This document shows positions 1 to 64,000 of a DNA stretch of 64,000 nt, piece after piece. The notes below the pieces were generated by a model. It had not been told where the DNA came from. It ran no database searches and saw only the letters and a list, made by a program, of their open reading frames with translations. The position numbers and the translations under genes were made by a program. Origin of the DNA: Pseudomonas synxantha. Its GTDB lineage: Bacteria; Pseudomonadota; Gammaproteobacteria; Pseudomonadales; Pseudomonadaceae. Numbering within the stretch: the stretch's first letter is position 1; each line of letters opens with the position of its first letter. Location of the stretch: assembly GCF_900105675.1 (NCBI RefSeq), contig NZ_LT629786.1:6572001-6636000 (forward strand). Direction: 5' to 3'.

Positions 1-1025
1 CGCAGACGCTGGCCGTATTCCAACCAACGCAGTTCTTCCACCACGCTCAGTGATACATGGCTGTCGGACCCGATACCCATGTGTCCACCCTGGGCGAGGA
101 AATCCACCGCCGGAAAAATCCCATCGCCCAGGTTCGCTTCGGTGGTCAGGCACAAACCGGCAATCGCTCGACTCTTGGCCATGCGTGTCACTTCATCGGG
201 GTCGGCGTGGGTGGCGTGCACCAGGCACCAGCGTTCATCCACTTCAACATTGTCATACAGCCATTGCAGCGGGCGCTTGCCGCTCCAGGCCAGGCAGTCG
301 TCGACTTCTTTTTGCTGCTCCGCGATATGGATATGCACCGGGCAAGTCTTGTCACTGGCGGCCAGGACGTCGTGGATTTGCTGGGGGATGACGGCGCGCA
401 GAGAGTGGAAACACAGGCCCAGTTGCTGCGCGGGTTGTGCCGCCAGGATCGGCTGCAAGCGTGCTTGCAGGTCCAGGTAGTTTTCGGTGCTGTTGATAAA
501 ACGGCGCTGGCCTTCATTCGGCGCCTGGCCGCCGAAGCCTGAGTGGGTATAGAGCACCGGCACCAACGTCAGGCCGATCCCGCTGCTGGCGGCCGCCAGG
601 CTGATCTGGCGCGACAGCTCGGTACGGTCGGCATAGGGCTGGCCGCTGACATCGTGGTGCACGTAATGAAACTCGGCCACCGAGGTGTAGCCGGCCTTGA
701 GCATTTCGATATACAACTGGCGGGCGATGACCTGCAATTGCTCGGGGCTGATCTTGCCGACCATGCGGTACATCAGGTCGCGCCAGGTCCAGAAACTGTC
801 ATTGGGGTTGCCTGCCACTTCGGCCAAACCCGCCATGGCGCGCTGGAACGCATGGGAATGCAGGTTAGGCATGCCCGCCAATACCGGGCCTCTGAGCCGT
901 TCGGCGCCGTCTGCACTGGCATTGGCCTCCACCTGGGCCAGCAGGCCATCGGCGCTGACCTCAAGACGTACATCGTTGGCCCATCCATTAGGCAGCAGCG
1001 CGCGTTCGGCAAAGAAAGCGGACAT
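1..1025 (-). CDS. hutF: Formimidoylglutamate deiminase HutF (partial, C-terminus outside window)
   Basis: This is the first 341 residues of HutF, an amidohydrolase-superfamily enzyme that converts N-formimino-L-glutamate to N-formyl-L-glutamate and ammonia in the five-step histidine pathway. Translation of the minus strand starts at ATG (1025-1023) with MSAFFAERALLPNG. Visible features are the metal-binding HxH at H56/H58 (MPNLHSHAFQRAMAG), a second metal-site region HIHIAEQ, HATHADPDE, and GSDSHVS near the window edge, where the reading frame leaves the window. The gene diverges from hutC, and a HutC-type operator sits 30-45 nt upstream of its start. HutG, which acts on its product, lies at 14894. 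Normal length is about 450 residues, so about a quarter is missing here. Identification is firm; only the end is unseen. Confidence 0.93.
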   Translation of the reverse strand, partial: MSAFFAERALLPNGWANDVRLEVSADGLLAQVEANASADGAERLRGPVLAGMPNLHSHAFQRAMAGLAEVAGNPNDSFWTWRDLMYRMVGKISPEQLQVIARQLYIEMLKAGYTSVAEFHYVHHDVSGQPYADRTELSRQISLAAASSGIGLTLVPVLYTHSGFGGQAPNEGQRRFINSTENYLDLQARLQPILAAQPAQQLGLCFHSLRAVIPQQIHDVLAASDKTCPVHIHIAEQQKEVDDCLAWSGKRPLQWLYDNVEVDERWCLVHATHADPDEVTRMAKSRAIAGLCLTTEANLGDGIFPAVDFLAQGGHMGIGSDSHVSLSVVEELRWLEYGQRL

Positions 1026-1054
1026 GATCAAGGCACCCCGGTCGTGTGTTTATT

Positions 1055-1070
1055 TGTATATACATATACA
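1055..1070. promoter_or_regulatory. HutC operator in the hutF/hutC divergent gap
   Basis: The 10-bp palindrome TGTATATACA (1055-1064) matches the TGTA-N2-TACA site described for Pseudomonas HutC. It is followed directly by TATACA, giving a 16-nt TGTATATACATATACA with overlapping half-sites. It lies between the hutF ATG (1025, minus) and the hutC GTG (1134, plus), so it could serve both genes. The match is seen in the sequence; binding is inferred. Confidence 0.75.
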
Positions 1071-1133
1071 GACGTTTGCCTGCTCGGTAAACTCCGGCAA
1101 TCTATGCATCTTTTCTTCCTGCAAGGATTCCCT

Positions 1134-1883
1134 GTGCCGACTCCGCCCGCCAAGTCTTCGCTGGCTGCCCACATGGACGAAAGTCCGGCGCCCTTGTACG
1201 CCCGCGTCAAACAGATGATCAGCCAGCAGATTCTCAACGGCAACTGGCCGCCCCATTACCGCGTGCCGTCGGAGAGCGAGCTGGTCAGCCAGTTGGGCTT
1301 CAGCCGCATGACCATCAACCGCGCACTGCGCGAACTGACCGCCGAAGGGATGTTGGTGCGCATGCAAGGGGTCGGCACGTTCGTCGCCGAACCGAAGAGC
1401 CAGTCAGCGCTGTTTGAGGTGCACAACATCGCCGATGAGATCGCTTCCCGCGGGCATCGGCACACGTGCCAGGTCATCACCCTGGGCGAAGAAGCCGCCG
1501 GTTCCGAGCGTGCCGTGGCCCTGGAAATGCGCGAAGGCGGACGGGTGTTTCATTCGTTGATCGTGCATTACGAGAACGATATTCCGGTGCAAATCGAAGA
1601 CCGTTTCGTCAATGCCCTGGTCGCGCCGCAATACCTGCAACAGGATTTCACCCAGCAGACTCCCTACGCCTACTTGAATCAGGTCGCGCCATTGACCGAG
1701 GGCGAGCATGTGGTTGAGGCGATCCTTGCCGACGCCGCCGAGTGCAAGTTGTTGCAGATCGAGCCGAGCGAACCGTGCCTGTTGATTCGTCGCCGCACCT
1801 GGTCAGGTCGCCAGCCGGTCACCGCTGCGCGGTTGATCCACCCCGGTTCCCGTCACAGCCTGGAAGGGAGGTTCAGCAAATGA
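1134..1883 (+). CDS. hutC: Histidine utilisation repressor HutC (GntR family)
   Basis: This 249-residue GntR/HutC-family repressor of the hut genes is released from DNA by urocanate. The N-terminal winged helix is clear (PLYARVKQMISQQI, VPSESELVSQLGFSRMTINRALRELTAEGMLVRMQGVGTFVA, about residues 18-85). It is followed by the UTRA ligand-binding domain (SALFEVHNIADEIASRGHRH to HPGSRHSLEGRF). The open frame runs much further upstream, but GTG at 1134 has AAGGA 6 nt before it and gives the family's normal length; an ATG about 40 nt further in is the alternative. It overlaps hutD by 4 nt (ATGA), so the two are probably translated together. Operator-like sites before hutF/hutC and hutU suggest it represses both and itself. 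Confidence 0.94.
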   Translation: MPTPPAKSSLAAHMDESPAPLYARVKQMISQQILNGNWPPHYRVPSESELVSQLGFSRMTINRALRELTAEGMLVRMQGVGTFVAEPKSQSALFEVHNIADEIASRGHRHTCQVITLGEEAAGSERAVALEMREGGRVFHSLIVHYENDIPVQIEDRFVNALVAPQYLQQDFTQQTPYAYLNQVAPLTEGEHVVEAILADAAECKLLQIEPSEPCLLIRRRTWSGRQPVTAARLIHPGSRHSLEGRFSK

Positions 1884-2440
1884 GTGAAGTCAAGATCTGG
1901 CGCGCCGCTGACTATGTGCGCATGCCGTGGAAAAACGGCGGCGGCAGTACCGAAGAGATCACCCGTGATGCGGGCACTGGCCTGGATGGATTTGGCTGGC
2001 GCCTGTCGATTGCCGATATTGCCGAATCGGGCGAATTCTCCACGTTCGCCGGTTACCAGCGCGTGATTACGGTGATCAAGGGCGCGGGCATGGTGCTGAC
2101 CGTTGACGGCGAGGAACAGCGCGGTTTGCTGCCGTTGCAGCCATTCGCGTTCGCGGGAGACAGCCAAGTGACGTGCCGTCTGATTACCGGGCCGATCCGC
2201 GATTTCAACCTGATCTATTCGCCTGAGCGTTATCACGCGCGTTTGCAGTGGGTGGATGGCGTGCAGCGGTTTTTCAGCACGGCACAGACAGTGCTGGTGT
2301 TCAGCGTGGCGGATGAGGTGAAGGTGTTGGGCGAGACCCTCGGTCACCACGATTGCCTGCAAGTGGACGGTAACGCGGGCTTGCTGGATATCTCGGTCAC
2401 TGGCCGTTGCTGCCTGATCGAACTGACCGCACGCGGTTGA
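1880..2440 (+). CDS. hutD: HutD family protein
   Basis: This 186-residue RmlC-like cupin protein of the HutD/Ves family has the typical start MSEVKIWRAADYVRMPWKNGGGSTEEI. Further on it has GFGWRLSIADI, FSTFAGYQRVITVIKGAGM and a TGPIRDFNLIY segment. In P. fluorescens SBW25 HutD has been proposed to limit hut expression, perhaps by binding urocanate or N-formylglutamate; no enzymatic activity is established. The start overlaps the hutC stop, so it is co-transcribed with the repressor rather than with the catabolic genes. REP element pair 2442-2538 follows it directly. Confidence 0.88.
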   Translation: MSEVKIWRAADYVRMPWKNGGGSTEEITRDAGTGLDGFGWRLSIADIAESGEFSTFAGYQRVITVIKGAGMVLTVDGEEQRGLLPLQPFAFAGDSQVTCRLITGPIRDFNLIYSPERYHARLQWVDGVQRFFSTAQTVLVFSVADEVKVLGETLGHHDCLQVDGNAGLLDISVTGRCCLIELTARG

Positions 2441-2441
2441 A

Positions 2442-2538
2442 AAATGTGGGAGGGGGCTTGCTCCCGATGGCGGTGTATCAGTCACCTATAAATTGACTGA
2501 ACTACTGCTATCGGGGGGGCAAGCCCCCTCCCACATTT
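2442..2538. repeat. REP pair (convergent REPIN), hutD-hutU gap
   Basis: Two inverted REP units (GTGGGAGGGGGCTTGC at the left, its complement ending CTCCCACATTT at the right) bracket an approximately 45-nt linker containing GGCGGTGTATCAGTC. The arrangement is the usual convergent REPIN topology. It forms the first part of the 390-nt hutD-hutU gap; the rest holds the hutU promoter region. Confidence 0.9.
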
Positions 2539-2566
2539 GTTTCTGTTTCCAGGCTGCGCACCAATT

Positions 2567-2591
2567 TGTTACTTAATGCCCCAGCGTGACG
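2567..2591 (+). promoter_or_regulatory. Possible CbrB-type enhancer site upstream of hutU
   Basis: TGTTAC (2567-2572), 13 nt, then GTGACG (2586-2591) form an imperfect inverted repeat about 170 nt upstream of the predicted sigma-54 start point. CbrB is the enhancer-binding activator of hut in pseudomonads. The right arm matches the left arm's complement at only 4 of 6 positions, so this is a weak suggestion. Confidence 0.25.
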
Positions 2592-2725
2592 CAAAGCTGC
2601 GCTGTCGTGACAAATCCCTCTTGCCGTAAAACATCTCCGTAAGAAATTTCATCAAGCTTTGAAGCCTTTATTTTCAAGGCCTTTGCTCACCTTCGAAAAA
2701 AATCTGCAGGGCTCACACCAAGAGT

Positions 2726-2741
2726 TGGCCGCTCGATTGCA
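2726..2741 (+). promoter_or_regulatory. Sigma-54 promoter of hutU
   Basis: TGGCCGCTCGATTGCA matches the -24/-12 consensus (TGGCAC-N5-TTGCA), with the invariant GG (2727-2728) and GC (2739-2740) exactly 10 nt apart. The predicted transcription start is near 2752, inside the HutC operator and 79 nt before the hutU start. Sigma-54 control of hutU by CbrAB/NtrBC is known in P. fluorescens, which supports the assignment. Confidence 0.78.
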
Positions 2742-2745
2742 TATG

Positions 2746-2759
2746 CTTGTACATACAAG
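2746..2759. promoter_or_regulatory. HutC operator overlapping the hutU start point
   Basis: CTTGTACATACAAG is a 14-bp inverted repeat with the TGTA-N2-TACA core at 2748-2757. It covers the predicted +1 of the sigma-54 promoter at 2726-2741, so bound HutC would block initiation directly. Confidence 0.82.
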
Positions 2760-2830
2760 TAAAGATGTGTGCGTAAGACTCTCCTTCGCACCATCCGTGT
2801 TCGCGCATCGATCGCCGAGGAGTCCTAGCA

Positions 2831-4501
2831 GTGACCAAGTCTACAAAATACCGTGACGTCGAAATCCGCGCCGCCCGCGGTAACAAGCTCACCGCCAAAA
2901 GCTGGCTGACTGAAGCGCCGCTGCGCATGCTGATGAACAACCTCGACCCACAAGTGGCCGAGAACCCGAAAGAGCTGGTGGTGTACGGCGGTATTGGCCG
3001 TGCGGCGCGCAATTGGGAATGCTACGACCAGATCGTCGAGAGCCTCACCAACCTGAACGACGACGAAACCCTATTGGTGCAATCGGGTAAACCGGTCGGC
3101 GTGTTCAAGACCCACAGCAATGCCCCGCGTGTGCTGATCGCCAACTCCAACCTGGTGCCGCACTGGGCCAGCTGGGAACACTTTAACGAATTGGATGCCA
3201 AGGGCCTGGCCATGTACGGCCAGATGACCGCCGGCAGCTGGATATACATCGGCAGCCAGGGCATCGTCCAGGGCACCTACGAAACCTTCGTCGAAGCTGG
3301 CCGCCAGCATTACAACAGCGATTTGACCGGTCGCTGGGTGCTCACCGCCGGTCTCGGCGGCATGGGCGGGGCCCAGCCGCTGGCGGCAACCCTGGCCGGC
3401 GCTTGCTCGCTGAACATCGAATGCCAGCAGGTCAGCATCGATTTCCGCCTGAGCAGCCGCTATGTCGACGAGCAAGCTACCGACCTCGACGACGCCCTGG
3501 CACGCATTGGCAAGTACACCAAGGAAGGCAAGGCCATCTCCATCGCCTTGCTGGGTAACGCCGCCGAAATCCTGCCGGAACTGGTCAAGCGTGGTGTACG
3601 TCCGGACATGGTCACCGACCAGACCAGCGCCCACGACCCGCTCAACGGCTACCTGCCAGCCGGCTGGACCTGGGACGAATACCGCGCCCGCGCCAAGACC
3701 GAGCCCGCCGCCGTGATCAAGGCCGCCAAGCAGTCGATGGCCGTGCACGTCAAAGCCATGCTGGAATTCCAGAAGCAGGGCATCCCGACCTTCGACTACG
3801 GCAATAACATCCGCCAGATGGCCCAGGAAGAAGGTGTGGAAAACGCCTTCGACTTTCCTGGTTTCGTACCGGCCTATATCCGCCCGCTGTTCTGCCGTGG
3901 CATCGGCCCGTTCCGTTGGGCTGCACTGTCCGGCGACCCGCAGGACATCTACAAGACTGACGCCAAGGTCAAAGAGCTGATCCCGGACGATGCCCACCTG
4001 CACAACTGGCTTGACATGGCTCGCGAACGCATCAGCTTCCAGGGCTTGCCGGCTCGTATCTGCTGGGTTGGCCTGGGCCAGCGCGCCAAGCTCGGCCTGG
4101 CCTTCAACGAAATGGTACGCAGCGGCGAACTGTCCGCGCCGGTGGTGATCGGCCGTGACCACCTGGACTCCGGCTCTGTGGCCAGCCCGAACCGCGAAAC
4201 CGAGGCCATGCAGGACGGTTCCGACGCCGTATCCGACTGGCCGCTGCTCAACGCCTTGCTCAACACCGCGAGCGGCGCGACCTGGGTTTCGCTGCACCAC
4301 GGTGGTGGCGTAGGCATGGGCTTCTCCCAGCATTCGGGCATGGTGATCGTGTGTGACGGTACCGACGAAGCGGCTGAGCGCATTGCGCGGGTACTGCATA
4401 ACGACCCGGCGACGGGGGTGATGCGTCATGCCGATGCCGGTTACCAGATCGCTATTGATTGCGCCAAGGAACAGGGCCTCAACCTGCCGATGATCAAGTG
4501 A
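2831..4501 (+). CDS. hutU: Urocanate hydratase (urocanase)
   Basis: HutU, 556 residues, adds water to urocanate to give imidazolonepropionate, the second step of histidine breakdown, using NAD+ as an electrophile. Full family length is present. The NAD-binding glycine stretch GLGGMGG is at about 174-180, and the active-site cysteine in [14 protein letters not shown] is residue 411. The start is GTG at 2831 with GAGGAG 8 nt upstream. It is the first gene of the long catabolic run and is preceded by the sigma-54 promoter and HutC operator. A REP pair separates it from the transporter gene downstream. Confidence 0.98.
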
Positions 4502-4504
4502 CCC

Positions 4505-4596
4505 ATGTGGGAGGGGGCTTGCCCCCGATAGCGGCGGGTCAGTCATCTGATCTGTTGGCTGATACACCGCAATCGGGGGCAAGCCCCCTCCCACAT
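4505..4596. repeat. REP pair (convergent REPIN), hutU-hutTu gap
   Basis: Inverted REP units, GTGGGAGGGGGCTTGCCCCC and its complement, flank a linker with GGCTGATACACCGC. The element lies inside the presumed hut transcript between hutU and the permease gene, where a stable stem could affect relative mRNA levels. Confidence 0.9.
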
Positions 4597-4642
4597 TGGA
4601 TCGGCGGCAACACTCAAGACAATCCATCAGAGGTTGAACCCC

Positions 4643-6088
4643 ATGGCTGCGAATGACACCACCCCGTTGATCGAAAGGCGCTCGATCGACTACATCCCGG
4701 AAGCGGAAAGACACGGTCGTCTATTTAGCCAGTTCACCCTGTGGATGGGTGCCAACCTGCAAATCACCGCGATCGTCACCGGGGCCCTGGCCGTGGTGCT
4801 GGGCGGTGATGTGTTCTGGTCGTTGATCGGCCTGCTGGTCGGTCAACTGATTGGCGGCGGCGTCATGGCCTTGCATGCGGCCCAAGGCCCCAAGCTTGGC
4901 CTGCCGCAGATGATTTCCAGCCGGGTGCAGTTCGGCGTGTATGGCGCGGCCATCCCGATCGTACTGGTGTGCTTGATGTACCTGGGTTTCACCGCAACCG
5001 GCACCGTGCTGTCGGGTCAGGCGCTGGGGCAGTTGTTTGGAGTCAGCGACAGCGTCGGTATCCTGATCTTTGCCAGTGTCATCGTGCTGGTCACCGTGCT
5101 GGGTTACCGGGTGATCCATTTCATCGGCCGTGTCGCCAGCGTCATTGGCGTGATTGCTTTTGTCTACCTGTTCAGTCGCCTGATGGGCCAGACCGACGTT
5201 GGCGCACTCCTGCAGATCCGCCATTTCAGCTGGAGCAGTTTTCTGTTGGCCGTGTCCCTCGCGGCATCCTGGCAGATCGCCTTCGGCCCGTATGTGGCGG
5301 ACTATTCGCGCTACCTGCCGAGCCAGACGTCATCGGTGAAAACCTTTCTTGCCGCTGGCGCAGGTTCGGTCGTCGGTGCACAGGTGGCGATGGTCCTTGG
5401 CGTGTTTGCCGCTGCGATGTCCGACGGACAGTTCGCCGGTCACGAAGTGGCCTACATCGTGGGCCTGAGCGGTACGGGAGCGACCGCTGCGTTGCTGTAT
5501 TTCAGCATCGCGTTCGGCAAGGTCACCATCTCGACGCTGAACTCCTACGGCAGCTTCATGTGCATTGCGACCATCGTCAGCGGTTTCCGTGGTCGCCTGG
5601 AGGTCACGCGGCTGCAGCGCCTGGCATTCGTGCTGGTCATCGTCGGCGCGGCGACCCTGATCGCGTTGCTCGGCCAGCATTCGTTCCTGGGGGCGTTCAA
5701 GTCGTTCATCCTGTTCCTGCTGGCGTTCTTTACGCCCTGGAGTGCGATCAACCTGGTGGATTACTACTGCATCACCCGCGAGCGCTATGACGTGCCGGCA
5801 CTGGCCGACCCGAACGGTCGCTACGGGCGCTGGAACCTGCTGGGTATCAGCGTCTATATCTTCGGCGTGCTGGTGCAGCTGCCGTTCATCGCCACCAAGT
5901 TCTACACCGGCCCTTTGGTGGCCGCGCTGGGTGGCGTGGATATTTCCTGGATCATCGGCTTGGTACTGCCGGCGGCCCTGTATTACGTGTGTGCGAAAAA
6001 ATGGCACGGCACGGTACCCGATCACCTGATCCTGCCAAAAGAGCAGGGCGCTTTACCCACAACAAACGGGCTGGCTGCACAAGCCTGA
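4643..6088 (+). CDS. hutTu: NCS1/CodB-like transporter, likely urocanate permease HutTu
   Basis: This 481-residue, 12-helix transporter belongs to the nucleobase:cation symporter-1 (cytosine/purine permease) family. Hydrophobic segments begin at about residue 35 (LQITAIVTGALAVVLGGDVFW), and the family segment SWQIAFGPYVADYSRYLP is present. The position between hutU and hutX matches the CodB-like gene of the P. fluorescens SBW25 hut locus, which is assigned to urocanate uptake; the substrate is inferred from that context. ATG at 4643 has AGAGGT 8 nt upstream and is preferred to an in-frame TTG 9 nt earlier. Confidence 0.88.
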   Translation: MAANDTTPLIERRSIDYIPEAERHGRLFSQFTLWMGANLQITAIVTGALAVVLGGDVFWSLIGLLVGQLIGGGVMALHAAQGPKLGLPQMISSRVQFGVYGAAIPIVLVCLMYLGFTATGTVLSGQALGQLFGVSDSVGILIFASVIVLVTVLGYRVIHFIGRVASVIGVIAFVYLFSRLMGQTDVGALLQIRHFSWSSFLLAVSLAASWQIAFGPYVADYSRYLPSQTSSVKTFLAAGAGSVVGAQVAMVLGVFAAAMSDGQFAGHEVAYIVGLSGTGATAALLYFSIAFGKVTISTLNSYGSFMCIATIVSGFRGRLEVTRLQRLAFVLVIVGAATLIALLGQHSFLGAFKSFILFLLAFFTPWSAINLVDYYCITRERYDVPALADPNGRYGRWNLLGISVYIFGVLVQLPFIATKFYTGPLVAALGGVDISWIIGLVLPAALYYVCAKKWHGTVPDHLILPKEQGALPTTNGLAAQA

Positions 6089-6157
6089 TGGGACGTGGAC
6101 AGGGCAGGACGCCTACTGACTGCCGTAATCCATTTCATGATTGGGAGCGTCACAACA

Positions 6158-7123
6158 ATGACTATGAATAAGACCTTGCTGGCTACCTTGTTCTCGGCTG
6201 GCTTGCTGGCAAGCGCCGGCGCCCAGGCGGCCGGCTGGTGCGAATCCGGCAAACCGGTGAAATTCGCCGGCCTGAACTGGGAAAGCGGCATGTTGCTCAC
6301 CGACATCCTGCAAACCGTGCTGGAAAAAGGCTACGACTGCAAAACCGACAGCCTGCCGGGCAACTCCATCACCATGGAAAACGCCCTGGGCAGTAACGAT
6401 ATCCAAGTGTTTGCCGAGGAGTGGGTAGGCCGCAGCGAGGTCTGGAACAAGGCCGAGAAGGCCGGCAAGGTCGTGGGCGTCGGTGCCCCGGTCGTCGGTG
6501 CGGTCGAAGGTTGGTACGTACCGCGTTATGTGATCGAAGGCGACGCCAAGCGCAAGCTGGAAGCCAAGGCCCCGGACCTGAAAAGCATCGCCGACCTGGC
6601 CAAGTACGCCTCGGTGTTCAAGGACCAGGAAGAGCCCTCCAAGGGCCGTTTCTACAACTGCCCGGCCGGCTGGACCTGTGAGCTGGACAACAGCGAAATG
6701 CTCAAGAGCTACGGCCTGGAAAGCACCTATACCAACTTCCGCCCGGGCACCGGCCCGGCGCTGGACGCGGCGGTGCTGTCGAGCTACAAGCGCGGCGAGC
6801 CGATCCTGTTCTACTACTGGTCGCCGACGCCACTGATGGGCCAGGTCGACCTGGTCAAATTGGAAGAAAAACCCGGCGTGGATAAGCGCGTGAGTATCAA
6901 GGTCGGCCTGTCCAAGACCTTCCACGAGCAAGCCCCGGAACTGGTGGCTGTGCTGGAAAAGGTCAATCTGCCCATCGACCTGCTGAATCAGAACCTCGGC
7001 CGCATGGCCAAGGAGCGCATCGAGTCGCCAAAACTGGCGAAAATTTTCCTCAAGGAACATCCTGAAGTCTGGCACGCCTGGGTGAGCGACGACGCAGCCA
7101 AGAAAATCGACGCGGCCTTGTAG
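6158..7123 (+). CDS. hutX: ABC transporter periplasmic binding protein HutX
   Basis: This 321-residue OpuAC-type (glycine betaine/choline family) substrate-binding protein has a Sec signal peptide (MTMNKTLLATLFSAGLLASAGAQA, cleavage near residue 24). The mature part starts AGWCESGKPVKFAGLNWESG. It is the first gene of a hutX-hutW-hutV importer; the equivalent Sinorhizobium HutXWV takes up histidine, so histidine or a related imidazole is the likely substrate. Start choice: ATG 6158 with GGGAG about 10 nt upstream; ATG 6164 is possible. Tandem cysteines (GYDCK, FYNCPAGWTCE) may form periplasmic disulphides. Confidence 0.87.
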   Translation: MTMNKTLLATLFSAGLLASAGAQAAGWCESGKPVKFAGLNWESGMLLTDILQTVLEKGYDCKTDSLPGNSITMENALGSNDIQVFAEEWVGRSEVWNKAEKAGKVVGVGAPVVGAVEGWYVPRYVIEGDAKRKLEAKAPDLKSIADLAKYASVFKDQEEPSKGRFYNCPAGWTCELDNSEMLKSYGLESTYTNFRPGTGPALDAAVLSSYKRGEPILFYYWSPTPLMGQVDLVKLEEKPGVDKRVSIKVGLSKTFHEQAPELVAVLEKVNLPIDLLNQNLGRMAKERIESPKLAKIFLKEHPEVWHAWVSDDAAKKIDAAL

Positions 7124-7194
7124 GTCAAGTGTGCACGGCTACCCTCAGGGGTGGCCGGGCGGCTGGCCACAACCCACTGGATCGAGAGCACTAT

Positions 7195-8046
7195 ATGTTT
7201 CCTGAGAGTTTTACGTTTTCCATCGCCGACTGGGTCAACGGTTGGGTGGACTCGCTGGTTACCAACTACGGCGATGTGTTCCGGCACATTTCCGACACCC
7301 TGCTATGGGCCATCGTCAACCTGGAAGGGTTGCTGCGCATGGCGCCCTGGTGGCTGATGCTGGTCATCGTCGGCGGCGTTGCCTGGCACGCCACGCGCAA
7401 GCTGGTAACCACGGCGGTGATCGTCGGTTTGCTGTTCCTGGTGGGCGCGGTTGGCCTGTGGGACAAGCTGATGCAAACCCTGGCACTAATGATGGTCGCC
7501 ACGGTGATTTCGGTGCTGATCGGCATTCCCCTGGGCATCCTGTCGGCGCGCAGCAATCGCCTGCGTTCGGTGCTGATGCCACTGCTCGACATCATGCAGA
7601 CCATGCCGAGTTTCGTGTACCTGATCCCGGTGCTGATGCTGTTCGGCCTGGGCAAGGTCCCGGCGATCTTCGCCACGGTGATCTACGCCGCGCCGCCACT
7701 GATCCGCCTGACGGACCTGGGCATTCGCCAGGTCGATGGCGAAGTCATGGAAGCCATCAACGCCTTTGGCGCCAACCGCTGGCAGCAACTGTTCGGCGTG
7801 CAACTGCCGCTGGCGTTGCCGAGCATCATGGCCGGGATCAACCAGACCACCATGATGGCGCTGTCGATGGTGGTGATTGCCTCGATGATCGGCGCCCGTG
7901 GCTTGGGCGAAGACGTGCTTGTCGGCATCCAGACCCTCAACGTCGGCCGTGGCCTGGAAGCCGGGCTGGCGATCGTGATTCTCGCAGTGGTCATCGACCG
8001 CATTACCCAGGCTTATGGCCGCCCACGGCATGAGGCGAGCAAATGA
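7195..8046 (+). CDS. hutW: ABC transporter permease HutW
   Basis: This 283-residue ProW/OpuAB-type inner-membrane permease has several hydrophobic helices ([42 protein letters not shown]). The permease EAA loop is visible in [39 protein letters not shown], which contacts the ATPase. It forms the membrane channel between HutX and HutV. ATG 7195 follows a 71-nt gap after hutX. It overlaps hutV by 4 nt (ATGA), indicating translational coupling. Confidence 0.92.
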
Positions 8047-8867
8047 CTACTGTCAGCAAAATCGAAGTAAAGAACGTCTTCAAAATATTCGGCGCGCGTT
8101 CCAAGGATGCCCTGGCCATGATCGGCCAGGGCAAGACCAAGGACCAGGTACTGGCCGAGACCGGCTGCGTGGTCGGCGTGAATGACCTGTCCCTGAGCAT
8201 CGGCACTGGTGAGATCTTCGTGATCATGGGCCTGTCAGGTTCCGGTAAATCCACCCTGGTACGCCATTTCAATCGCCTGATCGACCCCACCAGCGGCGCG
8301 ATCCTGGTGGACGGCGAAGACATCCTGCAACTGGACATGGAAGCGCTGCGCCAATTCCGCCGGCACAAGATCAGCATGGTGTTCCAGAGCTTTGGTCTGT
8401 TGCCCCACAAGAGCGTGCTCGACAACGTTGCCTACGGCCTGAAAGTACGCGGCGAAACCAAGCAGGTGTGTGCCGAGCGCGCCCTGCACTGGATCGAAAC
8501 CGTAGGCCTCAAGGGCTACGAAAACAAATACCCGCACCAGCTTTCCGGCGGCATGCGCCAGCGTGTGGGCCTGGCCCGGGCCTTGGCGGCCGACACCGAC
8601 ATCATCCTGATGGACGAGGCCTTCAGCGCCCTCGACCCGCTGATCCGCGCCGAGATGCAGGACCAGTTGCTCGAGCTGCAAAAGACCCTGCACAAGACCA
8701 TCGTGTTTATCACCCACGACCTCGACGAGGCCGTGCGCATCGGCAACCGCATTGCGATTCTCAAGGACGGCAAGCTGATCCAGGTCGGCACGCCGCGCGA
8801 GATCCTGCATTCGCCAGCGGATGAGTATGTGGATCGGTTTGTTCAGCGGCGGGCGGCGGTGGTCTGA
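8043..8867 (+). CDS. hutV: ABC transporter ATP-binding protein HutV
   Basis: This 274-residue ProV-type ATPase powers HutXW. It shows the betaine-family N-terminal extension ([30 protein letters not shown]), Walker [10 protein letters not shown] (about residues 62-70), the ABC signature [15 protein letters not shown], Walker [15 protein letters not shown], and the H-loop FITHDLDEA. Unlike E. coli ProV (about 400 residues) it stops after the nucleotide-binding domain and has no C-terminal CBS pair, so the ionic-strength sensing associated with osmotic transporters should be absent. This fits a catabolic importer rather than an osmoprotectant uptake system. Confidence 0.92.
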
Positions 8868-8896
8868 GCCCAACCCTGTGGTGAGGCGACTGGCGC

Positions 8897-8988
8897 CATC
8901 GGGGGCAAGCCCCCTCCCACATTTGAAATGCATTCCCCCTGTGGGAGGGGCGGTGCGACGATTCGACTTGCCCCCGATTGGGCCGGCA
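8897..8988. repeat. Divergent REP pair with an interrupted unit, hutV-hutH1 gap
   Basis: A reverse REP unit (ATCGGGGGCAAGCC to CTCCCACATTT, 8897-8924) is followed after 16 nt by a forward unit (8941-8988). The forward unit, GTGGGAGGGG, is split from its expected CTTGCCCCCGAT by 16 nt (CGGTGCGACGATTCGA). The CTCCCAC ends face each other, the opposite of the REPIN layout. Confidence 0.8.
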
Positions 8989-9019
8989 AAGCTGCACAAG
9001 AATTGAAGAAGGTATGAAG

Positions 9020-10528
9020 ATGCCCCAGGCAACAACAATCATCATCGCCGACGCGCCGATGCGCTGGCAGGACGTGGCCGCCGTGGCTCGCCATGGCGCT
9101 GTGCTCGAGCTCTCGGGCCAGGCCTGGGCGCGCATCGACAACGCCCAGGCCATCGTGCAACGCATCGTCGCCAGCGGCGAGCGCGCCTATGGCGTCAATA
9201 CCGGCCTGGGCGCCTTGTGCAACGTGTCGCTCAAGGGCGAGCAATTGAGCCAGCTGTCGCGCAATACACTGTTGAGCCACGCCTGTGGCGTCGGCCCGGT
9301 GCTCAGCGACGAGCAGACCCGCGCGATCATCTGCGCGGCGATCATCAACTACAGCCACGGCAAGTCCGGCCTGCACCCACAGGTGGTGCACTCGTTGCTG
9401 GCGCTGCTCAATCACGGCATCACCCCGCAAGTGCCGTCCCAGGGCTCGGTGGGTTACCTGACCCACATGGCCCATGTCGGCGTGGCCTTGCTCGGCGTCG
9501 GCAATGTGAGCTATCGCGGCCAGGTGGTCACGGCGCAACACGCTTTGCAGGCTGAAGGCTTGCAACCCGTGGTGCTCGGCGCCAAAGACGGTCTGTGCCT
9601 GGTCAACGGCACGCCGTGCATGACCGGCCTGAGCTGTCTGGCCTTGGCCGATGCCCACCATTTGCTGCAATGGGCCGATGTGATCGGTGCCATGAGCTTC
9701 GAAGCCCAACGCGGCCAGATCGACGCCTTTGACGAAGCGATTATCGCCCTCAAGCCGCACCCGGGCATGCAGCAGGTCGGCAGCAACCTGCGCGCCTTGC
9801 TCGACGGCAGCGAAGTCATCGCCAGCAGCAAAGGTATTCGCACCCAGGACGCCCTGAGCATTCGCTCGATCCCGCAGATCCACGGCGCCGCTCGCGATCA
9901 GCTTGAGCACGCCACCCGCCAGATCGAGACTGAACTCAACAGCGCCACGGACAACCCACTGCTGCTTGGCACGCCGGATAACTATCGCGTGGTATCCCAG
10001 GCCAACCCGCACGGCCAGTCCGTAGCGCTGGCGGCGGACATGCTGGCGATTGCCATGGCCGAAATCGGCTCCGTGGCCGAACGTCGCCTGGACCGCCTGA
10101 TCAACCCGCACGTCAGCGGCTTGCCGGCGTTCCTGGTCAGCAACCCCGGGGTCAACTCCGGGATGATGATCGTGCAGTACGTCGCCGCATCCTTGTGCGG
10201 GCAGAACCGCCAACTGGCGCAACCGGCGGTGCTCGACAACTTCGTCACCTCGGGCCTGCAGGAAGACCACTTGAGCATGGGCACCAACGCCGCGCTCAAG
10301 CTGCACCAGGTGCTGGCCAACGTCACCCAGATCCTCGCCATCGAGTATCTGCTGGCAGCCCAGGCGTTCGAATTCCTCAAGGACCAGCGCTTCGGCGTGG
10401 GCACCGACCACGCCTGGCGCTTGCTGCGCGAAGTGGTCCCCGCTTACGAGCAGGACCGTTGGCTGGCGCCGGATATTGCCGCCGCTGCCCAGTTGCTTAA
10501 AGACACTGCGTTACCGAATTTGCACTGA
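9020..10528 (+). CDS. hutH1: Histidine ammonia-lyase paralogue lacking the MIO triplet
   Basis: This 502-residue aromatic amino-acid lyase family protein shows continuous homology to HutH2 (10561) throughout: YGVNTG, LLSHACGVG, LVNGT, TDNPLLL, QEDHLSMG. Histidine lyases need a 4-methylideneimidazole-5-one cofactor formed from an internal Ala-Ser-Gly. HutH2 has [15 protein letters not shown]; here the aligned stretch is GSVG-YLTHMAH with exactly those three residues absent after G145. Other active-site positions also differ: the YSLR tyrosine is leucine (DALSIRS) and the NFHAEP phenylalanine is proline (NPHGQS). The frame is intact and expressed-looking, so it is probably a maintained pseudoenzyme or altered enzyme rather than a decaying gene. 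AGAAGG lies 7 nt before ATG 9020; an ATG at 9014 is less well placed. Histidine lyase activity is unlikely. Confidence 0.85.
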   Translation: MPQATTIIIADAPMRWQDVAAVARHGAVLELSGQAWARIDNAQAIVQRIVASGERAYGVNTGLGALCNVSLKGEQLSQLSRNTLLSHACGVGPVLSDEQTRAIICAAIINYSHGKSGLHPQVVHSLLALLNHGITPQVPSQGSVGYLTHMAHVGVALLGVGNVSYRGQVVTAQHALQAEGLQPVVLGAKDGLCLVNGTPCMTGLSCLALADAHHLLQWADVIGAMSFEAQRGQIDAFDEAIIALKPHPGMQQVGSNLRALLDGSEVIASSKGIRTQDALSIRSIPQIHGAARDQLEHATRQIETELNSATDNPLLLGTPDNYRVVSQANPHGQSVALAADMLAIAMAEIGSVAERRLDRLINPHVSGLPAFLVSNPGVNSGMMIVQYVAASLCGQNRQLAQPAVLDNFVTSGLQEDHLSMGTNAALKLHQVLANVTQILAIEYLLAAQAFEFLKDQRFGVGTDHAWRLLREVVPAYEQDRWLAPDIAAAAQLLKDTALPNLH

Positions 10529-10560
10529 ACACCTAAGAATAATTCACAAGGAGAACGAAT

Positions 10561-12093
10561 GTGACTGCGCTAAACCTGATTCCAGGCCAACTGACCCTCG
10601 CCCAGCTGCGGGCCATCTACCAGCAGCCGGTAACCCTCAGCCTGGATGACAGCGCCTCGGCCCAGATTGAAGCCAGCGTCGCCTGTGTGGAGCAGATTCT
10701 CGCCGAGAACCGCACCGCCTATGGCATCAACACCGGTTTCGGCCTGCTGGCCTCGACCCGCATCGCCAGTGAAGACCTGGAAAACCTCCAGCGTTCCCTG
10801 GTGCTGTCCCACGCCGCTGGCGTCGGTGAGCCGATCAGCGATGCGCTGGTGCGGCTGGTCATGGTGCTCAAGGTCAACAGCCTCAGCCGCGGGTTCTCCG
10901 GGATCCGTCGCCAGGTGATCGACGCGCTGATCGCGCTGATCAACGCCCAGGTGTACCCGCACATTCCGCTGAAAGGTTCGGTCGGCGCCTCTGGTGACCT
11001 GGCGCCATTGGCGCATATGTCCCTGGTGCTGCTTGGCGAAGGCAAAGCGCGTTACAAGGGCGAATGGCTGGAAGCCACCGCAGCGCTGAAAGTTGCTGGC
11101 CTCACACCGCTGACCCTGGCCGCCAAAGAAGGCCTGGCCTTGCTCAACGGCACCCAGGTATCCACCGCTTACGCATTGCGCGGCCTGTTCGAAGGTGAAG
11201 ACCTGTTTGCCGGCGCGCTCACCTGCGGCGGCCTCACCGTGGAGGCCGTACTGGGTTCGCGCTCGCCGTTCGATGCGCGTATTCATGCGGCGCGTGGCCA
11301 GCGTGGGCAGATCGATGCGGCTGCGGCCTATCGTGACCTGCTGGGCGAAAGCAGCCAGGTGTCGCAGTCGCACCAGAACTGCGACAAGGTGCAAGATCCG
11401 TACTCCCTGCGTTGCCAGCCACAGGTCATGGGCGCCTGCCTGACTCAGTTCCGCCAGGCCGCCGAAGTGCTGGTGGTCGAAGCCAACGCGGTATCGGATA
11501 ACCCGCTGGTATTTGCCGCCGAAGGCGACGTGATTTCCGGCGGTAACTTCCACGCCGAACCGGTGGCCATGGCCGCTGACAATATGGCTTTGGCCATCGC
11601 CGAAATAGGCTCCCTGAGTGAGCGGCGCATCTCGCTGATGATGGACAAGCACATGTCGCAACTGCCGCCGTTCCTGGTAGGCAATGGTGGGGTGAACTCC
11701 GGTTTCATGATCGCCCAGGTCACTGCCGCTGCGCTCGCCAGCGAGAACAAGGCACTGGCCCATCCCCATAGCGTCGACAGCCTGCCGACCTCGGCGAACC
11801 AGGAAGACCACGTCTCCATGGCCCCGGCCGCGGGCAAGCGCCTGTGGGAAATGGCCGAGAACACCCGTGGCATTCTCGCGGTGGAATGGCTTGCAGCCTG
11901 CCAGGGCCTGGACCTGCGCGACGGCTTGAAAACCTCGCCTGCGCTTGAAAAAGCCCGGAGCATCCTGCGCGACAAAGTAGCGTTCTACGACAAGGACCGC
12001 TTCTTTGCCCCGGACATCAATGCCGCCAGCGAACTGCTTGCCACCCGTTGCCTGAATGAGCTGGTGCCGGCCAAGTTGCTGCCAAGCCTTTAA
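10561..12093 (+). CDS. hutH2: Histidine ammonia-lyase HutH2
   Basis: This 510-residue enzyme removes ammonia from histidine to give urocanate, the first hut step. The MIO-forming triplet Ala143-Ser144-Gly145 is present in [16 protein letters not shown]. The usual active-site segments are intact: [49 protein letters not shown] and [10 protein letters not shown]. The start is GTG 10561, overlapping an ATG that runs straight into TGA; AAGGAG sits 7 nt upstream. It follows hutH1 by 32 nt, and in SBW25 the second hutH is the one needed for growth on histidine, consistent with its intact active site. Confidence 0.97.
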
Positions 12094-12107
12094 GCTCACC
12101 GGTACCC

Positions 12108-12200
12108 AATGTGGGAGCTGGCTTGCCTGCGATAGCGGTGTATCTGCGCCAGATGGGCTGGCTGGAAGTCCGCCATCGCAGGCAAGCCAGCTCCCACATT
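12108..12200. repeat. REP pair, second sequence class (GTGGGAGCTGGCTTGCC)
   Basis: Convergent inverted units GTGGGAGCTGGCTTGCCTGCGAT and complement (ATCGCAGGCAAGCCAGCTCCCAC, described in parts here) flank a 45-nt linker. The core differs from the GGGGGCTTGC class used at most other loci in the window, so it probably belongs to a separate REP group. Confidence 0.88.
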
Positions 12201-12251
12201 GATTTTCGCCAGATTCAGATTTTCTCGGGATAAGAATAATAGGGAAGAGAA

Positions 12252-13661
12252 ATGCACCAACAAGAAAAGGGTTTGAAACGCGGGCTCAACGCCCGACATA
12301 TTCGCTTCATGGCACTCGGTTCCGCGATCGGCACCGGGCTGTTCTATGGCTCCGCCTCGGCCATCCAGATGGCCGGCCCTGCCGTGCTGCTGGCCTACCT
12401 GATCGGCGGCGCCGCGGTGTTCATGGTGATGCGCGCCCTCGGTGAAATGGCTGTGCACAATCCGGTATCCGGCTCCTTCGGCCAGTACGCCAGCACCTAC
12501 CTGGGCCCCATGGCCGGGTTTATCCTCGGTTGGACCTATGCATTTGAAATGATCATCGTCTGCCTGGCCGACGTCACCGCCTTCGGCATCTACATGGGCT
12601 TCTGGTTTCCTGAGGTCGCCCGTTGGGTCTGGGTGCTGGGCATCGTGTTTTTGATCGGCGGCCTGAACCTGTGCAACGTCAAGGTTTTTGGCGAGATGGA
12701 GTTCTGGCTGTCACTGCTCAAGGTCGGCGCTATCGTGGCGATGATCCTCGGCGGGTTCGGCATCATGCTGTTCGGCATTCACTCGGCGGGTGAAACCCAG
12801 GCCAGTGGCTTGAGCAACCTGTGGGCCCACGGCGGCTTCATGCCCAACGGTATCGGCGGGCTGATTGCCTCGTTTGCGGTAGTGATGTTTGCCTTTGGCG
12901 GGATCGAAATCATCGGCATCACAGCCGGCGAAGCCAAGGACCCGCAGCGGGTTATCCCCAAGGCGATCAACGCGGTGCCGCTGCGCATCCTGTTGTTCTA
13001 CGTGCTGACCCTGTTCGTGCTTATGGCGATCTACCCATGGCCGCAGATCGGCAGCCAGGGCAGCCCGTTCGTGCAGATCTTCAGCAACCTGGGAATCGGC
13101 TCGGCGGCGACCATCCTCAACATCGTGGTGATCTCGGCGGCCGTGTCGGCGATCAACAGCGACATCTTCGGCGCTGGCCGCATGATGTACGGCCTGGCCC
13201 AGCAAGGGCAGGCGCCCAAGGGTTTTGCGCAGTTGTCCAGGCAGGGCGTGCCGTGGATGACTGTAGTGGTGATGGGCGCCGCGTTGCTCGGCGGTGTGGT
13301 GCTCAACTACCTGATCCCGGAAAACGTGTTCCTGCTGATCGCGTCGATTGCCACCTTCGCCACCGTGTGGGTGTGGCTGATGATTTTGTTCACCCAGGTC
13401 GCCATGCGTCGCTCCATGACCAAGGAACAGGTCGCCGAGCTGAAATTCCCGGTACCGTTCTGGCCCTATGCGCCGGCAGCGGCCATTGTGTTCATGCTGT
13501 TTGTGTTTGGCGTGCTCGGTTACTTCCCGGACACCCAGGCGGCCTTGATGGTCGGCGCCGTGTGGATCGTGCTGCTGATACTCGCTTACTTGCTGTGGGT
13601 CAAGCCCGCCGCCGGGCAAACGGCCAGGGTCCACTACGACCCGGCCTTGTCTCATCGATAA
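12252..13661 (+). CDS. hutTh: Histidine permease (APC family) HutTh
   Basis: This 469-residue amino acid-polyamine-organocation transporter has 12 predicted helices. The family start is [47 protein letters not shown], followed by the substrate-loop [19 protein letters not shown]. It most resembles the ProY/HutT group of basic or proline amino-acid permeases. Its position between hutH2 and hutI matches the SBW25 histidine transporter, so histidine uptake is the likely role. GGAAGAGA precedes the ATG. It is the third transport system in the hut cluster, after the CodB-like carrier and HutXWV. Confidence 0.9.
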
Positions 13662-13676
13662 CTTAGGGAGGCGTTA

Positions 13677-14882
13677 ATGAAAACCCTTTGGCACCACTGC
13701 CACGTCGCAACCATGGCCCAGGGCAAATACTCGATCATCGAGGACGCCGCCATGGTGACTGTCGGCTCGCTCATCGAGTGGGTCGGCCCCCGCAGCCAGG
13801 CACCCACGGTGGATTACGCCCAGGTGCATGACCTGCAAGGCGCGTGGGTCACCCCCGGGCTGATCGACTGCCACACCCACACGGTGTTCGGCGGCAATCG
13901 CAGCGGCGAATTCGAGCAGCGCCTTGAGGGCGTCAGCTACGCCGACATCGCGGCCAAGGGCGGCGGTATCGCCAGCACCGTGCGTGCCACTCGCGCTGCC
14001 ACGGAAGATGATCTGTTTGCCAGCGCTGAAAAGCGCCTGCGCAGTTTGCTGCGTGATGGCGTGACCACGGTGGAGATCAAATCCGGCTACGGCCTGGACC
14101 TGGCCAACGAACGCAAGATGCTGCGCGTGGCCCGGCGTCTGGGTGACGCGCTGCCAGTCAGTGTGCGCGCCACGTGCCTGGCCGCCCACGCGTTGCCGCC
14201 GGAGTACAAGGATCGCGCCGACGCCTACATCGAGCACATCTGCACCGAGATGCTGCCGGCCCTGGCTGCAGAAGGGTTGGTGGATGCGGTGGACGCCTTC
14301 TGCGAATACCTGGCGTTTTCCCCGGAGCAGGTTGAGCGTGTATTTAAAGTCGCCCAGCAGCTCGGCCTGCCGGTGAAGCTGCACGCCGAGCAACTTTCGT
14401 CCCTGCACGGTTCAAGCCTGGCGGCGCGTTACCACGCGCTGTCGGCGGATCACCTGGAGTTCATGACCGAAGACGACGCCATCGCCATGGCTGCTGCCGG
14501 CACCGTCGCCGTCTTGCTACCGGGGGCTTTCTACTTCCTGCGTGAAACCCAGTTGCCGCCGATGGAGGCCCTGCGCAAGCACGGGGTGAAGATCGCCATT
14601 GCCAGCGACCTCAACCCTGGCACCTCGCCGGCGTTGTCGGTGCGCCTGATGCTGAACATGGCCTGCACCCTGTTCCGCATGACCCCGGAAGAAGCCCTGG
14701 CCGGCGCCACGCAACATGCGGCTACCGCGTTGGGCATGGGCGACACCCATGGTTCCCTGGAAGTGGGCAAAGTTGCAGATTTTGTCGCCTGGCAGATCGA
14801 TCGTCCCGCCGACCTGGCCTACTGGCTGGGCGGCGAGCTGGATAAACGCGTCGTGCGCCATGGCGCCGATGTCACAGTTTAA
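13677..14882 (+). CDS. hutI: Imidazolonepropionase HutI
   Basis: HutI, 401 residues, hydrolyses 4-imidazolone-5-propionate to N-formimino-L-glutamate, the third hut step. It is a metal-dependent amidohydrolase: the metal-binding HxH is in [17 protein letters not shown] (about residues 66-72), followed by [26 protein letters not shown] and the catalytic aspartate region [10 protein letters not shown]. The length is typical. GGGAGG lies 7 nt before ATG 13677. It is 15 nt after the histidine permease and 11 nt before hutG. Confidence 0.98.
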
Positions 14883-14893
14883 GGAGAAGCGTT

Positions 14894-15694
14894 GTGGATA
14901 AGGTCCTGACATTCAAACAAGGCCGCGTACCGCTGCTGATCAGCATGCCCCACGCCGGCCTGCGCCTGACGCCTGCGGTCGAGGCCGGGTTGATCCCCGA
15001 GGCGCAAAGCCTGCCGGACACCGACTGGCATATCCCCTTACTGTACGACTTTGCCGAAGAACTAGGCGCCAGCACCCTGGCCGCGGAGTACTCGCGGTTT
15101 GTCATCGACTTGAACCGGCCCTCGGATAACAAGCCGCTTTATGCAGGCGCCACCACCGGCCTGTACCCGCAGACGCTGTTCGATGGCGTGCCGCTGTTTC
15201 GTGAAGGGCAGACGCCCTCCGAGGAAGAGCGTGCGACCTACCTGCAGAAGATCTGGGGCCCTTATCACCGCCAGCTGCAAGAAGAACTGGCGCGCCTGAA
15301 GGCCGAGTTTGGCTACGCGCTGCTGTTCGATGCGCACTCGATCCGCTCGGTAATCGCGCACCTGTTCGACGGCAAGTTGCCGGACTTCAACCTCGGTACC
15401 TTCAACGGCGCCGCATGCGATCCGGAACTGGCCAGCCAGCTCGAAGCCATCTGCGCCGCGCATCCCCAGTACACCCATGTGCTGAACGGGCGTTTCAAGG
15501 GCGGCCACATCACCCGGCACTACGGCGACCCGGCGCAGGATGTCCATGCCGTGCAACTGGAGTTGTGCCAGAGCGCGTATATGGAGGAGTTTGAGCCGTT
15601 TCGCTATCGTCCCGACCTGGCTGAACCGACCCAGGTGGTGTTGAAGCAACTGCTGCAAGGGTTTTTGTCTTGGGGGCAAAGCCGGTACCGATGA
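14894..15694 (+). CDS. hutG: N-formylglutamate deformylase HutG
   Basis: HutG, 266 residues, splits N-formyl-L-glutamate into formate and glutamate, the last step of the five-enzyme branch that uses HutF. Motifs include the zinc-site segment PLLISMPHAGLRLTP, the DLNRPSDNKPLY segment, LLFDAHSIRS and GGHITRHYG. The start is GTG 14894 with AAGGAG 7 nt upstream. It is the last gene of the hut run; REP sequence follows and no T-rich terminator was seen. The presence of both hutF and this type of HutG shows the organism uses the deiminase/deformylase route rather than direct formiminoglutamase. Confidence 0.96.
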   Translation: MDKVLTFKQGRVPLLISMPHAGLRLTPAVEAGLIPEAQSLPDTDWHIPLLYDFAEELGASTLAAEYSRFVIDLNRPSDNKPLYAGATTGLYPQTLFDGVPLFREGQTPSEEERATYLQKIWGPYHRQLQEELARLKAEFGYALLFDAHSIRSVIAHLFDGKLPDFNLGTFNGAACDPELASQLEAICAAHPQYTHVLNGRFKGGHITRHYGDPAQDVHAVQLELCQSAYMEEFEPFRYRPDLAEPTQVVLKQLLQGFLSWGQSRYR

Positions 15695-15713
15695 TTCAGG
15701 GTGTGGCTCAAAT

Positions 15714-15792
15714 AGCTATCGGGAGCAAGCCCCCTCCCACATTTTGACTGCATTCACACAGTCCAAATGTCGGAGGGGCTGGAGGGGTCGAC
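15714..15792. repeat. Divergent, decayed REP pair, hutG-pip gap
   Basis: A good reverse unit (CTATCGGGAGCAAGCC to CTCCCACATTTT) is followed by linker TGACTGCATTCACACAGTC and a degraded forward unit (AAATGTCGGAGGGGCTGG). The topology is the divergent one. The rest of the 242-nt gap to pip holds nothing I recognise. Confidence 0.72.
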
Positions 15793-15936
15793 TGTAGGAT
15801 TATCTGCGGAGCGAACTGCTGACACAGGTCTAAGTGCTCAAGGACATGCTCATTGCACAATTCGGGTTTATGATGCCTGACGGCAAAATAATAGACGTCC
15901 CCCCAGGGATGAACCCGACACCCTACGGAGCGCGCA

Positions 15937-16908
15937 ATGCAGACTTGGTACCCGCAGATCAAACCCTACGCCCGGCATGATCTGGCTGTCGATGACACCC
16001 ACACCCTGTATGTCGATGAAAGTGGCTCCCCCGAAGGCTTGCCTGTCGTGTTCATCCACGGTGGCCCAGGTGCCGGTTGCGACGCCCAGAGCCGCTGCTA
16101 TTTCGACCCGAACCTGTACCATATTGTGACCTTCGACCAGCGTGGCTGCGGTCGCTCGACCCCGCGCGCCAACCTCGAAAACAACACCACCTGGGATCTG
16201 GTAGCCGACCTTGAGCGCATCCGCGAGCACCTGGGCATCGACAAATGGGTACTGTTCGGCGGTTCCTGGGGCTCGACCCTGGCCCTGGCCTACGCGCAAA
16301 CCCATCCCGAGCGCGTGCTTGGCCTTATCGTGCGCGGCATCTTCCTCGCGCGCCCGCAGGACATCCACTGGTTCTACCAGGAGGGTGCGAGCCGCCTGTT
16401 CCCGGATTACTGGCAGGACTACCTGGCGCCGATCCCGGTGGAAGAGCGCCACGACATGATCGCCGCCTACCACAAGCGCCTGACCGGCAACGACCAGATC
16501 GCCCAGATGCACGCAGCCAAGGCCTGGTCTGGTTGGGAAGGGCGCATGCTGGGCCTGTGCCCGAGCCCGCAGCATGTCGAGCGCTTCTCCGAGCCGCAGC
16601 GCGCCTTGTCCATTGCCCGCATCGAATGCCATTACTTCACCAACAACTCCTTCCTGGAACCCAACCAGCTGATTCGCGATATGCACAAGATCGCCCATCT
16701 GCCCGGCGTCATCATCCACGGTCGCTACGATATGATCTGCCCGCTGGATAACGCCTGGGAGCTGCATCAGGCCTGGCCCAACAGCGAGCTACAGGTGATT
16801 CGCGAGGCCGGGCATGCTGCCTCCGAGCCGGGTATCACCGACGCTTTGGTGCGTGCGACTGGCGAAATGGCACGGCGCCTGCTTGATCTGCCCCCTGAAG
16901 AAGCATGA
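15937..16908 (+). CDS. pip: Proline iminopeptidase
   Basis: This 323-residue alpha/beta hydrolase of peptidase family S33 removes N-terminal proline from peptides. The oxyanion-hole segment [13 protein letters not shown], the [13 protein letters not shown] segment and the nucleophile elbow [14 protein letters not shown] are all present. The later acid and histidine regions are HGRYDMICP and [11 protein letters not shown]. The length is typical for the bacterial monomeric enzyme. It overlaps the dtd start by 4 nt (ATGA), the same order found in other pseudomonads, so transcription of pip would run into the disrupted dtd. Confidence 0.95.
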
Positions 16909-17166
16909 AGGGCCTGTTGCAGCGGGTGCGTGGCGCCCGCGTCGAAGTTGCCGGGGAGGTCGTGGGCGCGATTGACCAGGGTTTGCTGGTGCTGGTCGCC
17001 GTCGAACCTTCAGATACGCCCGAGAGCGCCGACAAACTGTTGCACAAGCTGCTTAACTATCGGGTGTTCAGCGACGACGAGGGCAAGATGAACCTGTCGC
17101 TCAAGGATATCGGCGGCGGTTTGCTGCTGGTGTCGCAGTTCACGCTGGCGGCGGACACAAAAAGCG

Positions 17167-17177
17167 GGCTGCGGCCC
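17167..17177. repeat. Target-site duplication, left copy
   Basis: GGCTGCGGCCC lies directly before the left end of the IS. The identical 11 nt are at 18600-18610. It lies in codons 88-91 of dtd. Confidence 0.95.
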
Positions 17178-17186
17178 TAATGCTGT

Positions 17187-18518
17187 TCACTTAAGCGGAG
17201 CAGCCTTACGGTTTACTGGAAACCTGGTTTTTGAGATCTTCACCGTCCTTGGTCTTGATGGCCTTGGGCGGTGATCCAAAAACAGCCCTCCGACTCCCGC
17301 CCTCAGTTCTGACAAGCGCCTTCCTGTCGCCGAAATAGGATTAGCCGCAGCCATCACAATCAATTGCACCGCAATGTATTGGCACGCCGGCTTGAAACGA
17401 ATATCTGATGGTGTGCGACCGAACGCTACGGCAGCTAGACTGGCCTCCCGCCGGATCACGTTGTAAGCCAGTAAAAGCCCCCATACTTCTTGGTATATCA
17501 GGTCGATCTTCTTGCTACGCAGAGTCACTGCGTTCTGCTGCATTGAGCTTTTGATGTCTCTGAAGCCCAGCTCTATCTCCCATCGCTCCTGATACAACTT
17601 GGCAATCATCTTGGCGCTATAAGTTTCGACGGGCAGTGAAGTCATCACCGTTTTGAGCTTCCCTTGGACTTCATAGCTGACCGCGCGCACCTCCCAGTGA
17701 CGGGGTAAATTGGGGTTTTGCTTTCTAGCTTGTTGGGACACTTTCATGCGTAACAATCGGTCGTGCTTGCCGTAACGAGCAACCTCTTCGCTTACCACCC
17801 CTTTGCGCTCCGGGATCAGCCAGTGGCGATTGATGCCGGCACCGCTCAAGCTCAGTAACAAATTCGCGCTCCAGAAACCCTTGTCGAACAGCGTCACTGA
17901 GTGGTCAGGGATTTGTTGAAGAAACTCGTCAGCCAAGCGCATTTCACTGCGCCGATAGGGACTCAGCTGAGCATCCAGAAGCAGGTGCGAACGCACATTC
18001 ATCAAGGCGACAAGACGCAGCATTGGAAACGGTGTCTGACGATCAGTGCCGGTGTTTCCTGAGCCAAAATGATCTCGTAGCTCCTGATTATCGGGAGTTC
18101 GCAGAAGCGCTCCGTCTACTGCAAACACTTGTAAATCCTGCCAGGTATCTCCGTTGTAACGCTCGCCGCCCCATTGACTACCGGTCTTGCGGAACAGCCA
18201 TTCGACTGGATCAGAGCCTAATCGTTTGCGAGCTTCAGTCACGCCGCTTCTGGCCAGCAAATGATCGCTAGCAAGCCCCTGAGCACAAATATTCAAACGT
18301 CTAGCCACTTCATGAACGGGTTCGTCACGAAACAACGCCATGCCCAGAACGAGCCAAAGCACCTGATCGGCTGGCAAGCGGCGCCTACGGATGGTGGCTT
18401 GGGAGGAGAGCCCGAGTGCCGATGCGACCCACTCGACGGGGATGTTCTGGGTGAAGGTGCTCAGGTCTGAGAAGTTAAAAAGATCGCCAAGGTCGAGCAG
18501 TTCTTGTTGAACAGACAT
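17187..18518 (-). CDS. IS4-family transposase
   Basis: This 443-residue DDE transposase has an IS4-type N-terminal domain (SDLSTFTQNIPVEWVASALGLSSQATIRRRRLP). Catalytic aspartates are visible at D135 (VFAVDGALLRTPDN) and D212 (VTLFDKGFWS). The YREK signature reads Y309-x2-R312-x3-E316-x6-K323 in LYQERWEIELGFRDIKSSM, giving the third acidic residue E316. The ORF is uninterrupted and fills the element, so it is probably active. The ATG follows directly after a hairpin plus six T (minus strand) that looks like a terminator guarding against outside transcription. Confidence 0.96.
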   Translation of the reverse strand: MSVQQELLDLGDLFNFSDLSTFTQNIPVEWVASALGLSSQATIRRRRLPADQVLWLVLGMALFRDEPVHEVARRLNICAQGLASDHLLARSGVTEARKRLGSDPVEWLFRKTGSQWGGERYNGDTWQDLQVFAVDGALLRTPDNQELRDHFGSGNTGTDRQTPFPMLRLVALMNVRSHLLLDAQLSPYRRSEMRLADEFLQQIPDHSVTLFDKGFWSANLLLSLSGAGINRHWLIPERKGVVSEEVARYGKHDRLLRMKVSQQARKQNPNLPRHWEVRAVSYEVQGKLKTVMTSLPVETYSAKMIAKLYQERWEIELGFRDIKSSMQQNAVTLRSKKIDLIYQEVWGLLLAYNVIRREASLAAVAFGRTPSDIRFKPACQYIAVQLIVMAAANPISATGRRLSELRAGVGGLFLDHRPRPSRPRTVKISKTRFPVNRKAAPLK

Positions 18519-18554
18519 AAAAAATCCGATGCCAGGAGTCTGGCATCGGATTTT
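18519..18554 (-). terminator. Terminator-like hairpin just upstream of the transposase start
   Basis: AAAATCCGATGCCAG pairs perfectly with CTGGCATCGGATTTT around a 4-nt loop (18521-18554). Read on the minus strand it ends in six T immediately before the transposase ATG. Transcripts entering from outside the right end should stop here. Confidence 0.8.
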
Positions 18555-18599
18555 CTAGGAAGCCCAGCGTGAGCTCAAATGCTTAAGTGAACAGCATTA

Positions 18600-18610
18600 G
18601 GCTGCGGCCC
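18600..18610. repeat. Target-site duplication, right copy
   Basis: GGCTGCGGCCC lies directly after the right end of the IS and is identical to 17167-17177, showing a single unrearranged transposition event. Confidence 0.95.
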
Positions 18611-19041
18611 AGCTTCTCCACAGCGGCGCCGCCGGCCCTGGGCGCGGCGCTTTTTGAGCACTTGTGGTTACAAGCGCAACAATTGCATGGCAAGGTGGCT
18701 TCAGGGCGTTTTGGCGCCGATATGCAGGTGCATTTGGTCAATGATGGCCCTGTGACCTTCCTCTTACAGACATGAATGTATTAAAAACGACTTTAATGCT
18801 GAAAAACGCAGGTTTTCGCTATAAATACTTCACTGTCCCTGATGCGTTGTCTCGCGGGCTACTAGATAATCGCGCGCTACGGGGATCAGCGTTGTTTGGT
18901 CCATTTTTGACTTAGGTAGAGACTTGTCCGATAGCCTTTGGGGAATCATTTGGCCCTAGGGGAGTCGGAACATTGCTCGCCAACCTGGCATATAGATAGC
19001 TGGCCGTTGGTTTTTTGATCTGTTTTCGGCGAGGGTTGCTC

Positions 19042-20778
19042 GTGATTGTTAGTCCCTGTAATGCACCAAAATTGTCTGCCAAACGGTTACGAAACGCACT
19101 GGTGACGGGCTCTGCCCTGTTTTGCCTGTTCGGCGCGGGTCAACTGTGGGCATTCAGTCTGGATGATGTGTCGGCCAAGGCAAAAGAGCTGGCCGGGCAG
19201 AAATACGAAGCTCCGCGCAGCAATCTGCCGAACGAATTCCGCGAAATGAAATTCGCTGACTACCAGAAGATTCGTTTCCGCAATGAAAAAGCCGAGTGGG
19301 CCGATCAGAACACCCCGTTCAAGCTGTCCTTCTATCACCAGGGCATGCATTTCGACACGCCGGTGAAAATCAACGAAGTCACTGCCGACAGCGTGCATGA
19401 AATCAAGTACGACCCGACGCGTTTCGATTTCGGCGACGTGAAGTTCGATCCCAAGGCCACTGAGCAGCTGGGTTATGCCGGTTTCCGTGTGCTTTTCCCG
19501 ATCAACAAGGCCGACAAGCAAGACGAAATCATGACCATGCTCGGCGCCAGCTATTTCCGCGTCGTGGGCAAGGACCAGGTATATGGCCTGTCTGCCCGTG
19601 GGATGGCCATTGATACCGCACTGCCGTCCGGCGAAGAGTTCCCGCGTTTCACCGAGTTCTGGATCGAACGTCCAAAACCGGGTGACAAGCACCTGGTGAT
19701 CTTCGCCCTGCTGGATTCGCCGCGCGCCACTGGCGCCTATCGCCTGATCCTGCGCCCTGGCACCGACACCGTAGTCGATGTGAAATCGCAGATGTACCTG
19801 CGCGACAAGGTCAGCAAGCTGGGCGTGGCCCCGTTGACCTCGATGTTCCTGTTCGGCGCCAACCAGCCGTCCAAGGTCCTCAACTACCGTCGCGAGCTGC
19901 ACGACTCCAGCGGCCTGTCGATCCATGCCGGCAACGGTGAGTGGATCTGGCGCCCGTTGAACAACCCTAAACACCTGTCGGTCAGCAACTTCAGCGTCGA
20001 AAACCCGCGTGGGTTCGGCCTGCTGCAACGTGGCCGCAACTTCAGCCACTACGAAGACCTGGACGACAACTACGACAAGCGCCCAAGCGCCTGGATCGAG
20101 CCTGAGGGCGATTGGGGCAAGGGCACCGTCGATCTGGTAGAGATCCCGACGGCCGATGAAACCAATGACAACATCGTGGCGTTCTGGAGCCCGGCCGAAC
20201 TGCCGGAAGTCGGCAAGCCGCTGGACGTGTCCTACCGCCTGCACTGGACCCTGGACGACGCTGCCTTCCATTCGCCGGAGAGCGCCTGGGTCAAGCAGAC
20301 CCTGCGTTCCACTGGGGACGTGAAGCAATCCAATCTGATCCGTCAGCCCGATGGCAGCGTGGCCTACCTGGTGGACTTCGAGGGCCCGTCCCTGAAGAAA
20401 CTGCTGCCGGACGCCCCGGTGCGCAGCCAGGTGAGCGTCAGTGACAACGCCGAGCTGGTTGAAAACAGCGTGCGCTACAACGAGCACACCAAAGGCTGGC
20501 GCCTGACCCTGCGCATGAAGATCAAGGACGCGGGCAAGCCGACCGAAATGCGTGCGGCACTGGTGCAGGATATCGTGCAGCCAGAGCCTGAGCCGGTTTC
20601 CAACCATGTGTTGAAGGCCGACAAAGTCCTGGCCAAGCAGCACGAGAAACAGGCCAAGAAAGACGCGAAAGACAAGCAAGCCCAGCAGCCAGAAGCTGCC
20701 CCAGCCACACCGGAGCCGATCAAGACCGAGCAAGTCCTGACCGAAACCTGGAGCTATCAGTTGCCTGCCGATGAGTAA
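19042..20778 (+). CDS. opgG: Periplasmic glucan biosynthesis protein OpgG
   Basis: OpgG (MdoG), 578 residues, is a periplasmic protein needed to make and branch osmoregulated periplasmic glucans. An N-terminal signal peptide is visible ([24 protein letters not shown], cleavage near WA-F). It is followed by the conserved beta-sandwich part ([90 protein letters not shown]). The C-terminus has a Lys/Ala-rich stretch before [15 protein letters not shown] 19042 with GAGGG about 6 nt upstream is preferred to the longer in-frame start at 19015. It overlaps opgH by 8 nt. The 266-nt gap before it, after dtd, shows no recognisable element. Confidence 0.95.
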
Positions 20779-23341
20779 TTCCCAAGTCACGCCCGAGACT
20801 CTGTCCGAGTACCTGGCGCATCTGCCCATGACGGCCGAGCAGCGCGCCGAGCTGGCGGGCTGCCGCTCGTTCAGCGAGTTGCATGAGCGTCTGTCGTCAA
20901 AAACCTTCGACGCACCGACCGACGCCGCCCAGGCCTCGGTCGGCCGTCGGTTGACCCTCAGCACTGCCGAAGAGCTGCAAGACGCCGAAATGCTGGCGCT
21001 CGACGCCAGCGGTCGCGTATGCCTCAAGGCCACTCCACCGATCCGCCGGACCAAAGTGGTGCCCGAGCCTTGGCGCACCAATATCCTGGTACGTGGCTGG
21101 CGGCGGATCACCGGTCGCACCAATCCGCCCAAGCCACCGAAAGACGAGCGGGTGTTGCCGGCTGCGCGCTGGCGTACCGTGGGTTCGATCCGTCGCTATA
21201 TCCTGCTGGTGCTGATGCTCGGCCAGACCATCGTGGCTGGCTGGTACATGAAAGGCATCATGCCGTACCAGGGCTGGTCGCTGGTCGACTTCGACGAAAT
21301 CCGCAACCAGACCCTGCTGCAAACGGCAACCCAGGTACTGCCTTACGCCCTGCAAACCAGCATCCTGATCATGTTCGGGATTCTGTTCTGCTGGGTGTCG
21401 GCAGGTTTCTGGACCGCGCTGATGGGCTTCCTCGAGCTGCTGACCGGTCACGATAAATACCGCATCTCCGGTAAAAGTGCCGGCGACGAGCCGATTCCGA
21501 AGGATGCGCGCACCGCGCTGGTGATGCCGATCTGCAACGAAGACGTACCGCGTGTATTCGCGGGTTTGCGTGCGACGTTCGAATCGGTGGCCGCCACCGG
21601 CGACCTGGATCGCTTCGATTTCTTCGTGCTCAGTGACAGTAACGAGGCCGACATCTGCATCGCCGAGCAGCAAGCCTGGCTCGACGTGTGCCGCGAGGCC
21701 GGTGGCTTCGGCAAGATCTTCTATCGCCGCCGTCGCCGCCGCGTAAAGCGCAAGAGCGGCAACCTCGACGACTTCTGCCGTCGCTGGGGCGGTGACTACA
21801 AGTACATGGTGGTGCTCGACGCCGACAGCGTGATGAGCGGTGAGTGCCTGACCAGCCTGGTGCGCCTGATGGAGGCCACGCCGGATGCGGGGATCATCCA
21901 GACCGCGCCACGGGCGTCGGGCATGGATACCCTGTATGCGCGCATGCAGCAGTTCGCCACCCGCGTGTACGGCCCGCTGTTTACCGCCGGCCTGCACTTC
22001 TGGCAGCTGGGTGAATCCCACTACTGGGGTCACAACGCGATCATCCGCATGAAGCCGTTTATCGAGCACTGCGCCCTGGCGCCGTTGCCCGGTAAAGGCG
22101 CGTTTGCCGGTGCGATCCTCTCCCACGACTTCGTTGAAGCTGCGCTGATGCGCCGTGCCGGCTGGGGCGTGTGGATTGCCTACGACCTGCCGGGCAGCTA
22201 CGAAGAACTGCCGCCGAACCTGCTGGACGAACTCAAGCGTGACCGTCGCTGGTGCCACGGTAACCTGATGAACTTCCGCCTGTTCCTGGTTAAAGGCATG
22301 CACCCGGTGCACCGTGCGGTGTTCCTGACCGGCGTGATGTCCTACCTGTCGGCGCCGTTATGGTTCTTCTTCCTGGTGTTGTCCACCGCGTTGCTGGCGG
22401 TGAATACCCTGATGGAACCGCAGTACTTCATGGCTCCTCGCCAGTTGTACCCGCTGTGGCCACAATGGCATCCGGACAAGGCGGTGGCGCTGTTCTCCAC
22501 CACTATCGTGCTGCTGTTCCTGCCAAAACTGCTGAGCATCATCCTGATCTGGGCCAAGGGCGCGAAAGAGTTCGGCGGCAAGTTCAAGGTGACCTTGTCG
22601 ATGCTGCTGGAGATGCTGTTCTCCATGCTGCTGGCGCCGGTGCGGATGATTTTCCACACCCGTTTCGTGCTTGCCGCGTTCCTCGGCTGGGCCGCCACCT
22701 GGAACTCGCCGCAGCGTGACGACGACTCCACGCCATGGAGCGAAGCGGTCAAGCGCCACGGGCCGCAAACCCTGCTGGGCTTCCTGTGGGCCCTGCTGGT
22801 GGTGTGGTTGAACCCAAGCTTCCTGTGGTGGCTGATCCCGATTGTCGGCTCGCTGATGCTGTCGATCCCGGTGTCGGTGATTTCCAGCCGGGTCAAGCTG
22901 GGTCTCAAGTCCCGCGACGAGAGCCTGTTCCTGATCCCTGAGGAATACAATCCGCCGCAAGCGTTGCTGTCGACCGAGCAATACACCCATGAAAACCGCT
23001 GGCACGCCCTCAATGACGGGTTTGTGCGTTCGGTGGTCGACCCGCAGCAGAACGCCCTGGCCTGCGCCTTGGCGACTTCTCGGCACCGTGAGGCCGAGCC
23101 GATCGAGTACCTGCGCATGGAGCGTGTTCGCCACGCGTTGAAAGTCGGCCCGGCCGGCCTCAACAACAGCGAACGCCTGGCCTTGCTCAGCGATCCGGTG
23201 GCTCTGGCACGCCTGCATGAGCAGGTCTGGAGCGAAGGCCACGCAGAGTGGCTTGATGCCTGGCGTGCATCGATCAAGGCTGATCCGCATGCGCCGTTGC
23301 TGCCGCTGCAACCGCAGTCGGCCCAGGCTCAACCGGCCTGA
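20771..23341 (+). CDS. opgH: Glucan glucosyltransferase OpgH
   Basis: OpgH (MdoH), 856 residues, is the inner-membrane family-2 glycosyltransferase that polymerises the glucan backbone from UDP-glucose and exports it. Membrane helices occur at about 138-160 ([21 protein letters not shown]) and 195-220, with more after residue 515. The cytoplasmic catalytic domain shows D350/D352 ([11 protein letters not shown]), the second acidic region ILSHDFVEA and the RRW motif (R492-R493-W494 in DRRWCHGNL), standing in for QxxRW. It partners OpgG, with coupled translation through the 8-nt overlap. Confidence 0.96.
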
Positions 23342-23349
23342 TTCAGACG

Positions 23350-23372
23350 CCCCCGAGGGCTCGCCTCGGGGG
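23350..23372 (+). terminator. GC-rich hairpin after opgH (possible terminator)
   Basis: CCCCCGAGG and CCTCGGGGG form a perfect 9-bp stem with a 5-nt loop, 9 nt after the opgH stop. No T-run follows (TGTTCC), so factor-independent termination is uncertain. Confidence 0.45.
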
Positions 23373-23528
23373 TGTTCCAGACGCTGGTCCTACAGCGTTT
23401 ACGGTCCCTTCCTTGTATCGCTAACTCCTTGTTATTTCGAAACAAAAGACCTTTGTTCGAGGCGTATTGCCGTGCCTGTGGCTGGGTTAGCATCGCCCCC
23501 CAAAATTTGACTCGCCACGGGGGCATTC

Positions 23529-24329
23529 ATGATCAAGAAGTACTGTGCGGCATTGCTGATTAGCTGTTTCCTATTGGTACACACGGGGCTGCTGAAGGCG
23601 GGTGCGCTGGACGATGCTGTTCGCCGTGGTGTGCTGAAAGTCGGCACGACCCCCAATTACGTGCCATTTGAGATGCTTGATAGGCAGGGGCGCATCATCG
23701 GCTTTGAAATCGACTTGCTCCATGCCATGAGCCGCGCGCTGGGCGTTCAGCTTGAGCTGGTAGCGGTGCCCTATAAGGAACTGGTGCCGGGGCTGATGGC
23801 GAAAAAGTTTGATCTGATTGGCAGCGGCATGACGGTCACTCAGGAGCGCAATCTCAAACTCAATTTCAGCGACTCGTTTATCGTGGTGGGCCAGACCGTG
23901 CTGCTGCACCCTCGCCTGGCGGGTGCGGTTTCCAGCATTGAAGACTTGAACCAAAATGGTTATCGGGTCGTCGCCATTGAGGGCACCACGGGACAGGCCG
24001 CCGCACGCCGCTTTCTCGGGGCAGCGCGACTCAGCAGTGTGACGACCCCGGAAGAGGGGGTGCGGCAGGTCGTAGAGGGGGAGGTCGACGCCTTTGTGCA
24101 TGACGCGCCCTACAACCTGATCGCGATGAGCCGGCCGCAGAACAGCGCATTGCTGGCACTGGAACAACCCTTCACCTTCGAACCTCTGGCCTTCGGCTTG
24201 AAAAAAGGTGATTACGACAGCCTCAACTGGATCAATCACTTCCTCAACCAGATCGCCCAGGATGGCACCTACGATCGCCTGCATGACAAGTGGTTCACGG
24301 ACACTGCCTGGGTGTCTGAGCTTGAGTGA
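23529..24329 (+). CDS. Amino-acid ABC transporter binding protein, copy 1
   Basis: This 266-residue SBP_bac_3 (family 3) periplasmic binding protein has a signal peptide (KKYCAALLISCFLLVHTGLLKAGA). Typical segments are LKVGTTPNYVPFEMLDRQGRIIGFEIDLLHAM, FDLIGSGMTVTQERNLKLNFSDSFIVVGQT and DAFVHDAPYNL. It is a close paralogue of the next gene, with near-equal length and shared motifs throughout. A short sequence upstream (TGGGTTAG, 23483-23490) is also shared. It probably binds a polar amino acid and uses the same permease and ATPase downstream; the exact ligand cannot be read from sequence. Confidence 0.88.
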   Translation: MIKKYCAALLISCFLLVHTGLLKAGALDDAVRRGVLKVGTTPNYVPFEMLDRQGRIIGFEIDLLHAMSRALGVQLELVAVPYKELVPGLMAKKFDLIGSGMTVTQERNLKLNFSDSFIVVGQTVLLHPRLAGAVSSIEDLNQNGYRVVAIEGTTGQAAARRFLGAARLSSVTTPEEGVRQVVEGEVDAFVHDAPYNLIAMSRPQNSALLALEQPFTFEPLAFGLKKGDYDSLNWINHFLNQIAQDGTYDRLHDKWFTDTAWVSELE

Positions 24330-24547
24330 TCGTCATAACTACTTACACATCAATCAATTGCCCAGTCGCTGCGCCGATGTGTCTACCTCTGCGTTGAACT
24401 GCAACGCCGCCGGGGTTTTCCGACATGCGCCGATATGATTTACCCGTGAAACCTTTGTGACAGACAACGAGTGGGTTAGGATCGCACCCCGAAATGGCGC
24501 AGCCCTTTGCGCGCCGACCTTATAAGAATCGTTCAGGGGACTTGTTG

Positions 24548-25345
24548 ATGAAAAAGTATCTTTCGATGCTGCTGCTCGGCGTCACTGCGCTGGTCGCTGC
24601 CACTGCGGCACAGGCCGGTGCCATCGACGATGCGGTCAAGCGCGGCACGCTGAAAGTCGGCATGGACCCGACCTACATGCCCTTTGAAATGACCGACAAG
24701 CGCGGTGAGATCATCGGTTTCGAAGTCGACATCCTCAAGGCCATGGCCAAGTCCATGGGGGTCAAGCTCGAGCTGGTTTCTACAGGCTATGACGGCATCA
24801 TCCCGGCCTTCCTGACCGGCAAGTTCGACATGATCGGCAGCGGCATGACCCTGACCCAGGAGCGCAACCTGCGCCTGAACTTCAGCGAACCCTTCATCGT
24901 GGTCGGCCAGACCCTGCTGATCCGCAAGGAGCTGGAAGGCACGATCAAGTCCTACAAAGACCTGAACGACGAGAAATACCGCCTGACCTCCAAGCTCGGT
25001 ACCACCGGTGAAATGGTGGCCAAGAAGCTGATCTCCAAGGCCAAGTACCACGGCTATGACAACGAGCAAGAGGGTGTGCTGGACGTGGTCAACGGCAAGG
25101 CCGATGCCTTTGTATATGACGCGCCGTACAACGTGGTCGCCGAGAAGAAAGTCGGCAACGGCAAGCTGGTGTTCCTGGAGGAGCCCTTCACCTTCGAGCC
25201 CCTGGCGTTCGGTTTGAAGAAGGGTGACTACGACAGCATCAACTTCATCAACAACTTCCTGCACCAGATCAAGAACGACGGCACCTACGATCGCATCCAT
25301 GACAAGTGGTTCAAGAGCTCCGAGTGGCTCAAGGACATGGAATAA
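24548..25345 (+). CDS. Amino-acid ABC transporter binding protein, copy 2
   Basis: This 265-residue family-3 periplasmic binding protein has signal peptide MKKYLSMLLLGVTALVAATAAQA and mature start GAIDDAVKRGTLKVGMDPTYMPFEM. The conserved FDMIGSGMTLTQERNLRLNFSEPFIVVGQTLL and DAFVYDAPYNVVAEKK are present. ATG 24548 with AGGGGA 8 nt upstream is chosen over an in-frame start 54 nt earlier, because it begins the signal peptide. It precedes the permease and ATPase genes and is likely the main binding protein of that importer; copy 1 probably arose by tandem duplication. Confidence 0.9.
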   Translation: MKKYLSMLLLGVTALVAATAAQAGAIDDAVKRGTLKVGMDPTYMPFEMTDKRGEIIGFEVDILKAMAKSMGVKLELVSTGYDGIIPAFLTGKFDMIGSGMTLTQERNLRLNFSEPFIVVGQTLLIRKELEGTIKSYKDLNDEKYRLTSKLGTTGEMVAKKLISKAKYHGYDNEQEGVLDVVNGKADAFVYDAPYNVVAEKKVGNGKLVFLEEPFTFEPLAFGLKKGDYDSINFINNFLHQIKNDGTYDRIHDKWFKSSEWLKDME

Positions 25346-25365
25346 GGCCTGACACCGAGTTGCCT

Positions 25366-25441
25366 GCATCGCAGGCAAGCCAGCTCCCACATTTGACTGT
25401 ATTTACACATCAAGTGTGGGAGGGGGCTTGACCCCCGATGG
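25366..25441. repeat. Divergent, chimaeric REP pair
   Basis: The left unit is of the second class (CATCGCAGGCAAGCCAGCTC). The right unit is of the first class (GTGGGAGGGGGCTTGACCCCC). Their CTCCCAC ends face each other across linker ATTTGACTGTATTTACACATC. Mixed classes in one pair are unusual. Confidence 0.85.
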
Positions 25442-25475
25442 CGACCTATCAGGCAACACATATCCGGAAAGTGAA

Positions 25476-26435
25476 ATGAAACAGAAAAAAGCCCAATGGC
25501 CCTGGCACCTGCTCACCGTGGTCGTGCTGGTCGGCCTGGCTGGCGCCTTGTACTACGCCACCTCGCTGATGTCCTACGAGTGGCGCTGGAACCGCGTTCC
25601 GCAATACTTTGCCTATCAAGCCGAGACCTCCCAGCGCGCTGCGGATATGTCCACCGTGGTCGAGTTGGTGCGCAAAGGCGACATGGCCGAAGTCACCCTG
25701 CGCAATGACGCGGGGGGCGAGCAAAAGCTCACGGTTGCCGACAACAGCCTGCAAGTGGCCCGCGGCGACGATGTGGCTGAAGGCGATGTGGTCGGCGTGA
25801 CTCGCCAGTGGGCGCTCGGGCCGTTGATGTGGGGCTTGTGGACCACGTTGTGGCTGTCGGTGGTGTCCGGCGTCCTAGGCTTGGCCATTGGCTTGGCGAC
25901 CGGATTGTGCCGGCTCTCCAAAAACCCGACCTTGCGCGACCTGTCGACGATCTACGTCGAACTGGTGCGCGGTACGCCGTTGCTGGTGCAGATCTTCATT
26001 TTCTATTTCTTTATCGGCACGGTACTCAACCTGTCCCGGGAGTTTGCCGGGATCGCCGCGCTGTCGTTGTTCACCGGCGCCTACGTGGCGGAAATCGTCC
26101 GCGCCGGGGTGCAGTCCATCACCCGTGGCCAGGACGAAGCGGCGCGTTCCCTGGGATTGAGCGCCAGCCAGTCGATGCGCCATGTGGTGTTGCCGCAAGC
26201 CTTCAAGCGCGTGCTGCCGCCCCTGGCCGGGCAATTTATCAGCCTGGTAAAAGACACGTCGCTGGTGTCGGTGATCGCGATTACCGAGTTGCTCAAGAGT
26301 GGCCGCGAGGTAATCACCACCTCGTTCTCGCCGTTTGAGATCCTGTTCTGTGTGGCAGGCCTTTACCTGCTGATCAACCTGCCGCTGTCGAAAATGGCCA
26401 GCCGGCTTGAGCGGAGGCTCGCCCAAAGTGATTGA
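25476..26435 (+). CDS. Amino-acid ABC transporter permease
   Basis: This 319-residue HisM/GlnP-type permease has a first helix at about 10-30 ([21 protein letters not shown]). Next comes an extended, mostly hydrophilic periplasmic region (about residues 31-110). The standard permease core begins [26 protein letters not shown] and has the EAA loop [38 protein letters not shown]. It assembles with the ATPase encoded immediately downstream, with which it overlaps by 8 nt, and takes substrate from the binding protein(s) upstream. ATG 25476 starts the basic N-terminus [10 protein letters not shown]. Confidence 0.92.
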
Positions 26436-27162
26436 AGTGCGCGATCTGGTAAAAGTCTTCGATACCCGTGGGCACGTGGTGCGCGCGGTGGATCATGTCA
26501 CCACCCAGGTCGCCAAGGGCGAAGTGCTGGTGGTGATCGGCCCGTCCGGCTCCGGCAAGTCCACCTTCCTGCGCTGCCTCAATGGTTTGGAAGAATTCGA
26601 CTCGGGCTCGGTGAGCATCGACGGCCTGCAACTGGCCGACCCTAAGACCGATGTGAATGCCTACCGGCGCGAAGTTGGCATGGTGTTCCAGCATTTCAAC
26701 CTGTTCCCGCACATGACCGTGCTGGAAAACCTGTGCCTGGCGCAAAAGGTCGTACGCAAGCGCGGCAAGCAAGAGCGCGAGGCCAAGGCCCTGGCCCTGC
26801 TGGAAAAGGTCGGTATCGCACAGAAGGCCCATGAGTTTCCGTCACGGCTGTCTGGCGGCCAGCAGCAGCGGGTCGCGATTGCCCGGGCCCTGGCCATGGA
26901 GCCCAAGGTGATGCTGTTTGACGAGCCCACCTCGGCCCTCGACCCGGAAATGGTCGGTGAAGTGCTGGACGTGATGAAGACCCTGGCCCTGGAAGGCATG
27001 ACCATGGTCTGCGTCACCCACGAGATGGGCTTTGCCCGGGAAGTGGCGGATCGGGTGCTGTTTTTCGACAACGGCAAACTGCTGGAAGATGCCGCGCCCG
27101 CCGCCTTCTTCGCCGCTCCCCAGGACCCACGGGCACAAGCCTTCCTGCGCCAGGTGCTGTAG
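26428..27162 (+). CDS. Amino-acid ABC transporter ATP-binding protein
   Basis: This 244-residue GlnQ-type ATPase has Walker [11 protein letters not shown]-loop [16 protein letters not shown], signature [17 protein letters not shown], Walker [15 protein letters not shown] and H-loop [13 protein letters not shown] 26428 with GGAGG 10 nt upstream is preferred to the earlier in-frame TTG 26407; it overlaps the permease stop by 8 nt. It drives the neighbouring polar amino-acid importer. It converges with a chemoreceptor gene whose stop lies 5 nt away. Confidence 0.93.
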
Positions 27163-27166
27163 CCGC

Positions 27167-29074
27167 TCAGACCTTGAAGCGGCCTACCGAACGCGCCAGC
27201 TCGGAGCCCAGGCGTGCCAGTTCAACACTGGCCGCCGCCGTCTGCTCACTGGCCGTCGAGGTTTGCTCCGACGCTTCCTTGACCTTCAGTACGCTGCGAT
27301 TGATCTCCTCGGCTACTGCGCTTTGCTCCTCGGCCGCCGCGGCAATCTGCGGGTTCATTTCCTGGATCACCGAGACCGTGCGGGTGATGCTGGCCAGCGC
27401 CTGACCTGCGCGACGCGTCAGTTCCACGCTGTTGTCGGTCAGGCTGAGGCTGTTGTCCATGATGTCGGCAGTGTGTTGTGTGCCCCGCTGCAGCCCCTCG
27501 ATCAACCCTTCGATTTCCTCGGCTGATTGTTGGGTACGCTGGGCCAGGGTGCGCACCTCGTCGGCGACCACGGCGAAACCGCGACCTGCCTCACCCGCGC
27601 GTGCCGCTTCGATAGCGGCGTTGAGGGCCAACAGGTTGGTCTGCTCGGACACCGACTTGATCACCTCCAGCACGCTGCCGATCTTCTGGCTTTCCTGTTG
27701 CAGGCCTTGCATCGCCTCGCTTGAGCGGTTCATTTGCTCGGCGAGGTGCTCGATATGGGTAATCGCCTCGGCCACCACCTGGTCGCCCACGCCCGCTTGT
27801 TGATCAGCCTCGGTGGCGGCAATCGAGGCTTGTTCGGCATGGCGTGCGACCTCTTGGGAGGTGGCGAGCATTTCGTTCATGGCGGTGGCGACTTGTTCGG
27901 TCTCCAGTTTCTGGCCATTGACCCCGGCGCGGGTTTGCTCAGTGACTGTCGACAATTGCTCGGCGGCACTGGCGATCTGGCGGGCGCTGTCGTTTATGCC
28001 ACCGATCAGGGTGCGCAGGTTCAGGGTCATCTGGCCGATGCTGCGCTGCAATTGGCCCAGTTCATCGCGTCGTGACGTGGTGATGTCGTGGCTCAGGTCA
28101 CCCTCGGCGATGCGGTTGGCAGTTTGCAGTGCCTGGCGCAGCGGCCTGACGATCTGGCCTGCGATCAACCAGGCAGCAAGGGCGCCGAGCAGTAACGCTG
28201 CGCCGGTTACGTAGAGCATCAGCAGGCGCGCCAGGTCGGCCTCCTTATCGCGTTGCAGAGTCTGTTCCTCGCTCAGCCGGTCACTTTGTGACAGCAGTTG
28301 GTCCAGCCATTGCTCCAGTTGATTCTGCGTGTTTTCAACGGTGAGCTGCGTGTCTTTCAGGTGATCGAGCTGGGCGCGGTAATCGAGCAGGGCGCTGTTC
28401 AGCGCGGTGCTGTCGACCGGCAACGCCGTCACGGCAGACTGGGCGCTGTCGAGGGTTTTGAGCGCAGCGTCCACCGCTTGAGTGTAGAGCTGCAGTGTGT
28501 CAGCGGCCCAGGCGGGGGACTTGGCGCGGTCTTCGGCTGCCTCCATGGCTTGGCGCAGGTTCTCGACGCTGTCCAGGGCTTTCTCGTCATTCTGGTCGGG
28601 CAAGTCGCTGGACAGTTGTCCAAGGGTGTCACTGGCGGTCACGGAGCTGCTGGCGAGCCGTTTCTGCGCTTGCTCGCGTTGTTCCATCAGATTGGGCAGA
28701 CCTGCCAGTGCCGTCTTGAAGCGTGCGCCGAGACGACTGGAGTCTTGGACTTGTTGCAGGTGCATGGGGATTTTCAGGCGGTCGGCCAACTCGACCAGAT
28801 AACCGTCGATTTTCTCCATGTGCCGGCCGAGCTTGTCAAAGCTCGCCGGGTCATTCACGACGCGGTACACAATCCGGTCGGCGCGCAATTCTTCGCCGGT
28901 CACGGCGAGGCGCGAAAGGGTGGTCAAGGTTTGAGCGCGAAACAGCGAGGCGTTCAGGGCCTGCCATCCCGTCAGGGCGACAGCCATGCACAGCGCCAGT
29001 ACCAGGCCGAAGCCAAGGATGAGTTTGAGGGTGACGCTGGTGTTGCCTAATACGCGGGTCAGTGGTCGAAACAT
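27167..29074 (-). CDS. Methyl-accepting chemotaxis protein, HBM-type sensor (1)
   Basis: This 635-residue transducer has a helix at about 15-37, then a periplasmic all-helical domain of about 250 residues ([28 protein letters not shown] to the second helix [23 protein letters not shown] at about 290-312). The size fits the helical bimodular (HBM) sensor family. A HAMP domain follows ([25 protein letters not shown]), then the signalling tip [38 protein letters not shown]. The end GRFKV has no CheR-binding pentapeptide. It neighbours a second receptor of the same build. A sigma-28-like site lies upstream at 29150-29177. HBM receptors such as McpS sense organic acids, but the ligand here is unknown. 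Confidence 0.9.
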
Positions 29075-29149
29075 GATGCACCTCCATCAGAAAAGAGAGC
29101 GCTTCGCACCCCGGCTGACGCAGGTCAGGAGGAGTGAGAACGCTAAATC

Positions 29150-29177
29150 TTTTCGGCATAGGGCGCGTAAGAATTGA
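29150..29177 (-). promoter_or_regulatory. Sigma-28 (FliA)-like promoter of chemoreceptor 1
   Basis: On the minus strand TCAA, 16 nt, then GCCGAAAA resembles the flagellar consensus TAAA-N15-GCCGATAA, 76 nt upstream of the receptor start. Chemoreceptor genes are commonly FliA-dependent. Confidence 0.45.
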
Positions 29178-29249
29178 CCTGAAAGACGTGTAGGAAATTT
29201 CATAAGTTGCAGGCGGCCCAGGACGGGCCGCCACCAGGGTGGGATCAGG

Positions 29250-31166
29250 TCAGACCCGGAAGCGGCCGACCAAGGCTTGCAGATGAGTGCCCAGGCGCGC
29301 CAGTTCGGTACTCGAGGCGGCGGTCTCTTCGCTGGCTGCCGCCGTTTGCTCGGAGATATCGCGCACATTCAGCACGCTGCGGTTGATCTCTTCGGCTACC
29401 GCACTTTGTTGCTCGGCGGCGGTGGCAATCTGTGAGTTCATCGCCTGGATGGTTGAGACGGTGCGGGTGATATTGCCCAACGCATTCCCGGCCCGGCGCG
29501 TCAGCTCAACGCTGCTTTCGGTCAGCCCACGGCTGTTGTCCATGATGGCCGCTACCTGCTGTGTGCCGCTTTGCAGGCCGACGATCAACTCTTCGATCTC
29601 CTCAGTGGACTTCTGCGTGCGCTGGGCCAGGCTGCGCACCTCATCGGCCACCACGGCAAAGCCGCGTCCGGCCTCACCGGCACGCGCCGCTTCAATGGCT
29701 GCGTTGAGGGCCAGCAGGTTGGTTTGCTGGGCCACGGACTTGATCACGTCGAGCACGCTGCCGATCTTGTCGCTTTCGCGCTTCAGGTCGCCCATGGCGA
29801 CCGTTGAGTTGCCGACCTCGGTCGCCAGGCGTTCGATCTGGGCGATGGCTTCACCGACCACCTGGTCGCCTTCACGGGCCTGCTGGTCGGCGGCCACGGC
29901 GGCTTCGGACGCCTCCTCGGCATTGCGCGCCACTTCCTGCACAGTGGCGGCCATTTCGTTCATGGCGGTAGCCACCTGGTCGGTCTCGACTTTCTGGCTA
30001 TTGACCCCGGCGCTGGTCTGCTCGGTCACCGCGGACAACTGTTCGGCCGCGCTGGCGATCTGGGTGACACCCTCGCTGATACCGCCGATCAACTCGCGCA
30101 GGCCCACGGTCATGCTCTGCATGGCGCGTTGCAACTGGCCCAGTTCGTCCTGACGGGCGGAATCCAGATTGTGGCTCAGATCGCCGGAGGCCACGCGCTC
30201 GGCGACTTTGAGGGTCTGGTTCAGGGGAATGACGATCTGGCGAGTAATGGCCCAGGCAGCGAGCACGCCGAAGATCAGCGCCAGCACGGTGGCGAGCAAT
30301 AGCCAATATTTGGCCTGGGCGGCATCGTGATCTCGCACGGCGGTTTGCGATGTGGTGAGTTTGTCGCTGTGGCCCAGCAGGATATCGCCTTGGGCGGTCA
30401 TGATTTTCAACGCCGCCGCACTGGCCACCTGGGCGTCACGATACTGGCTGACTGCAGCGCGGTAGGCTTGCAGTGAAACACCTGCTTCTTGCAGGTTGGC
30501 CTGGTACTGCGCCGGCACCTGTCCTTCGAGTTCAGTGACTTTCTTCAGGGCATTGTCGATGGCGTCCAGGGCCGGCTGCTCGGCTTCGACCTTGCCGCTG
30601 TAGGTGTAGCCGCGTACCTGGAAGCGCGCTTGCTGGATCAGCTTGCTCAGGTCGACGACGCTATTGAATTGGATGACGCTGTCGCCTTGCAGCAGGGCTT
30701 TTTCAACTTCGTTGATCTTGGCCACGGCGTTGTCGGCGGTATCGCCGAGCTTGCTGCGCGCGCCCTCACGCTTGAGGCCCGCCTGGACCATGGCGGTGAA
30801 AGCTTTTTTATACTGGTTCAAGGCTTCCAGCTGTTGTTCGACCAAGGCTTTATCGTCGGGTTGCTCAATCAGCTCGGCGGCGGTTTTCAAGCCGCTGTCC
30901 AATTGGGCGAGCAGGCCGTTGACCGCGTCGGTGCCTTGTTCGCCGCGGCGCATTTCGAAGTCCAGGCGCGCCAGGCGCAGGTCTTTGGTCAGGCCGTTGA
31001 GGCTGGAGATGAAGCCCAGCTTGTCGCCGCGACTGATCACGTCACCCAGGCCGGTCCAGCCGGTAAAGGTGATCAACAGCGTCAGGATCAACACCAGGCC
31101 AAAGCCGACGCTCAGCTTGCGGTTGACGCTGACATTCCCCAGTTTCTCGGCTAACCAACGATACAT
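29250..31166 (-). CDS. Methyl-accepting chemotaxis protein, HBM-type sensor (2)
   Basis: This 638-residue transducer has the same layout as its neighbour. The first helix is at about 18-40 ([23 protein letters not shown]), followed by a helical periplasmic domain of about 250 residues including [16 protein letters not shown]. The second helix is [21 protein letters not shown], then HAMP, then the cytoplasmic tip [35 protein letters not shown], ending GRFRV. The two genes are 175 nt apart, in tandem, and are evidently paralogues whose sensors have diverged more than their signalling halves. A GCCGATAG site with a matching -35 lies upstream. The ligand is not predictable from sequence alone. 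Confidence 0.9.
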
Positions 31167-31208
31167 GCTGCGAACTCCCCTGGAACAAGGCTTGGACTTA
31201 TCCAGAGG

Positions 31209-31235
31209 CTATCGGCATGGGCATAGGATTCTGTA
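31209..31235 (-). promoter_or_regulatory. Sigma-28 (FliA)-like promoter of chemoreceptor 2
   Basis: On the minus strand TACA, exactly 15 nt, then GCCGATAG differs by one base in each box from TAAA-N15-GCCGATAA. It is 43 nt upstream of the receptor start. Confidence 0.55.
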
Positions 31236-31248
31236 GCGCCAGAGATCC

Positions 31249-31343
31249 AATGTGGGAGGGAGCTTGCCCCCGATGGCAGAGTGTCAGTCACCACATTCAG
31301 TGATTGATACACCGCTATCGGGGGCAAGCCCCCTCCCACATTT
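31249..31343. repeat. REP pair (convergent REPIN), receptor-rsmE gap
   Basis: Inverted units GTGGGAGGGAGCTTGCCCCC and complement flank a linker containing GTGTCAGTC and TTGATACACCGC. Confidence 0.9.
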
Positions 31344-31369
31344 AGGCTGTGGTGTTTTTGGATGTGATG

Positions 31370-32077
31370 TCAGAACAGTCGGGCGAGCAGTGCGGTGACA
31401 GCGGTTTCAACCCGCAGGATGCGTGCACCTAGCTGCACCGGTTGCAAACCGGCTTTAGCCAACAGCTCCACCTCATAGGGGATCCAACCACCTTCCGGAC
31501 CGATCGCCAGGGTGACAGGCTCATCCAGCCCACGGGGACACGCAGGGTAATCACCGGGATGGCCGATCAGGCCCAGGGTGCCTTCAACCATGGCCGGCAG
31601 GCGATCTTCGACAAACGGCTTGAAGCGCTTCTCGATAATGATCTCGGGCAGTACCGTGTCCCGCGCCTGTTCCAAGCCGAGGATGAGTTGCTCGCGCACC
31701 GCCTCAGGCTCTAGGAAGGGGGTCTGCCAGAAGCTTTTTTCCACCCGATAGCTGTTGACCAGCACTACCTTCGGCACGCCCATGGCCGCCACCGTTTGCA
31801 GCACTCGGCGCAGCATTTTCGGGCGGGGCAGGGCCAGCAGCAGGGTCAGGGGCAGTTTGGACGGCGGCGATTGATCGAAGCTGACTTGCAGCTCGGCTTC
31901 ACCGACGTCCAGGCGCAGCAGTTGGGCATTGCCCATCAGTCCACCAATGTGGCCCACACGCAGGTAGTCACCCACAACGGCGCGGTGGACTTCCTGCATA
32001 TGCACCAGACGCCGATCACGCAGCACCACCCGGTCCGCCGCGATAAAGTCGGCATCGAGAAGCAGCAGCAGGTTCAC
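31370..32077 (-). CDS. rsmE: 16S rRNA (uracil-1498-N3)-methyltransferase RsmE
   Basis: This 235-residue SPOUT-fold methyltransferase modifies U1498 of 16S rRNA. The N-terminal PUA-like part ([17 protein letters not shown]) and the C-terminal knot motif [36 protein letters not shown] are clear. The start is GTG at 32077, overlapping the tatC stop by 4 nt, so it is the last gene of the minus-strand run from ubiE. The length is normal. Confidence 0.94.
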
Positions 32078-32865
32078 GGCTGGGTCGCTGGCGGCTGGTC
32101 GTCGTCGGCAGCCTGATTATCCGGGTGTTCGCCACGCTTGCTGATCAAGCCGCTGAACAGGATGCCCACTTCGAACAGCATCCACATCGGTACGGCCAAC
32201 AAGGTCTGGGAGAAGATATCCGGCGGCGTGAGGATCATGCCGACCACGAAGCAGCCGATGATCACGTACGGGCGGATCTTCTTCAGGTACTTGACGTCGA
32301 CTACGCCGATCCATACCAGCAACACCACGGCCACGGGGATTTCGAAAGCGACGCCGAAGGCGAAGAACAGTGTCATCACGAAGTCGAGGTAGCTGGTGAT
32401 GTCGGTCATCATCTCCACACCGGCCGGGGTGGCAGCGGCGAAGAACTTGAAGATCAGCGGAAACACCAGGAAGTACGCGAAGGCCATGCCGGTGTAGAAC
32501 AGCAGGATGCTCGACACCAGCAATGGCACGGCGATGCGCTTTTCATGCTTGTACAGGCCCGGGGCGATAAAGCCCCAGATCTGATGCAGGATCACCGGGA
32601 TCGCCAGGAACAGCGAGACCATCATGGTCAACTTCAACGGCGTCAGGAACGGCGACGACACATCGGTGGCGATCATTGTCGCGCCGACGGGCAGGTACTG
32701 GCGCAACGGCGTGGAAACGAAGGTGTAGATCTGCTGGGTAAAGGCGAACAACCCGGCAAAAATGATGAAGATTGCCGCTACGCAACGCAGCAGGCGGGTA
32801 CGCAGCTCGGAGAGGTGCGAGACCAGCGGCATGTGCTGGTCGTTTTCCGGTTTATCAGCGCTCAT
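32074..32865 (-). CDS. tatC: Sec-independent protein translocase subunit TatC
   Basis: TatC, 263 residues, is the six-helix receptor of the twin-arginine export system that, with TatB, binds RR signal peptides. Typical segments are [22 protein letters not shown], the [36 protein letters not shown] loop and the [28 protein letters not shown] segment. The hydrophilic tail ([22 protein letters not shown]) is typical of pseudomonads. Its ATG overlaps the tatB stop by 4 nt. Confidence 0.97.
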
Positions 32866-33257
32866 GGGGCTCGCGGCGGCAATGTAGGGTCATGGGGCGC
32901 GGGCGACGCAACGGGCGTCGGCGCGGGCTCTGTCGGAGCGGGCTCGGCAGCGGGGGCGGGCGCGATACTGTGATCGGCCACCGGTGGTGTAGCCGGCTTG
33001 GCCGGTTCTTGCACCGGGGAGAGAATCTTGCGTGCCTCCTGCTCCAACGACAGGATATGTTCGTTGTGCAATTGTCGGCGGATCTCGTCGGCACCGATTT
33101 CCCGTTCAACCTCCTGTTTGATCGCGTTGAAACTGCGTTTCAGGCGCCCGATCCACAGGCCGGCGGTGCGTGCGGCGCCGGGCAGGCGTTCCGGCCCCAG
33201 TACCAGCAGGGCCACCAGGCCGACGAGCAGCAGTTCAGAGAAGCTGATACCAAACAT
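32862..33257 (-). CDS. tatB: Sec-independent protein translocase subunit TatB
   Basis: TatB, 131 residues, has a single N-terminal helix [26 protein letters not shown] with the conserved E8 and the GPERLP hinge. An amphipathic helix ([26 protein letters not shown]) follows, then a Pro/Ala-rich tail. It pairs with TatC to form the signal-peptide receptor. It lies 10 nt after tatA and overlaps tatC. Confidence 0.95.
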
Positions 33258-33267
33258 TAGTCAGTGC

Positions 33268-33546
33268 TCACGAGTCTTTGCGGGTCGTCTCTTGGACTTT
33301 TTCAGCCTGCACGTCGAAGGTGCGACGTTCGGTGATCGGCTGGGTGGCCTGCGGGTGTACAGGCTGGGCCGGGGGCACCGGGTTTACCGTTGGCTCGGCT
33401 GGTTTTTCGTCGTCGTTCATGGCTTTACGAAAGCCCTTGATCGACTCACCGACGTCGGTGCCGAGGTTTTTCAGTTTTTTGGTGCCGAACACCAGAACAA
33501 CCACCACCAGAATAACGATCCAGTGTTTCCAGTCAAAAATGCCCAT
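33268..33546 (-). CDS. tatA: Sec-independent protein translocase subunit TatA
   Basis: TatA, 92 residues, is the pore-forming subunit of the twin-arginine system. [43 protein letters not shown] shows the short membrane helix, the [10 protein letters not shown] hinge and the amphipathic helix. A Pro/Thr-rich tail follows. ATG 33546 is chosen over an in-frame start 15 nt upstream because it begins the family's conserved MGIF. Confidence 0.95.
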
Positions 33547-33572
33547 GCTGCAAATCCTCAAGTCTTAGTTAT

Positions 33573-33905
33573 TCAGGCGGACGGGCGCGAGGCCTTCTCG
33601 GCGTGCCCGGACAGGCCGAAGCGACGGTCCAGTTCATCCAGCACGGCCTGTGGATGCTGCCCCAGTTGGGCGAGCATGACCAGGCTATGGAACCACAAGT
33701 CGGCGGTCTCATAGATTACATCGCTGCAATCACCGCTGATTTGCGCGTCCTTGGCCGCAATGATGGTCTCGACGGATTCCTCGCCGAGTTTTTCCAGAAT
33801 CTTGTTCAGACCCTTGTGGTACAGGCTGGCGACATAGGAGCTGTCGGCATCCGCGCCTTTGCGGTCTTCCAGCACCTGGGCCACACGGTTCAGGGTATCG
33901 CTCAT
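33573..33905 (-). CDS. hisE: Phosphoribosyl-ATP pyrophosphatase HisE
   Basis: HisE, 110 residues, hydrolyses phosphoribosyl-ATP to phosphoribosyl-AMP and pyrophosphate in histidine biosynthesis. The all-alpha MazG-like motif [18 protein letters not shown] and [18 protein letters not shown] carry the acidic metal ligands. The start [17 protein letters not shown] (ATG 33905) lies 2 nt after hisI ends. In pseudomonads HisI and HisE are separate proteins, whereas in E. coli they are fused, and this agrees. Confidence 0.95.
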
Positions 33906-33907
33906 GT

Positions 33908-34300
33908 TCAATGTCCTGCGGGATAAATGGCGTGCGGGTCTTTGAGCACCGGTTCCACGACTTTCCATTCGCCGTTCTCGAACACGCGATAAAAGCAGCT
34001 GTGGCGCCCGGTATGGCAAGCGATACCACCGATCTGGTCGACCATCAGGATCACCACGTCGGCGTCGCAGTCCAGGCGCATCTCATGCAGGACCTGCACG
34101 TGCCCGGACTCTTCGCCCTTGCGCCACAGTTTGCCACGCGAACGTGACCAATAGATGGCGCGCTGCTCAGTGGCAGTGAGGCTCAGGGCCTCGCGGTTCA
34201 TCCAGGCCATCATCAGCACGCGCCCGGTCTTGTAGTCCTGGGCAATGGCCGGCACCAGGCCGTCACTGTCCCACTTGATCTCGTCCAGCCAGTCTTTCAT
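33908..34300 (-). CDS. hisI: Phosphoribosyl-AMP cyclohydrolase HisI
   Basis: HisI, 130 residues, opens the adenine ring of phosphoribosyl-AMP, the third step of histidine synthesis. The zinc/magnesium ligand motifs are [30 protein letters not shown], with [18 protein letters not shown] before them. ATG 34300 ([18 protein letters not shown]) is chosen; the longer open frame upstream lacks family similarity. It is followed at 2 nt by hisE and preceded by ubiB. Confidence 0.95.
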
Positions 34301-34341
34301 CTTCGGCTCCGGCAATTTGCGACAGTGTATAACCGGATTGG

Positions 34342-35946
34342 CTATCGACGCACGATCAGATAAACGCCCACGGCTACCATGATACCGGCCGGCCAGTGGC
34401 CCAGTTGGTTCAATGGACCGCCAACCGCCAGCATCGCGCCGCCTATCAGGTGCGCGGCGCCCAGCAGGCGCAGGAACCAGTCGTCTTTGCGTTTGCGCCA
34501 CGGCGGCTCGGGGTCTTTGGCATGGGGCTGGGACATGCGCTCGAGCAGGTCGCGGGTCATGTTGGCCAGGTGCGGTAGCTGTTCGAACTGGCTGTGCAGG
34601 TTGCCCAGCATGGTCTTCGGGCTCATCCGCTCGCGCATCCAGCGTTCAAGGAACGGCTGCGCGGTGTTCCACAGGTCGAGGTCCGGGTACAGCTGGCGGC
34701 CCAGGCCCTCGATGTTCAGCAAGGTCTTCTGCAACAGCACCAGCTGCGGCTGCACTTCCATATTGAAGCGCCGCGCGGTCTGGAACAGGCGCATCAGCAC
34801 CTGGCCAAAGGAAATATCCTTTAACGGTTTTTCAAAGATCGGTTCGCACACCGTACGGATCGCTGCCTCGAATTCGTTGAGCTTGGTTTCCGCCGGCACC
34901 CAGCCCGAATCAATGTGCAACTGCGCCACGCGGCGATAGTCGCGCTTGAAGAAGGCAAACAGATTGCGTGCCAGGTAGTCCTGGTCTTCCGGGGTCAGGC
35001 TTCCGACGATGCCGCAGTCGATGGCGATGTACTGCGGGCTCCACGGGTTGACGGTGCTGACGAAGATGTTGCCCGGGTGCATGTCGGCATGAAAGAAGCT
35101 GTCGCGGAATACCTGGGTGAAGAAGATCTCCACACCGCGCTCGGCAAGCATCTTCATGTCGGTGCGCTGGTCGGCAAGGGTAGCGAGGTCGGTAACCTGC
35201 ACGCCGTAGATGCGCTCCATCACCAGCACTTTCGGCCGGCACCAGTCCCAATACACTTGCGGCACGTACAGCAGTTGCGAGCCTTCGAAGTTGCGTCGCA
35301 ATTGGCTGGCGTTGGCCGCTTCGCGCAAAAGGTCGAGTTCGTCGTAGATGGTTTTTTCGTAGTCGACGACCACATCTACCGGGTGCAGCAGGCGTGCGTC
35401 GGCGGAGAAGCGTTCGGCGGCGCGGGCGAGGATAAACAGCCACGCCAGGTCCTGGCCGATGATCGGCTTGAGGCCCGGGCGAATCACCTTCACCACCACT
35501 TCTTCGCCGGTTTTGAGCTGCGCGGCGTGCACTTGTGCGACCGAAGCCGAGGCCAGGGGCTCGACGTCGAAGCGGCTGAACACTTCGCTGATCTTCTTGC
35601 CCAGCTGTGCTTCGATCAGCGCCATGGACTGCTGCGAATCGAACGGCGGCACGCGGTCCTGCAGCAGCATCAGCTCGTCGGCGATGTCTTCGGGCAGCAG
35701 GTCGCGGCGTGTCGAGAGGATCTGCCCGAACTTGATAAAGATCGGCCCCAGGTCCTGCAGCGCCAGGCGCAGGCGCGCACCACGGCTCAGCTCCAGCTGC
35801 TTGCGCGGCAACCAGCGCCACGGCAGCACGTAACGCACCGCCAGCAAGAACCACGGCAGGGGCAGGGCAAACAGCAGGTCATCGAGGCGGTAGCGGATAA
35901 CGACGCGCTGGATACGAAACAAACGGCGGACGGCGAGCAGCTTCAT
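34342..35946 (-). CDS. ubiB: Ubiquinone biosynthesis kinase-like protein UbiB
   Basis: UbiB, 534 residues, is an atypical protein-kinase-like (ABC1/ADCK) ATPase needed for ubiquinone synthesis. The hallmark KxGQ motif is in [19 protein letters not shown] (K72, G74, Q75). The A-rich loop [13 protein letters not shown] replaces a glycine-rich loop, [11 protein letters not shown] is present, and the metal-binding motif reads IDCG rather than DFG, all usual for the family. Two C-terminal membrane helices occur ([29 protein letters not shown]). It overlaps ubiJ by 4 nt. Confidence 0.97.
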
Positions 35947-36566
35947 GCGTTATCGCTTGGATCAAGGGAACGGCTCAGGCGTTCGAAGCGGGCCTCGAGG
36001 CGTTCCAGGTCGATTTTGGCCTTGTCGAGCTCACGAAAGCGCGCTTGCGCTTCCCGTTGCCCGACCAGGGTGCGCGATTCTTCGCTCAGGTATTCGGCGA
36101 GGTTCTGGTTGAGGCTGGCGAACCCCTGCTGGTACCAACGCGTGCGGCTGCGCAGGTGTCCGCTGATCAGCTGGGTGGCCACGGGGCCGATCCAGCGCGA
36201 CAGTTCGTATTGCCAGTCCAGCTCCAGGTCCTGCAGCACAGCGGCCAGGTCCATCAGCACCGCACTGTCGCCTTCCAGCTCCACCTCGGGGCTGTGGAGG
36301 ATGGCGGTCTTGTTGCGGCTCAAAGCCAGGTGCAACAGGCTGGAGGCCGGTGCACGCAAGGTGCAGTCAGCTTCGGCGGCCCATTGGGTGGCGAGCAGCA
36401 GTCCTTCATCGCTGGGCAGGATAAACAGCTGCACGGCGGGGCTGCGGCAGTCGACGGCAATGACTTTGCCGTTCAAGTGCGCGAGCCGCGCCAGGGCGGT
36501 GCTGTCCAGGCGCAGCACACGGTTAAGGCCGTGTTCAACGCTGGCGAGAAGGCCTTGAAGCAACAT
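35943..36566 (-). CDS. ubiJ: Ubiquinone biosynthesis accessory factor UbiJ
   Basis: UbiJ, 207 residues, has an SCP2-like lipid-binding domain (about residues 15-110, [34 protein letters not shown] to [29 protein letters not shown]) and a C-terminal coiled coil ([32 protein letters not shown]). It acts with UbiK as the lipid-binding part of the soluble Ubi complex. The gene order ubiE-ubiJ-ubiB is conserved in gamma-proteobacteria. Confidence 0.94.
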
Positions 36567-37336
36567 CAGGGCTTGATGCCGCGGTGCAGGGCGACGATGC
36601 CCGAGGTCATGTTGTGGTAGGTCACGCGGTCGAAACCGGCTTCCACCATCATCGACTTCAGGGTCTCCTGGTCTGGGTGCATGCGGATCGACTCGGCCAG
36701 GTAGCGGTAGCTCTCGGCGTCGTTGGTGATCAACTTGCCCATCAGCGGCATGAAGGCGAACGAGTAGGTGTCGTAGACCTTGGACATCAGCGCGTTGGTC
36801 GGCTTGGAGAACTCCAGCACCAACAGGCGGCCACCCGGCTTGAGGACGCGCAGCATCGAGCGGATCGCGTCTTCTTTATGGGTGACGTTGCGCAGGCCGA
36901 AGGCGATGGTCACGCAGTCGAAATGGTTGTCGGGGAACGGCAGCTTCTCGGCATCGGCCTGGACGAACTCGATATTGCCGGCCACGCCTTTGTCCAGCAG
37001 GCGATCGCGGCCAACCTTGAGCATCGAACCGTTGATATCGGCCAACACCACCTGGCCGGTCGGGCCAACCAGCTTGGAGAACTTGGCCGCCAGGTCACCC
37101 GTACCCCCGGCGATGTCCAGCACGCGGTTGCCGGTGCGTACGCCCGACAGCTCGATGGTGAAGCGCTTCCACAGGCGGTGCATGCCGCCGGAGAGCACGT
37201 CGTTCATCAGGTCGTACTTGGCCGCCACGGAGTGGAACACCTCAGCGACTTTTTCCGCTTTCTGGCTTTCCGGGACGTTCTTGAAGCCGAAGTGAGTGGT
37301 GGGTTCGGCATCGCTGCCTTTGCGCTGATCAGTCAT
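36566..37336 (-). CDS. ubiE: Ubiquinone/menaquinone C-methyltransferase UbiE
   Basis: UbiE, 256 residues, methylates the ring carbon of the demethoxyquinol intermediate using S-adenosylmethionine. The SAM-binding motif [16 protein letters not shown] (about 71-86), [15 protein letters not shown] and the family signature [19 protein letters not shown] are present, with LLVLEFSKP and [22 protein letters not shown] later. ATG 37336 ([22 protein letters not shown]) is chosen over an upstream in-frame start. It heads the ubiE-J-B-hisIE-tatABC-rsmE run. Confidence 0.97.
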
Positions 37337-37481
37337 ATCGCTGTCACCAAAAGAGAATGCGGGACATGATAATCCCCAAGGCCTGCTTTGTCTTGGCAAG
37401 GCTGCAGGTAAGATAGGCGCTCACCGAGACCTTTTGCCGCATGGCGGGTGTTCTGAGTCGTTATAAAGAGGAGTCATTGCA

Positions 37482-37757
37482 ATGGCCCGTATTACCGTTG
37501 AACGTGAACATTCCCTGGGAAAAGAACAGGCGCGGGCAAAGGCCGAGCAATTGGCGCGCAAACTCGAGGATAAATATGGCGTGGAGTCCTCGTGGTCTGG
37601 CGATACCCTCAAGCTCACGCGCTCCGGGGTCAAAGGCACGGTGGCAGTGGCCGATGATTCACTGCGTATCGATGTGGAACTGGGCCTGTTGATGTCGACC
37701 ATGAGCGGTACGATCAAGTCCGAAATCGAGAAAGCCCTGGATAAAGCCCTGGCCTGA
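37482..37757 (+). CDS. Polyhydroxyalkanoic acid system protein
   Basis: This 91-residue protein belongs to the small PHA-system family found beside PHA genes in pseudomonads. It starts MARITVEREHSLGKEQARAKAEQLARKLEDKYG, continues as a short beta-rich middle (SWSGDTLKLTRSGVKGTVAVADDSLRIDVELGLL) and ends in an amphipathic helix (SEIEKALDKALA). Its biochemical role is not established. GAGGAG lies about 9 nt before the ATG. It diverges from ubiE and precedes phaI. Confidence 0.82.
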   Translation: MARITVEREHSLGKEQARAKAEQLARKLEDKYGVESSWSGDTLKLTRSGVKGTVAVADDSLRIDVELGLLMSTMSGTIKSEIEKALDKALA

Positions 37758-37861
37758 GCCTGATGTTCTTAGGGTGCCGATTCTAATTTTAAACCCTACT
37801 TTGTGCCCAAGCCCTCAACTCCTGCGGGCGGTCCTCCCCCCTATTTTGTGTGAGGTGCACC

Positions 37862-38284
37862 ATGGCTAAAGTTATTTTGCAGAAAAAAATCGACGTTCAG
37901 ACCACTACCCTGAGTGAGGTTAAAAGCTATGCCCGCAAGATTTGGCTGGCAGGTCTTGGTGCCTATGCCAAGGTTGGCAGCGAGGGCGGCGAGTACTTCA
38001 AGGAGCTGGTTAAGAGTGGTCAACTTGTTGAAAGTAAAGGTAAAAAAGTTGTAGTTGAACAACTTGATGCTGCCAACAGTCAGATTGACCAAGTAAGGAG
38101 TGACGTCTCCAGCGTCAAAGGCCTGGTTGAAGTTCAACTGGATAAAGTTGAAAAAGCTTTTGATACTCGTGTCGGCAGTGCCTTGAATCGGATCGGCATT
38201 GCGTCTAAACATGACGTGGAGACACTCTCTGCTAAGCTCGAAGAGCTGACGGCATTGCTCGAACGTGTCGCGCGTAAACACTAA
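37862..38284 (+). CDS. phaI: PHA granule-associated phasin PhaI
   Basis: PhaI, 140 residues, is a phasin that coats medium-chain PHA granules. The amphipathic family segment SYARKIWLAGLGAYAKVGSEGGEYFKELVKSG is followed by a coiled-coil stretch (VEQLDAANSQIDQVRSDVSSVKGLVEVQLDKVEKAFDTRV). ATG 37862 with GAGG 6 nt upstream is preferred to an in-frame start 12 nt earlier. The gene is visibly richer in A/T than its neighbours. It lies 12 nt before phaF, whose N-terminal half it resembles. Confidence 0.93.
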   Translation: MAKVILQKKIDVQTTTLSEVKSYARKIWLAGLGAYAKVGSEGGEYFKELVKSGQLVESKGKKVVVEQLDAANSQIDQVRSDVSSVKGLVEVQLDKVEKAFDTRVGSALNRIGIASKHDVETLSAKLEELTALLERVARKH

Positions 38285-38296
38285 GGAGACATCGGG

Positions 38297-39232
38297 ATGG
38301 CTGTTAAAAAGACTACTCAGAAAGAAGGCAGCTCGTGGGTCGGGAAAGTTGAAGAATATTCCCGCAAAATCTGGCTCGCTGGTTTAGGCGTGTACTCGAA
38401 GATCGACAGTGACGGCAGCAAACTCTTCGAGACCTTGGTTAAAGACGGCGAAAAGGCCGAGAAGTTGACCAAGAGCACCGTTGGTAAAAAAGTGGACGCT
38501 GCCAAGGCCAATGCGGGTTCCGCCAAGTCGAGCATTTCGGATACGTGGGGCAAGTTGGAAGAGACTTTCGACAAGCGCCTCAACAGTGCTATTTCGCGAC
38601 TGGGCGTGCCGAGCAAGGCTGAGTTGAAAACGCTGCACAGCAAGGTCGATACCCTGACCAAGCAAATCGAAAAACTGACGGGCGCCAAAGTGGCTCCAGC
38701 GAAGACGGCGGCGGCCAAGCCTGCTGCAAAACCTGCGGTTAAAACAGCTGCTGCAAAGCCCGCTGCTAAAACGGCTGCCAAGCCTCTGGCTAAAGCTGCC
38801 GCCAAACCGGCTGCCAAACCTGCGGCCAAGGCTCCAGCCAAAGCCGCCGCCAAGCCAGCCGCTAAAACAGCTGCCGCCAAACCGGCCACCAAGCCTGCCG
38901 CTAAGCCGGTGGCCGCTAAAGCCGCCGCGAAACCTGCGGCTAAACCGGCTGCCAAGGCTGCTGCAAAGCCTGTCGCGAAAGCTGCAGTTGCTAAGTCTGC
39001 TGCCAAGCCATCTGCTGCGAAGCCAGCCGCCAAACCAGCAGCAGCTAAGCCGGCCGCAAAACCCGTGGCCGCCGCCAACAAGAAGCCAGCGGCAGCAAAA
39101 AAACCAGCAGCACCAAAACCTGCCGCTGCGGCATCAACCGCTTCGACAGCCAACTCGGTGTCCGCCCCGACTCCTGCTGTTGCGACCCCGACTGCTGCTT
39201 CGGCAACCCCGCCGACATCCAGTCAGTCCTGA
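38297..39232 (+). CDS. phaF: PHA granule protein PhaF with histone-like tail
   Basis: PhaF, 311 residues, has an N-terminal phasin domain (about 1-135, EYSRKIWLAGLGVYSKIDSDGSKLFETLVKDG, then a coiled coil DTWGKLEETFDKRLNSAISRLGVP). The C-terminus (about 140-290) is made of Ala-Lys-Pro repeats (AAKPA, KPAAK), like eukaryotic histone H1 and AlgP. The tail binds DNA and helps distribute granules at cell division in P. putida. The repeat region is low-complexity, so its length may vary between strains. A strong terminator follows. Confidence 0.96.
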   Translation: MAVKKTTQKEGSSWVGKVEEYSRKIWLAGLGVYSKIDSDGSKLFETLVKDGEKAEKLTKSTVGKKVDAAKANAGSAKSSISDTWGKLEETFDKRLNSAISRLGVPSKAELKTLHSKVDTLTKQIEKLTGAKVAPAKTAAAKPAAKPAVKTAAAKPAAKTAAKPLAKAAAKPAAKPAAKAPAKAAAKPAAKTAAAKPATKPAAKPVAAKAAAKPAAKPAAKAAAKPVAKAAVAKSAAKPSAAKPAAKPAAAKPAAKPVAAANKKPAAAKKPAAPKPAAAASTASTANSVSAPTPAVATPTAASATPPTSSQS

Positions 39233-39244
39233 TCTTTCCAGGAC

Positions 39245-39280
39245 AAAAAAATGCCCGACCTGCAGAGGTCGGGTTTTTTT
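39245..39280. terminator. Bidirectional terminator between phaF and phaD
   Basis: CCCGACC-TGCAGA-GGTCGGG (39254-39273) is a 7-bp stem followed by seven T (39274-39280) and preceded by seven A. It should stop both phaF (+) and phaD (-) transcripts, which converge here. Confidence 0.92.
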
Positions 39281-39306
39281 ATGGTGGGCTTATCAATACC
39301 CCACGT

Positions 39307-39927
39307 TCACTCCGTGGTATCCAGATACTTGAGTGCAAACCGCTCGGTCGCTTGCCGCGCCGTCGGCAACAGATGCGGCGCCACCAGCATCATGATCTGA
39401 TAGACCACCACCTGCACCTCGCCCTCACGGTCGAGAATGCGCTGATAGTCCAGGGAAAACAGCAGCGTGAGGGTGATCTGCTCCACCAGTTGCCCCAACG
39501 CCTGGGTGCCGCTGACCAACTGCCCTGAGGCTTTCAATCGCGCAAGCAAAGAGGCCAGTGTGCGTTTAAGCGCCGTGAGCAGGTGGCGAATTCCCTTGGC
39601 CAGCTTCGGCAGGCGCCCGGCCAGGTTCGACAGGTCCTGGAACAGAAACCGGTAGTGAGCCATGCGCTCGACAATCAGGTGCAGGAACAGCCAGTAATCC
39701 TCAGCCTCCAGTTGCGCGTCGGCAGGAGGGTCGAGCAAGGGCGCCAACTCGCCTTGAAAACGCTCGAACAGCCCGAGCACCAGCGGCTCCTTGCCGTGGA
39801 AGTGGTAGTAGAGGTTGCCGGGGCTGATCCCCATTTCATTGGCTACCTCCATGGTCGACACGTTCGGTTCGCCCTTGTGATTGAACAACTGCAGGGCACA
39901 TTCAAGGATACGGTCGCGAGTCTTCAT
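39307..39927 (-). CDS. phaD: TetR-family regulator PhaD
   Basis: PhaD, 206 residues, is the TetR-like regulator of pha genes. The N-terminal helix-turn-helix is MKTRDRILECALQLFNHKGEPNVSTMEVANEMGISPGNLYYHFHGKEPLV. The C-terminal ligand domain begins ELAPLLDPPADAQLEAEDYW. In P. putida PhaD activates phaC1 and phaI promoters in response to fatty-acid-derived CoA compounds. It is the last gene of the phaC1-Z-C2-D run. Confidence 0.93.
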   Translation of the reverse strand: MKTRDRILECALQLFNHKGEPNVSTMEVANEMGISPGNLYYHFHGKEPLVLGLFERFQGELAPLLDPPADAQLEAEDYWLFLHLIVERMAHYRFLFQDLSNLAGRLPKLAKGIRHLLTALKRTLASLLARLKASGQLVSGTQALGQLVEQITLTLLFSLDYQRILDREGEVQVVVYQIMMLVAPHLLPTARQATERFALKYLDTTE

Positions 39928-39954
39928 CCGGTCTTCTTAATCTGATCGTTGAGC

Positions 39955-41637
39955 TCAGCGCACCCGCACGTAAGTGCCTGGGGCTGCTTCCATCGGTGGG
40001 TAATTCTGGTTGCCCAGGGCGGTGAGGGTCTCGCGCTGTACGCCGGAGCGCTCCTGGACCCACGCCAGCCACTGCGGCCACCAACTGCCTTCGACGTGCT
40101 GGGCGTCGTAGTACCAGGCGCGAGGGTCGCTGCTCAGCTTGAGGTTTTCGACGTAGTTGGCCTTGGGGTTGCCCGGCGGGTTGAGGATGCTTTGGATATG
40201 CCCGCTATTGGACAGCACAAAGCGACGCGCGCCGCCCAGCAACTGGGTTGAGCGATACACCGCGTCCCAGGGCGTGATGTGGTCGTTGATCCCGGCCACG
40301 CTGAAACTGTCCACCGTGACTTTGCGTAGGTCGATGGGGGTGCCACACACTTCCAGCCCGCCGGGATGGCTCAGCGGGTTGTGCTTGAAGAAGTCCAGCA
40401 GGTCGCCGTGCAAGGCGGCAGGCAGGCGTGTGTTGTCGTTGTTCCAGTACAGAATGTCGAAGGCCGGCGGCTCCTTGCCCAACAGGTAATTGTTGATCCA
40501 GTAGCTCCAGATCAGGTCGTTGGGGCGCATCCAGGCAAACACCTTGGCCATGTCGCGGCCGTCCAGCACGCCTTGCTGGTAGGAACGGCGCTTGGCGGCT
40601 TCCAGGGTCTGTTCGTCGGCAAACAAGGTCGCGGGGCTGTCTATCTGGCTGTCCAGCAGGCTCACCAGGTAGCTGGCGCTGGAGACGCGCCGCAACTGGC
40701 GCTTGGCTTGCAGGTGGCCTTGCAGGGCAGCTATGGTCAGGCCACCGGCGCAGGCGCCCATCAGGTTGACCTCGCGGGCGCCGCTGATCGCCCGGCAGAC
40801 GTTGAGCGCTTCTTCAAGCGCTGCCACGTAGGTGGAGAGGCCCCATTCGCGATGACGCACATCCGGGTTGCGCCAACTGACCATGAACGTCTGCAGCCCG
40901 TTTTTCAGGGCGTATTGCACAAAACTGTTGGCCGGGCTCAGGTCGAAGATGTAGTACTTGTTGATTTGCGGCGGCACCACCAGCAGCGGCTTGGCGTACT
41001 GTTTTTCGCTCATGGGCTTGTACTGGATCAACTCCAGCAGCTCGTTGCGAAACACCACCGAGCCGGGCGTGGTCGCCACTGTCTTGCCCACTTCGAAGGC
41101 ATGCTTGCTGACTTGGCGCGGCAGGCCATTGTTGTGCAACAGGTCTTCGAACAGGTTGCTCACGCCGCGCACCACGCTGTTGCCACCGGAGTTGAGCAGC
41201 TCCTTGATCGCCAGCGGGTTAAGCAGGGTGTTGGAGGGGGAGACTGCATCGTTGAGCAGGGAAAAGGCGAAATGTGCGCGGGCACGGTCATCGGCGCTCA
41301 GGGTGCTGTCATCGATCCAGTGCCGTGTCTGTTTCTGCCAACTCAGATAGGCCTGTAAGCTGCGCCGGTACAGCGGGTTGAGCGTCCAGGTGGGATCGAT
41401 GAAACGCGCGTCCCTGGGGTTGGGTTCCTGCACGGTTTCGCCCAGCAGCACGCGGCCCAATTGACCGCCTAGCGCCAAGACATGGCGGGCGGTATGTACG
41501 GGGTTACGCAAACCATGGGCAGCCACGCTGCGTAGGGTCGACAGCAGATCGCGCCCCCTGAGGCCGGTGATCGCGTTTTGCGCGTTGATGAACGCAGCAG
41601 GGATGGGCGCCGGGGTCGTCACGGGTCTTTCTCGCAT
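39955..41637 (-). CDS. phaC2: Class II PHA synthase PhaC2
   Basis: PhaC2, 560 residues, polymerises (R)-3-hydroxyacyl-CoA of medium chain length. The lipase-box-like sequence GACAGG contains the catalytic Cys296; the other triad residues are D452 (AGINDHITPW) and H480 (SNSGHIQSILNPPGNPKA). The length and the FVSWRNPDVRHREWGLSTYV-type segment are as expected for the class. It is about half identical by eye to PhaC1 (42722) and is separated from it by the depolymerase gene. Confidence 0.96.
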   Translation of the reverse strand: MRERPVTTPAPIPAAFINAQNAITGLRGRDLLSTLRSVAAHGLRNPVHTARHVLALGGQLGRVLLGETVQEPNPRDARFIDPTWTLNPLYRRSLQAYLSWQKQTRHWIDDSTLSADDRARAHFAFSLLNDAVSPSNTLLNPLAIKELLNSGGNSVVRGVSNLFEDLLHNNGLPRQVSKHAFEVGKTVATTPGSVVFRNELLELIQYKPMSEKQYAKPLLVVPPQINKYYIFDLSPANSFVQYALKNGLQTFMVSWRNPDVRHREWGLSTYVAALEEALNVCRAISGAREVNLMGACAGGLTIAALQGHLQAKRQLRRVSSASYLVSLLDSQIDSPATLFADEQTLEAAKRRSYQQGVLDGRDMAKVFAWMRPNDLIWSYWINNYLLGKEPPAFDILYWNNDNTRLPAALHGDLLDFFKHNPLSHPGGLEVCGTPIDLRKVTVDSFSVAGINDHITPWDAVYRSTQLLGGARRFVLSNSGHIQSILNPPGNPKANYVENLKLSSDPRAWYYDAQHVEGSWWPQWLAWVQERSGVQRETLTALGNQNYPPMEAAPGTYVRVR

Positions 41638-41727
41638 GATTCAACACTCCTTGGTCAAGTCATCAAGCAGGCACGCCAATCCAGAACCATAGCTGGTTCC
41701 TGGCAAGTTGCGCGGTGGTGTGGTCCT

Positions 41728-42573
41728 TCACACCGCCGGTCGCGGATGTATCACAGCGCGCAGGCGCTCCTCCTCGAGAAATTTCATGATGATCGGCGCC
41801 ACGGCTTCGGCCCGGGTGATCAGGAACAGATGGCCGTCATCGATAATGTGCAACTGCGCATTCGGGATGCGCCAGGCCAGCATGCGCATGTTGATCAGCG
41901 GGATCAGCGGGTCATCGTCCCCGGCCAGCACCAGGGTGGGCTGGCGGATTTTGTGCAGCCAATGAATGCTGGTCCAGCCCACCCCGGCGAACAGCTGCCA
42001 GTAGTAACCCAGCTTGCCGGCCGAGCGCACTTTGCTCGCATGTTCGGCGGCCAGGTTCGAATCGCGGCGGAACGAGCCGCCATAAATCATCGGCGCGATG
42101 CGCACCACATGGGAGGGTTGGATATAACGCCGGGGGCTGGCCATCAACCACAGCACTTTGGGTTTGCCCGGCACCATAAAGGCGCCAGCTGCCGTGGCCG
42201 CCAGGATCAGCTTCTTGCAGCGTTCCGGATAGTCATAGGCAAACTGCTGCGCCAGGGCGCCGCCCCAGGACACGCCCACGGCGTTCACCTGGCCGTAGTC
42301 CAGGTAATCGAGCATGCGTGCGGTGAGTTTGGCCAGGCCCGGAAAGCGATAAGGCCGGTTCGGCGTCGATGAGCCACCGACACCGGGCACGTCGAAGGCG
42401 ATCACTTCCAGGTCCGGGTCCAGGGCCTGGACGAACGGGAACACCAGCTCAAGGTTGGCGCCGATGCCATTGAAGATCAGCAGCGGCGTCAAGTGCGGCT
42501 TGCCCGGGCGTACCGCCGTGCGAATGGTCTGGCCATCCAGGTCGATGGTACGGAAGATGAACGGTTGCGGCAT
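41728..42573 (-). CDS. phaZ: Intracellular PHA depolymerase PhaZ
   Basis: PhaZ, 281 residues, is the serine hydrolase that breaks down stored medium-chain PHA inside the cell. The triad is visible: S102 in GVSWGG, D221 in LAGDDDPL and H248 in IDDGHLFL. The start MPQPFIFRTIDLDGQTIRTAVRPGKPH at ATG 42573 matches the family N-terminus, so the in-frame TTG six nt upstream is not used. It sits between the two synthases, as in all class II clusters. Confidence 0.96.
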   Translation of the reverse strand: MPQPFIFRTIDLDGQTIRTAVRPGKPHLTPLLIFNGIGANLELVFPFVQALDPDLEVIAFDVPGVGGSSTPNRPYRFPGLAKLTARMLDYLDYGQVNAVGVSWGGALAQQFAYDYPERCKKLILAATAAGAFMVPGKPKVLWLMASPRRYIQPSHVVRIAPMIYGGSFRRDSNLAAEHASKVRSAGKLGYYWQLFAGVGWTSIHWLHKIRQPTLVLAGDDDPLIPLINMRMLAWRIPNAQLHIIDDGHLFLITRAEAVAPIIMKFLEEERLRAVIHPRPAV

Positions 42574-42612
42574 GCTCAAGCCCTGTGAAGTGTTACAGGA
42601 GGAATACAGTCA

Positions 42613-42706
42613 AAATGTGGGAGGGGGCTTGCTCCCGATAGCGGTGTGTCATTGAGCACACCTGACACTGATCCATCCCTATCGGGAGCAAGCCCCTCCC
42701 ACATTT
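42613..42706. repeat. REP pair (convergent REPIN), phaC1-phaZ gap
   Basis: Inverted units GTGGGAGGGGGCTTGCTCCC and complement flank a linker with GGTGTGTCATTG. It lies within the phaC1-phaZ transcript, where it may act as an mRNA stem between synthase and depolymerase. Confidence 0.9.
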
Positions 42707-42721
42707 GGATCTCATTCCAAT

Positions 42722-44401
42722 CTACCGCTCATGTACATAGGTACCTGGCGCCGCTTCGGCTGCGGCATAGATTTTATTTCCTAATGTCGCCGGTGCTTTC
42801 TTCAATTTGCCCGCCCGCTGCGCCTGCCACGCCTGCCAGTGCAGCCACCACGAATCGGTGTGCTTGGTGGCGTTCTCCTGCCACTCCAGCGCGCTGCCCG
42901 ACAAACCCTCGCTGGTCTGGTAGCGCGCCTTGGGGTTGCCCGGTGGGTTGAGGATGCTCTGGATATGCCCGCTGCTGGACAGCACAAACTCGACCTGGCC
43001 GCCAAACAACTGCGCCGACTTGTAGCAGGACTGCCACGGCGTGATGTGATCATTGGTGCCCGCCAGTGCGTAGACATCGGCGGTGACCTGCTTGAGGTCG
43101 ATGGGCGTGCCGCACACCTCCAGCGCGTTGGCGCGTACCAGTGGGTTGTTCTTGAACAGTTCGATCAGGTCGCCATGGAATGCAGCTGGCAAGCGCGTGG
43201 TGTCGTTGTTCCAGAACAGGATGTCGAACACCGGCGGCTCGTTGCCCAGCAGGTAATTATTGACCCAGTAGTTCCAGATCAGGTCGTTGGGGCGCATCCA
43301 GGCGAACACCTTGGCCATATCGCGGCCTTCCAGCACACCGGCCTGGTACGAATGGCGCTTGGCTGCTTCGAGGGTCTGCTCGTCGACAAACAGCGCCACC
43401 TGGGTGTCCAGGGTGGTGTCCAGTACGCTCACCAGCAGGGTCAGGGCGTTGACCTTCTTCTCGCCCAGCGCCGCGTAGTGGCCCAGCAGTGCTGTGCAGG
43501 TGATGCCTCCGGAACAGGCCGCGAGCATATTCACGTCCTCACTGCCGGTAATCGCCGTGACCACATCGACCGCTTCCTTGAGCGCCTCGATATAAGTCGA
43601 CAGGCCCCACTCGCGCTGGGCCTTGGTGGGGTTGCGCCAGCTGACGATAAACGTCTGCTGCCCATTGCGCAGGCAGAAGCGCGCCAGGCTCTTATCCGGG
43701 CACAGGTCGAATATGTAGAACTTGTTGATCTGCGGCGGCACCACCAGCAGTGGGCGCTCGTGTACTTGCTCGGTGGTGGGCTTGTACTGGATAAGCTCCA
43801 GCACATCGTTGCGAAACACCACCGCGCCTTCGCTGGTGCCCAACGTCTTGCCGACTTCAAAGGCGCCCATGTTGACCTGGCTCGGCATTCCGCCGTTATG
43901 CACCATGTCCTTGGCCAGGTGGGACAAACCGTCGAGCAGGCTTTTACCGCCGGTTTCAAAGAAACGCTTGACCGCTGCCGGGTTGGCCGCGCTGTTGGTG
44001 GGGGCCATGGCTTCGGTCATCAGGTTGATCACGAAGTGGCCGCGGCTGATGTCCTGTGCCGACAGGCTGCTGTCGTCGATCCAGTCGTGGAGTTCCTTGC
44101 GCCACGCCAGGTAAGTCTGCAAGTAGCGTTTGTAGAGCGGGTTCTGGCTCCAGGCCGGGTCGTTGAAGCGACGGTCGTCGCCCTCGGGCGCCAGGGGGGA
44201 TTTGCCGAACATCACATTCTTCAATTCGACGCCAAAGTGGGCGACGTGCTTGACGCTGTGCAACGGTTGCTTGATGGCTTGGGTCAGCACCATCCTGGCC
44301 GAGGCCAATAGATCCTTTTTGCGTAACGCGATGATCGGGTTCAGCCCCAGGGTGTTTTCCGAGGCCTGGCGTTTCAAGTCATCGTTATTCTTGTTACTCA
44401 T
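42722..44401 (-). CDS. phaC1: Class II PHA synthase PhaC1
   Basis: PhaC1, 559 residues, is the main medium-chain PHA synthase. The catalytic Cys296 lies in AACSGGITC, the aspartate is D451 (AGTNDHITPW) and the histidine is H479 (SSSGHIQSILNPPGNPKA). The N-terminus MSNKNNDDLKRQASENTLGLNPII is typical. It is the first gene of the phaC1-Z-C2-D run. The 249-nt gap upstream holds its promoter region, but I could not assign -10/-35 or -24/-12 boxes with confidence. Confidence 0.97.
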   Translation of the reverse strand: MSNKNNDDLKRQASENTLGLNPIIALRKKDLLASARMVLTQAIKQPLHSVKHVAHFGVELKNVMFGKSPLAPEGDDRRFNDPAWSQNPLYKRYLQTYLAWRKELHDWIDDSSLSAQDISRGHFVINLMTEAMAPTNSAANPAAVKRFFETGGKSLLDGLSHLAKDMVHNGGMPSQVNMGAFEVGKTLGTSEGAVVFRNDVLELIQYKPTTEQVHERPLLVVPPQINKFYIFDLCPDKSLARFCLRNGQQTFIVSWRNPTKAQREWGLSTYIEALKEAVDVVTAITGSEDVNMLAACSGGITCTALLGHYAALGEKKVNALTLLVSVLDTTLDTQVALFVDEQTLEAAKRHSYQAGVLEGRDMAKVFAWMRPNDLIWNYWVNNYLLGNEPPVFDILFWNNDTTRLPAAFHGDLIELFKNNPLVRANALEVCGTPIDLKQVTADVYALAGTNDHITPWQSCYKSAQLFGGQVEFVLSSSGHIQSILNPPGNPKARYQTSEGLSGSALEWQENATKHTDSWWLHWQAWQAQRAGKLKKAPATLGNKIYAAAEAAPGTYVHER

Positions 44402-44650
44402 CTACGACGCTCCGTTGTCCGAAAGACGAGTACCGGCGATTGCTGCGCACCCAATTTCGATACACGACACCAGCCTGGTACTGCGACCCGGGTGACCGTT
44501 GATACCGCATCGTCAAATGCAGGGAACTTGCCAGTTCCATTGGTTACCCGAGTTTATTTTTTTTCGCAAGCGGGCCGATCATTGGCCTCGCGACAGGGCA
44601 TTCAAGCAGATGAAATTAGAAAATGCCCTCTAAAGAGCAAGACGCCTGGG

Positions 44651-45028
44651 CTAGAGCATTAGCCGCACGACCGACTGGTTCGGGTCGCGGGTTTTTCCGG
44701 CCGCTTTGAGCTCGGCCAGGTAGTCGCTCCACAGTGCGTCCTGACGTACGGCCAGTTGGTAGAGGTAGTCCCAGGTGAACAGTCCACTGTCATGGCCGTC
44801 GTCGAAGGTCAATTTCAGTGCGTACTGGCCGGCCGGTTCGACCTTGTTCAACCTGACGTTGAGCTTGCCGAATTGCAGGATGGGTTTGCCGTGGCCCTGC
44901 ACCTCAGCGGAAGGCGAGTGCACCCGCAGGAATTCGGCGGGCAGATGATAAACCTCGTCTGGGCTGTAAGTGAGGCCGAGGGTGTTGGAGGTTTTGTGCA
45001 GGTTTACAGCAGTCGGAAACTTGGCCAT
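44651..45028 (-). CDS. DUF971 family protein
   Basis: This 125-residue protein of the DUF971 (gamma-butyrobetaine hydroxylase N-terminal-like) family has the pattern LTYSPDEVYHLPAEFLRVHSPSAEVQGHG and YALKLTFDDGHDSGLFTWDYLYQLAVRQDALWSDYL. Stand-alone members are common downstream of hslU in pseudomonads and other proteobacteria; their function is not known. It follows hslU on the same strand, with a REP pair in between. Confidence 0.85.
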   Translation of the reverse strand: MAKFPTAVNLHKTSNTLGLTYSPDEVYHLPAEFLRVHSPSAEVQGHGKPILQFGKLNVRLNKVEPAGQYALKLTFDDGHDSGLFTWDYLYQLAVRQDALWSDYLAELKAAGKTRDPNQSVVRLML

Positions 45029-45057
45029 ATGAGGTACTCCTGAATAAACCGGCTTAA

Positions 45058-45152
45058 AAATGTGGGAGGGGGCTTGCCCCCGATGACGGTGTGTCAGTCA
45101 GCTCATCTGATACTGAAACACCGCCATCGGGGGCAAGCCCCCTCCCACATTT
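45058..45152. repeat. REP pair (convergent REPIN), hslU-DUF971 gap
   Basis: Inverted units GTGGGAGGGGGCTTGCCCCC and complement flank a linker with GACGGTGTGTCAGTC and GAAACACCGCC. Confidence 0.9.
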
Positions 45153-45177
45153 GAAGCAAAGCAGTTCTGTGTGAGGC

Positions 45178-46515
45178 TTACAGGATATAACGAGACAAGT
45201 CTTCGTTCTGCGCCAATTCGCCCAGGTGGCTGTTGACGTAGTCAGCATCGATCTTGATCGCTTCGCCATTCTGCGCACCGGCCATGTCACCGGCACTGAA
45301 CGACACTTCCTCAAGCAGGCGCTCAAGCAGGGTATGCAGGCGACGGGCACCGATGTTCTCGGTCTTCTCGTTGACCTGCCAGGCGATTTCCGCCAAACGC
45401 TTGATGCCGTCGGCTTGGAACTCGATACCCAGGCCTTCGGTTTTCAGCAGCTCACGGTATTGCTCGGTGAGCGATGCGTGAGGCTCGCTGAGGATGCGCT
45501 CGAAGTCGCCCGGGGTCAGTGCCTTGAGTTCCACGCGAATCGGCAGGCGGCCTTGCAGCTCGGGCACCAGGTCGCTTGGTTTGCTCAGGTGGAAGGCGCC
45601 GGAGGCGATAAACAGGATGTGGTCGGTCTTGACCATGCCCAGCTTGGTGTTGACCGTGCAACCCTCGATCAGCGGCAGCAGGTCGCGCTGCACGCCTTCA
45701 CGGGAGACATCGACGCCGCCGGAGTTACCGCGCTTGGCCACCTTATCGATCTCATCGATAAACACGATGCCATGCTGCTCGACAGCTTCCAGTGCCTTGG
45801 CCTTGAGTTCTTCCTCATTGACCAGGCGCCCGGCTTCTTCGTCGCGCACCAGCTTGAGCGCTTCCTTGACCTTGAGCTTGCGGCTTTTCTTCTTGCCCTT
45901 GCCCATGTTGGCGAACAGGTTCTGCAACTGGCTGGTCATTTCTTCCATGCCCGGCGGAGCGGAAATATCCACACCGGACACTTCGGCCACTTCGATCTCG
46001 ATTTCCTTGTCATCCAGCTGGCCTTCACGCAGGCGCTTGCGGAACAGCTGGCGGGTGTTGGAATCCGAGGACGGTGCGGCGTCTTCGTTGAAACCCATGC
46101 GTGCCGGTGGCAGCAGGGCATCGAGGATACGTTCTTCAGCGGCGTCTTCTGCGCGGTGGCTGACCTTGGTCACTTCCTGTTCGCGCAGCATTTTCAGGGC
46201 AGCGTCGGCCAGGTCACGAATGATCGACTCGACATCGCGGCCCACATAGCCGACTTCGGTGAATTTGGTCGCTTCCACCTTGATGAACGGCGCATTGGCC
46301 AACTTGGCCAGGCGTCGGGCAATTTCGGTTTTACCGACACCGGTCGGGCCGATCATCAGGATGTTCTTGGGCGTTACTTCAACGCGCAGTTCTTCCGGCA
46401 GTTGCATGCGGCGCCAGCGGTTACGCAGGGCGATGGCAACGGCGCGCTTGGCATCGTCCTGGCCGATGATATGGCGATTGAGTTCATGGACGATTTCGCG
46501 GGGAGTCATGGACAT
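45178..46515 (-). CDS. hslU: ATP-dependent protease ATPase subunit HslU
   Basis: HslU, 445 residues, is the AAA+ unfoldase of the HslUV protease. It has Walker A GPTGVGKT (56-63), the pore motif GYVGRD (89-94), an inserted I-domain (about 110-240) and Walker B VFIDEID (251-257). The C-terminus ends DLSRYIL, as needed for docking into HslV. It lies 38 nt after hslV in the same operon under the heat-shock promoter at 47132-47158. Confidence 0.97.
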
Positions 46516-46553
46516 AGTTGTTTGGCGGCCTCAAGCGAGAATAAGCCCAAGGC

Positions 46554-47084
46554 TTACTCGGCGAGGTCCTGCTCCTCAATGGTCTGGTTGTGGTTGGTGA
46601 ACACGCAGATATCGCCGGCGATGCCCAGGGCGGTCTCGACGATTTCCCGGGCCGACAGGTCGGTTTTCTTCAGCAACGCACTGGCTGCAGCCTGGGCGTA
46701 GCCACCGCCGGAACCCATGGCGATCAGGCCGTGCTCAGGTTCTACCACGTCGCCATTGCCGGTGATGATCAGGGAAGCGTCTTTGTTGGCGACGGCGAGC
46801 ATGGCTTCAAGGCGGCTGAGGGAGCGGTCGGTGCGCCATTCCTTGGCCAGTTCGACAGCGGCGCGCACCAGGTGGCCCTGGTGTTTCTCAAGCTGGCCTT
46901 CGAAGCGTTCGAAGAGGGTAAAGGCGTCGGCGGTAGCGCCTGCGAAGCCGGCAAGCACCTGGCCGTGGTACAGGCGACGCACTTTCTTCGCGTTGCCTTT
47001 CATTACGGTATTGCCCAGGGAAACCTGGCCGTCGCCGCCCATGACAACTTTGCCGTGGCGACGTACTGAAACGATGGTGGTCAA
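46554..47084 (-). CDS. hslV: ATP-dependent protease peptidase subunit HslV
   Basis: HslV, 176 residues, is the proteasome-like peptidase of HslUV. Its catalytic N-terminal threonine is exposed after removal of the initiator. TTG 47084 is chosen because it gives the exact mature start [38 protein letters not shown] and the usual 176-residue length; the GTG 15 nt upstream would bury the threonine, and GGAG lies 9 nt before the TTG. Later motifs are [15 protein letters not shown] and [16 protein letters not shown] rare start codon may help match HslV to HslU levels. Confidence 0.95.
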
Positions 47085-47131
47085 GGGGAGAGTCTCCACG
47101 CAGCGGGGCGAAAATGCCCTGATGGAAACTC

Positions 47132-47158
47132 ATATGGGGGTGGCGGTGGGGATTTCAA
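47132..47158 (-). promoter_or_regulatory. Sigma-32 heat-shock promoter of hslVU
   Basis: On the minus strand TTGAAA, exactly 13 nt, then CCCCATAT matches the sigma-32 consensus (CTTGAAA, 11-16 nt, CCCCATNT) almost perfectly, about 48 nt upstream of the hslV start. Heat induction of hslVU is well established in other bacteria. Confidence 0.85.
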
Positions 47159-47226
47159 CCGTAGGACGGGTGCGCGGACGAGTGGTGTTTACTGGTCTGA
47201 CACCCATTCAAGCACACCGCAAAACC

Positions 47227-47323
47227 AAATGTGGGAGGGGGCTTGCTCCCGATGGCGCGCTGTCAGCCAATGAATATGTTGACTGACACTCCGCTATCGG
47301 GGGCAAGCCCCCTCCCACATTTT
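47227..47323. repeat. REP pair (convergent REPIN), SPOR gene-hslV gap
   Basis: Inverted units GTGGGAGGGGGCTTGCTCCC and GGGGGCAAGCCCCCTCCCAC flank a linker with GTTGACTGACACTCCGC. It lies upstream of the hslV heat-shock promoter. Confidence 0.9.
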
Positions 47324-47343
47324 TGATTTGTGTTGACCCCGAA

Positions 47344-48045
47344 TCAGCGACTCTGGCGCTGTTGTAACAACAGGTTGCTGAACCCGGCGCCGGCCAATTG
47401 TTTCTGTGCCACGGTCAGTTGTTCGCGGTTGCTGAACGGCCCTACCAGTACGCGATACCAGGTTGCTTCCTTCACCGTGCCGGACTCCACCGTCACCGAC
47501 TGGCCCAACAGGATGATCTGCGCCCGCACCCGGTCCGCATCCGCCTGTTTCGGGAACGAGCCCGCCTGCAGGAAGAACTTGGTCACCGGCGCGGCCTTGG
47601 TGGCAGCGACCGGCGGTGGTGGCGGCGGCGTGATCCCGGCCAGCGCGGCCTGGGCGCGGGCGGTGTCGATTTTCGCGGCTTCGGCAGGTGTCACCGGCGT
47701 GGTTGGCACTTGCGGCGTCGGCAGGGTCTTCTCCGGCACGGCATCAGGAGGCACGATCACTTCCGATTCCGGCAGCAGGGTGTAGAAGTCGTACTTCGGC
47801 TTCACCGGTGCAGTCGGGCTCGGTGCGGTCTTGTTGGCCTCGGCGATTTTCGTGGCCTTCTGCTGCTCCTGTTTGACGCGCTTGACGTCATCGCCCTGGC
47901 CAGGTTCGAGCTTCATCAAAAATACGATGAATGCGCCGACCGTGAGGCCGATAGCCATCCACAGCCAGCCCGGAATCGGCTGCTTCGCCGGGGCCTGGTA
48001 GCGGCTGGCGCCGCGCTTGGGTGCAGGTTTTTTCTTGGCAGCCAA
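47344..48045 (-). CDS. FtsN-like SPOR-domain protein
   Basis: This 233-residue inner-membrane protein has a basic cytoplasmic start (MAAKKKPAPKRGASRYQAPAK) and one helix at about 26-44 (WLWMAIGLTVGAFIVFLMK). A Pro-rich periplasmic linker (residues 45-150, with PPPPPP) follows, then a C-terminal SPOR domain (about 155-230, KFFLQAGSFPKQADADRVRAQIILLGQ to WYRVLVGPFSNREQLTVAQKQL). SPOR domains bind denuded peptidoglycan at the division site. The argS-ftsN-hslV-hslU order matches the ftsN position in gamma-proteobacteria, so FtsN is the likely identity, though short-linker SPOR proteins can differ. Confidence 0.82.
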   Translation of the reverse strand: MAAKKKPAPKRGASRYQAPAKQPIPGWLWMAIGLTVGAFIVFLMKLEPGQGDDVKRVKQEQQKATKIAEANKTAPSPTAPVKPKYDFYTLLPESEVIVPPDAVPEKTLPTPQVPTTPVTPAEAAKIDTARAQAALAGITPPPPPPVAATKAAPVTKFFLQAGSFPKQADADRVRAQIILLGQSVTVESGTVKEATWYRVLVGPFSNREQLTVAQKQLAGAGFSNLLLQQRQSR

Positions 48046-48046
48046 C

Positions 48047-49783
48047 TTACATACGCTCCAGAGTTTCCAGGCCCAAGAGTTCCAGGCCTTGCTTGAGGGT
48101 GCGTCCAGCCAGGGCGGCGAGGCGCAGGCGACTTTGTTTCTGGGCTTCGTTGTCGGCGGTCAGGATCGGGCAGTTCTCGTAAAAACTGGAGAACAACCCG
48201 GCCACTTCGTACAAATAGGTGCACAGGATATGCGGTGTGCCTTTCTCGCCGACGCTGTTGAGCACTTCGCCGAACTGCGCCAACTTGGCGGCCAGTTCCT
48301 CCTCATGGGCGGCATCCAGCACGATCTGGCCTTCGACTTCGCTGAAGTCCTTGCCCAGCTTGCGGAACACGCCCGCCACGCGGGTGTAGGCGTACAGCAG
48401 GTACGGTGCGGTGTTGCCTTCGAAGTTGAGCATCAGCTCGAAGTTGAAGCTGTAGTCGCTGGTGCGGTGTTTGGACAGGTCGGCATATTTCACCGCGCCA
48501 ATACCCACCACGCGGGCGATGTTGCGCAGGTCGGCCTCGGCCAGCTCCGGGTTCTTTTCCTTCACCAGGTTGTAGGCGCGTTCCTGGGCTTCGGTGAGCA
48601 GGTCGATCAGCTTCACGGTACCGCCGTCGCGGGTCTTGAACGGGCGGCCGTCGGCGCCGTTCATGGTACCGAAACCCATGTGTTCCATATGCATCGGGTG
48701 GGTGACGAAACCGGCGCGGCGGGCCACTTCGAACACTTGCTGGAAGTGCAGGGCCTGGCGCTGGTCAACGAAGTACAGCGCACGGTCGGCCTTGAGCACG
48801 CCGCTGCGATAGCGCACGGCGGCCAGGTCGGTGGTGGCATAGAGGTAGCCGCCATCGGCCTTGACGATGATCACCGGCAGCGGCTCGCCGTCGGCGGTCT
48901 TGAATTCTTCGAGGAACACGCACTGTGCGCCGTTGCTCTCCACCAGCAGGCCCTTGGCCTTGAGGTCGTTGACTACGTTGATCAGGTCGTCGTTGTAGGC
49001 GCTTTCACCCATCACGTCGGCCATGGTCAACTTCACGTTGAGCAGCTCGTAGATTTCCTGGCAGTGGGACAGGGAAATTTCCCGGAAGCGGTTCCACAGC
49101 GCCAGGCACTCCTCATCGCCCGCTTGCAGTTTGACCACCAGGCCGCGGGCGCGGTCGGCGAATTCTTCGGATTCGTCGAAACGCTTCTTGGCGGCGCGGT
49201 AGAAGTTTTCCAGGTCGGCCAGCTCGTTGCTGGTGATCGGGTTTTCCTGCAGGTAGGCCATCAGCATGCCGAACTGGGTGCCCCAGTCGCCCACATGGTT
49301 CTGGCGGATCACCGTATCGCCGAGGAATTCCAGCACCCGGGCCACGCCGTCGCCAATGATGGTGGAGCGCAGGTGGCCAACGTGCATCTCCTTGGCCAGG
49401 TTCGGCGCCGACAGGTCAATGACCACGCGCTGGGCAGCACCAGCCTTGTGCGCACCGATGTTGGCATCGGCCAGGGCGGCGTCCAGGCGCGAAGCCAGGG
49501 CCTGGGTGTTCTGGAAGAAGTTGATAAAGCCCGGGCCGGCGATCTCGGCCTTGGTCACACTGGCGTCAGCCGGCAGCGCGGCAATGATTTTTTCCGCCAG
49601 GTCGCGGGGTTTCATACCGGCCGGCTTGGACAGCATCATCGCGATGTTGCTGGCGAAGTCGCCGTGGGTCTTGTCGCGGGTGTTCTCCACCTGGATCGCC
49701 GGCGACAGGCCTTCAGGCAACACACCTTCGTTGACGAGTTGGGTGAGGGCTTGTTGGATCAGCTGGCGAATGGTGTCTTTCAT
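48047..49783 (-). CDS. argS: Arginyl-tRNA synthetase
   Basis: ArgS, 578 residues, is a class I aminoacyl-tRNA synthetase charging tRNA-Arg. It has the Add-1 N-terminal domain ([26 protein letters not shown]) and the HIGH-type motif as HVGH (134-137, [21 protein letters not shown]). The canonical KMSKS is absent, as is usual for ArgS. The DALR anticodon-binding domain ends in [16 protein letters not shown] 49783 ([13 protein letters not shown]) is used. It ends 1 nt before the FtsN-like gene starts. Confidence 0.97.
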
Positions 49784-49900
49784 GGTGTTCTCTTTCGACC
49801 GCAAGCGGCGGCGCGCGATGCGCAGGTGGAAAAACTGGGCATTATCCGTGGCGAGGGCGAGCTTGCCAACCGTTCAGACTAGATGGCGGACCTGCGGGCC

Positions 49901-49970
49901 TCATCGCGGGCAAGCCCCCTCCCACATTTGAAGGTGTTCACATTTCAAAATGTGGATGGTGGCTTGCCTG
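49901..49970. repeat. Divergent REP pair, priA-argS gap
   Basis: A reverse unit (TCATCGCGGGCAAGCCCCC to CTCCCACATTTG) and a degenerate forward unit (AAATGTGGATGGTGGCTTGCC) face each other with CTCCCAC ends inward, across linker AAGGTGTTCACATTTC. Confidence 0.75.
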
Positions 49971-52190
49971 TCAATACAAATCTACCGGGTCTACATCCAG
50001 TGACCATCGCACTTGTCGGCCGCTGGGTATTTGCTCCAGCTCAAGCATCCAGCGACTTAATAGCCGATGCAGCGGCGCACGGGAGGTTGCCTGCAAGAGT
50101 AGCTGAGCGCGATAACGTCCGGCGCGACGCTCCATGGGGGCGGGTACCGGCCCGAGCAATTCGATGCCGCTCAGACTCAATTCACCCAGCAAACCCTCGG
50201 CGGCACTGCATGCTTCATCCAGGAAACCTTCGGCTTGTCCCGGTTTATGCGCCTCGGCACGCAACAATGCTAGGTGTGCAAAGGGCGGCAGGCCAGCGGC
50301 GCGGCGTTCACTCAAGGCCTGCTCGGCGAAGGCAAAGTAGCCTTGTTCCGTCAGTTGAATCAGCAATGGATGGTCGGCCAGGTGCGTCTGGATAATCACC
50401 CTGCCCGGCTCTTCGGCCCGTCCGGCGCGCCCTGCCACCTGCACGATCAACTGCGCCATGCGTTCGCTGGCGCGGAAATCCCCGGAGAACAACCCGCCGT
50501 CGGCGTCCAGGATCGACACCAGGGTCACCCGCGGGAAGTGATGCCCTTTGGCAAGCATTTGCGTGCCCACCAGGATGCACGGTTGGCCTTTCTGAATGGT
50601 GGCAAACAACTGGTTCATCGCGTCTTTGCGCGAGGTGCTGTCGCGGTCGACCCGCAGCACCGGGTAATCCGGAAACAGAATGCCCAGGCGCTCCTCGGCG
50701 CGCTCGGTGCCAGCCCCTACTGGACGCAGGTCCACCTTGCCGCACTGCGGACAATGGCGCGGCACCCGTTCCACATGGCCGCAGTGGTGGCAGCGCAGTT
50801 CGCCATAGCGCTGGTGCACGGTCATGCGTGCATCGCAGCGTTCGCACCCGGACATCCAACCGCAGTCATGGCACAGCAGCGTCGGGGCAAAGCCACGGCG
50901 ATTGAGAAACACCAACACCTGTTGGCCTGCGGCAAGGGTCTGGCCGATGGCCTGTTGCATCGGGCCGGAGATACCACTGTCCAGCGGGCGGCTCTTTACG
51001 TCCAGGCGCAGGAAGCGTGGCTGCTTGGCACCGCCGGCGCGATCATTCAGGCGTAGCAGCCCGTAGCGGCCGGTGTAGGCGTTGTGCAGGCTTTCCAGGG
51101 ACGGCGTGGCCGAGCCCAGCACAATCGGGATGTCTTCCTGGCGTGCGCGCACCAGTGCCAGGTCGCGGGCGTGGTAGCGCAGGCCTTCCTGTTGTTTATA
51201 GGAGCCGTCGTGTTCCTCGTCGATGATGATCAGCCCGGGGTTCTTCATCGGGGTGAACAGCGCCGAACGGGTGCCTATGATGATGTCGGCTTCACCGTCC
51301 CGCGCCGCCAGCCACGACTCCAGGCGCTCACGGTCATTGACCGCCGAGTGCACCAGGGCGATGCGGGCGTTGAAGCGCTGTTCGAAACGCGCCAGGGTCT
51401 GTGGGCCCAGGTTGATTTCGGGTATCAGCACCAGTGCCTGCTTGCCGGCCTGCAGGGTTTCGCGGATCAGTTGCAGATACACTTCGGTCTTGCCACTGCC
51501 GGTGACGCCGGCCAGCAGGAACGCATGGAAGCTGTCGAACCCAGCGCGAATCGCCTCATACGCGGCGCGTTGCTCGGGGTTCAGTGGCAATTCCGGTTGG
51601 GCCAGCCAGTGTTCGTGGCGCGGGTCCGGGGCGTGCTTGCGGATTTCCACCTGCACCAGGCCCTTGGCCAACAGCAGGTCGAGGCTGTCTTTGCTCAGCA
51701 TCAGCTTGCTTAACAGCTGATGGGCGACGCCATGGGGGTGCTGGGCCAGTGTGGCCAGGGCTTCACGCTGGCGCGGGGCGCGGGCGATACGCGGGTCGTC
51801 CAGGCGTGCACCGGGCGCCATTGACCAGAAACGTTCTTGTCGCGCTTCGGCCAGTTCGCCCTGGCGCAGCAGCACCGGCAAAGCCCAGCTCAAGGTGTCG
51901 CCCAAGCTGTGCTGGTAATACTGCGCGGTCCACAGGCACAGCTTGAACAGCTCGGGCGGCAGCGGTGGCGTGGTGTCGAGGATGGCTATGGCGGGCTTGA
52001 GCTTTTCGGCGGGCACTTCGCTGTGATCGGTAACTTCCACCAGGATGCCGATCATCTCCCGCCGCCCGAACGGCACACGCACACGCATGCCCGGCTGCAA
52101 CTGCGCCCGCAGCACGCCGGCCGGAGCCCGGTAATCGAACAGGCGGCGCAGGGGCGAGGGCAGGGCTAGGCGCAAAATGGCGTCGGGCAC
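49971..52190 (-). CDS. priA: Primosomal helicase PriA
   Basis: PriA, 739 residues, restarts stalled replication forks by loading DnaB. It has the N-terminal DNA-binding part (LPSPLRRLFDYRAP, GMRVRVPFGRREMIGILVEV), Walker A GVTGSGKT (228-235) and the DEEH box (324-327, IIIDEEHDGSYKQ). The zinc-binding cysteine cluster is CHDCGWMSGCERCDARMTVH to HCGHVERVPRHCPQCG. A C-terminal helicase lobe includes GTQMLAKGHHFPRVTLVSILDAD and QVAGRAGR. The length is typical. It diverges from rpmE. Confidence 0.97.
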   Translation of the reverse strand: MPDAILRLALPSPLRRLFDYRAPAGVLRAQLQPGMRVRVPFGRREMIGILVEVTDHSEVPAEKLKPAIAILDTTPPLPPELFKLCLWTAQYYQHSLGDTLSWALPVLLRQGELAEARQERFWSMAPGARLDDPRIARAPRQREALATLAQHPHGVAHQLLSKLMLSKDSLDLLLAKGLVQVEIRKHAPDPRHEHWLAQPELPLNPEQRAAYEAIRAGFDSFHAFLLAGVTGSGKTEVYLQLIRETLQAGKQALVLIPEINLGPQTLARFEQRFNARIALVHSAVNDRERLESWLAARDGEADIIIGTRSALFTPMKNPGLIIIDEEHDGSYKQQEGLRYHARDLALVRARQEDIPIVLGSATPSLESLHNAYTGRYGLLRLNDRAGGAKQPRFLRLDVKSRPLDSGISGPMQQAIGQTLAAGQQVLVFLNRRGFAPTLLCHDCGWMSGCERCDARMTVHQRYGELRCHHCGHVERVPRHCPQCGKVDLRPVGAGTERAEERLGILFPDYPVLRVDRDSTSRKDAMNQLFATIQKGQPCILVGTQMLAKGHHFPRVTLVSILDADGGLFSGDFRASERMAQLIVQVAGRAGRAEEPGRVIIQTHLADHPLLIQLTEQGYFAFAEQALSERRAAGLPPFAHLALLRAEAHKPGQAEGFLDEACSAAEGLLGELSLSGIELLGPVPAPMERRAGRYRAQLLLQATSRAPLHRLLSRWMLELEQIPSGRQVRWSLDVDPVDLY

Positions 52191-52305
52191 GCGAGGGGTC
52201 TCATAAAGGCGGGCGGTGGTGCAGGGGCGCGAGCCTAGCAGAGAGGGGAGGGCTTGGGTATGCCACGGTTTTCTGATGAAAGGGGGGTTCGACCAGAAGC
52301 GCCGC

Positions 52306-52333
52306 TTGCGCGTTTAAAAAGGTCTGGTAGAAT
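52306..52333 (+). promoter_or_regulatory. Sigma-70 promoter of rpmE
   Basis: TTGCGC (52306-52311), 16 nt, then TAGAAT (52328-52333) lie about 70 nt before the rpmE start. The -10 has a TGG just upstream. Placement is reasonable; activity is inferred. Confidence 0.55.
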
Positions 52334-52402
52334 CCGCGGCCTAATTACGTGCGGTATTCGACAATAGTGTCGAGTGGCGGCACGCTAGCCCGAGGAAGTG
52401 CC

Positions 52403-52636
52403 ATGAAAGCCGATATCCATCCAGCGTACGAAACCATCGAAGTCACCTGCAGCTGCGGCAACAAGTTCGAAACCCGTTCGAACCTGTGCAAGCCACTGGG
52501 TACTGACGTATGCAACGAGTGCCACCCGTTCTACACCGGTAAGCAGAAAACTCTGGACACCGGCGGCCGTGTACAGCGCTTCGCAGATCGCTTTGGTGCT
52601 TTCGGCAAGAAGCCTGCTGCTACTCCAGCAGAGTAA
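52403..52636 (+). CDS. rpmE: 50S ribosomal protein L31 (zinc-binding form)
   Basis: L31, 77 residues, bridges the two ribosomal subunits. The four zinc ligands are visible: C16 and C18 in [10 protein letters not shown]37 and C40 in [14 protein letters not shown]. This is the zinc-containing (C+) type; pseudomonads often carry a zinc-free copy elsewhere for zinc shortage. ATG 52403 with GAGGAA 6 nt upstream. A terminator follows at 52672-52701, inside the next gene. Confidence 0.97.
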
Positions 52637-52650
52637 GGTTCAAGAGCCTT

Positions 52651-53457
52651 ATGGGCTTTTGCCAGCTGTTGAAAAAGGCGTCCCTTGTGGGCGCCTTTTT
52701 TGTGCCTGGGATTTGGCTGGCGACCGTCCGGGCCGAAGCATTCTGCCCCGCACCGGCCTCTGTGGCGCATGTCCAGGTGCAGCGGGTGGTGGACGGCGAC
52801 ACCGTGCGCCTCAAGGATGGCCGCAGCGTGCGCATGATCGGCCTCAATGCGCCGGAAACCGGCAGGAAGGGTCGCACTGACGAGCCATTTGCCGTCGCCG
52901 CCCGCCAGCGTCTACAGGCCCTGGTACAGGCCAGTGATGGGCGTGTCGGTCTGGTGCCGGGGCGCGAGGGCAGGGATCACTACGGTCGTACCCTGGCCCA
53001 CCTTTACGGCGCCAACGGTGAGAACCTGGAGGCGCAATTGTTGGCCGAGGGCCTGGGTTTTCAGGTGGGCGTGGCGCCGAATGTGGACTTGGTCGCCTGC
53101 CAGCAGGCCGCCGAAAACAGCGCCCGCCAAGCGCGGCTCGGCCTGTGGCGCCAATCGCCGGTGCAGACCGTGGCGCAACTCAAGCAGTCCGGGTTTGCCC
53201 TGGTCACTGGCCGGGTCAGCAAGATCGAGCGCAATCGCGGCGGAATCTGGATTGAGTTGCAGGGTTCACTGGTATTACGCATTGCACCCAATCTGACCAG
53301 TCGTTTCGACGCGACCCTGCTCAATGGTCTGCAAGGCCGCACCATCGAGGCGCGTGGCTGGGTGCAGGATCGCTCCCGACGCGGCGGCCTGAAAAAAGGC
53401 CAGTCACGCTGGCTGTTGCCACTGACCGACCCCAGCATGCTGAAATCAGCGTCTTGA
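52651..53457 (+). CDS. Secreted thermonuclease-like (SNase) protein
   Basis: This 268-residue protein has a signal peptide (MGFCQLLKKASLVGAFFVPGIWLATVRAEA) and a staphylococcal-nuclease fold. The segment VQRVVDGDTVRLKDGRSVRMIGLNAPETGRKG carries the calcium-site aspartate and catalytic arginine region; REGRDHYGRTLAHLYGANGENLEAQLLAEGLGF follows. A C-terminal OB-like extension (VTGRVSKIERNRGGIWIELQG) is present. It probably degrades nucleic acid outside the cytoplasm. The first codons overlap the rpmE terminator, so its transcription depends on readthrough or an internal start. The start is less certain than the fold. Confidence 0.85.
   Translation: MGFCQLLKKASLVGAFFVPGIWLATVRAEAFCPAPASVAHVQVQRVVDGDTVRLKDGRSVRMIGLNAPETGRKGRTDEPFAVAARQRLQALVQASDGRVGLVPGREGRDHYGRTLAHLYGANGENLEAQLLAEGLGFQVGVAPNVDLVACQQAAENSARQARLGLWRQSPVQTVAQLKQSGFALVTGRVSKIERNRGGIWIELQGSLVLRIAPNLTSRFDATLLNGLQGRTIEARGWVQDRSRRGGLKKGQSRWLLPLTDPSMLKSAS
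52672..52701 (+). terminator. rpmE terminator located inside the next ORF
   Basis: AAAAAGGCG and CGCCTTTTT form a 9-bp stem, extended by CCC/GGG around a small loop, and end in six T. It is 36 nt after the rpmE stop and lies in codons 8-17 of the following nuclease gene. Confidence 0.85.
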
Positions 53458-53548
53458 ATAAAAAATTGTAGACATTTTTTATTTCGATTGTGAACAGTTG
53501 AGCCCTTGTATCCCGTGGCTCTTGGCCAAAAGTCGTAGCCCAGGGCCC

Positions 53549-53577
53549 TTGACACCTGTGACTGCCCAGTCTTGTAG
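53549..53577 (+). promoter_or_regulatory. Possible sigma-70 promoter of the malic enzyme gene
   Basis: A perfect TTGACA (53549-53554) is followed after 17 nt by a poor -10 (TTGTAG, 53572-53577), about 60 nt before the malic enzyme start. The remaining 182-nt gap shows no other element. Confidence 0.35.
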
Positions 53578-53639
53578 GGACTTTACGACACGCGTATCCT
53601 CGGCGGTCCGTCGACCAACAGTAAAAGCGGAATGCCGAT

Positions 53640-54908
53640 ATGTCTGATTTGAAAACTGCCGCTCTCGAATACCATGCCCATCCTCGTCCAGGAAAGCTGA
53701 GTGTAGAGCTCACCAAAGCCACTGCCACTGCTCGCGACCTGTCGCTGGCCTACAGCCCTGGTGTTGCCGAGCCCGTACGTGAAATCGCCCGTGACCCAGA
53801 ACTGGCGTACAAGTACACCGGCAAGGGCAACCTGGTTGCAGTGATTTCCGATGGCACCGCGATCCTTGGCCTGGGTAACCTCGGTCCATTGGCGTCCAAG
53901 CCAGTCATGGAAGGTAAAGGCGTGCTGTTCAAGCGCTTTGCCGGCATCGACGTTTTCGACATCGAAGTCGATTCCGAGAGCCCGCAGGCTTTCATCGACA
54001 CGGTCAAGCGTATTTCCATCACCTTTGGTGGCATCAACCTGGAAGACATCAAGGCACCTGAGTGCTTCGAGATCGAAAAGGCCCTGATCGAGCAGTGCGA
54101 CATTCCGGTATTCCACGATGACCAGCACGGCACCGCCATCGTTACCGCAGCCGGCATGATCAACGCCCTGGAAATCGCTGGCAAAACCCTGGGCGAGGCG
54201 AAGATCGTCTGCCTGGGCGCCGGCGCTGCGGCCATTTCCTGCATGAAGCTGATCATCAGCATGGGCGCCAAGCTGGAAAACATCTACATGGTCGACAGCA
54301 AGGGCGTGATCCAGTCCGAGCGTACCGACCTGAACCAGTACAAGGCGATGTTTGCCCATCCGTCCTCCAAGCGCACCCTGGCTGACGCCCTCGACGGTGC
54401 CGACGTGTTCGTCGGCCTGTCTGGCCCGAACCTGCTGAGCGCCGAAGGCCTGAAGTCCATGGCACCGAACCCGATCGTGTTCGCCTGCTCCAACCCGGAT
54501 CCGGAAATCTCGCCAGAGCTGGCCCACGCCACCCGCAGCGACGTGATCATGGCCACCGGTCGTTCGGACTACCCGAACCAGGTCAACAACGTCCTGGGCT
54601 TCCCGTTCATCTTCCGTGGTGCCCTGGACGTACGCGCCAAGCGCATCAACGAAGAAATGAAAGTGGCCGCCGCCAACGCCCTGCGTGAACTGGCCAAGCT
54701 GCCAGTGCCTCAGGACGTCTGCGACGCCTACGGTGGTGCCAAGCTGGAATTCGGTCGTGAGTACATCATTCCGAAGCCAATGGATAAGCGCCTGATCACC
54801 CTGATCTCCGATGCCGTGGCCAAGGCTGCCATCGAGACCGGCGTGGCGACGCTGCCGTATCCTAAGAACTACCCGCTGCAAAGCGTGGATGATGTGTTCA
54901 ACGGCTAA
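53640..54908 (+). CDS. Malic enzyme (single-domain type)
   Basis: This 422-residue oxidative decarboxylase converts malate to pyruvate, with NAD(P)H as product. It has the malic domain (LAYSPGVAEPVREIARDPE, YTGKGNLVAVISDGTAILGLGNLGPLASKPVMEGK) and the metal-site FHDDQHGTAI. The Rossmann motif is IVCLGAGAAAISCMKLI, and ACSNPDPEISPE follows. It lacks the C-terminal phosphotransacetylase-like domain of E. coli MaeB (about 750 residues). NADP preference is usual for this pseudomonad group but is not proven by the sequence. A strong terminator follows. Confidence 0.93.
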   Translation: MSDLKTAALEYHAHPRPGKLSVELTKATATARDLSLAYSPGVAEPVREIARDPELAYKYTGKGNLVAVISDGTAILGLGNLGPLASKPVMEGKGVLFKRFAGIDVFDIEVDSESPQAFIDTVKRISITFGGINLEDIKAPECFEIEKALIEQCDIPVFHDDQHGTAIVTAAGMINALEIAGKTLGEAKIVCLGAGAAAISCMKLIISMGAKLENIYMVDSKGVIQSERTDLNQYKAMFAHPSSKRTLADALDGADVFVGLSGPNLLSAEGLKSMAPNPIVFACSNPDPEISPELAHATRSDVIMATGRSDYPNQVNNVLGFPFIFRGALDVRAKRINEEMKVAAANALRELAKLPVPQDVCDAYGGAKLEFGREYIIPKPMDKRLITLISDAVAKAAIETGVATLPYPKNYPLQSVDDVFNG

Positions 54909-54927
54909 GCTGTTGTAGCGCACCAAC

Positions 54928-54963
54928 AAAAAGCCCCGGCTCGAATGAGTCGGGGCTTTTTTT
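54928..54963. terminator. Terminator after the malic enzyme gene
   Basis: AAAAAGCCCCGGCTC and GAGTCGGGGCTTTTT form a long stem with one mismatch and loop GAAT, followed by further T. The leading A-run makes it usable from the opposite strand, where ponA ends. Confidence 0.93.
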
Positions 54964-54993
54964 ATGGCAATTCTCTTGAAGCCTATAGAGGTC

Positions 54994-55089
54994 AAATGTG
55001 GGAGGGGGCTTGCTCCCGATGGCGGTGTATCAGTCGCCATATTCATTGACTGACAGTCCGCCATCGGGAGCAAGCCCCCTCCCACATTT
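54994..55089. repeat. REP pair (convergent REPIN), malic enzyme-ponA gap
   Basis: Inverted units GTGGGAGGGGGCTTGCTCCC and complement flank a linker with GGCGGTGTATCAGTC and TTGACTGACAGTCCGCC. It sits between two convergent genes. Confidence 0.9.
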
Positions 55090-55115
55090 GGATCTATGTT
55101 GCGTCTTGGATCGGG

Positions 55116-57581
55116 TCAGAACAAATCGATCGGCGCGCCTTCATCCGCCGGCAGCGGGCTGCCTGGTACAACCCCGTTGCCCAGCTCGTTGACCGACGGC
55201 GGCGTGTCTTCGCTTTTGAACAGCTCGAAGTAGGCATTCGGCGTGCTTGGCGACGCGGCGCGGCCACTCACCGGGTCGATGCGCAGGCTGAGGATGCCTT
55301 CCGGTTCGGGCTGGGTGTGCAGTGGCTTGTCCTTCAGCGCGGCGCCCATGTAACTCATCCAGATCGGCAGGGCGACGGTGCCGCCAAACTCGCGGCGGCC
55401 CAGGCTTTCAGGCTGGTCGTAACCGGTCCACACAGTGGTCACGTAGTCGCCGTTATAGCCAGAGAACCAGGCGTCCTTGGATTCGTTGGTAGTACCGGTC
55501 TTGCCGGCAATATCTGCGCGGCCCAGGGCCAGTGCGCGGCGGCCGGTGCCCTTCTTGATCACGTCTTGCAGGATGCTGTTGAGAATATAGGTGGTACGGC
55601 CATCCACGATGCGCTCGGCGACTGCCGGGGCTTGCGGTTCGGTGGTCGCGGGGGCGGTTGCCGCAGGCGTCGTGCCTGGGGTTGGCTCAATGGTGATGCC
55701 GCCATTACTCGGTGCCGCAAGGCCATCGGTCGCTGCCACGCCATTGACCACGTCACCCGGCACCCGCGGTGGGTTGGCGGTAAACAGCATGTCGCCATTG
55801 CGGCTCTCGATCTTGTCGATCAGGTACGGCGTGATCTTGTAGCCGCCGTTGGCAAAGGTACTCCAGCCGGTGGCGATCTCCATCGGCGTGAGAGTCGCGG
55901 TGCCCAGGGCCAGGGACAGGTTTGGCGGCAGGTCGGACTTGGCGAAGCCAAAGCGCGTCATGTAGTCGATGGTCTTGCCCACGCCCATTGCCTGCAACAG
56001 GCGAATCGACACCAGGTTGCGCGACTTGTACAGCGCTTCGCGGATACGGATCGGGCCGAGGAAGGTGTTGGTGTCATTCTTCGGGCGCCAGACCTTGTCC
56101 AGGTATTCATCGACAAACACGATCGGCGCGTCGTTGACCAGGCTGGCGGCGGTGTAGCCGTTGTCCAGCGCGGCGCTGTAGACGAATGGCTTGAAGCTCG
56201 AACCCGGCTGGCGCTTGGCCTGGGTGGCGCGGTTGTAGTTGCTCTGCTCGAAGGCAAAACCGCCGACCAGTGCACGGATCGCACCGTTCTGCGGGTCCAG
56301 GGACACCAGGGCGCCTTGGGCGACCGGCACCTGGCTGAACTTGAGGCTGTCATCCTTCTGGCGTTGCACGCGGATCAAATCGCCCACCTGGGCCACGTCG
56401 GACGGCTGCTTGGGCATCGGCCCCATGCTGTTGGTATTCAGGAATGGTCGCGCCCACTTCATGCTGTCCCACGCCACATGCGCTTCGCCGGTACGGGTCA
56501 GCACCTGGATGCCGTCTTTTGTCACCTGGGTGACGATGGCCGGGTCCAGGCCGCTGATGGAGCGCTGCTTGCTCAATTCGGTGGTCCACGCGCTCAGGGT
56601 CTTGCCGGGCAGGCGCGATTCCGGACCGCGGTAGCCGTGGCGCTGGTCATAGGTGATCAGGCCTTCATGCACCGAGTTGTTGGCGATTTCCTGCAAGTTG
56701 CTTGGAACCGTCGTGGTCACTCGGAAGCCTTCGGTATAGGCGTCGCTGCCATAGCGGCCAACCATCTCGGCACGCGCCATTTCGGCGATATACGGCGCAT
56801 TCACTTCCGGCGTCGGCACGTGATAACTGGCGTTCAGTGGCTCGGCTACAGCGCTTTCGTAGGCGGCCTGGTCTATCTTGCCCAGCTTGTACATGCGCCC
56901 CAGGATCCAGTCGCGCCGCTCTTTGCTGCGCGCCGGGTTGGCCAGCGGGTTAAAGCGCGATGGGGCCTTGGGCAGGCCGGCAATCATGGCCATCTGCGCC
57001 AGGCTGGCGTCACGAATCGACTTGCCATAGTAGACCTGGGAGGCGGCCTCGATGCCGTAGGCGCGGTTGCCCAGGTAGATCTTGTTGACATACAGCTCGA
57101 GGATTTCGTCCTTGGTCAGCTGACGTTCGATCTGCAGTGCCAGCAGGATCTCGGTGGCCTTGCGGGAAAAACTGCGCTCGCTGGTAAGGAAGAAGTTCTT
57201 CGCCACCTGCATGGTAATGGTGCTGCCGCCGGATTGAATGTGTCCGCTTTTTACCAGCTGCGTGGCCGCACGCACCAGGCTGCTGGGGTCGACACCGTAG
57301 TGGTTGGCGAAATTGTCGTCTTCGGCAGACAGCAAGGCGCTGATGAAATTGGGCGGAATATCGGCGAAACGGATCGGTGTACGGCGCATTTCGCCGAACT
57401 CCGCGATCAGTTTTTCGTCGCTGCTGTAAACCCGCAAAGGAATCTGCAACTGGATACTTCTGAGGGCCTCTACGGAAGGCAAACCCGGACTAAGGTAGAG
57501 GTAGGCCCCGCTGAGTACGAGCAGCAGCCCGCAGACGATGGCGACAATGGAGTACCCGAAAAACTTCAGCAGACGAATCAA
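55116..57581 (-). CDS. ponA: Penicillin-binding protein 1A
   Basis: PBP1A, 821 residues, is the bifunctional peptidoglycan polymerase. It has an N-terminal membrane anchor (about 10-32) and a glycosyltransferase domain with catalytic E87 (SALLSAEDDNFANHYGVD) and GGSTITMQVAKNFF. An OB-like insert is followed by the transpeptidase domain with S461-x-x-K464 (PGSSFKPFVYS), SRN (KSRNLVSIR) and KTG (AGKTGTTNESKDAWF). A Pro/Ala-rich linker (about 645-665) is also present. It diverges from pilM, an arrangement conserved in gamma-proteobacteria. Confidence 0.97.
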   Translation of the reverse strand: MIRLLKFFGYSIVAIVCGLLLVLSGAYLYLSPGLPSVEALRSIQLQIPLRVYSSDEKLIAEFGEMRRTPIRFADIPPNFISALLSAEDDNFANHYGVDPSSLVRAATQLVKSGHIQSGGSTITMQVAKNFFLTSERSFSRKATEILLALQIERQLTKDEILELYVNKIYLGNRAYGIEAASQVYYGKSIRDASLAQMAMIAGLPKAPSRFNPLANPARSKERRDWILGRMYKLGKIDQAAYESAVAEPLNASYHVPTPEVNAPYIAEMARAEMVGRYGSDAYTEGFRVTTTVPSNLQEIANNSVHEGLITYDQRHGYRGPESRLPGKTLSAWTTELSKQRSISGLDPAIVTQVTKDGIQVLTRTGEAHVAWDSMKWARPFLNTNSMGPMPKQPSDVAQVGDLIRVQRQKDDSLKFSQVPVAQGALVSLDPQNGAIRALVGGFAFEQSNYNRATQAKRQPGSSFKPFVYSAALDNGYTAASLVNDAPIVFVDEYLDKVWRPKNDTNTFLGPIRIREALYKSRNLVSIRLLQAMGVGKTIDYMTRFGFAKSDLPPNLSLALGTATLTPMEIATGWSTFANGGYKITPYLIDKIESRNGDMLFTANPPRVPGDVVNGVAATDGLAAPSNGGITIEPTPGTTPAATAPATTEPQAPAVAERIVDGRTTYILNSILQDVIKKGTGRRALALGRADIAGKTGTTNESKDAWFSGYNGDYVTTVWTGYDQPESLGRREFGGTVALPIWMSYMGAALKDKPLHTQPEPEGILSLRIDPVSGRAASPSTPNAYFELFKSEDTPPSVNELGNGVVPGSPLPADEGAPIDLF

Positions 57582-57811
57582 GGCTTTTGGATTTCCAGAG
57601 AAAAGAATGAGTTACGCGTCGGGGCATGCATGGCTAACGATGGATCGACCCGGGCAGCAGATAAAAAGCGGGAAAAAACGCTGGGCATTAAAGCATTTTT
57701 CAGCTTGGGGCGTCATTCGCGTGCCTTGAACAAGCCGACCGGATGCAAGGTGCCTGGCAGCAATCAGACGATACGACAGCCGGTATGACAGGGAAAGTTT
57801 TGGGGAGTTTT

Positions 57812-58468
57812 ATGGAAAAGGGATTTTTCAGGCGAAAAGTCGACACCGTCCTGGGGGTCGATATCAATGACAGCAGCATCAGGTTGATCGAGCTGGGCCG
57901 TTCAGCGGGCGTTTTCAGCGTCCAGGGCTACGTGACCCAGGCGCTGCCGACCCATGCGGTGGTCGATGGTGCCCTGTTGGACGTCGAAGGCGTGGGGCGG
58001 GCATTGCAGCAGGCATTATCGCGCCTGCGGCCCTCAGCCCGGAGCGCCGCCGTGGCGGTGGCGGGCCCTTCGGTTATCACGCGGTTGATCGAAATGGATG
58101 CAGGCCTCAGCGACGAGGAAATGGCCTGGAAGATCCAGATGGAAGCCGACCAGTTTATTCCCTATCCATTGGATGAAGTGGCCATCGATTTTCAGGTCCG
58201 GAGCCCGTCGGCCCAGGGGGAGCAATGGGTCGAAGTGATGTTGGCAGCGTGCCTGCGCGAGCAAGTCGAGGCGCGTGAAGCGGTTTTGGCTCTGGCGGGG
58301 CTGGTGCTGCAGGTGGTAGATGTGGAAGAGTTTGCATTGGAGCGCGCTTGCCGTCAGGATTTTGCCAGCTTCGCGCCGGCTCATCGAGTCGATGGCGCAC
58401 AATGGGCCGTGGATGCCCAGGAGATGGGAGTGGCTTGCGGGTTGGCCCTGAGGAGTTTCGCTGGATGA
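57812..58468 (+). CDS. pilM: Type IV pilus assembly protein PilM, internally truncated
   Basis: PilM is normally about 354 residues, an actin-like cytoplasmic protein that binds ATP and the PilN N-terminus. This one has 218. Residues 1-190 match the family (VDTVLGVDINDSSIRLIELGRSAGVFSVQGYV, WKIQMEADQFIPYPLDEVAIDFQV, LALAGLVLQVVDVEEFALER). After about 20 unrelated residues it jumps to the normal C-terminus (GVACGLALRSF). About 135 residues, including the second phosphate-binding and adenosine motifs, are missing in frame. ATG 57812 with GGGGAG 5 nt upstream. It overlaps pilN by 4 nt. Function may be altered or lost. Confidence 0.85.
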   Translation: MEKGFFRRKVDTVLGVDINDSSIRLIELGRSAGVFSVQGYVTQALPTHAVVDGALLDVEGVGRALQQALSRLRPSARSAAVAVAGPSVITRLIEMDAGLSDEEMAWKIQMEADQFIPYPLDEVAIDFQVRSPSAQGEQWVEVMLAACLREQVEAREAVLALAGLVLQVVDVEEFALERACRQDFASFAPAHRVDGAQWAVDAQEMGVACGLALRSFAG

Positions 58469-59016
58469 TACGAATCAATCTTTTGCCTTGGCGCCAGGCG
58501 CTGGCGGAACGCAGGCGTAGATATTTCCTGATGCTGATGCTGGCGTTTGCCTGCCTGGCACTGGCTGCAGTCTGGTTGGCTGATCAGGTGATCGACCAGG
58601 CGATAGATCGGCAGGTAAGTCGCAACAATCGCCTGGGTGAGGACATTGCCGTACAGGATTCACGGATCAGGACCATTGACGACCTGCAGGAGCGCAGCCA
58701 GCAGTTGGCCGAACGCATGAAGGTTGTGCAGGATCTGCACGACGCCCGTTCTTCCGGTGCCCGGCTGTTCGATCAGTTGGCTCGCGCAGTGCCCGAGGGC
58801 GTACATCTGCATGAGGTGGTGGCGAACGGCGATACCATCAGCATCCGCGGCAGTGCTGAAAGCCACCAGGATATCGCCCAGCTGATGCGTCGGCTCGAGG
58901 CCACGCAAGGGGCTCACGCGACTCGTCTGCAGCGCGTGCAGGCCGAAGGCGAGCGCGGCGAAAGTGAATTTCAGCTAATGGTGCGCCAGGGGGAAACCGT
59001 CGAGGCGCAACCATGA
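58465..59016 (+). CDS. pilN: Type IV pilus inner-membrane protein PilN
   Basis: PilN, 183 residues, has the PilM-binding N-terminus MIRINLLPWRQALAERRRR, one membrane helix at about 22-42 (LMLMLAFACLALAAVWLAD), a coiled coil (NRLGEDIAVQDSRIRTIDDLQERSQQLAERM) and a periplasmic domain (HLHEVVANGDTISIRGSAESHQDIAQLMRRLE). It forms the alignment subcomplex with PilO and PilP. The INLLPWR motif is intact although PilM, its partner, is truncated. It overlaps both neighbours by 4 nt. Confidence 0.92.
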   Translation: MIRINLLPWRQALAERRRRYFLMLMLAFACLALAAVWLADQVIDQAIDRQVSRNNRLGEDIAVQDSRIRTIDDLQERSQQLAERMKVVQDLHDARSSGARLFDQLARAVPEGVHLHEVVANGDTISIRGSAESHQDIAQLMRRLEATQGAHATRLQRVQAEGERGESEFQLMVRQGETVEAQP

Positions 59017-59984
59017 GCCTGCCCAGGCTCGACGTTTCCACGCTTTCCCACAACGCTGCCAAATGGCCCTTGCCCTGCCGGATCCTGCTCGGCTTTGCGC
59101 TGGCCGGCCTGGTGCTGCTGGTGGGTGAGGCTTTGTACCTGGGCCCGTCGCGGGAGCAGCTGCAGGCGCTCGAGGTTCGGGGGCATGCACTGCAACAGCA
59201 GCTTGCAGAAAAAACAGGATTGGCTACCAGTCTGGAGGCGCGTGCCGATCATTTGCGCGTGATGGAGGATAAGGTCGTGAGCCTTCTGCGGCAGTTGCCC
59301 GCAGAGTCCGAAGTGCCTGCCTTGCTCGAAGATGTTGCCCGGTTGGCGGTTGCCAATGGTGTATGGGTCGAGGGCATTAGGGTGCTGGATGAGGAGCCTC
59401 GGCAGCTCTACACCGAACAACCTATGCAGATGGGCGCGATCGGGGCCTACCACGACCTGGCGGCGTTCGTCAGTGCCTTGGGTGGGCTGCTTCGGGTCAT
59501 CACCGTGCAGGATGTCACGCTTCGGCCTGAGGGCGCCTTGCTGCGTCTCGATATGTTGGCCAAGACCTATCGGGGCGCCACGCCAAGCGGCAAGGCCCGC
59601 CAGACGTTCGAGTCGGGCCCGCGATTTGTCTATGACCCTTCAACCCTGCGCGATCCGTTCCTGTCGCCCACCTTGCAGGCCGCCCGCGTGCCCGGTCGGC
59701 CGGCGCTTTCGCCGGATCTCACCCGGCCACGGGGGCTGCTGGAGGGCATGACCATCGATCAGTTCGAAATGGTCGGCACACTGTCCAATGGCGTGCAGGC
59801 TTTCGCCTTGCTGCGTGCGGGATCATTGGTGCATCGCCTGGCGGTCGGTGATTACCTTGGGCCGGACCATGGCCAGGTCACGGCCATCCAAGACGGTTAT
59901 ATCGAACTGGTCGAGCTGTTCCCCGATGACCAGGGCGCATGGCTGGAACGCCCGCGAACCCTGGTGCTGAACGTCAACTCATAA
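59013..59984 (+). CDS. pilOP: PilO-PilP fusion protein
   Basis: One 323-residue ORF covers two normally separate pilus proteins. Residues 1-190 are PilO: a helix at about 22-43 (ILLGFALAGLVLLVGEALYLG), a coiled coil and the periplasmic domain ending LDMLAKTYRG. Residues about 205-323 are PilP: FVYDPSTLRDPFLSP, RPRGLLEGMTIDQFEMVGTL, HRLAVGDYLGPDHGQVTAIQDGYIELVEL and AWLERPRTLVLNV. The PilP signal peptide and lipobox are gone, so PilP would be held by the PilO helix rather than by lipid. No frameshift or hidden start separates them. It links PilN to the PilQ secretin. Confidence 0.9.
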   Translation: MSLPRLDVSTLSHNAAKWPLPCRILLGFALAGLVLLVGEALYLGPSREQLQALEVRGHALQQQLAEKTGLATSLEARADHLRVMEDKVVSLLRQLPAESEVPALLEDVARLAVANGVWVEGIRVLDEEPRQLYTEQPMQMGAIGAYHDLAAFVSALGGLLRVITVQDVTLRPEGALLRLDMLAKTYRGATPSGKARQTFESGPRFVYDPSTLRDPFLSPTLQAARVPGRPALSPDLTRPRGLLEGMTIDQFEMVGTLSNGVQAFALLRAGSLVHRLAVGDYLGPDHGQVTAIQDGYIELVELFPDDQGAWLERPRTLVLNVNS

Positions 59985-59996
59985 CGGAATCAAACA

Positions 59997-61379
59997 ATGA
60001 AAAGGACTTTCTCGTCCTTCGGTGTGGCGCTATGGATAGCGTTCACGGCACCGATGGCTGCCGCTGTGCCCAATCGCCCGGACCTGATCCGCCTGCCGCC
60101 GCCTGACAGTGCCTTGCCGGTCAGCTATACGGGCGAAAAATTGACCCTCAATTTTCAGGACATCGACCTGCGGGCGGTATTGCAGCAAATCGCCGATGTC
60201 GCCGGGCTCAACCTGGTGACCAGCGACGAGGTGCAGGGCTCGATCACCCTGCGGCTCAAGGACGTGCCCTGGGACCAGGCGCTGGATCTGGTGCTGCAAA
60301 CCAAGGGCCTGGACAAACGGGTGAAGGCCGGCGTGTTGCTGGTGGCGCCCGCCGATGAATTGGCCGCTCGCGAACTGCTGGTGCTGGAGTCGCGCAAGCA
60401 GATGGCCGAGCTGGCACCGTTGCGTCGGGAGTTATTGCAGGTCAATTACGCCAAGGCTGCGGACCTGGCCAAGCTGTTCCAGTCGGTGACCGGTTTTGAG
60501 GGCGCCACGGATGAACGCGGCTCGGTGGCGGTGGATGACCGCACCAACAACATCATCGCCTACCAGACCGGCGAACGGCTGGAAGAGCTGCGGCGCATCG
60601 TGGCGCAGTTGGATATTCCGGTACGCCAGGTGATGATCGAGGCGCGGATCGTCGAGGCCAATGTCGACTACGACAAAAGCCTGGGCGTGCGCTGGGGTGG
60701 GCGGCTCAGCCGCGGCAACTGGGGCGCCGGAGGTATTTCCAAGCCCCTGGCGGACGGCGCCGAGCCCCCGCAAAGCCCGCCCAGTTCACCCTTCGTCGAC
60801 CTGGGGTCGCTGACCGGTACGTCGGGGCTGGGTATCGCCTACATCACCGACAACCTGTTGCTGGATCTCGAACTGACGGCGATGGAGAAAAGCGGCAACG
60901 GCGAAATCGTTTCGCAGCCCAAGGTTGTCACGTCCGATAAAGAGACTGCGCGCATACTCAAAGGCACCGAGATTCCCTACCAGGAGTCCACCTCCCAGGG
61001 CGCTACCTCGGTGTCCTTCAAGGAAGCGTCCCTTTCACTGGAGGTCACGCCGCAAATCACCCCCGATGACCATGTGATCATGGCGGTCAAGGTCACCAAG
61101 GACGAGCCCGACTACCTGAACCGGCTCAATGACGTGCCGCCGATCAAGAAAAACGAAGTCAACGCCAAGGTGCTGGTTCGGGATGGCGAGACTATTGTCA
61201 TCGGCGGGGTTTTCTCCAATACCCAAAGCAAAGTGGTAGATAAAGTGCCATTTTTGGGCGATGTACCGTATCTTGGCCGCCTTTTCCGACGCGATGTGGT
61301 GGCGGAGAAAAAATCCGAGCTGCTGGTATTCCTGACTCCGCGTATTATGAATAACCAGGCGATTGCTGTGAGTCGTTGA
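59997..61379 (+). CDS. pilQ: Short PilQ secretin (no AMIN domains)
   Basis: This 460-residue outer-membrane secretin has a signal peptide (to PMAAAVP, about residue 24). An STN/N0 domain ([39 protein letters not shown]), an N1 domain ([33 protein letters not shown]) and the secretin core ([25 protein letters not shown] to [19 protein letters not shown]) follow. P. aeruginosa PilQ is about 714 residues because of two peptidoglycan-binding AMIN domains, which are absent here. The build resembles HofQ/ComE-type DNA-uptake secretins. Confidence 0.92.
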
Positions 61380-61383
61380 TTCT

Positions 61384-61902
61384 GTGCGAAATTTGATTCT
61401 TGTAGGACCGATGGGGGCTGGAAAGAGCACCATCGGCCGTTTGCTGGCCAAAGAGCTGCGCCTGCCATTCAAAGACTCCGATAAGGAAATTGAATTGCGC
61501 ACGGGTGCCAATATCCCATGGATCTTCGATAAGGAAGGCGAGCTGGGTTTTCGCGACCGTGAGCAGGCGATGATTGCCGAGCTGTGCGGCTGCGACGGCG
61601 TGGTGTTGGCGACCGGCGGTGGCGCAGTGATGCGCGATGAAAACCGTCGTGCGCTGCATGCCGGTGGTCGGGTGGTGTATTTGCATGCGTCGGTCGAGCA
61701 GCAGGTAGGCCGCACCGCCCGTGATCGCAATCGCCCGTTGCTGCGCACTGCTGACCCGGCGAAAACCTTGCGGGACCTGCTTGCACTACGCGATCCGCTG
61801 TATCGGGAAATCGCCGATCTGGTGGTGGAAACCGATGAACGGCCACCGCGAATGGTGGTGCTCGATATTCTTGAGCGCCTGCAGCGGCTGCCACCCCGTT
61901 AA
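61384..61902 (+). CDS. aroK: Shikimate kinase
   Basis: AroK, 172 residues, phosphorylates shikimate at the 3-hydroxyl for aromatic synthesis. Walker A is GPMGAGKST (8-16). The substrate-binding aspartate and arginine regions are [11 protein letters not shown] and FRDREQAMI, the Walker B-like motif is [13 protein letters not shown], and the lid is [11 protein letters not shown]. The start is GTG 61384, 4 nt after the pilQ stop, so it is co-transcribed with the pil genes. Confidence 0.97.
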
Positions 61903-62027
61903 AGCCTGGCCCGAAATGCGCTATTCTCGGCGGCGCGCCATAACCTTGCGAGGTGTGGCGTAGAGCTATCAAGTGGTGTCGGGTCACGGCGCTGCCGGTC
62001 GTCAATATATCTTCAACGCGGGGACAC

Positions 62028-63128
62028 ATGCAGACACTTAAGGTCGATCTAGGCGAGCGCAGCTACCCGATCCACATTGGCGAAGGTCTTTTGGACCGGC
62101 CCGAGCTGCTTGCACCGCATATTGCCGGTCGGCAGGTGGCGATCATCTCCAACGAAACGGTCGCGCCGTTGTATCTTGAGCGTCTGAGCCGCAGCCTTGT
62201 GGCGTATTCGGTGATCTCTGTGGTGTTGCCTGACGGCGAAGCCCACAAGAACTGGGAAACCCTGCAACTGATTTTTGATGGCCTGCTGACTGCGCGTCAT
62301 GACCGTCGAACTACCGTGGTCGCCCTGGGCGGCGGTGTGATCGGCGACATGGCCGGTTTTGCCGCGGCCTGTTACCAGCGCGGCGTGGACTTTATCCAGG
62401 TGCCGACCACCCTGTTGTCCCAGGTCGATTCGTCGGTGGGCGGCAAGACCGGTATCAACCATCCGCTGGGCAAGAACATGGTCGGTGCTTTCTACCAGCC
62501 CCAAGCCGTGCTGATCGATACCACCACCCTCAACACCTTGCCGCCGCGGGAGCTGTCGGCGGGCCTGGCGGAAGTCATCAAGTACGGGCTGATCTGCGAC
62601 GAGCCCTTCCTGACCTGGCTCGAAGAACACGTTGATGCCCTGCGCGCACTCGACCAGGTGGCCCTGACCGAAGCGATTTCCCGCTCCTGCGCCGCCAAGG
62701 CGCTGGTGGTGAATGCCGACGAACGGGAGTCTGGCGTACGCGCCACCCTGAACCTGGGCCATACCTTCGGCCATGCGATCGAAACGCACATGGGCTATGG
62801 TGTGTGGTTGCATGGGGAAGCCGTAGCGGCTGGCACTGTGATGGCATTGGAAATGTCGCAGCGCCTGGGCTGGATCAGCGCCCAGGAGCGCGATCGTGGC
62901 ATCCGCCTGTTCCAGCGAGCCGGTTTGCCGGTCATCCCGCCGACGGAGATGACCGAGGCCGATTTCCTCGAACATATGGCAATAGACAAGAAAGTGATCG
63001 ACGGTCGACTGCGACTGGTGCTGTTGCGCCACATGGGCGAGGCAGTGGTGACCGACGATTATCCGAAAGAGATTTTACAGGCCACGCTGGGAGCGGATTA
63101 CCGCGCCCTGGCCCAGCTTAAAGGTTAA
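62028..63128 (+). CDS. aroB: 3-dehydroquinate synthase
   Basis: AroB, 366 residues, cyclises DAHP to 3-dehydroquinate using NAD+ and a metal ion. It has the NAD-binding segments [12 protein letters not shown] and [61 protein letters not shown]. Metal ligands include the E in [10 protein letters not shown] in [12 protein letters not shown], and [13 protein letters not shown] 62028 begins [22 protein letters not shown]; the upstream in-frame start is not family-like. The 125-nt gap after aroK has no clear element. Confidence 0.97.
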
Positions 63129-63138
63129 TAAGATCCCG

Positions 63139-64000
63139 ATGACTAGTTTGCATGCCGACGAGGCGTTCCTCGGCCATTATCACTTGAGCCATGACCCTTT
63201 CGCTCCACGGGTGCCTGGCTTCAAATTCTTCCCGGCCCAGCGCAAGCCCGTGCTGGGGCAACTGCACCACCTGGCACGCTACAGCCAGCTGCTGCTGGTG
63301 GTCACCGGCCCGCTGGGCAGCGGCAAGACCTTGCTGCGCCAGGCGCTGGTCGCCAGCACTAACAAGCAATCGGTGCAGAGTGTGGTGGTCTCGGCCCGTG
63401 GCGCCGGCGATGCTGCAGGCGTGCTGCGCCAGGTGGCCCAGGCGCTGGACGTGGCCAATGCCGAGCCAAACGCGATTCTCAAGCAGGTGGTGCAACTGGG
63501 CCTGACCGGCCAGGAAGTCTATCTGCTGGTGGACGACGCCGAGCAGCTTGACGAATCTGCCCTCGAAGCGCTGCTGGCGCTTGCTGCGGGCACGCCGGAA
63601 GGTCGCCCGCATGTGTTCCTGTTTGGCGAGTCGTCGTTGATCGCCGATCTGGAGCAGATCAGCGGTGATCAGGAACTGTTCCACGTCATTGAGCTGCAGC
63701 CCTACGAAGAGGAAGAAACCCGCGAATACCTGGCTCAACGCCTTGAAGGCGCCGGGGCGGGTATCGAACTTTTCTCCGCTGCGCAGATCTCTGATATTCA
63801 CGAAAGCTCCGATGGCTGGCCTGGCAACATCAACCAGGTTGCCCGCGATGCAATGATCGAAGCCATGATTGCCAGCCGCTCAGCGGTCAAGCGTCCAAAG
63901 ATGGGGTTCACTATGCCTAAGAAGCACGTATTGGCTATTTCCGCCGTTGTCGTGGTCGCTGTTGCCGCCGCCTGGTTGATCCCGGGTCGCAATAAAGCAC
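63139..64000 (+). CDS. damX: DamX-like AAA ATPase/SPOR protein (partial, runs off window)
   Basis: The visible 287 residues begin MTSLHADEAFLGHYHLSHDPFAPRVPGFKFFPAQRKPVLGQLHHL, an ExeA/DamX-type AAA domain. Walker A is GPLGSGKT (57-64), Walker B-like VYLLVDDAEQLD, and DGWPGNINQVARDAM follows. A membrane helix occurs near 262-283 (VLAISAVVVVAVAAAWLIP). Position after aroB and this build fit DamX, whose periplasmic C-terminal SPOR domain, binding septal peptidoglycan, would lie beyond the window. E. coli DamX lacks a clear ATPase, so the pseudomonad version is a larger variant. Confidence 0.85.
   Translation, partial: MTSLHADEAFLGHYHLSHDPFAPRVPGFKFFPAQRKPVLGQLHHLARYSQLLLVVTGPLGSGKTLLRQALVASTNKQSVQSVVVSARGAGDAAGVLRQVAQALDVANAEPNAILKQVVQLGLTGQEVYLLVDDAEQLDESALEALLALAAGTPEGRPHVFLFGESSLIADLEQISGDQELFHVIELQPYEEEETREYLAQRLEGAGAGIELFSAAQISDIHESSDGWPGNINQVARDAMIEAMIASRSAVKRPKMGFTMPKKHVLAISAVVVVAVAAAWLIPGRNKA

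Follow-up and report, generated by a model that had tools for sequence, protein, structure and literature searches.

HutH1 of the Pseudomonas hut operon, a histidase-like protein without the MIO tripeptide, is a candidate MIO-independent lyase that may act on hercynine

The conserved active site of HutH1 and the genes that surround it suggest that this HAL-fold protein, encoded in the hut operon of Pseudomonas synxantha, is probably a lyase that acts on an N-methylated imidazole amino acid independently of MIO. Its likeliest substrate is predicted to be hercynine (N,N,N-trimethylhistidine, or histidine betaine), which would be converted into urocanate and trimethylamine, an assignment that we hold at somewhat better than even confidence. 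HutH1 is most likely not a histidase, nor an inactive partner protein. The gene lies in the window, that is, the whole stretch of 64,000 nucleotides that was analysed, whose features are collected in Table 1; HutU, HutI and HutG are named there from their sequences.

Table 1. Features of the hut region, in positions of the window
Feature	Position	Strand	Remark
HutU, urocanate hydratase	2831..4501	+	Would accept the proposed product
NCS1-type permease	4634..6088	+	Urocanate transporter HutTu by position; name as in PMC8871633
HutX, OpuAC-type (quaternary amine) substrate-binding protein	6164..7123	+	ORF listed with GTG from 6095; ATG of MNKT at 6164
HutW, ABC permease	7129..8046	+	ChoW and ProW models match best, below their cut-offs
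HutV, ABC ATPase	8043..8867	+	Betaine/proline/choline proV model, above cut-off
HutH1, MIO-less HAL-fold protein, 504 aa, proposed hercynine trimethylamine-lyase	9014..10528	+	ATG at 9014; stop ends at 10528
GSVGYLTHMAH loop, residues 144-154	9443..9475	+	Without MIO tripeptide; clade-specific Tyr148 and His151
LSIR, residues 281-284	9854..9865	+	Leu for HAL Tyr280; Arg283 retained
NPHG, residues 331-334	10004..10015	+	Pro for HAL Phe329
HutH2, canonical MIO histidase	10561..12093	+	
HutI	13677..14882	+	
HutG	14894..15694	+	

HutH1 matched the aromatic amino acid lyase family PF00221 and its fold, and was 38% identical to HutH2 over 486 columns (BLASTP). The first-pass annotation had described it as a paralogue from which exactly the Ala-Ser-Gly of the MIO had been removed in an otherwise gapless alignment, with two further active-site changes. 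The tripeptide, which cyclises to MIO in canonical histidases, is indeed missing from the HutH1 reading frame, and both substitutions, Leu for Y280 and Pro for F329, were confirmed. Outside the loop the alignment is not free of gaps, as four of its seven gap positions fall there, in two separate pairs. The three gaps within the loop may be placed as ASG, with Asp changed to Tyr, or, as BLASTP has it, as SGD, in which case Ala is changed to Tyr; Ser143, the MIO precursor, is absent under either placement. HutH1 scored 539.7 bits against TIGR01225, the NCBIfam hutH equivalog model, only 0.55 bits over its cut-off of 539.15, which makes its automatic naming as a histidase explicable. Three PF00221 proteins were found in the genome of the window (6.84 Mb, single contig), and the third, L003, has ASG.

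The proposal of a cofactor-less but maintained HAL fold within a hut operon was borne out in Pseudomonas by conservation of the loop and by purifying selection. A HutH1 orthologue (at least 58% identity over nearly the full length) was found in 137, counted by hand, of 199 Pseudomonas genomes, among which was that of the window. The loop was read in 72 of these orthologues, again with the window's own, and the tripeptide was absent from every one, the sequence being GSVGYLTHMAH in 69, GSVGYLSHMAH in two and GSVGYLAHMAH in one. At 52 loci carrying both genes, the median pairwise dN/dS (NG86) was 0.116 for HutH1, with a maximum of 0.217 (1316 usable of 1326 pairs), and 0.055 for HutH2. HutH1 is under purifying selection, weaker than that on HutH2, with a dN/dS about twice as high. 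A second MIO-less HAL group was also observed in Pseudomonas (L078, L080 and L081; about 37% identity to HutH1), with the loop GSVGYLAVEGH, lying outside the main clade described below and near amino-acid type ABC binding proteins.

Further MIO-less relatives were drawn from plasmid records, genome contigs and a 398-genome phylum sample. The 283 distinct HAL-like ORFs of at least 440 residues, together with the two proteins of the window, carried loops of the ASG type (CSG, SSG and TSG variants included), of a GxGY type, or of a few other types. After masking of the loop and thinning below 80% identity, 102 sequences were kept for the tree (49 MIO, 48 GxGY and 5 other), in which FastTree recovered clades of 45 GxGY (support 0.95), 46 MIO (0.96) and the 5 other sequences (1.0); HutH1 did not group with the MIO-bearing HutH proteins. 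Ergothionase was the best PDB match for two of the five others, L087 and L097, the remaining three being called ergothionase-like by clade alone. Two GxGY sequences, from a Klebsiella plasmid and one Rhizobium leguminosarum plasmid, joined the ergothionase-like ones (0.89), and one of the L078 type stood isolated. The main clade contained Proteobacteria (Pseudomonas, Enterobacterales, Salinicola, Paracoccus, Rhizobiales, Burkholderia and Nitrospirillum) as well as Paenibacillus, Priestia and one Sulfobacillus MAG, so the MIO-less GxGY proteins form a supported clade spanning Proteobacteria and Bacillota. The node uniting the MIO-less groups, GxGY and ergothionase-like, had a support of just 0.53, and the tree leaves unsettled the direction of change implied when the tripeptide was said to have been removed.

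Active-site positions were compared, in the numbering of P. putida HAL, across 45 non-redundant members of the main GxGY clade. Y53, H83, N195, Q277, R283 and E414, which we take to be the HAL residues serving the ring, the carboxylate and the base, were retained in all 45. Ser143 was absent throughout, and the two positions that presumably face the MIO in canonical histidases were altered, position 280 being Leu in 45/45 and position 329 being Pro in 22, Ala in 21, Cys in two and Phe in none, a variation which implies that pockets differ between GxGY subclades. Tyr148 and His151, within the former MIO loop, are new invariants specific to the clade. This pattern indicates that the cofactor and its contacts are missing while the residues for binding an imidazole amino acid and abstracting a proton are present. 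The retained base and substrate residues argue for catalysis over the mere binding of histidine or urocanate that had earlier been entertained, and Tyr148, His151 and Leu281 may make room for, and stabilise, a trimethylammonium group. Leu at 280 recurs in the two Klebsiella-type sequences, in which N195 is replaced by Gly or Ser and F329 by Gly.

A precedent for such chemistry is found in ergothionase, an HAL-like enzyme which is reported to be one that 'lacks the MIO' and to release trimethylamine from ergothioneine, with thiourocanic acid as the other product (PMC13405746). The suggestion of an enzyme with new chemistry, the best among the options first raised for HutH1, has to be tempered by this precedent. 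An AlphaFold2 model of HutH1 built with 29 sequences (mean pLDDT 91.5, pTM 0.92) gave a TM score of 0.92 against the histidase HutH of P. putida (EC 4.3.1.3; 1b8f; 38% identity) and of 0.91-0.92 against the ergothionase of Treponema denticola (6s7j; 29% identity); since the model fits both about equally, the fold does not discriminate between them. With the histidase, HutH1 shares the six retained residues listed above and the hut operon, differing in the lack of ASG and MIO and in the two MIO-facing substitutions. In PDB alignments, the ergothionase chain shows SSIGEGDITTLSH for the loop and, elsewhere, LQDPLSFR (with Leu at 280) and IEDH, and it has in common with HutH1 the MIO-less HAL fold, the Leu and the Glu of the ED motif. 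HutH1 departs from it by its loop (GSVGY instead of SSIGEGD), by its hut context and by its clade, and the ergothionase-like proteins also differ from the GxGY proteins in the states of N195 and F329. Tyr389 of HutH1 aligns with a Lys of the T. denticola enzyme that we take to be catalytic. This position is Tyr in 48/48 GxGY and 36/49 MIO sequences and Lys in 4/5 ergothionase-like ones; because Tyr is also commonest in the MIO HALs, Tyr389 speaks solely against ergothionase. HutH1 is best read as working like an ergothionase yet falling outside that family. In addition, HAL relatives with the loop GS(I/L)GAADLAxLA were observed in L091, L093 and L124 (11981-13519 in the latter), carrying the ergothionase Lys and adjoined in L093 and L124 by a glycine-betaine type ABC transporter; these are perhaps further MIO-less lyases.

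The genes of HutXWV precede that of HutH1 in the window. Between hutV and hutH1, a paired palindromic element was observed at 8892-8984, presumably REP/REPIN-like, whose core GGCAAGCCCCCTCCCACA has 20 occurrences in the window when up to 2 mismatches are allowed, against 0 expected. HutX matched PF04069 (OpuAC) with 209.6 bits, and W65, W140 and W188 of E. coli ProX, which we take to form an aromatic cage, each align with a Trp of HutX. The three Trp were kept, wherever covered, in 21 further ORFs with HutX as their best query, mostly from Pseudomonas (the broken ORF of L113 covers only the first position). HutXWV shows in this way the domain and the aligned cage positions of the ProXWV/OpuC quaternary-amine ABC transporters, and it is proposed as the partner of HutH1. 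Published phenotypes bear on this proposal, and for that purpose PA5093 is assumed to be the HutH1 orthologue. In a 2025 paper (PMC12772324), PA5093 is labelled 'hutG' and its deletion is reported to grow poorly on histidine or urocanate. This would be at odds with the proposal unless a wrong locus number or a polar effect of the mutation accounts for it; the 'hutG' label may reflect a slip in the locus number, or else be relevant to HutH1. For strain SBW25, another report describes HutXWV as taking part in histidine uptake and hutH1 as dispensable for growth on histidine (PMC8871633).

Betaine-class transporters were found beside GxGY genes in several lineages. A QAT system adjoins the gene in Pseudomonas, three Rhizobiales and Paenibacillus, as well as in the Klebsiella-plasmid type outside the main clade, and a BCCT adjoins it in a second branch of Pseudomonas, in a family belonging to the same order, and in Salinicola and Paracoccus. 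In that Pseudomonas branch (L073-L075), the BCCT gene immediately precedes those of HutH1 and HutH2, in the place of HutXWV, while the gene order is hutU-BCCT-GxGY-hutI-hutG in Salinicola corii and OpuC-like ABC system-GxGY-hutU-hutI in Paenibacillus eucommiae. The Klebsiella plasmid combines QAT and GxGY with hutU, hutI, hutG, hutF and hutC, a Priestia plasmid holds hutU, hutI and one GxGY gene, and each of these records has a single HAL match. At 11365-12854 of a K. pneumoniae plasmid (L209), the NCS1 permease gene that separates hutU from hutI in the hut island is split into two frames. An amino-acid type ABC system adjoins GxGY in Enterobacterales, Burkholderia and Rhizobium, at a few loci together with a SolA-like gene. 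Enzymes of N-methylated amines were encountered in a few loci, namely a SolA-like N-methyl-amino-acid oxidase in L071, L085, L130, L153 and L192, and a GbcA-like glycine-betaine monooxygenase beside two Pseudomonas members, L076 (583.7 bits, under the cut-off of 670) and L077. In Serratia rubidaea (L113, 1814-3700), HAL matches in several frame pieces were noted upstream of the GxGY gene.

Among 27 non-Pseudomonas GxGY loci, a homologue of hutU, hutI, hutG or hutF was present in the stretch at 15, a number that rises to 21 when hutC-like GntR proteins are included. Within 6 kb, eight of the 27 had a QAT or BCCT and ten a PAAT (one locus having both), and ten had none of the three; a SolA-like oxidase adjoined two, and a GbcA-like protein none. 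A matched control within the 14 genomes carrying both GxGY and canonical HutH found QAT/BCCT within 6 kb of 4/14 GxGY genes and 1/14 canonical ones, a difference that was not significant (p = 0.33); with any of QAT, BCCT or PAAT counted, the figures were 9/14 and 3/14 (p = 0.054).

According to the proposed mechanism, HutXWV would import the betaine hercynine, and HutH1 would bind the imidazole amino acid in the fashion of a histidase, abstract its beta-proton and expel its amine; this being a good leaving group from the outset, the electrophilic MIO would be unneeded. We infer from the precedent of ergothionase that a trimethylammonium group could leave without MIO. The urocanate released from hercynine along with trimethylamine would be carried on to glutamate by HutU, HutI, HutF and HutG. 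This picture is favoured by the invariance of the ring, carboxylate and base positions beside altered MIO-facing ones, by the Leu that ergothionase shares with all main-clade GxGY proteins and the Lys that they lack, by the betaine-class transporters, the ProX-position Trp of HutX and its relatives, and the few N-methyl-amine enzymes alongside, and by the hut genes at 15 of the 27 loci, which fit urocanate as the product. Against it stand the ten loci with PAAT and the ten with none of the three transporter types, the matched QAT/BCCT control, the reported part of HutXWV in histidine uptake, the growth defects ascribed to PA5093, the scarcity of SolA-like and GbcA-like neighbours among the 27 loci, and a dN/dS twice that of HutH2. 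The variation in transporter class between lineages, the SolA-like oxidase and GbcA-like oxygenase genes that neighbour certain members and the changeable F329 position would also fit an MIO-independent lyase for another imidazole substrate, such as N-alpha-mono- or dimethylhistidine or another histidine derivative, possibly differing by clade; this is unlikely, though to be taken seriously, as the Trp of HutX and the BCCT neighbours indicate a fully quaternary amine in the Pseudomonas branch.

Readings without elimination have less in their favour. A urocanate binder or isomerase (for instance, from cis- to trans-urocanate), or another non-eliminating hut enzyme, would accord with the retained ring- and carboxylate-binding residues and the nearby hut genes, but it leaves the quaternary-amine transporters unexplained and, to our knowledge, has no precedent in the HAL fold, so we regard it as improbable. 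The regulator or hetero-oligomer partner of HutH2 put forward by the first-pass annotation, which would be catalytically dead, draws on the identity between the two neighbouring Pseudomonas proteins and on the reported dispensability of hutH1; it is rendered very improbable by base and substrate residues invariant in 45/45, by hut loci and plasmids without any other HAL, and by two of 16 GxGY genomes, P. eucommiae and S. corii, in which no canonical HutH was found, an absence that is uncertain in drafts (in some of the other genomes the loops of only part of the HAL copies were read). In the P. eucommiae draft the one PF00221 protein is of the GxGY type, and in that of S. corii the ASG copy resembles L003 (75% identity) far more than HutH2 (34%), so that in both the GxGY gene of the hut operon is the sole HutH candidate. 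About as improbable is a true ergothionase, forming thiourocanate and trimethylamine from ergothioneine, for which the shared MIO-less fold and the Leu at 280 are outweighed by Tyr in place of Lys in 48/48, the separate clade and the different loop. The raised dN/dS could point to a decaying, pseudogene-like histidase, but its median and maximum remain low and the loop is retained in 72/72 orthologues and across phyla, making decay barely credible.

For hutH1, which has been described as encoding a histidase yet is reportedly dispensable on histidine, hercynine trimethylamine-lyase activity would offer a role open to testing. More broadly, and only tentatively, since we would put this slightly below an even chance, the GxGY 'HutH' proteins now labelled histidases in databases may be unrecognised hercynine trimethylamine-lyases that occur across phyla, carry a Tyr/His pair where the MIO loop would be and belong to a complete hercynine-to-glutamate pathway, both chromosomal and plasmid-borne. 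Such a pathway would consist of a betaine transporter, the GxGY lyase and HutU-HutI-HutG/F, and would be chromosomal in soil bacteria and release trimethylamine. Hercynine is produced by fungi and mycobacteria, and if the assignment is true, Pseudomonas and many other bacteria consume it, which would represent an additional microbial source of trimethylamine. It would also mean that a curated model such as TIGR01225 can label a mechanistically different enzyme as a histidase. Finally, HutH1 would provide a second type of MIO-independent lyase alongside ergothionase, backing the idea that a quaternary leaving group makes the MIO cofactor dispensable.
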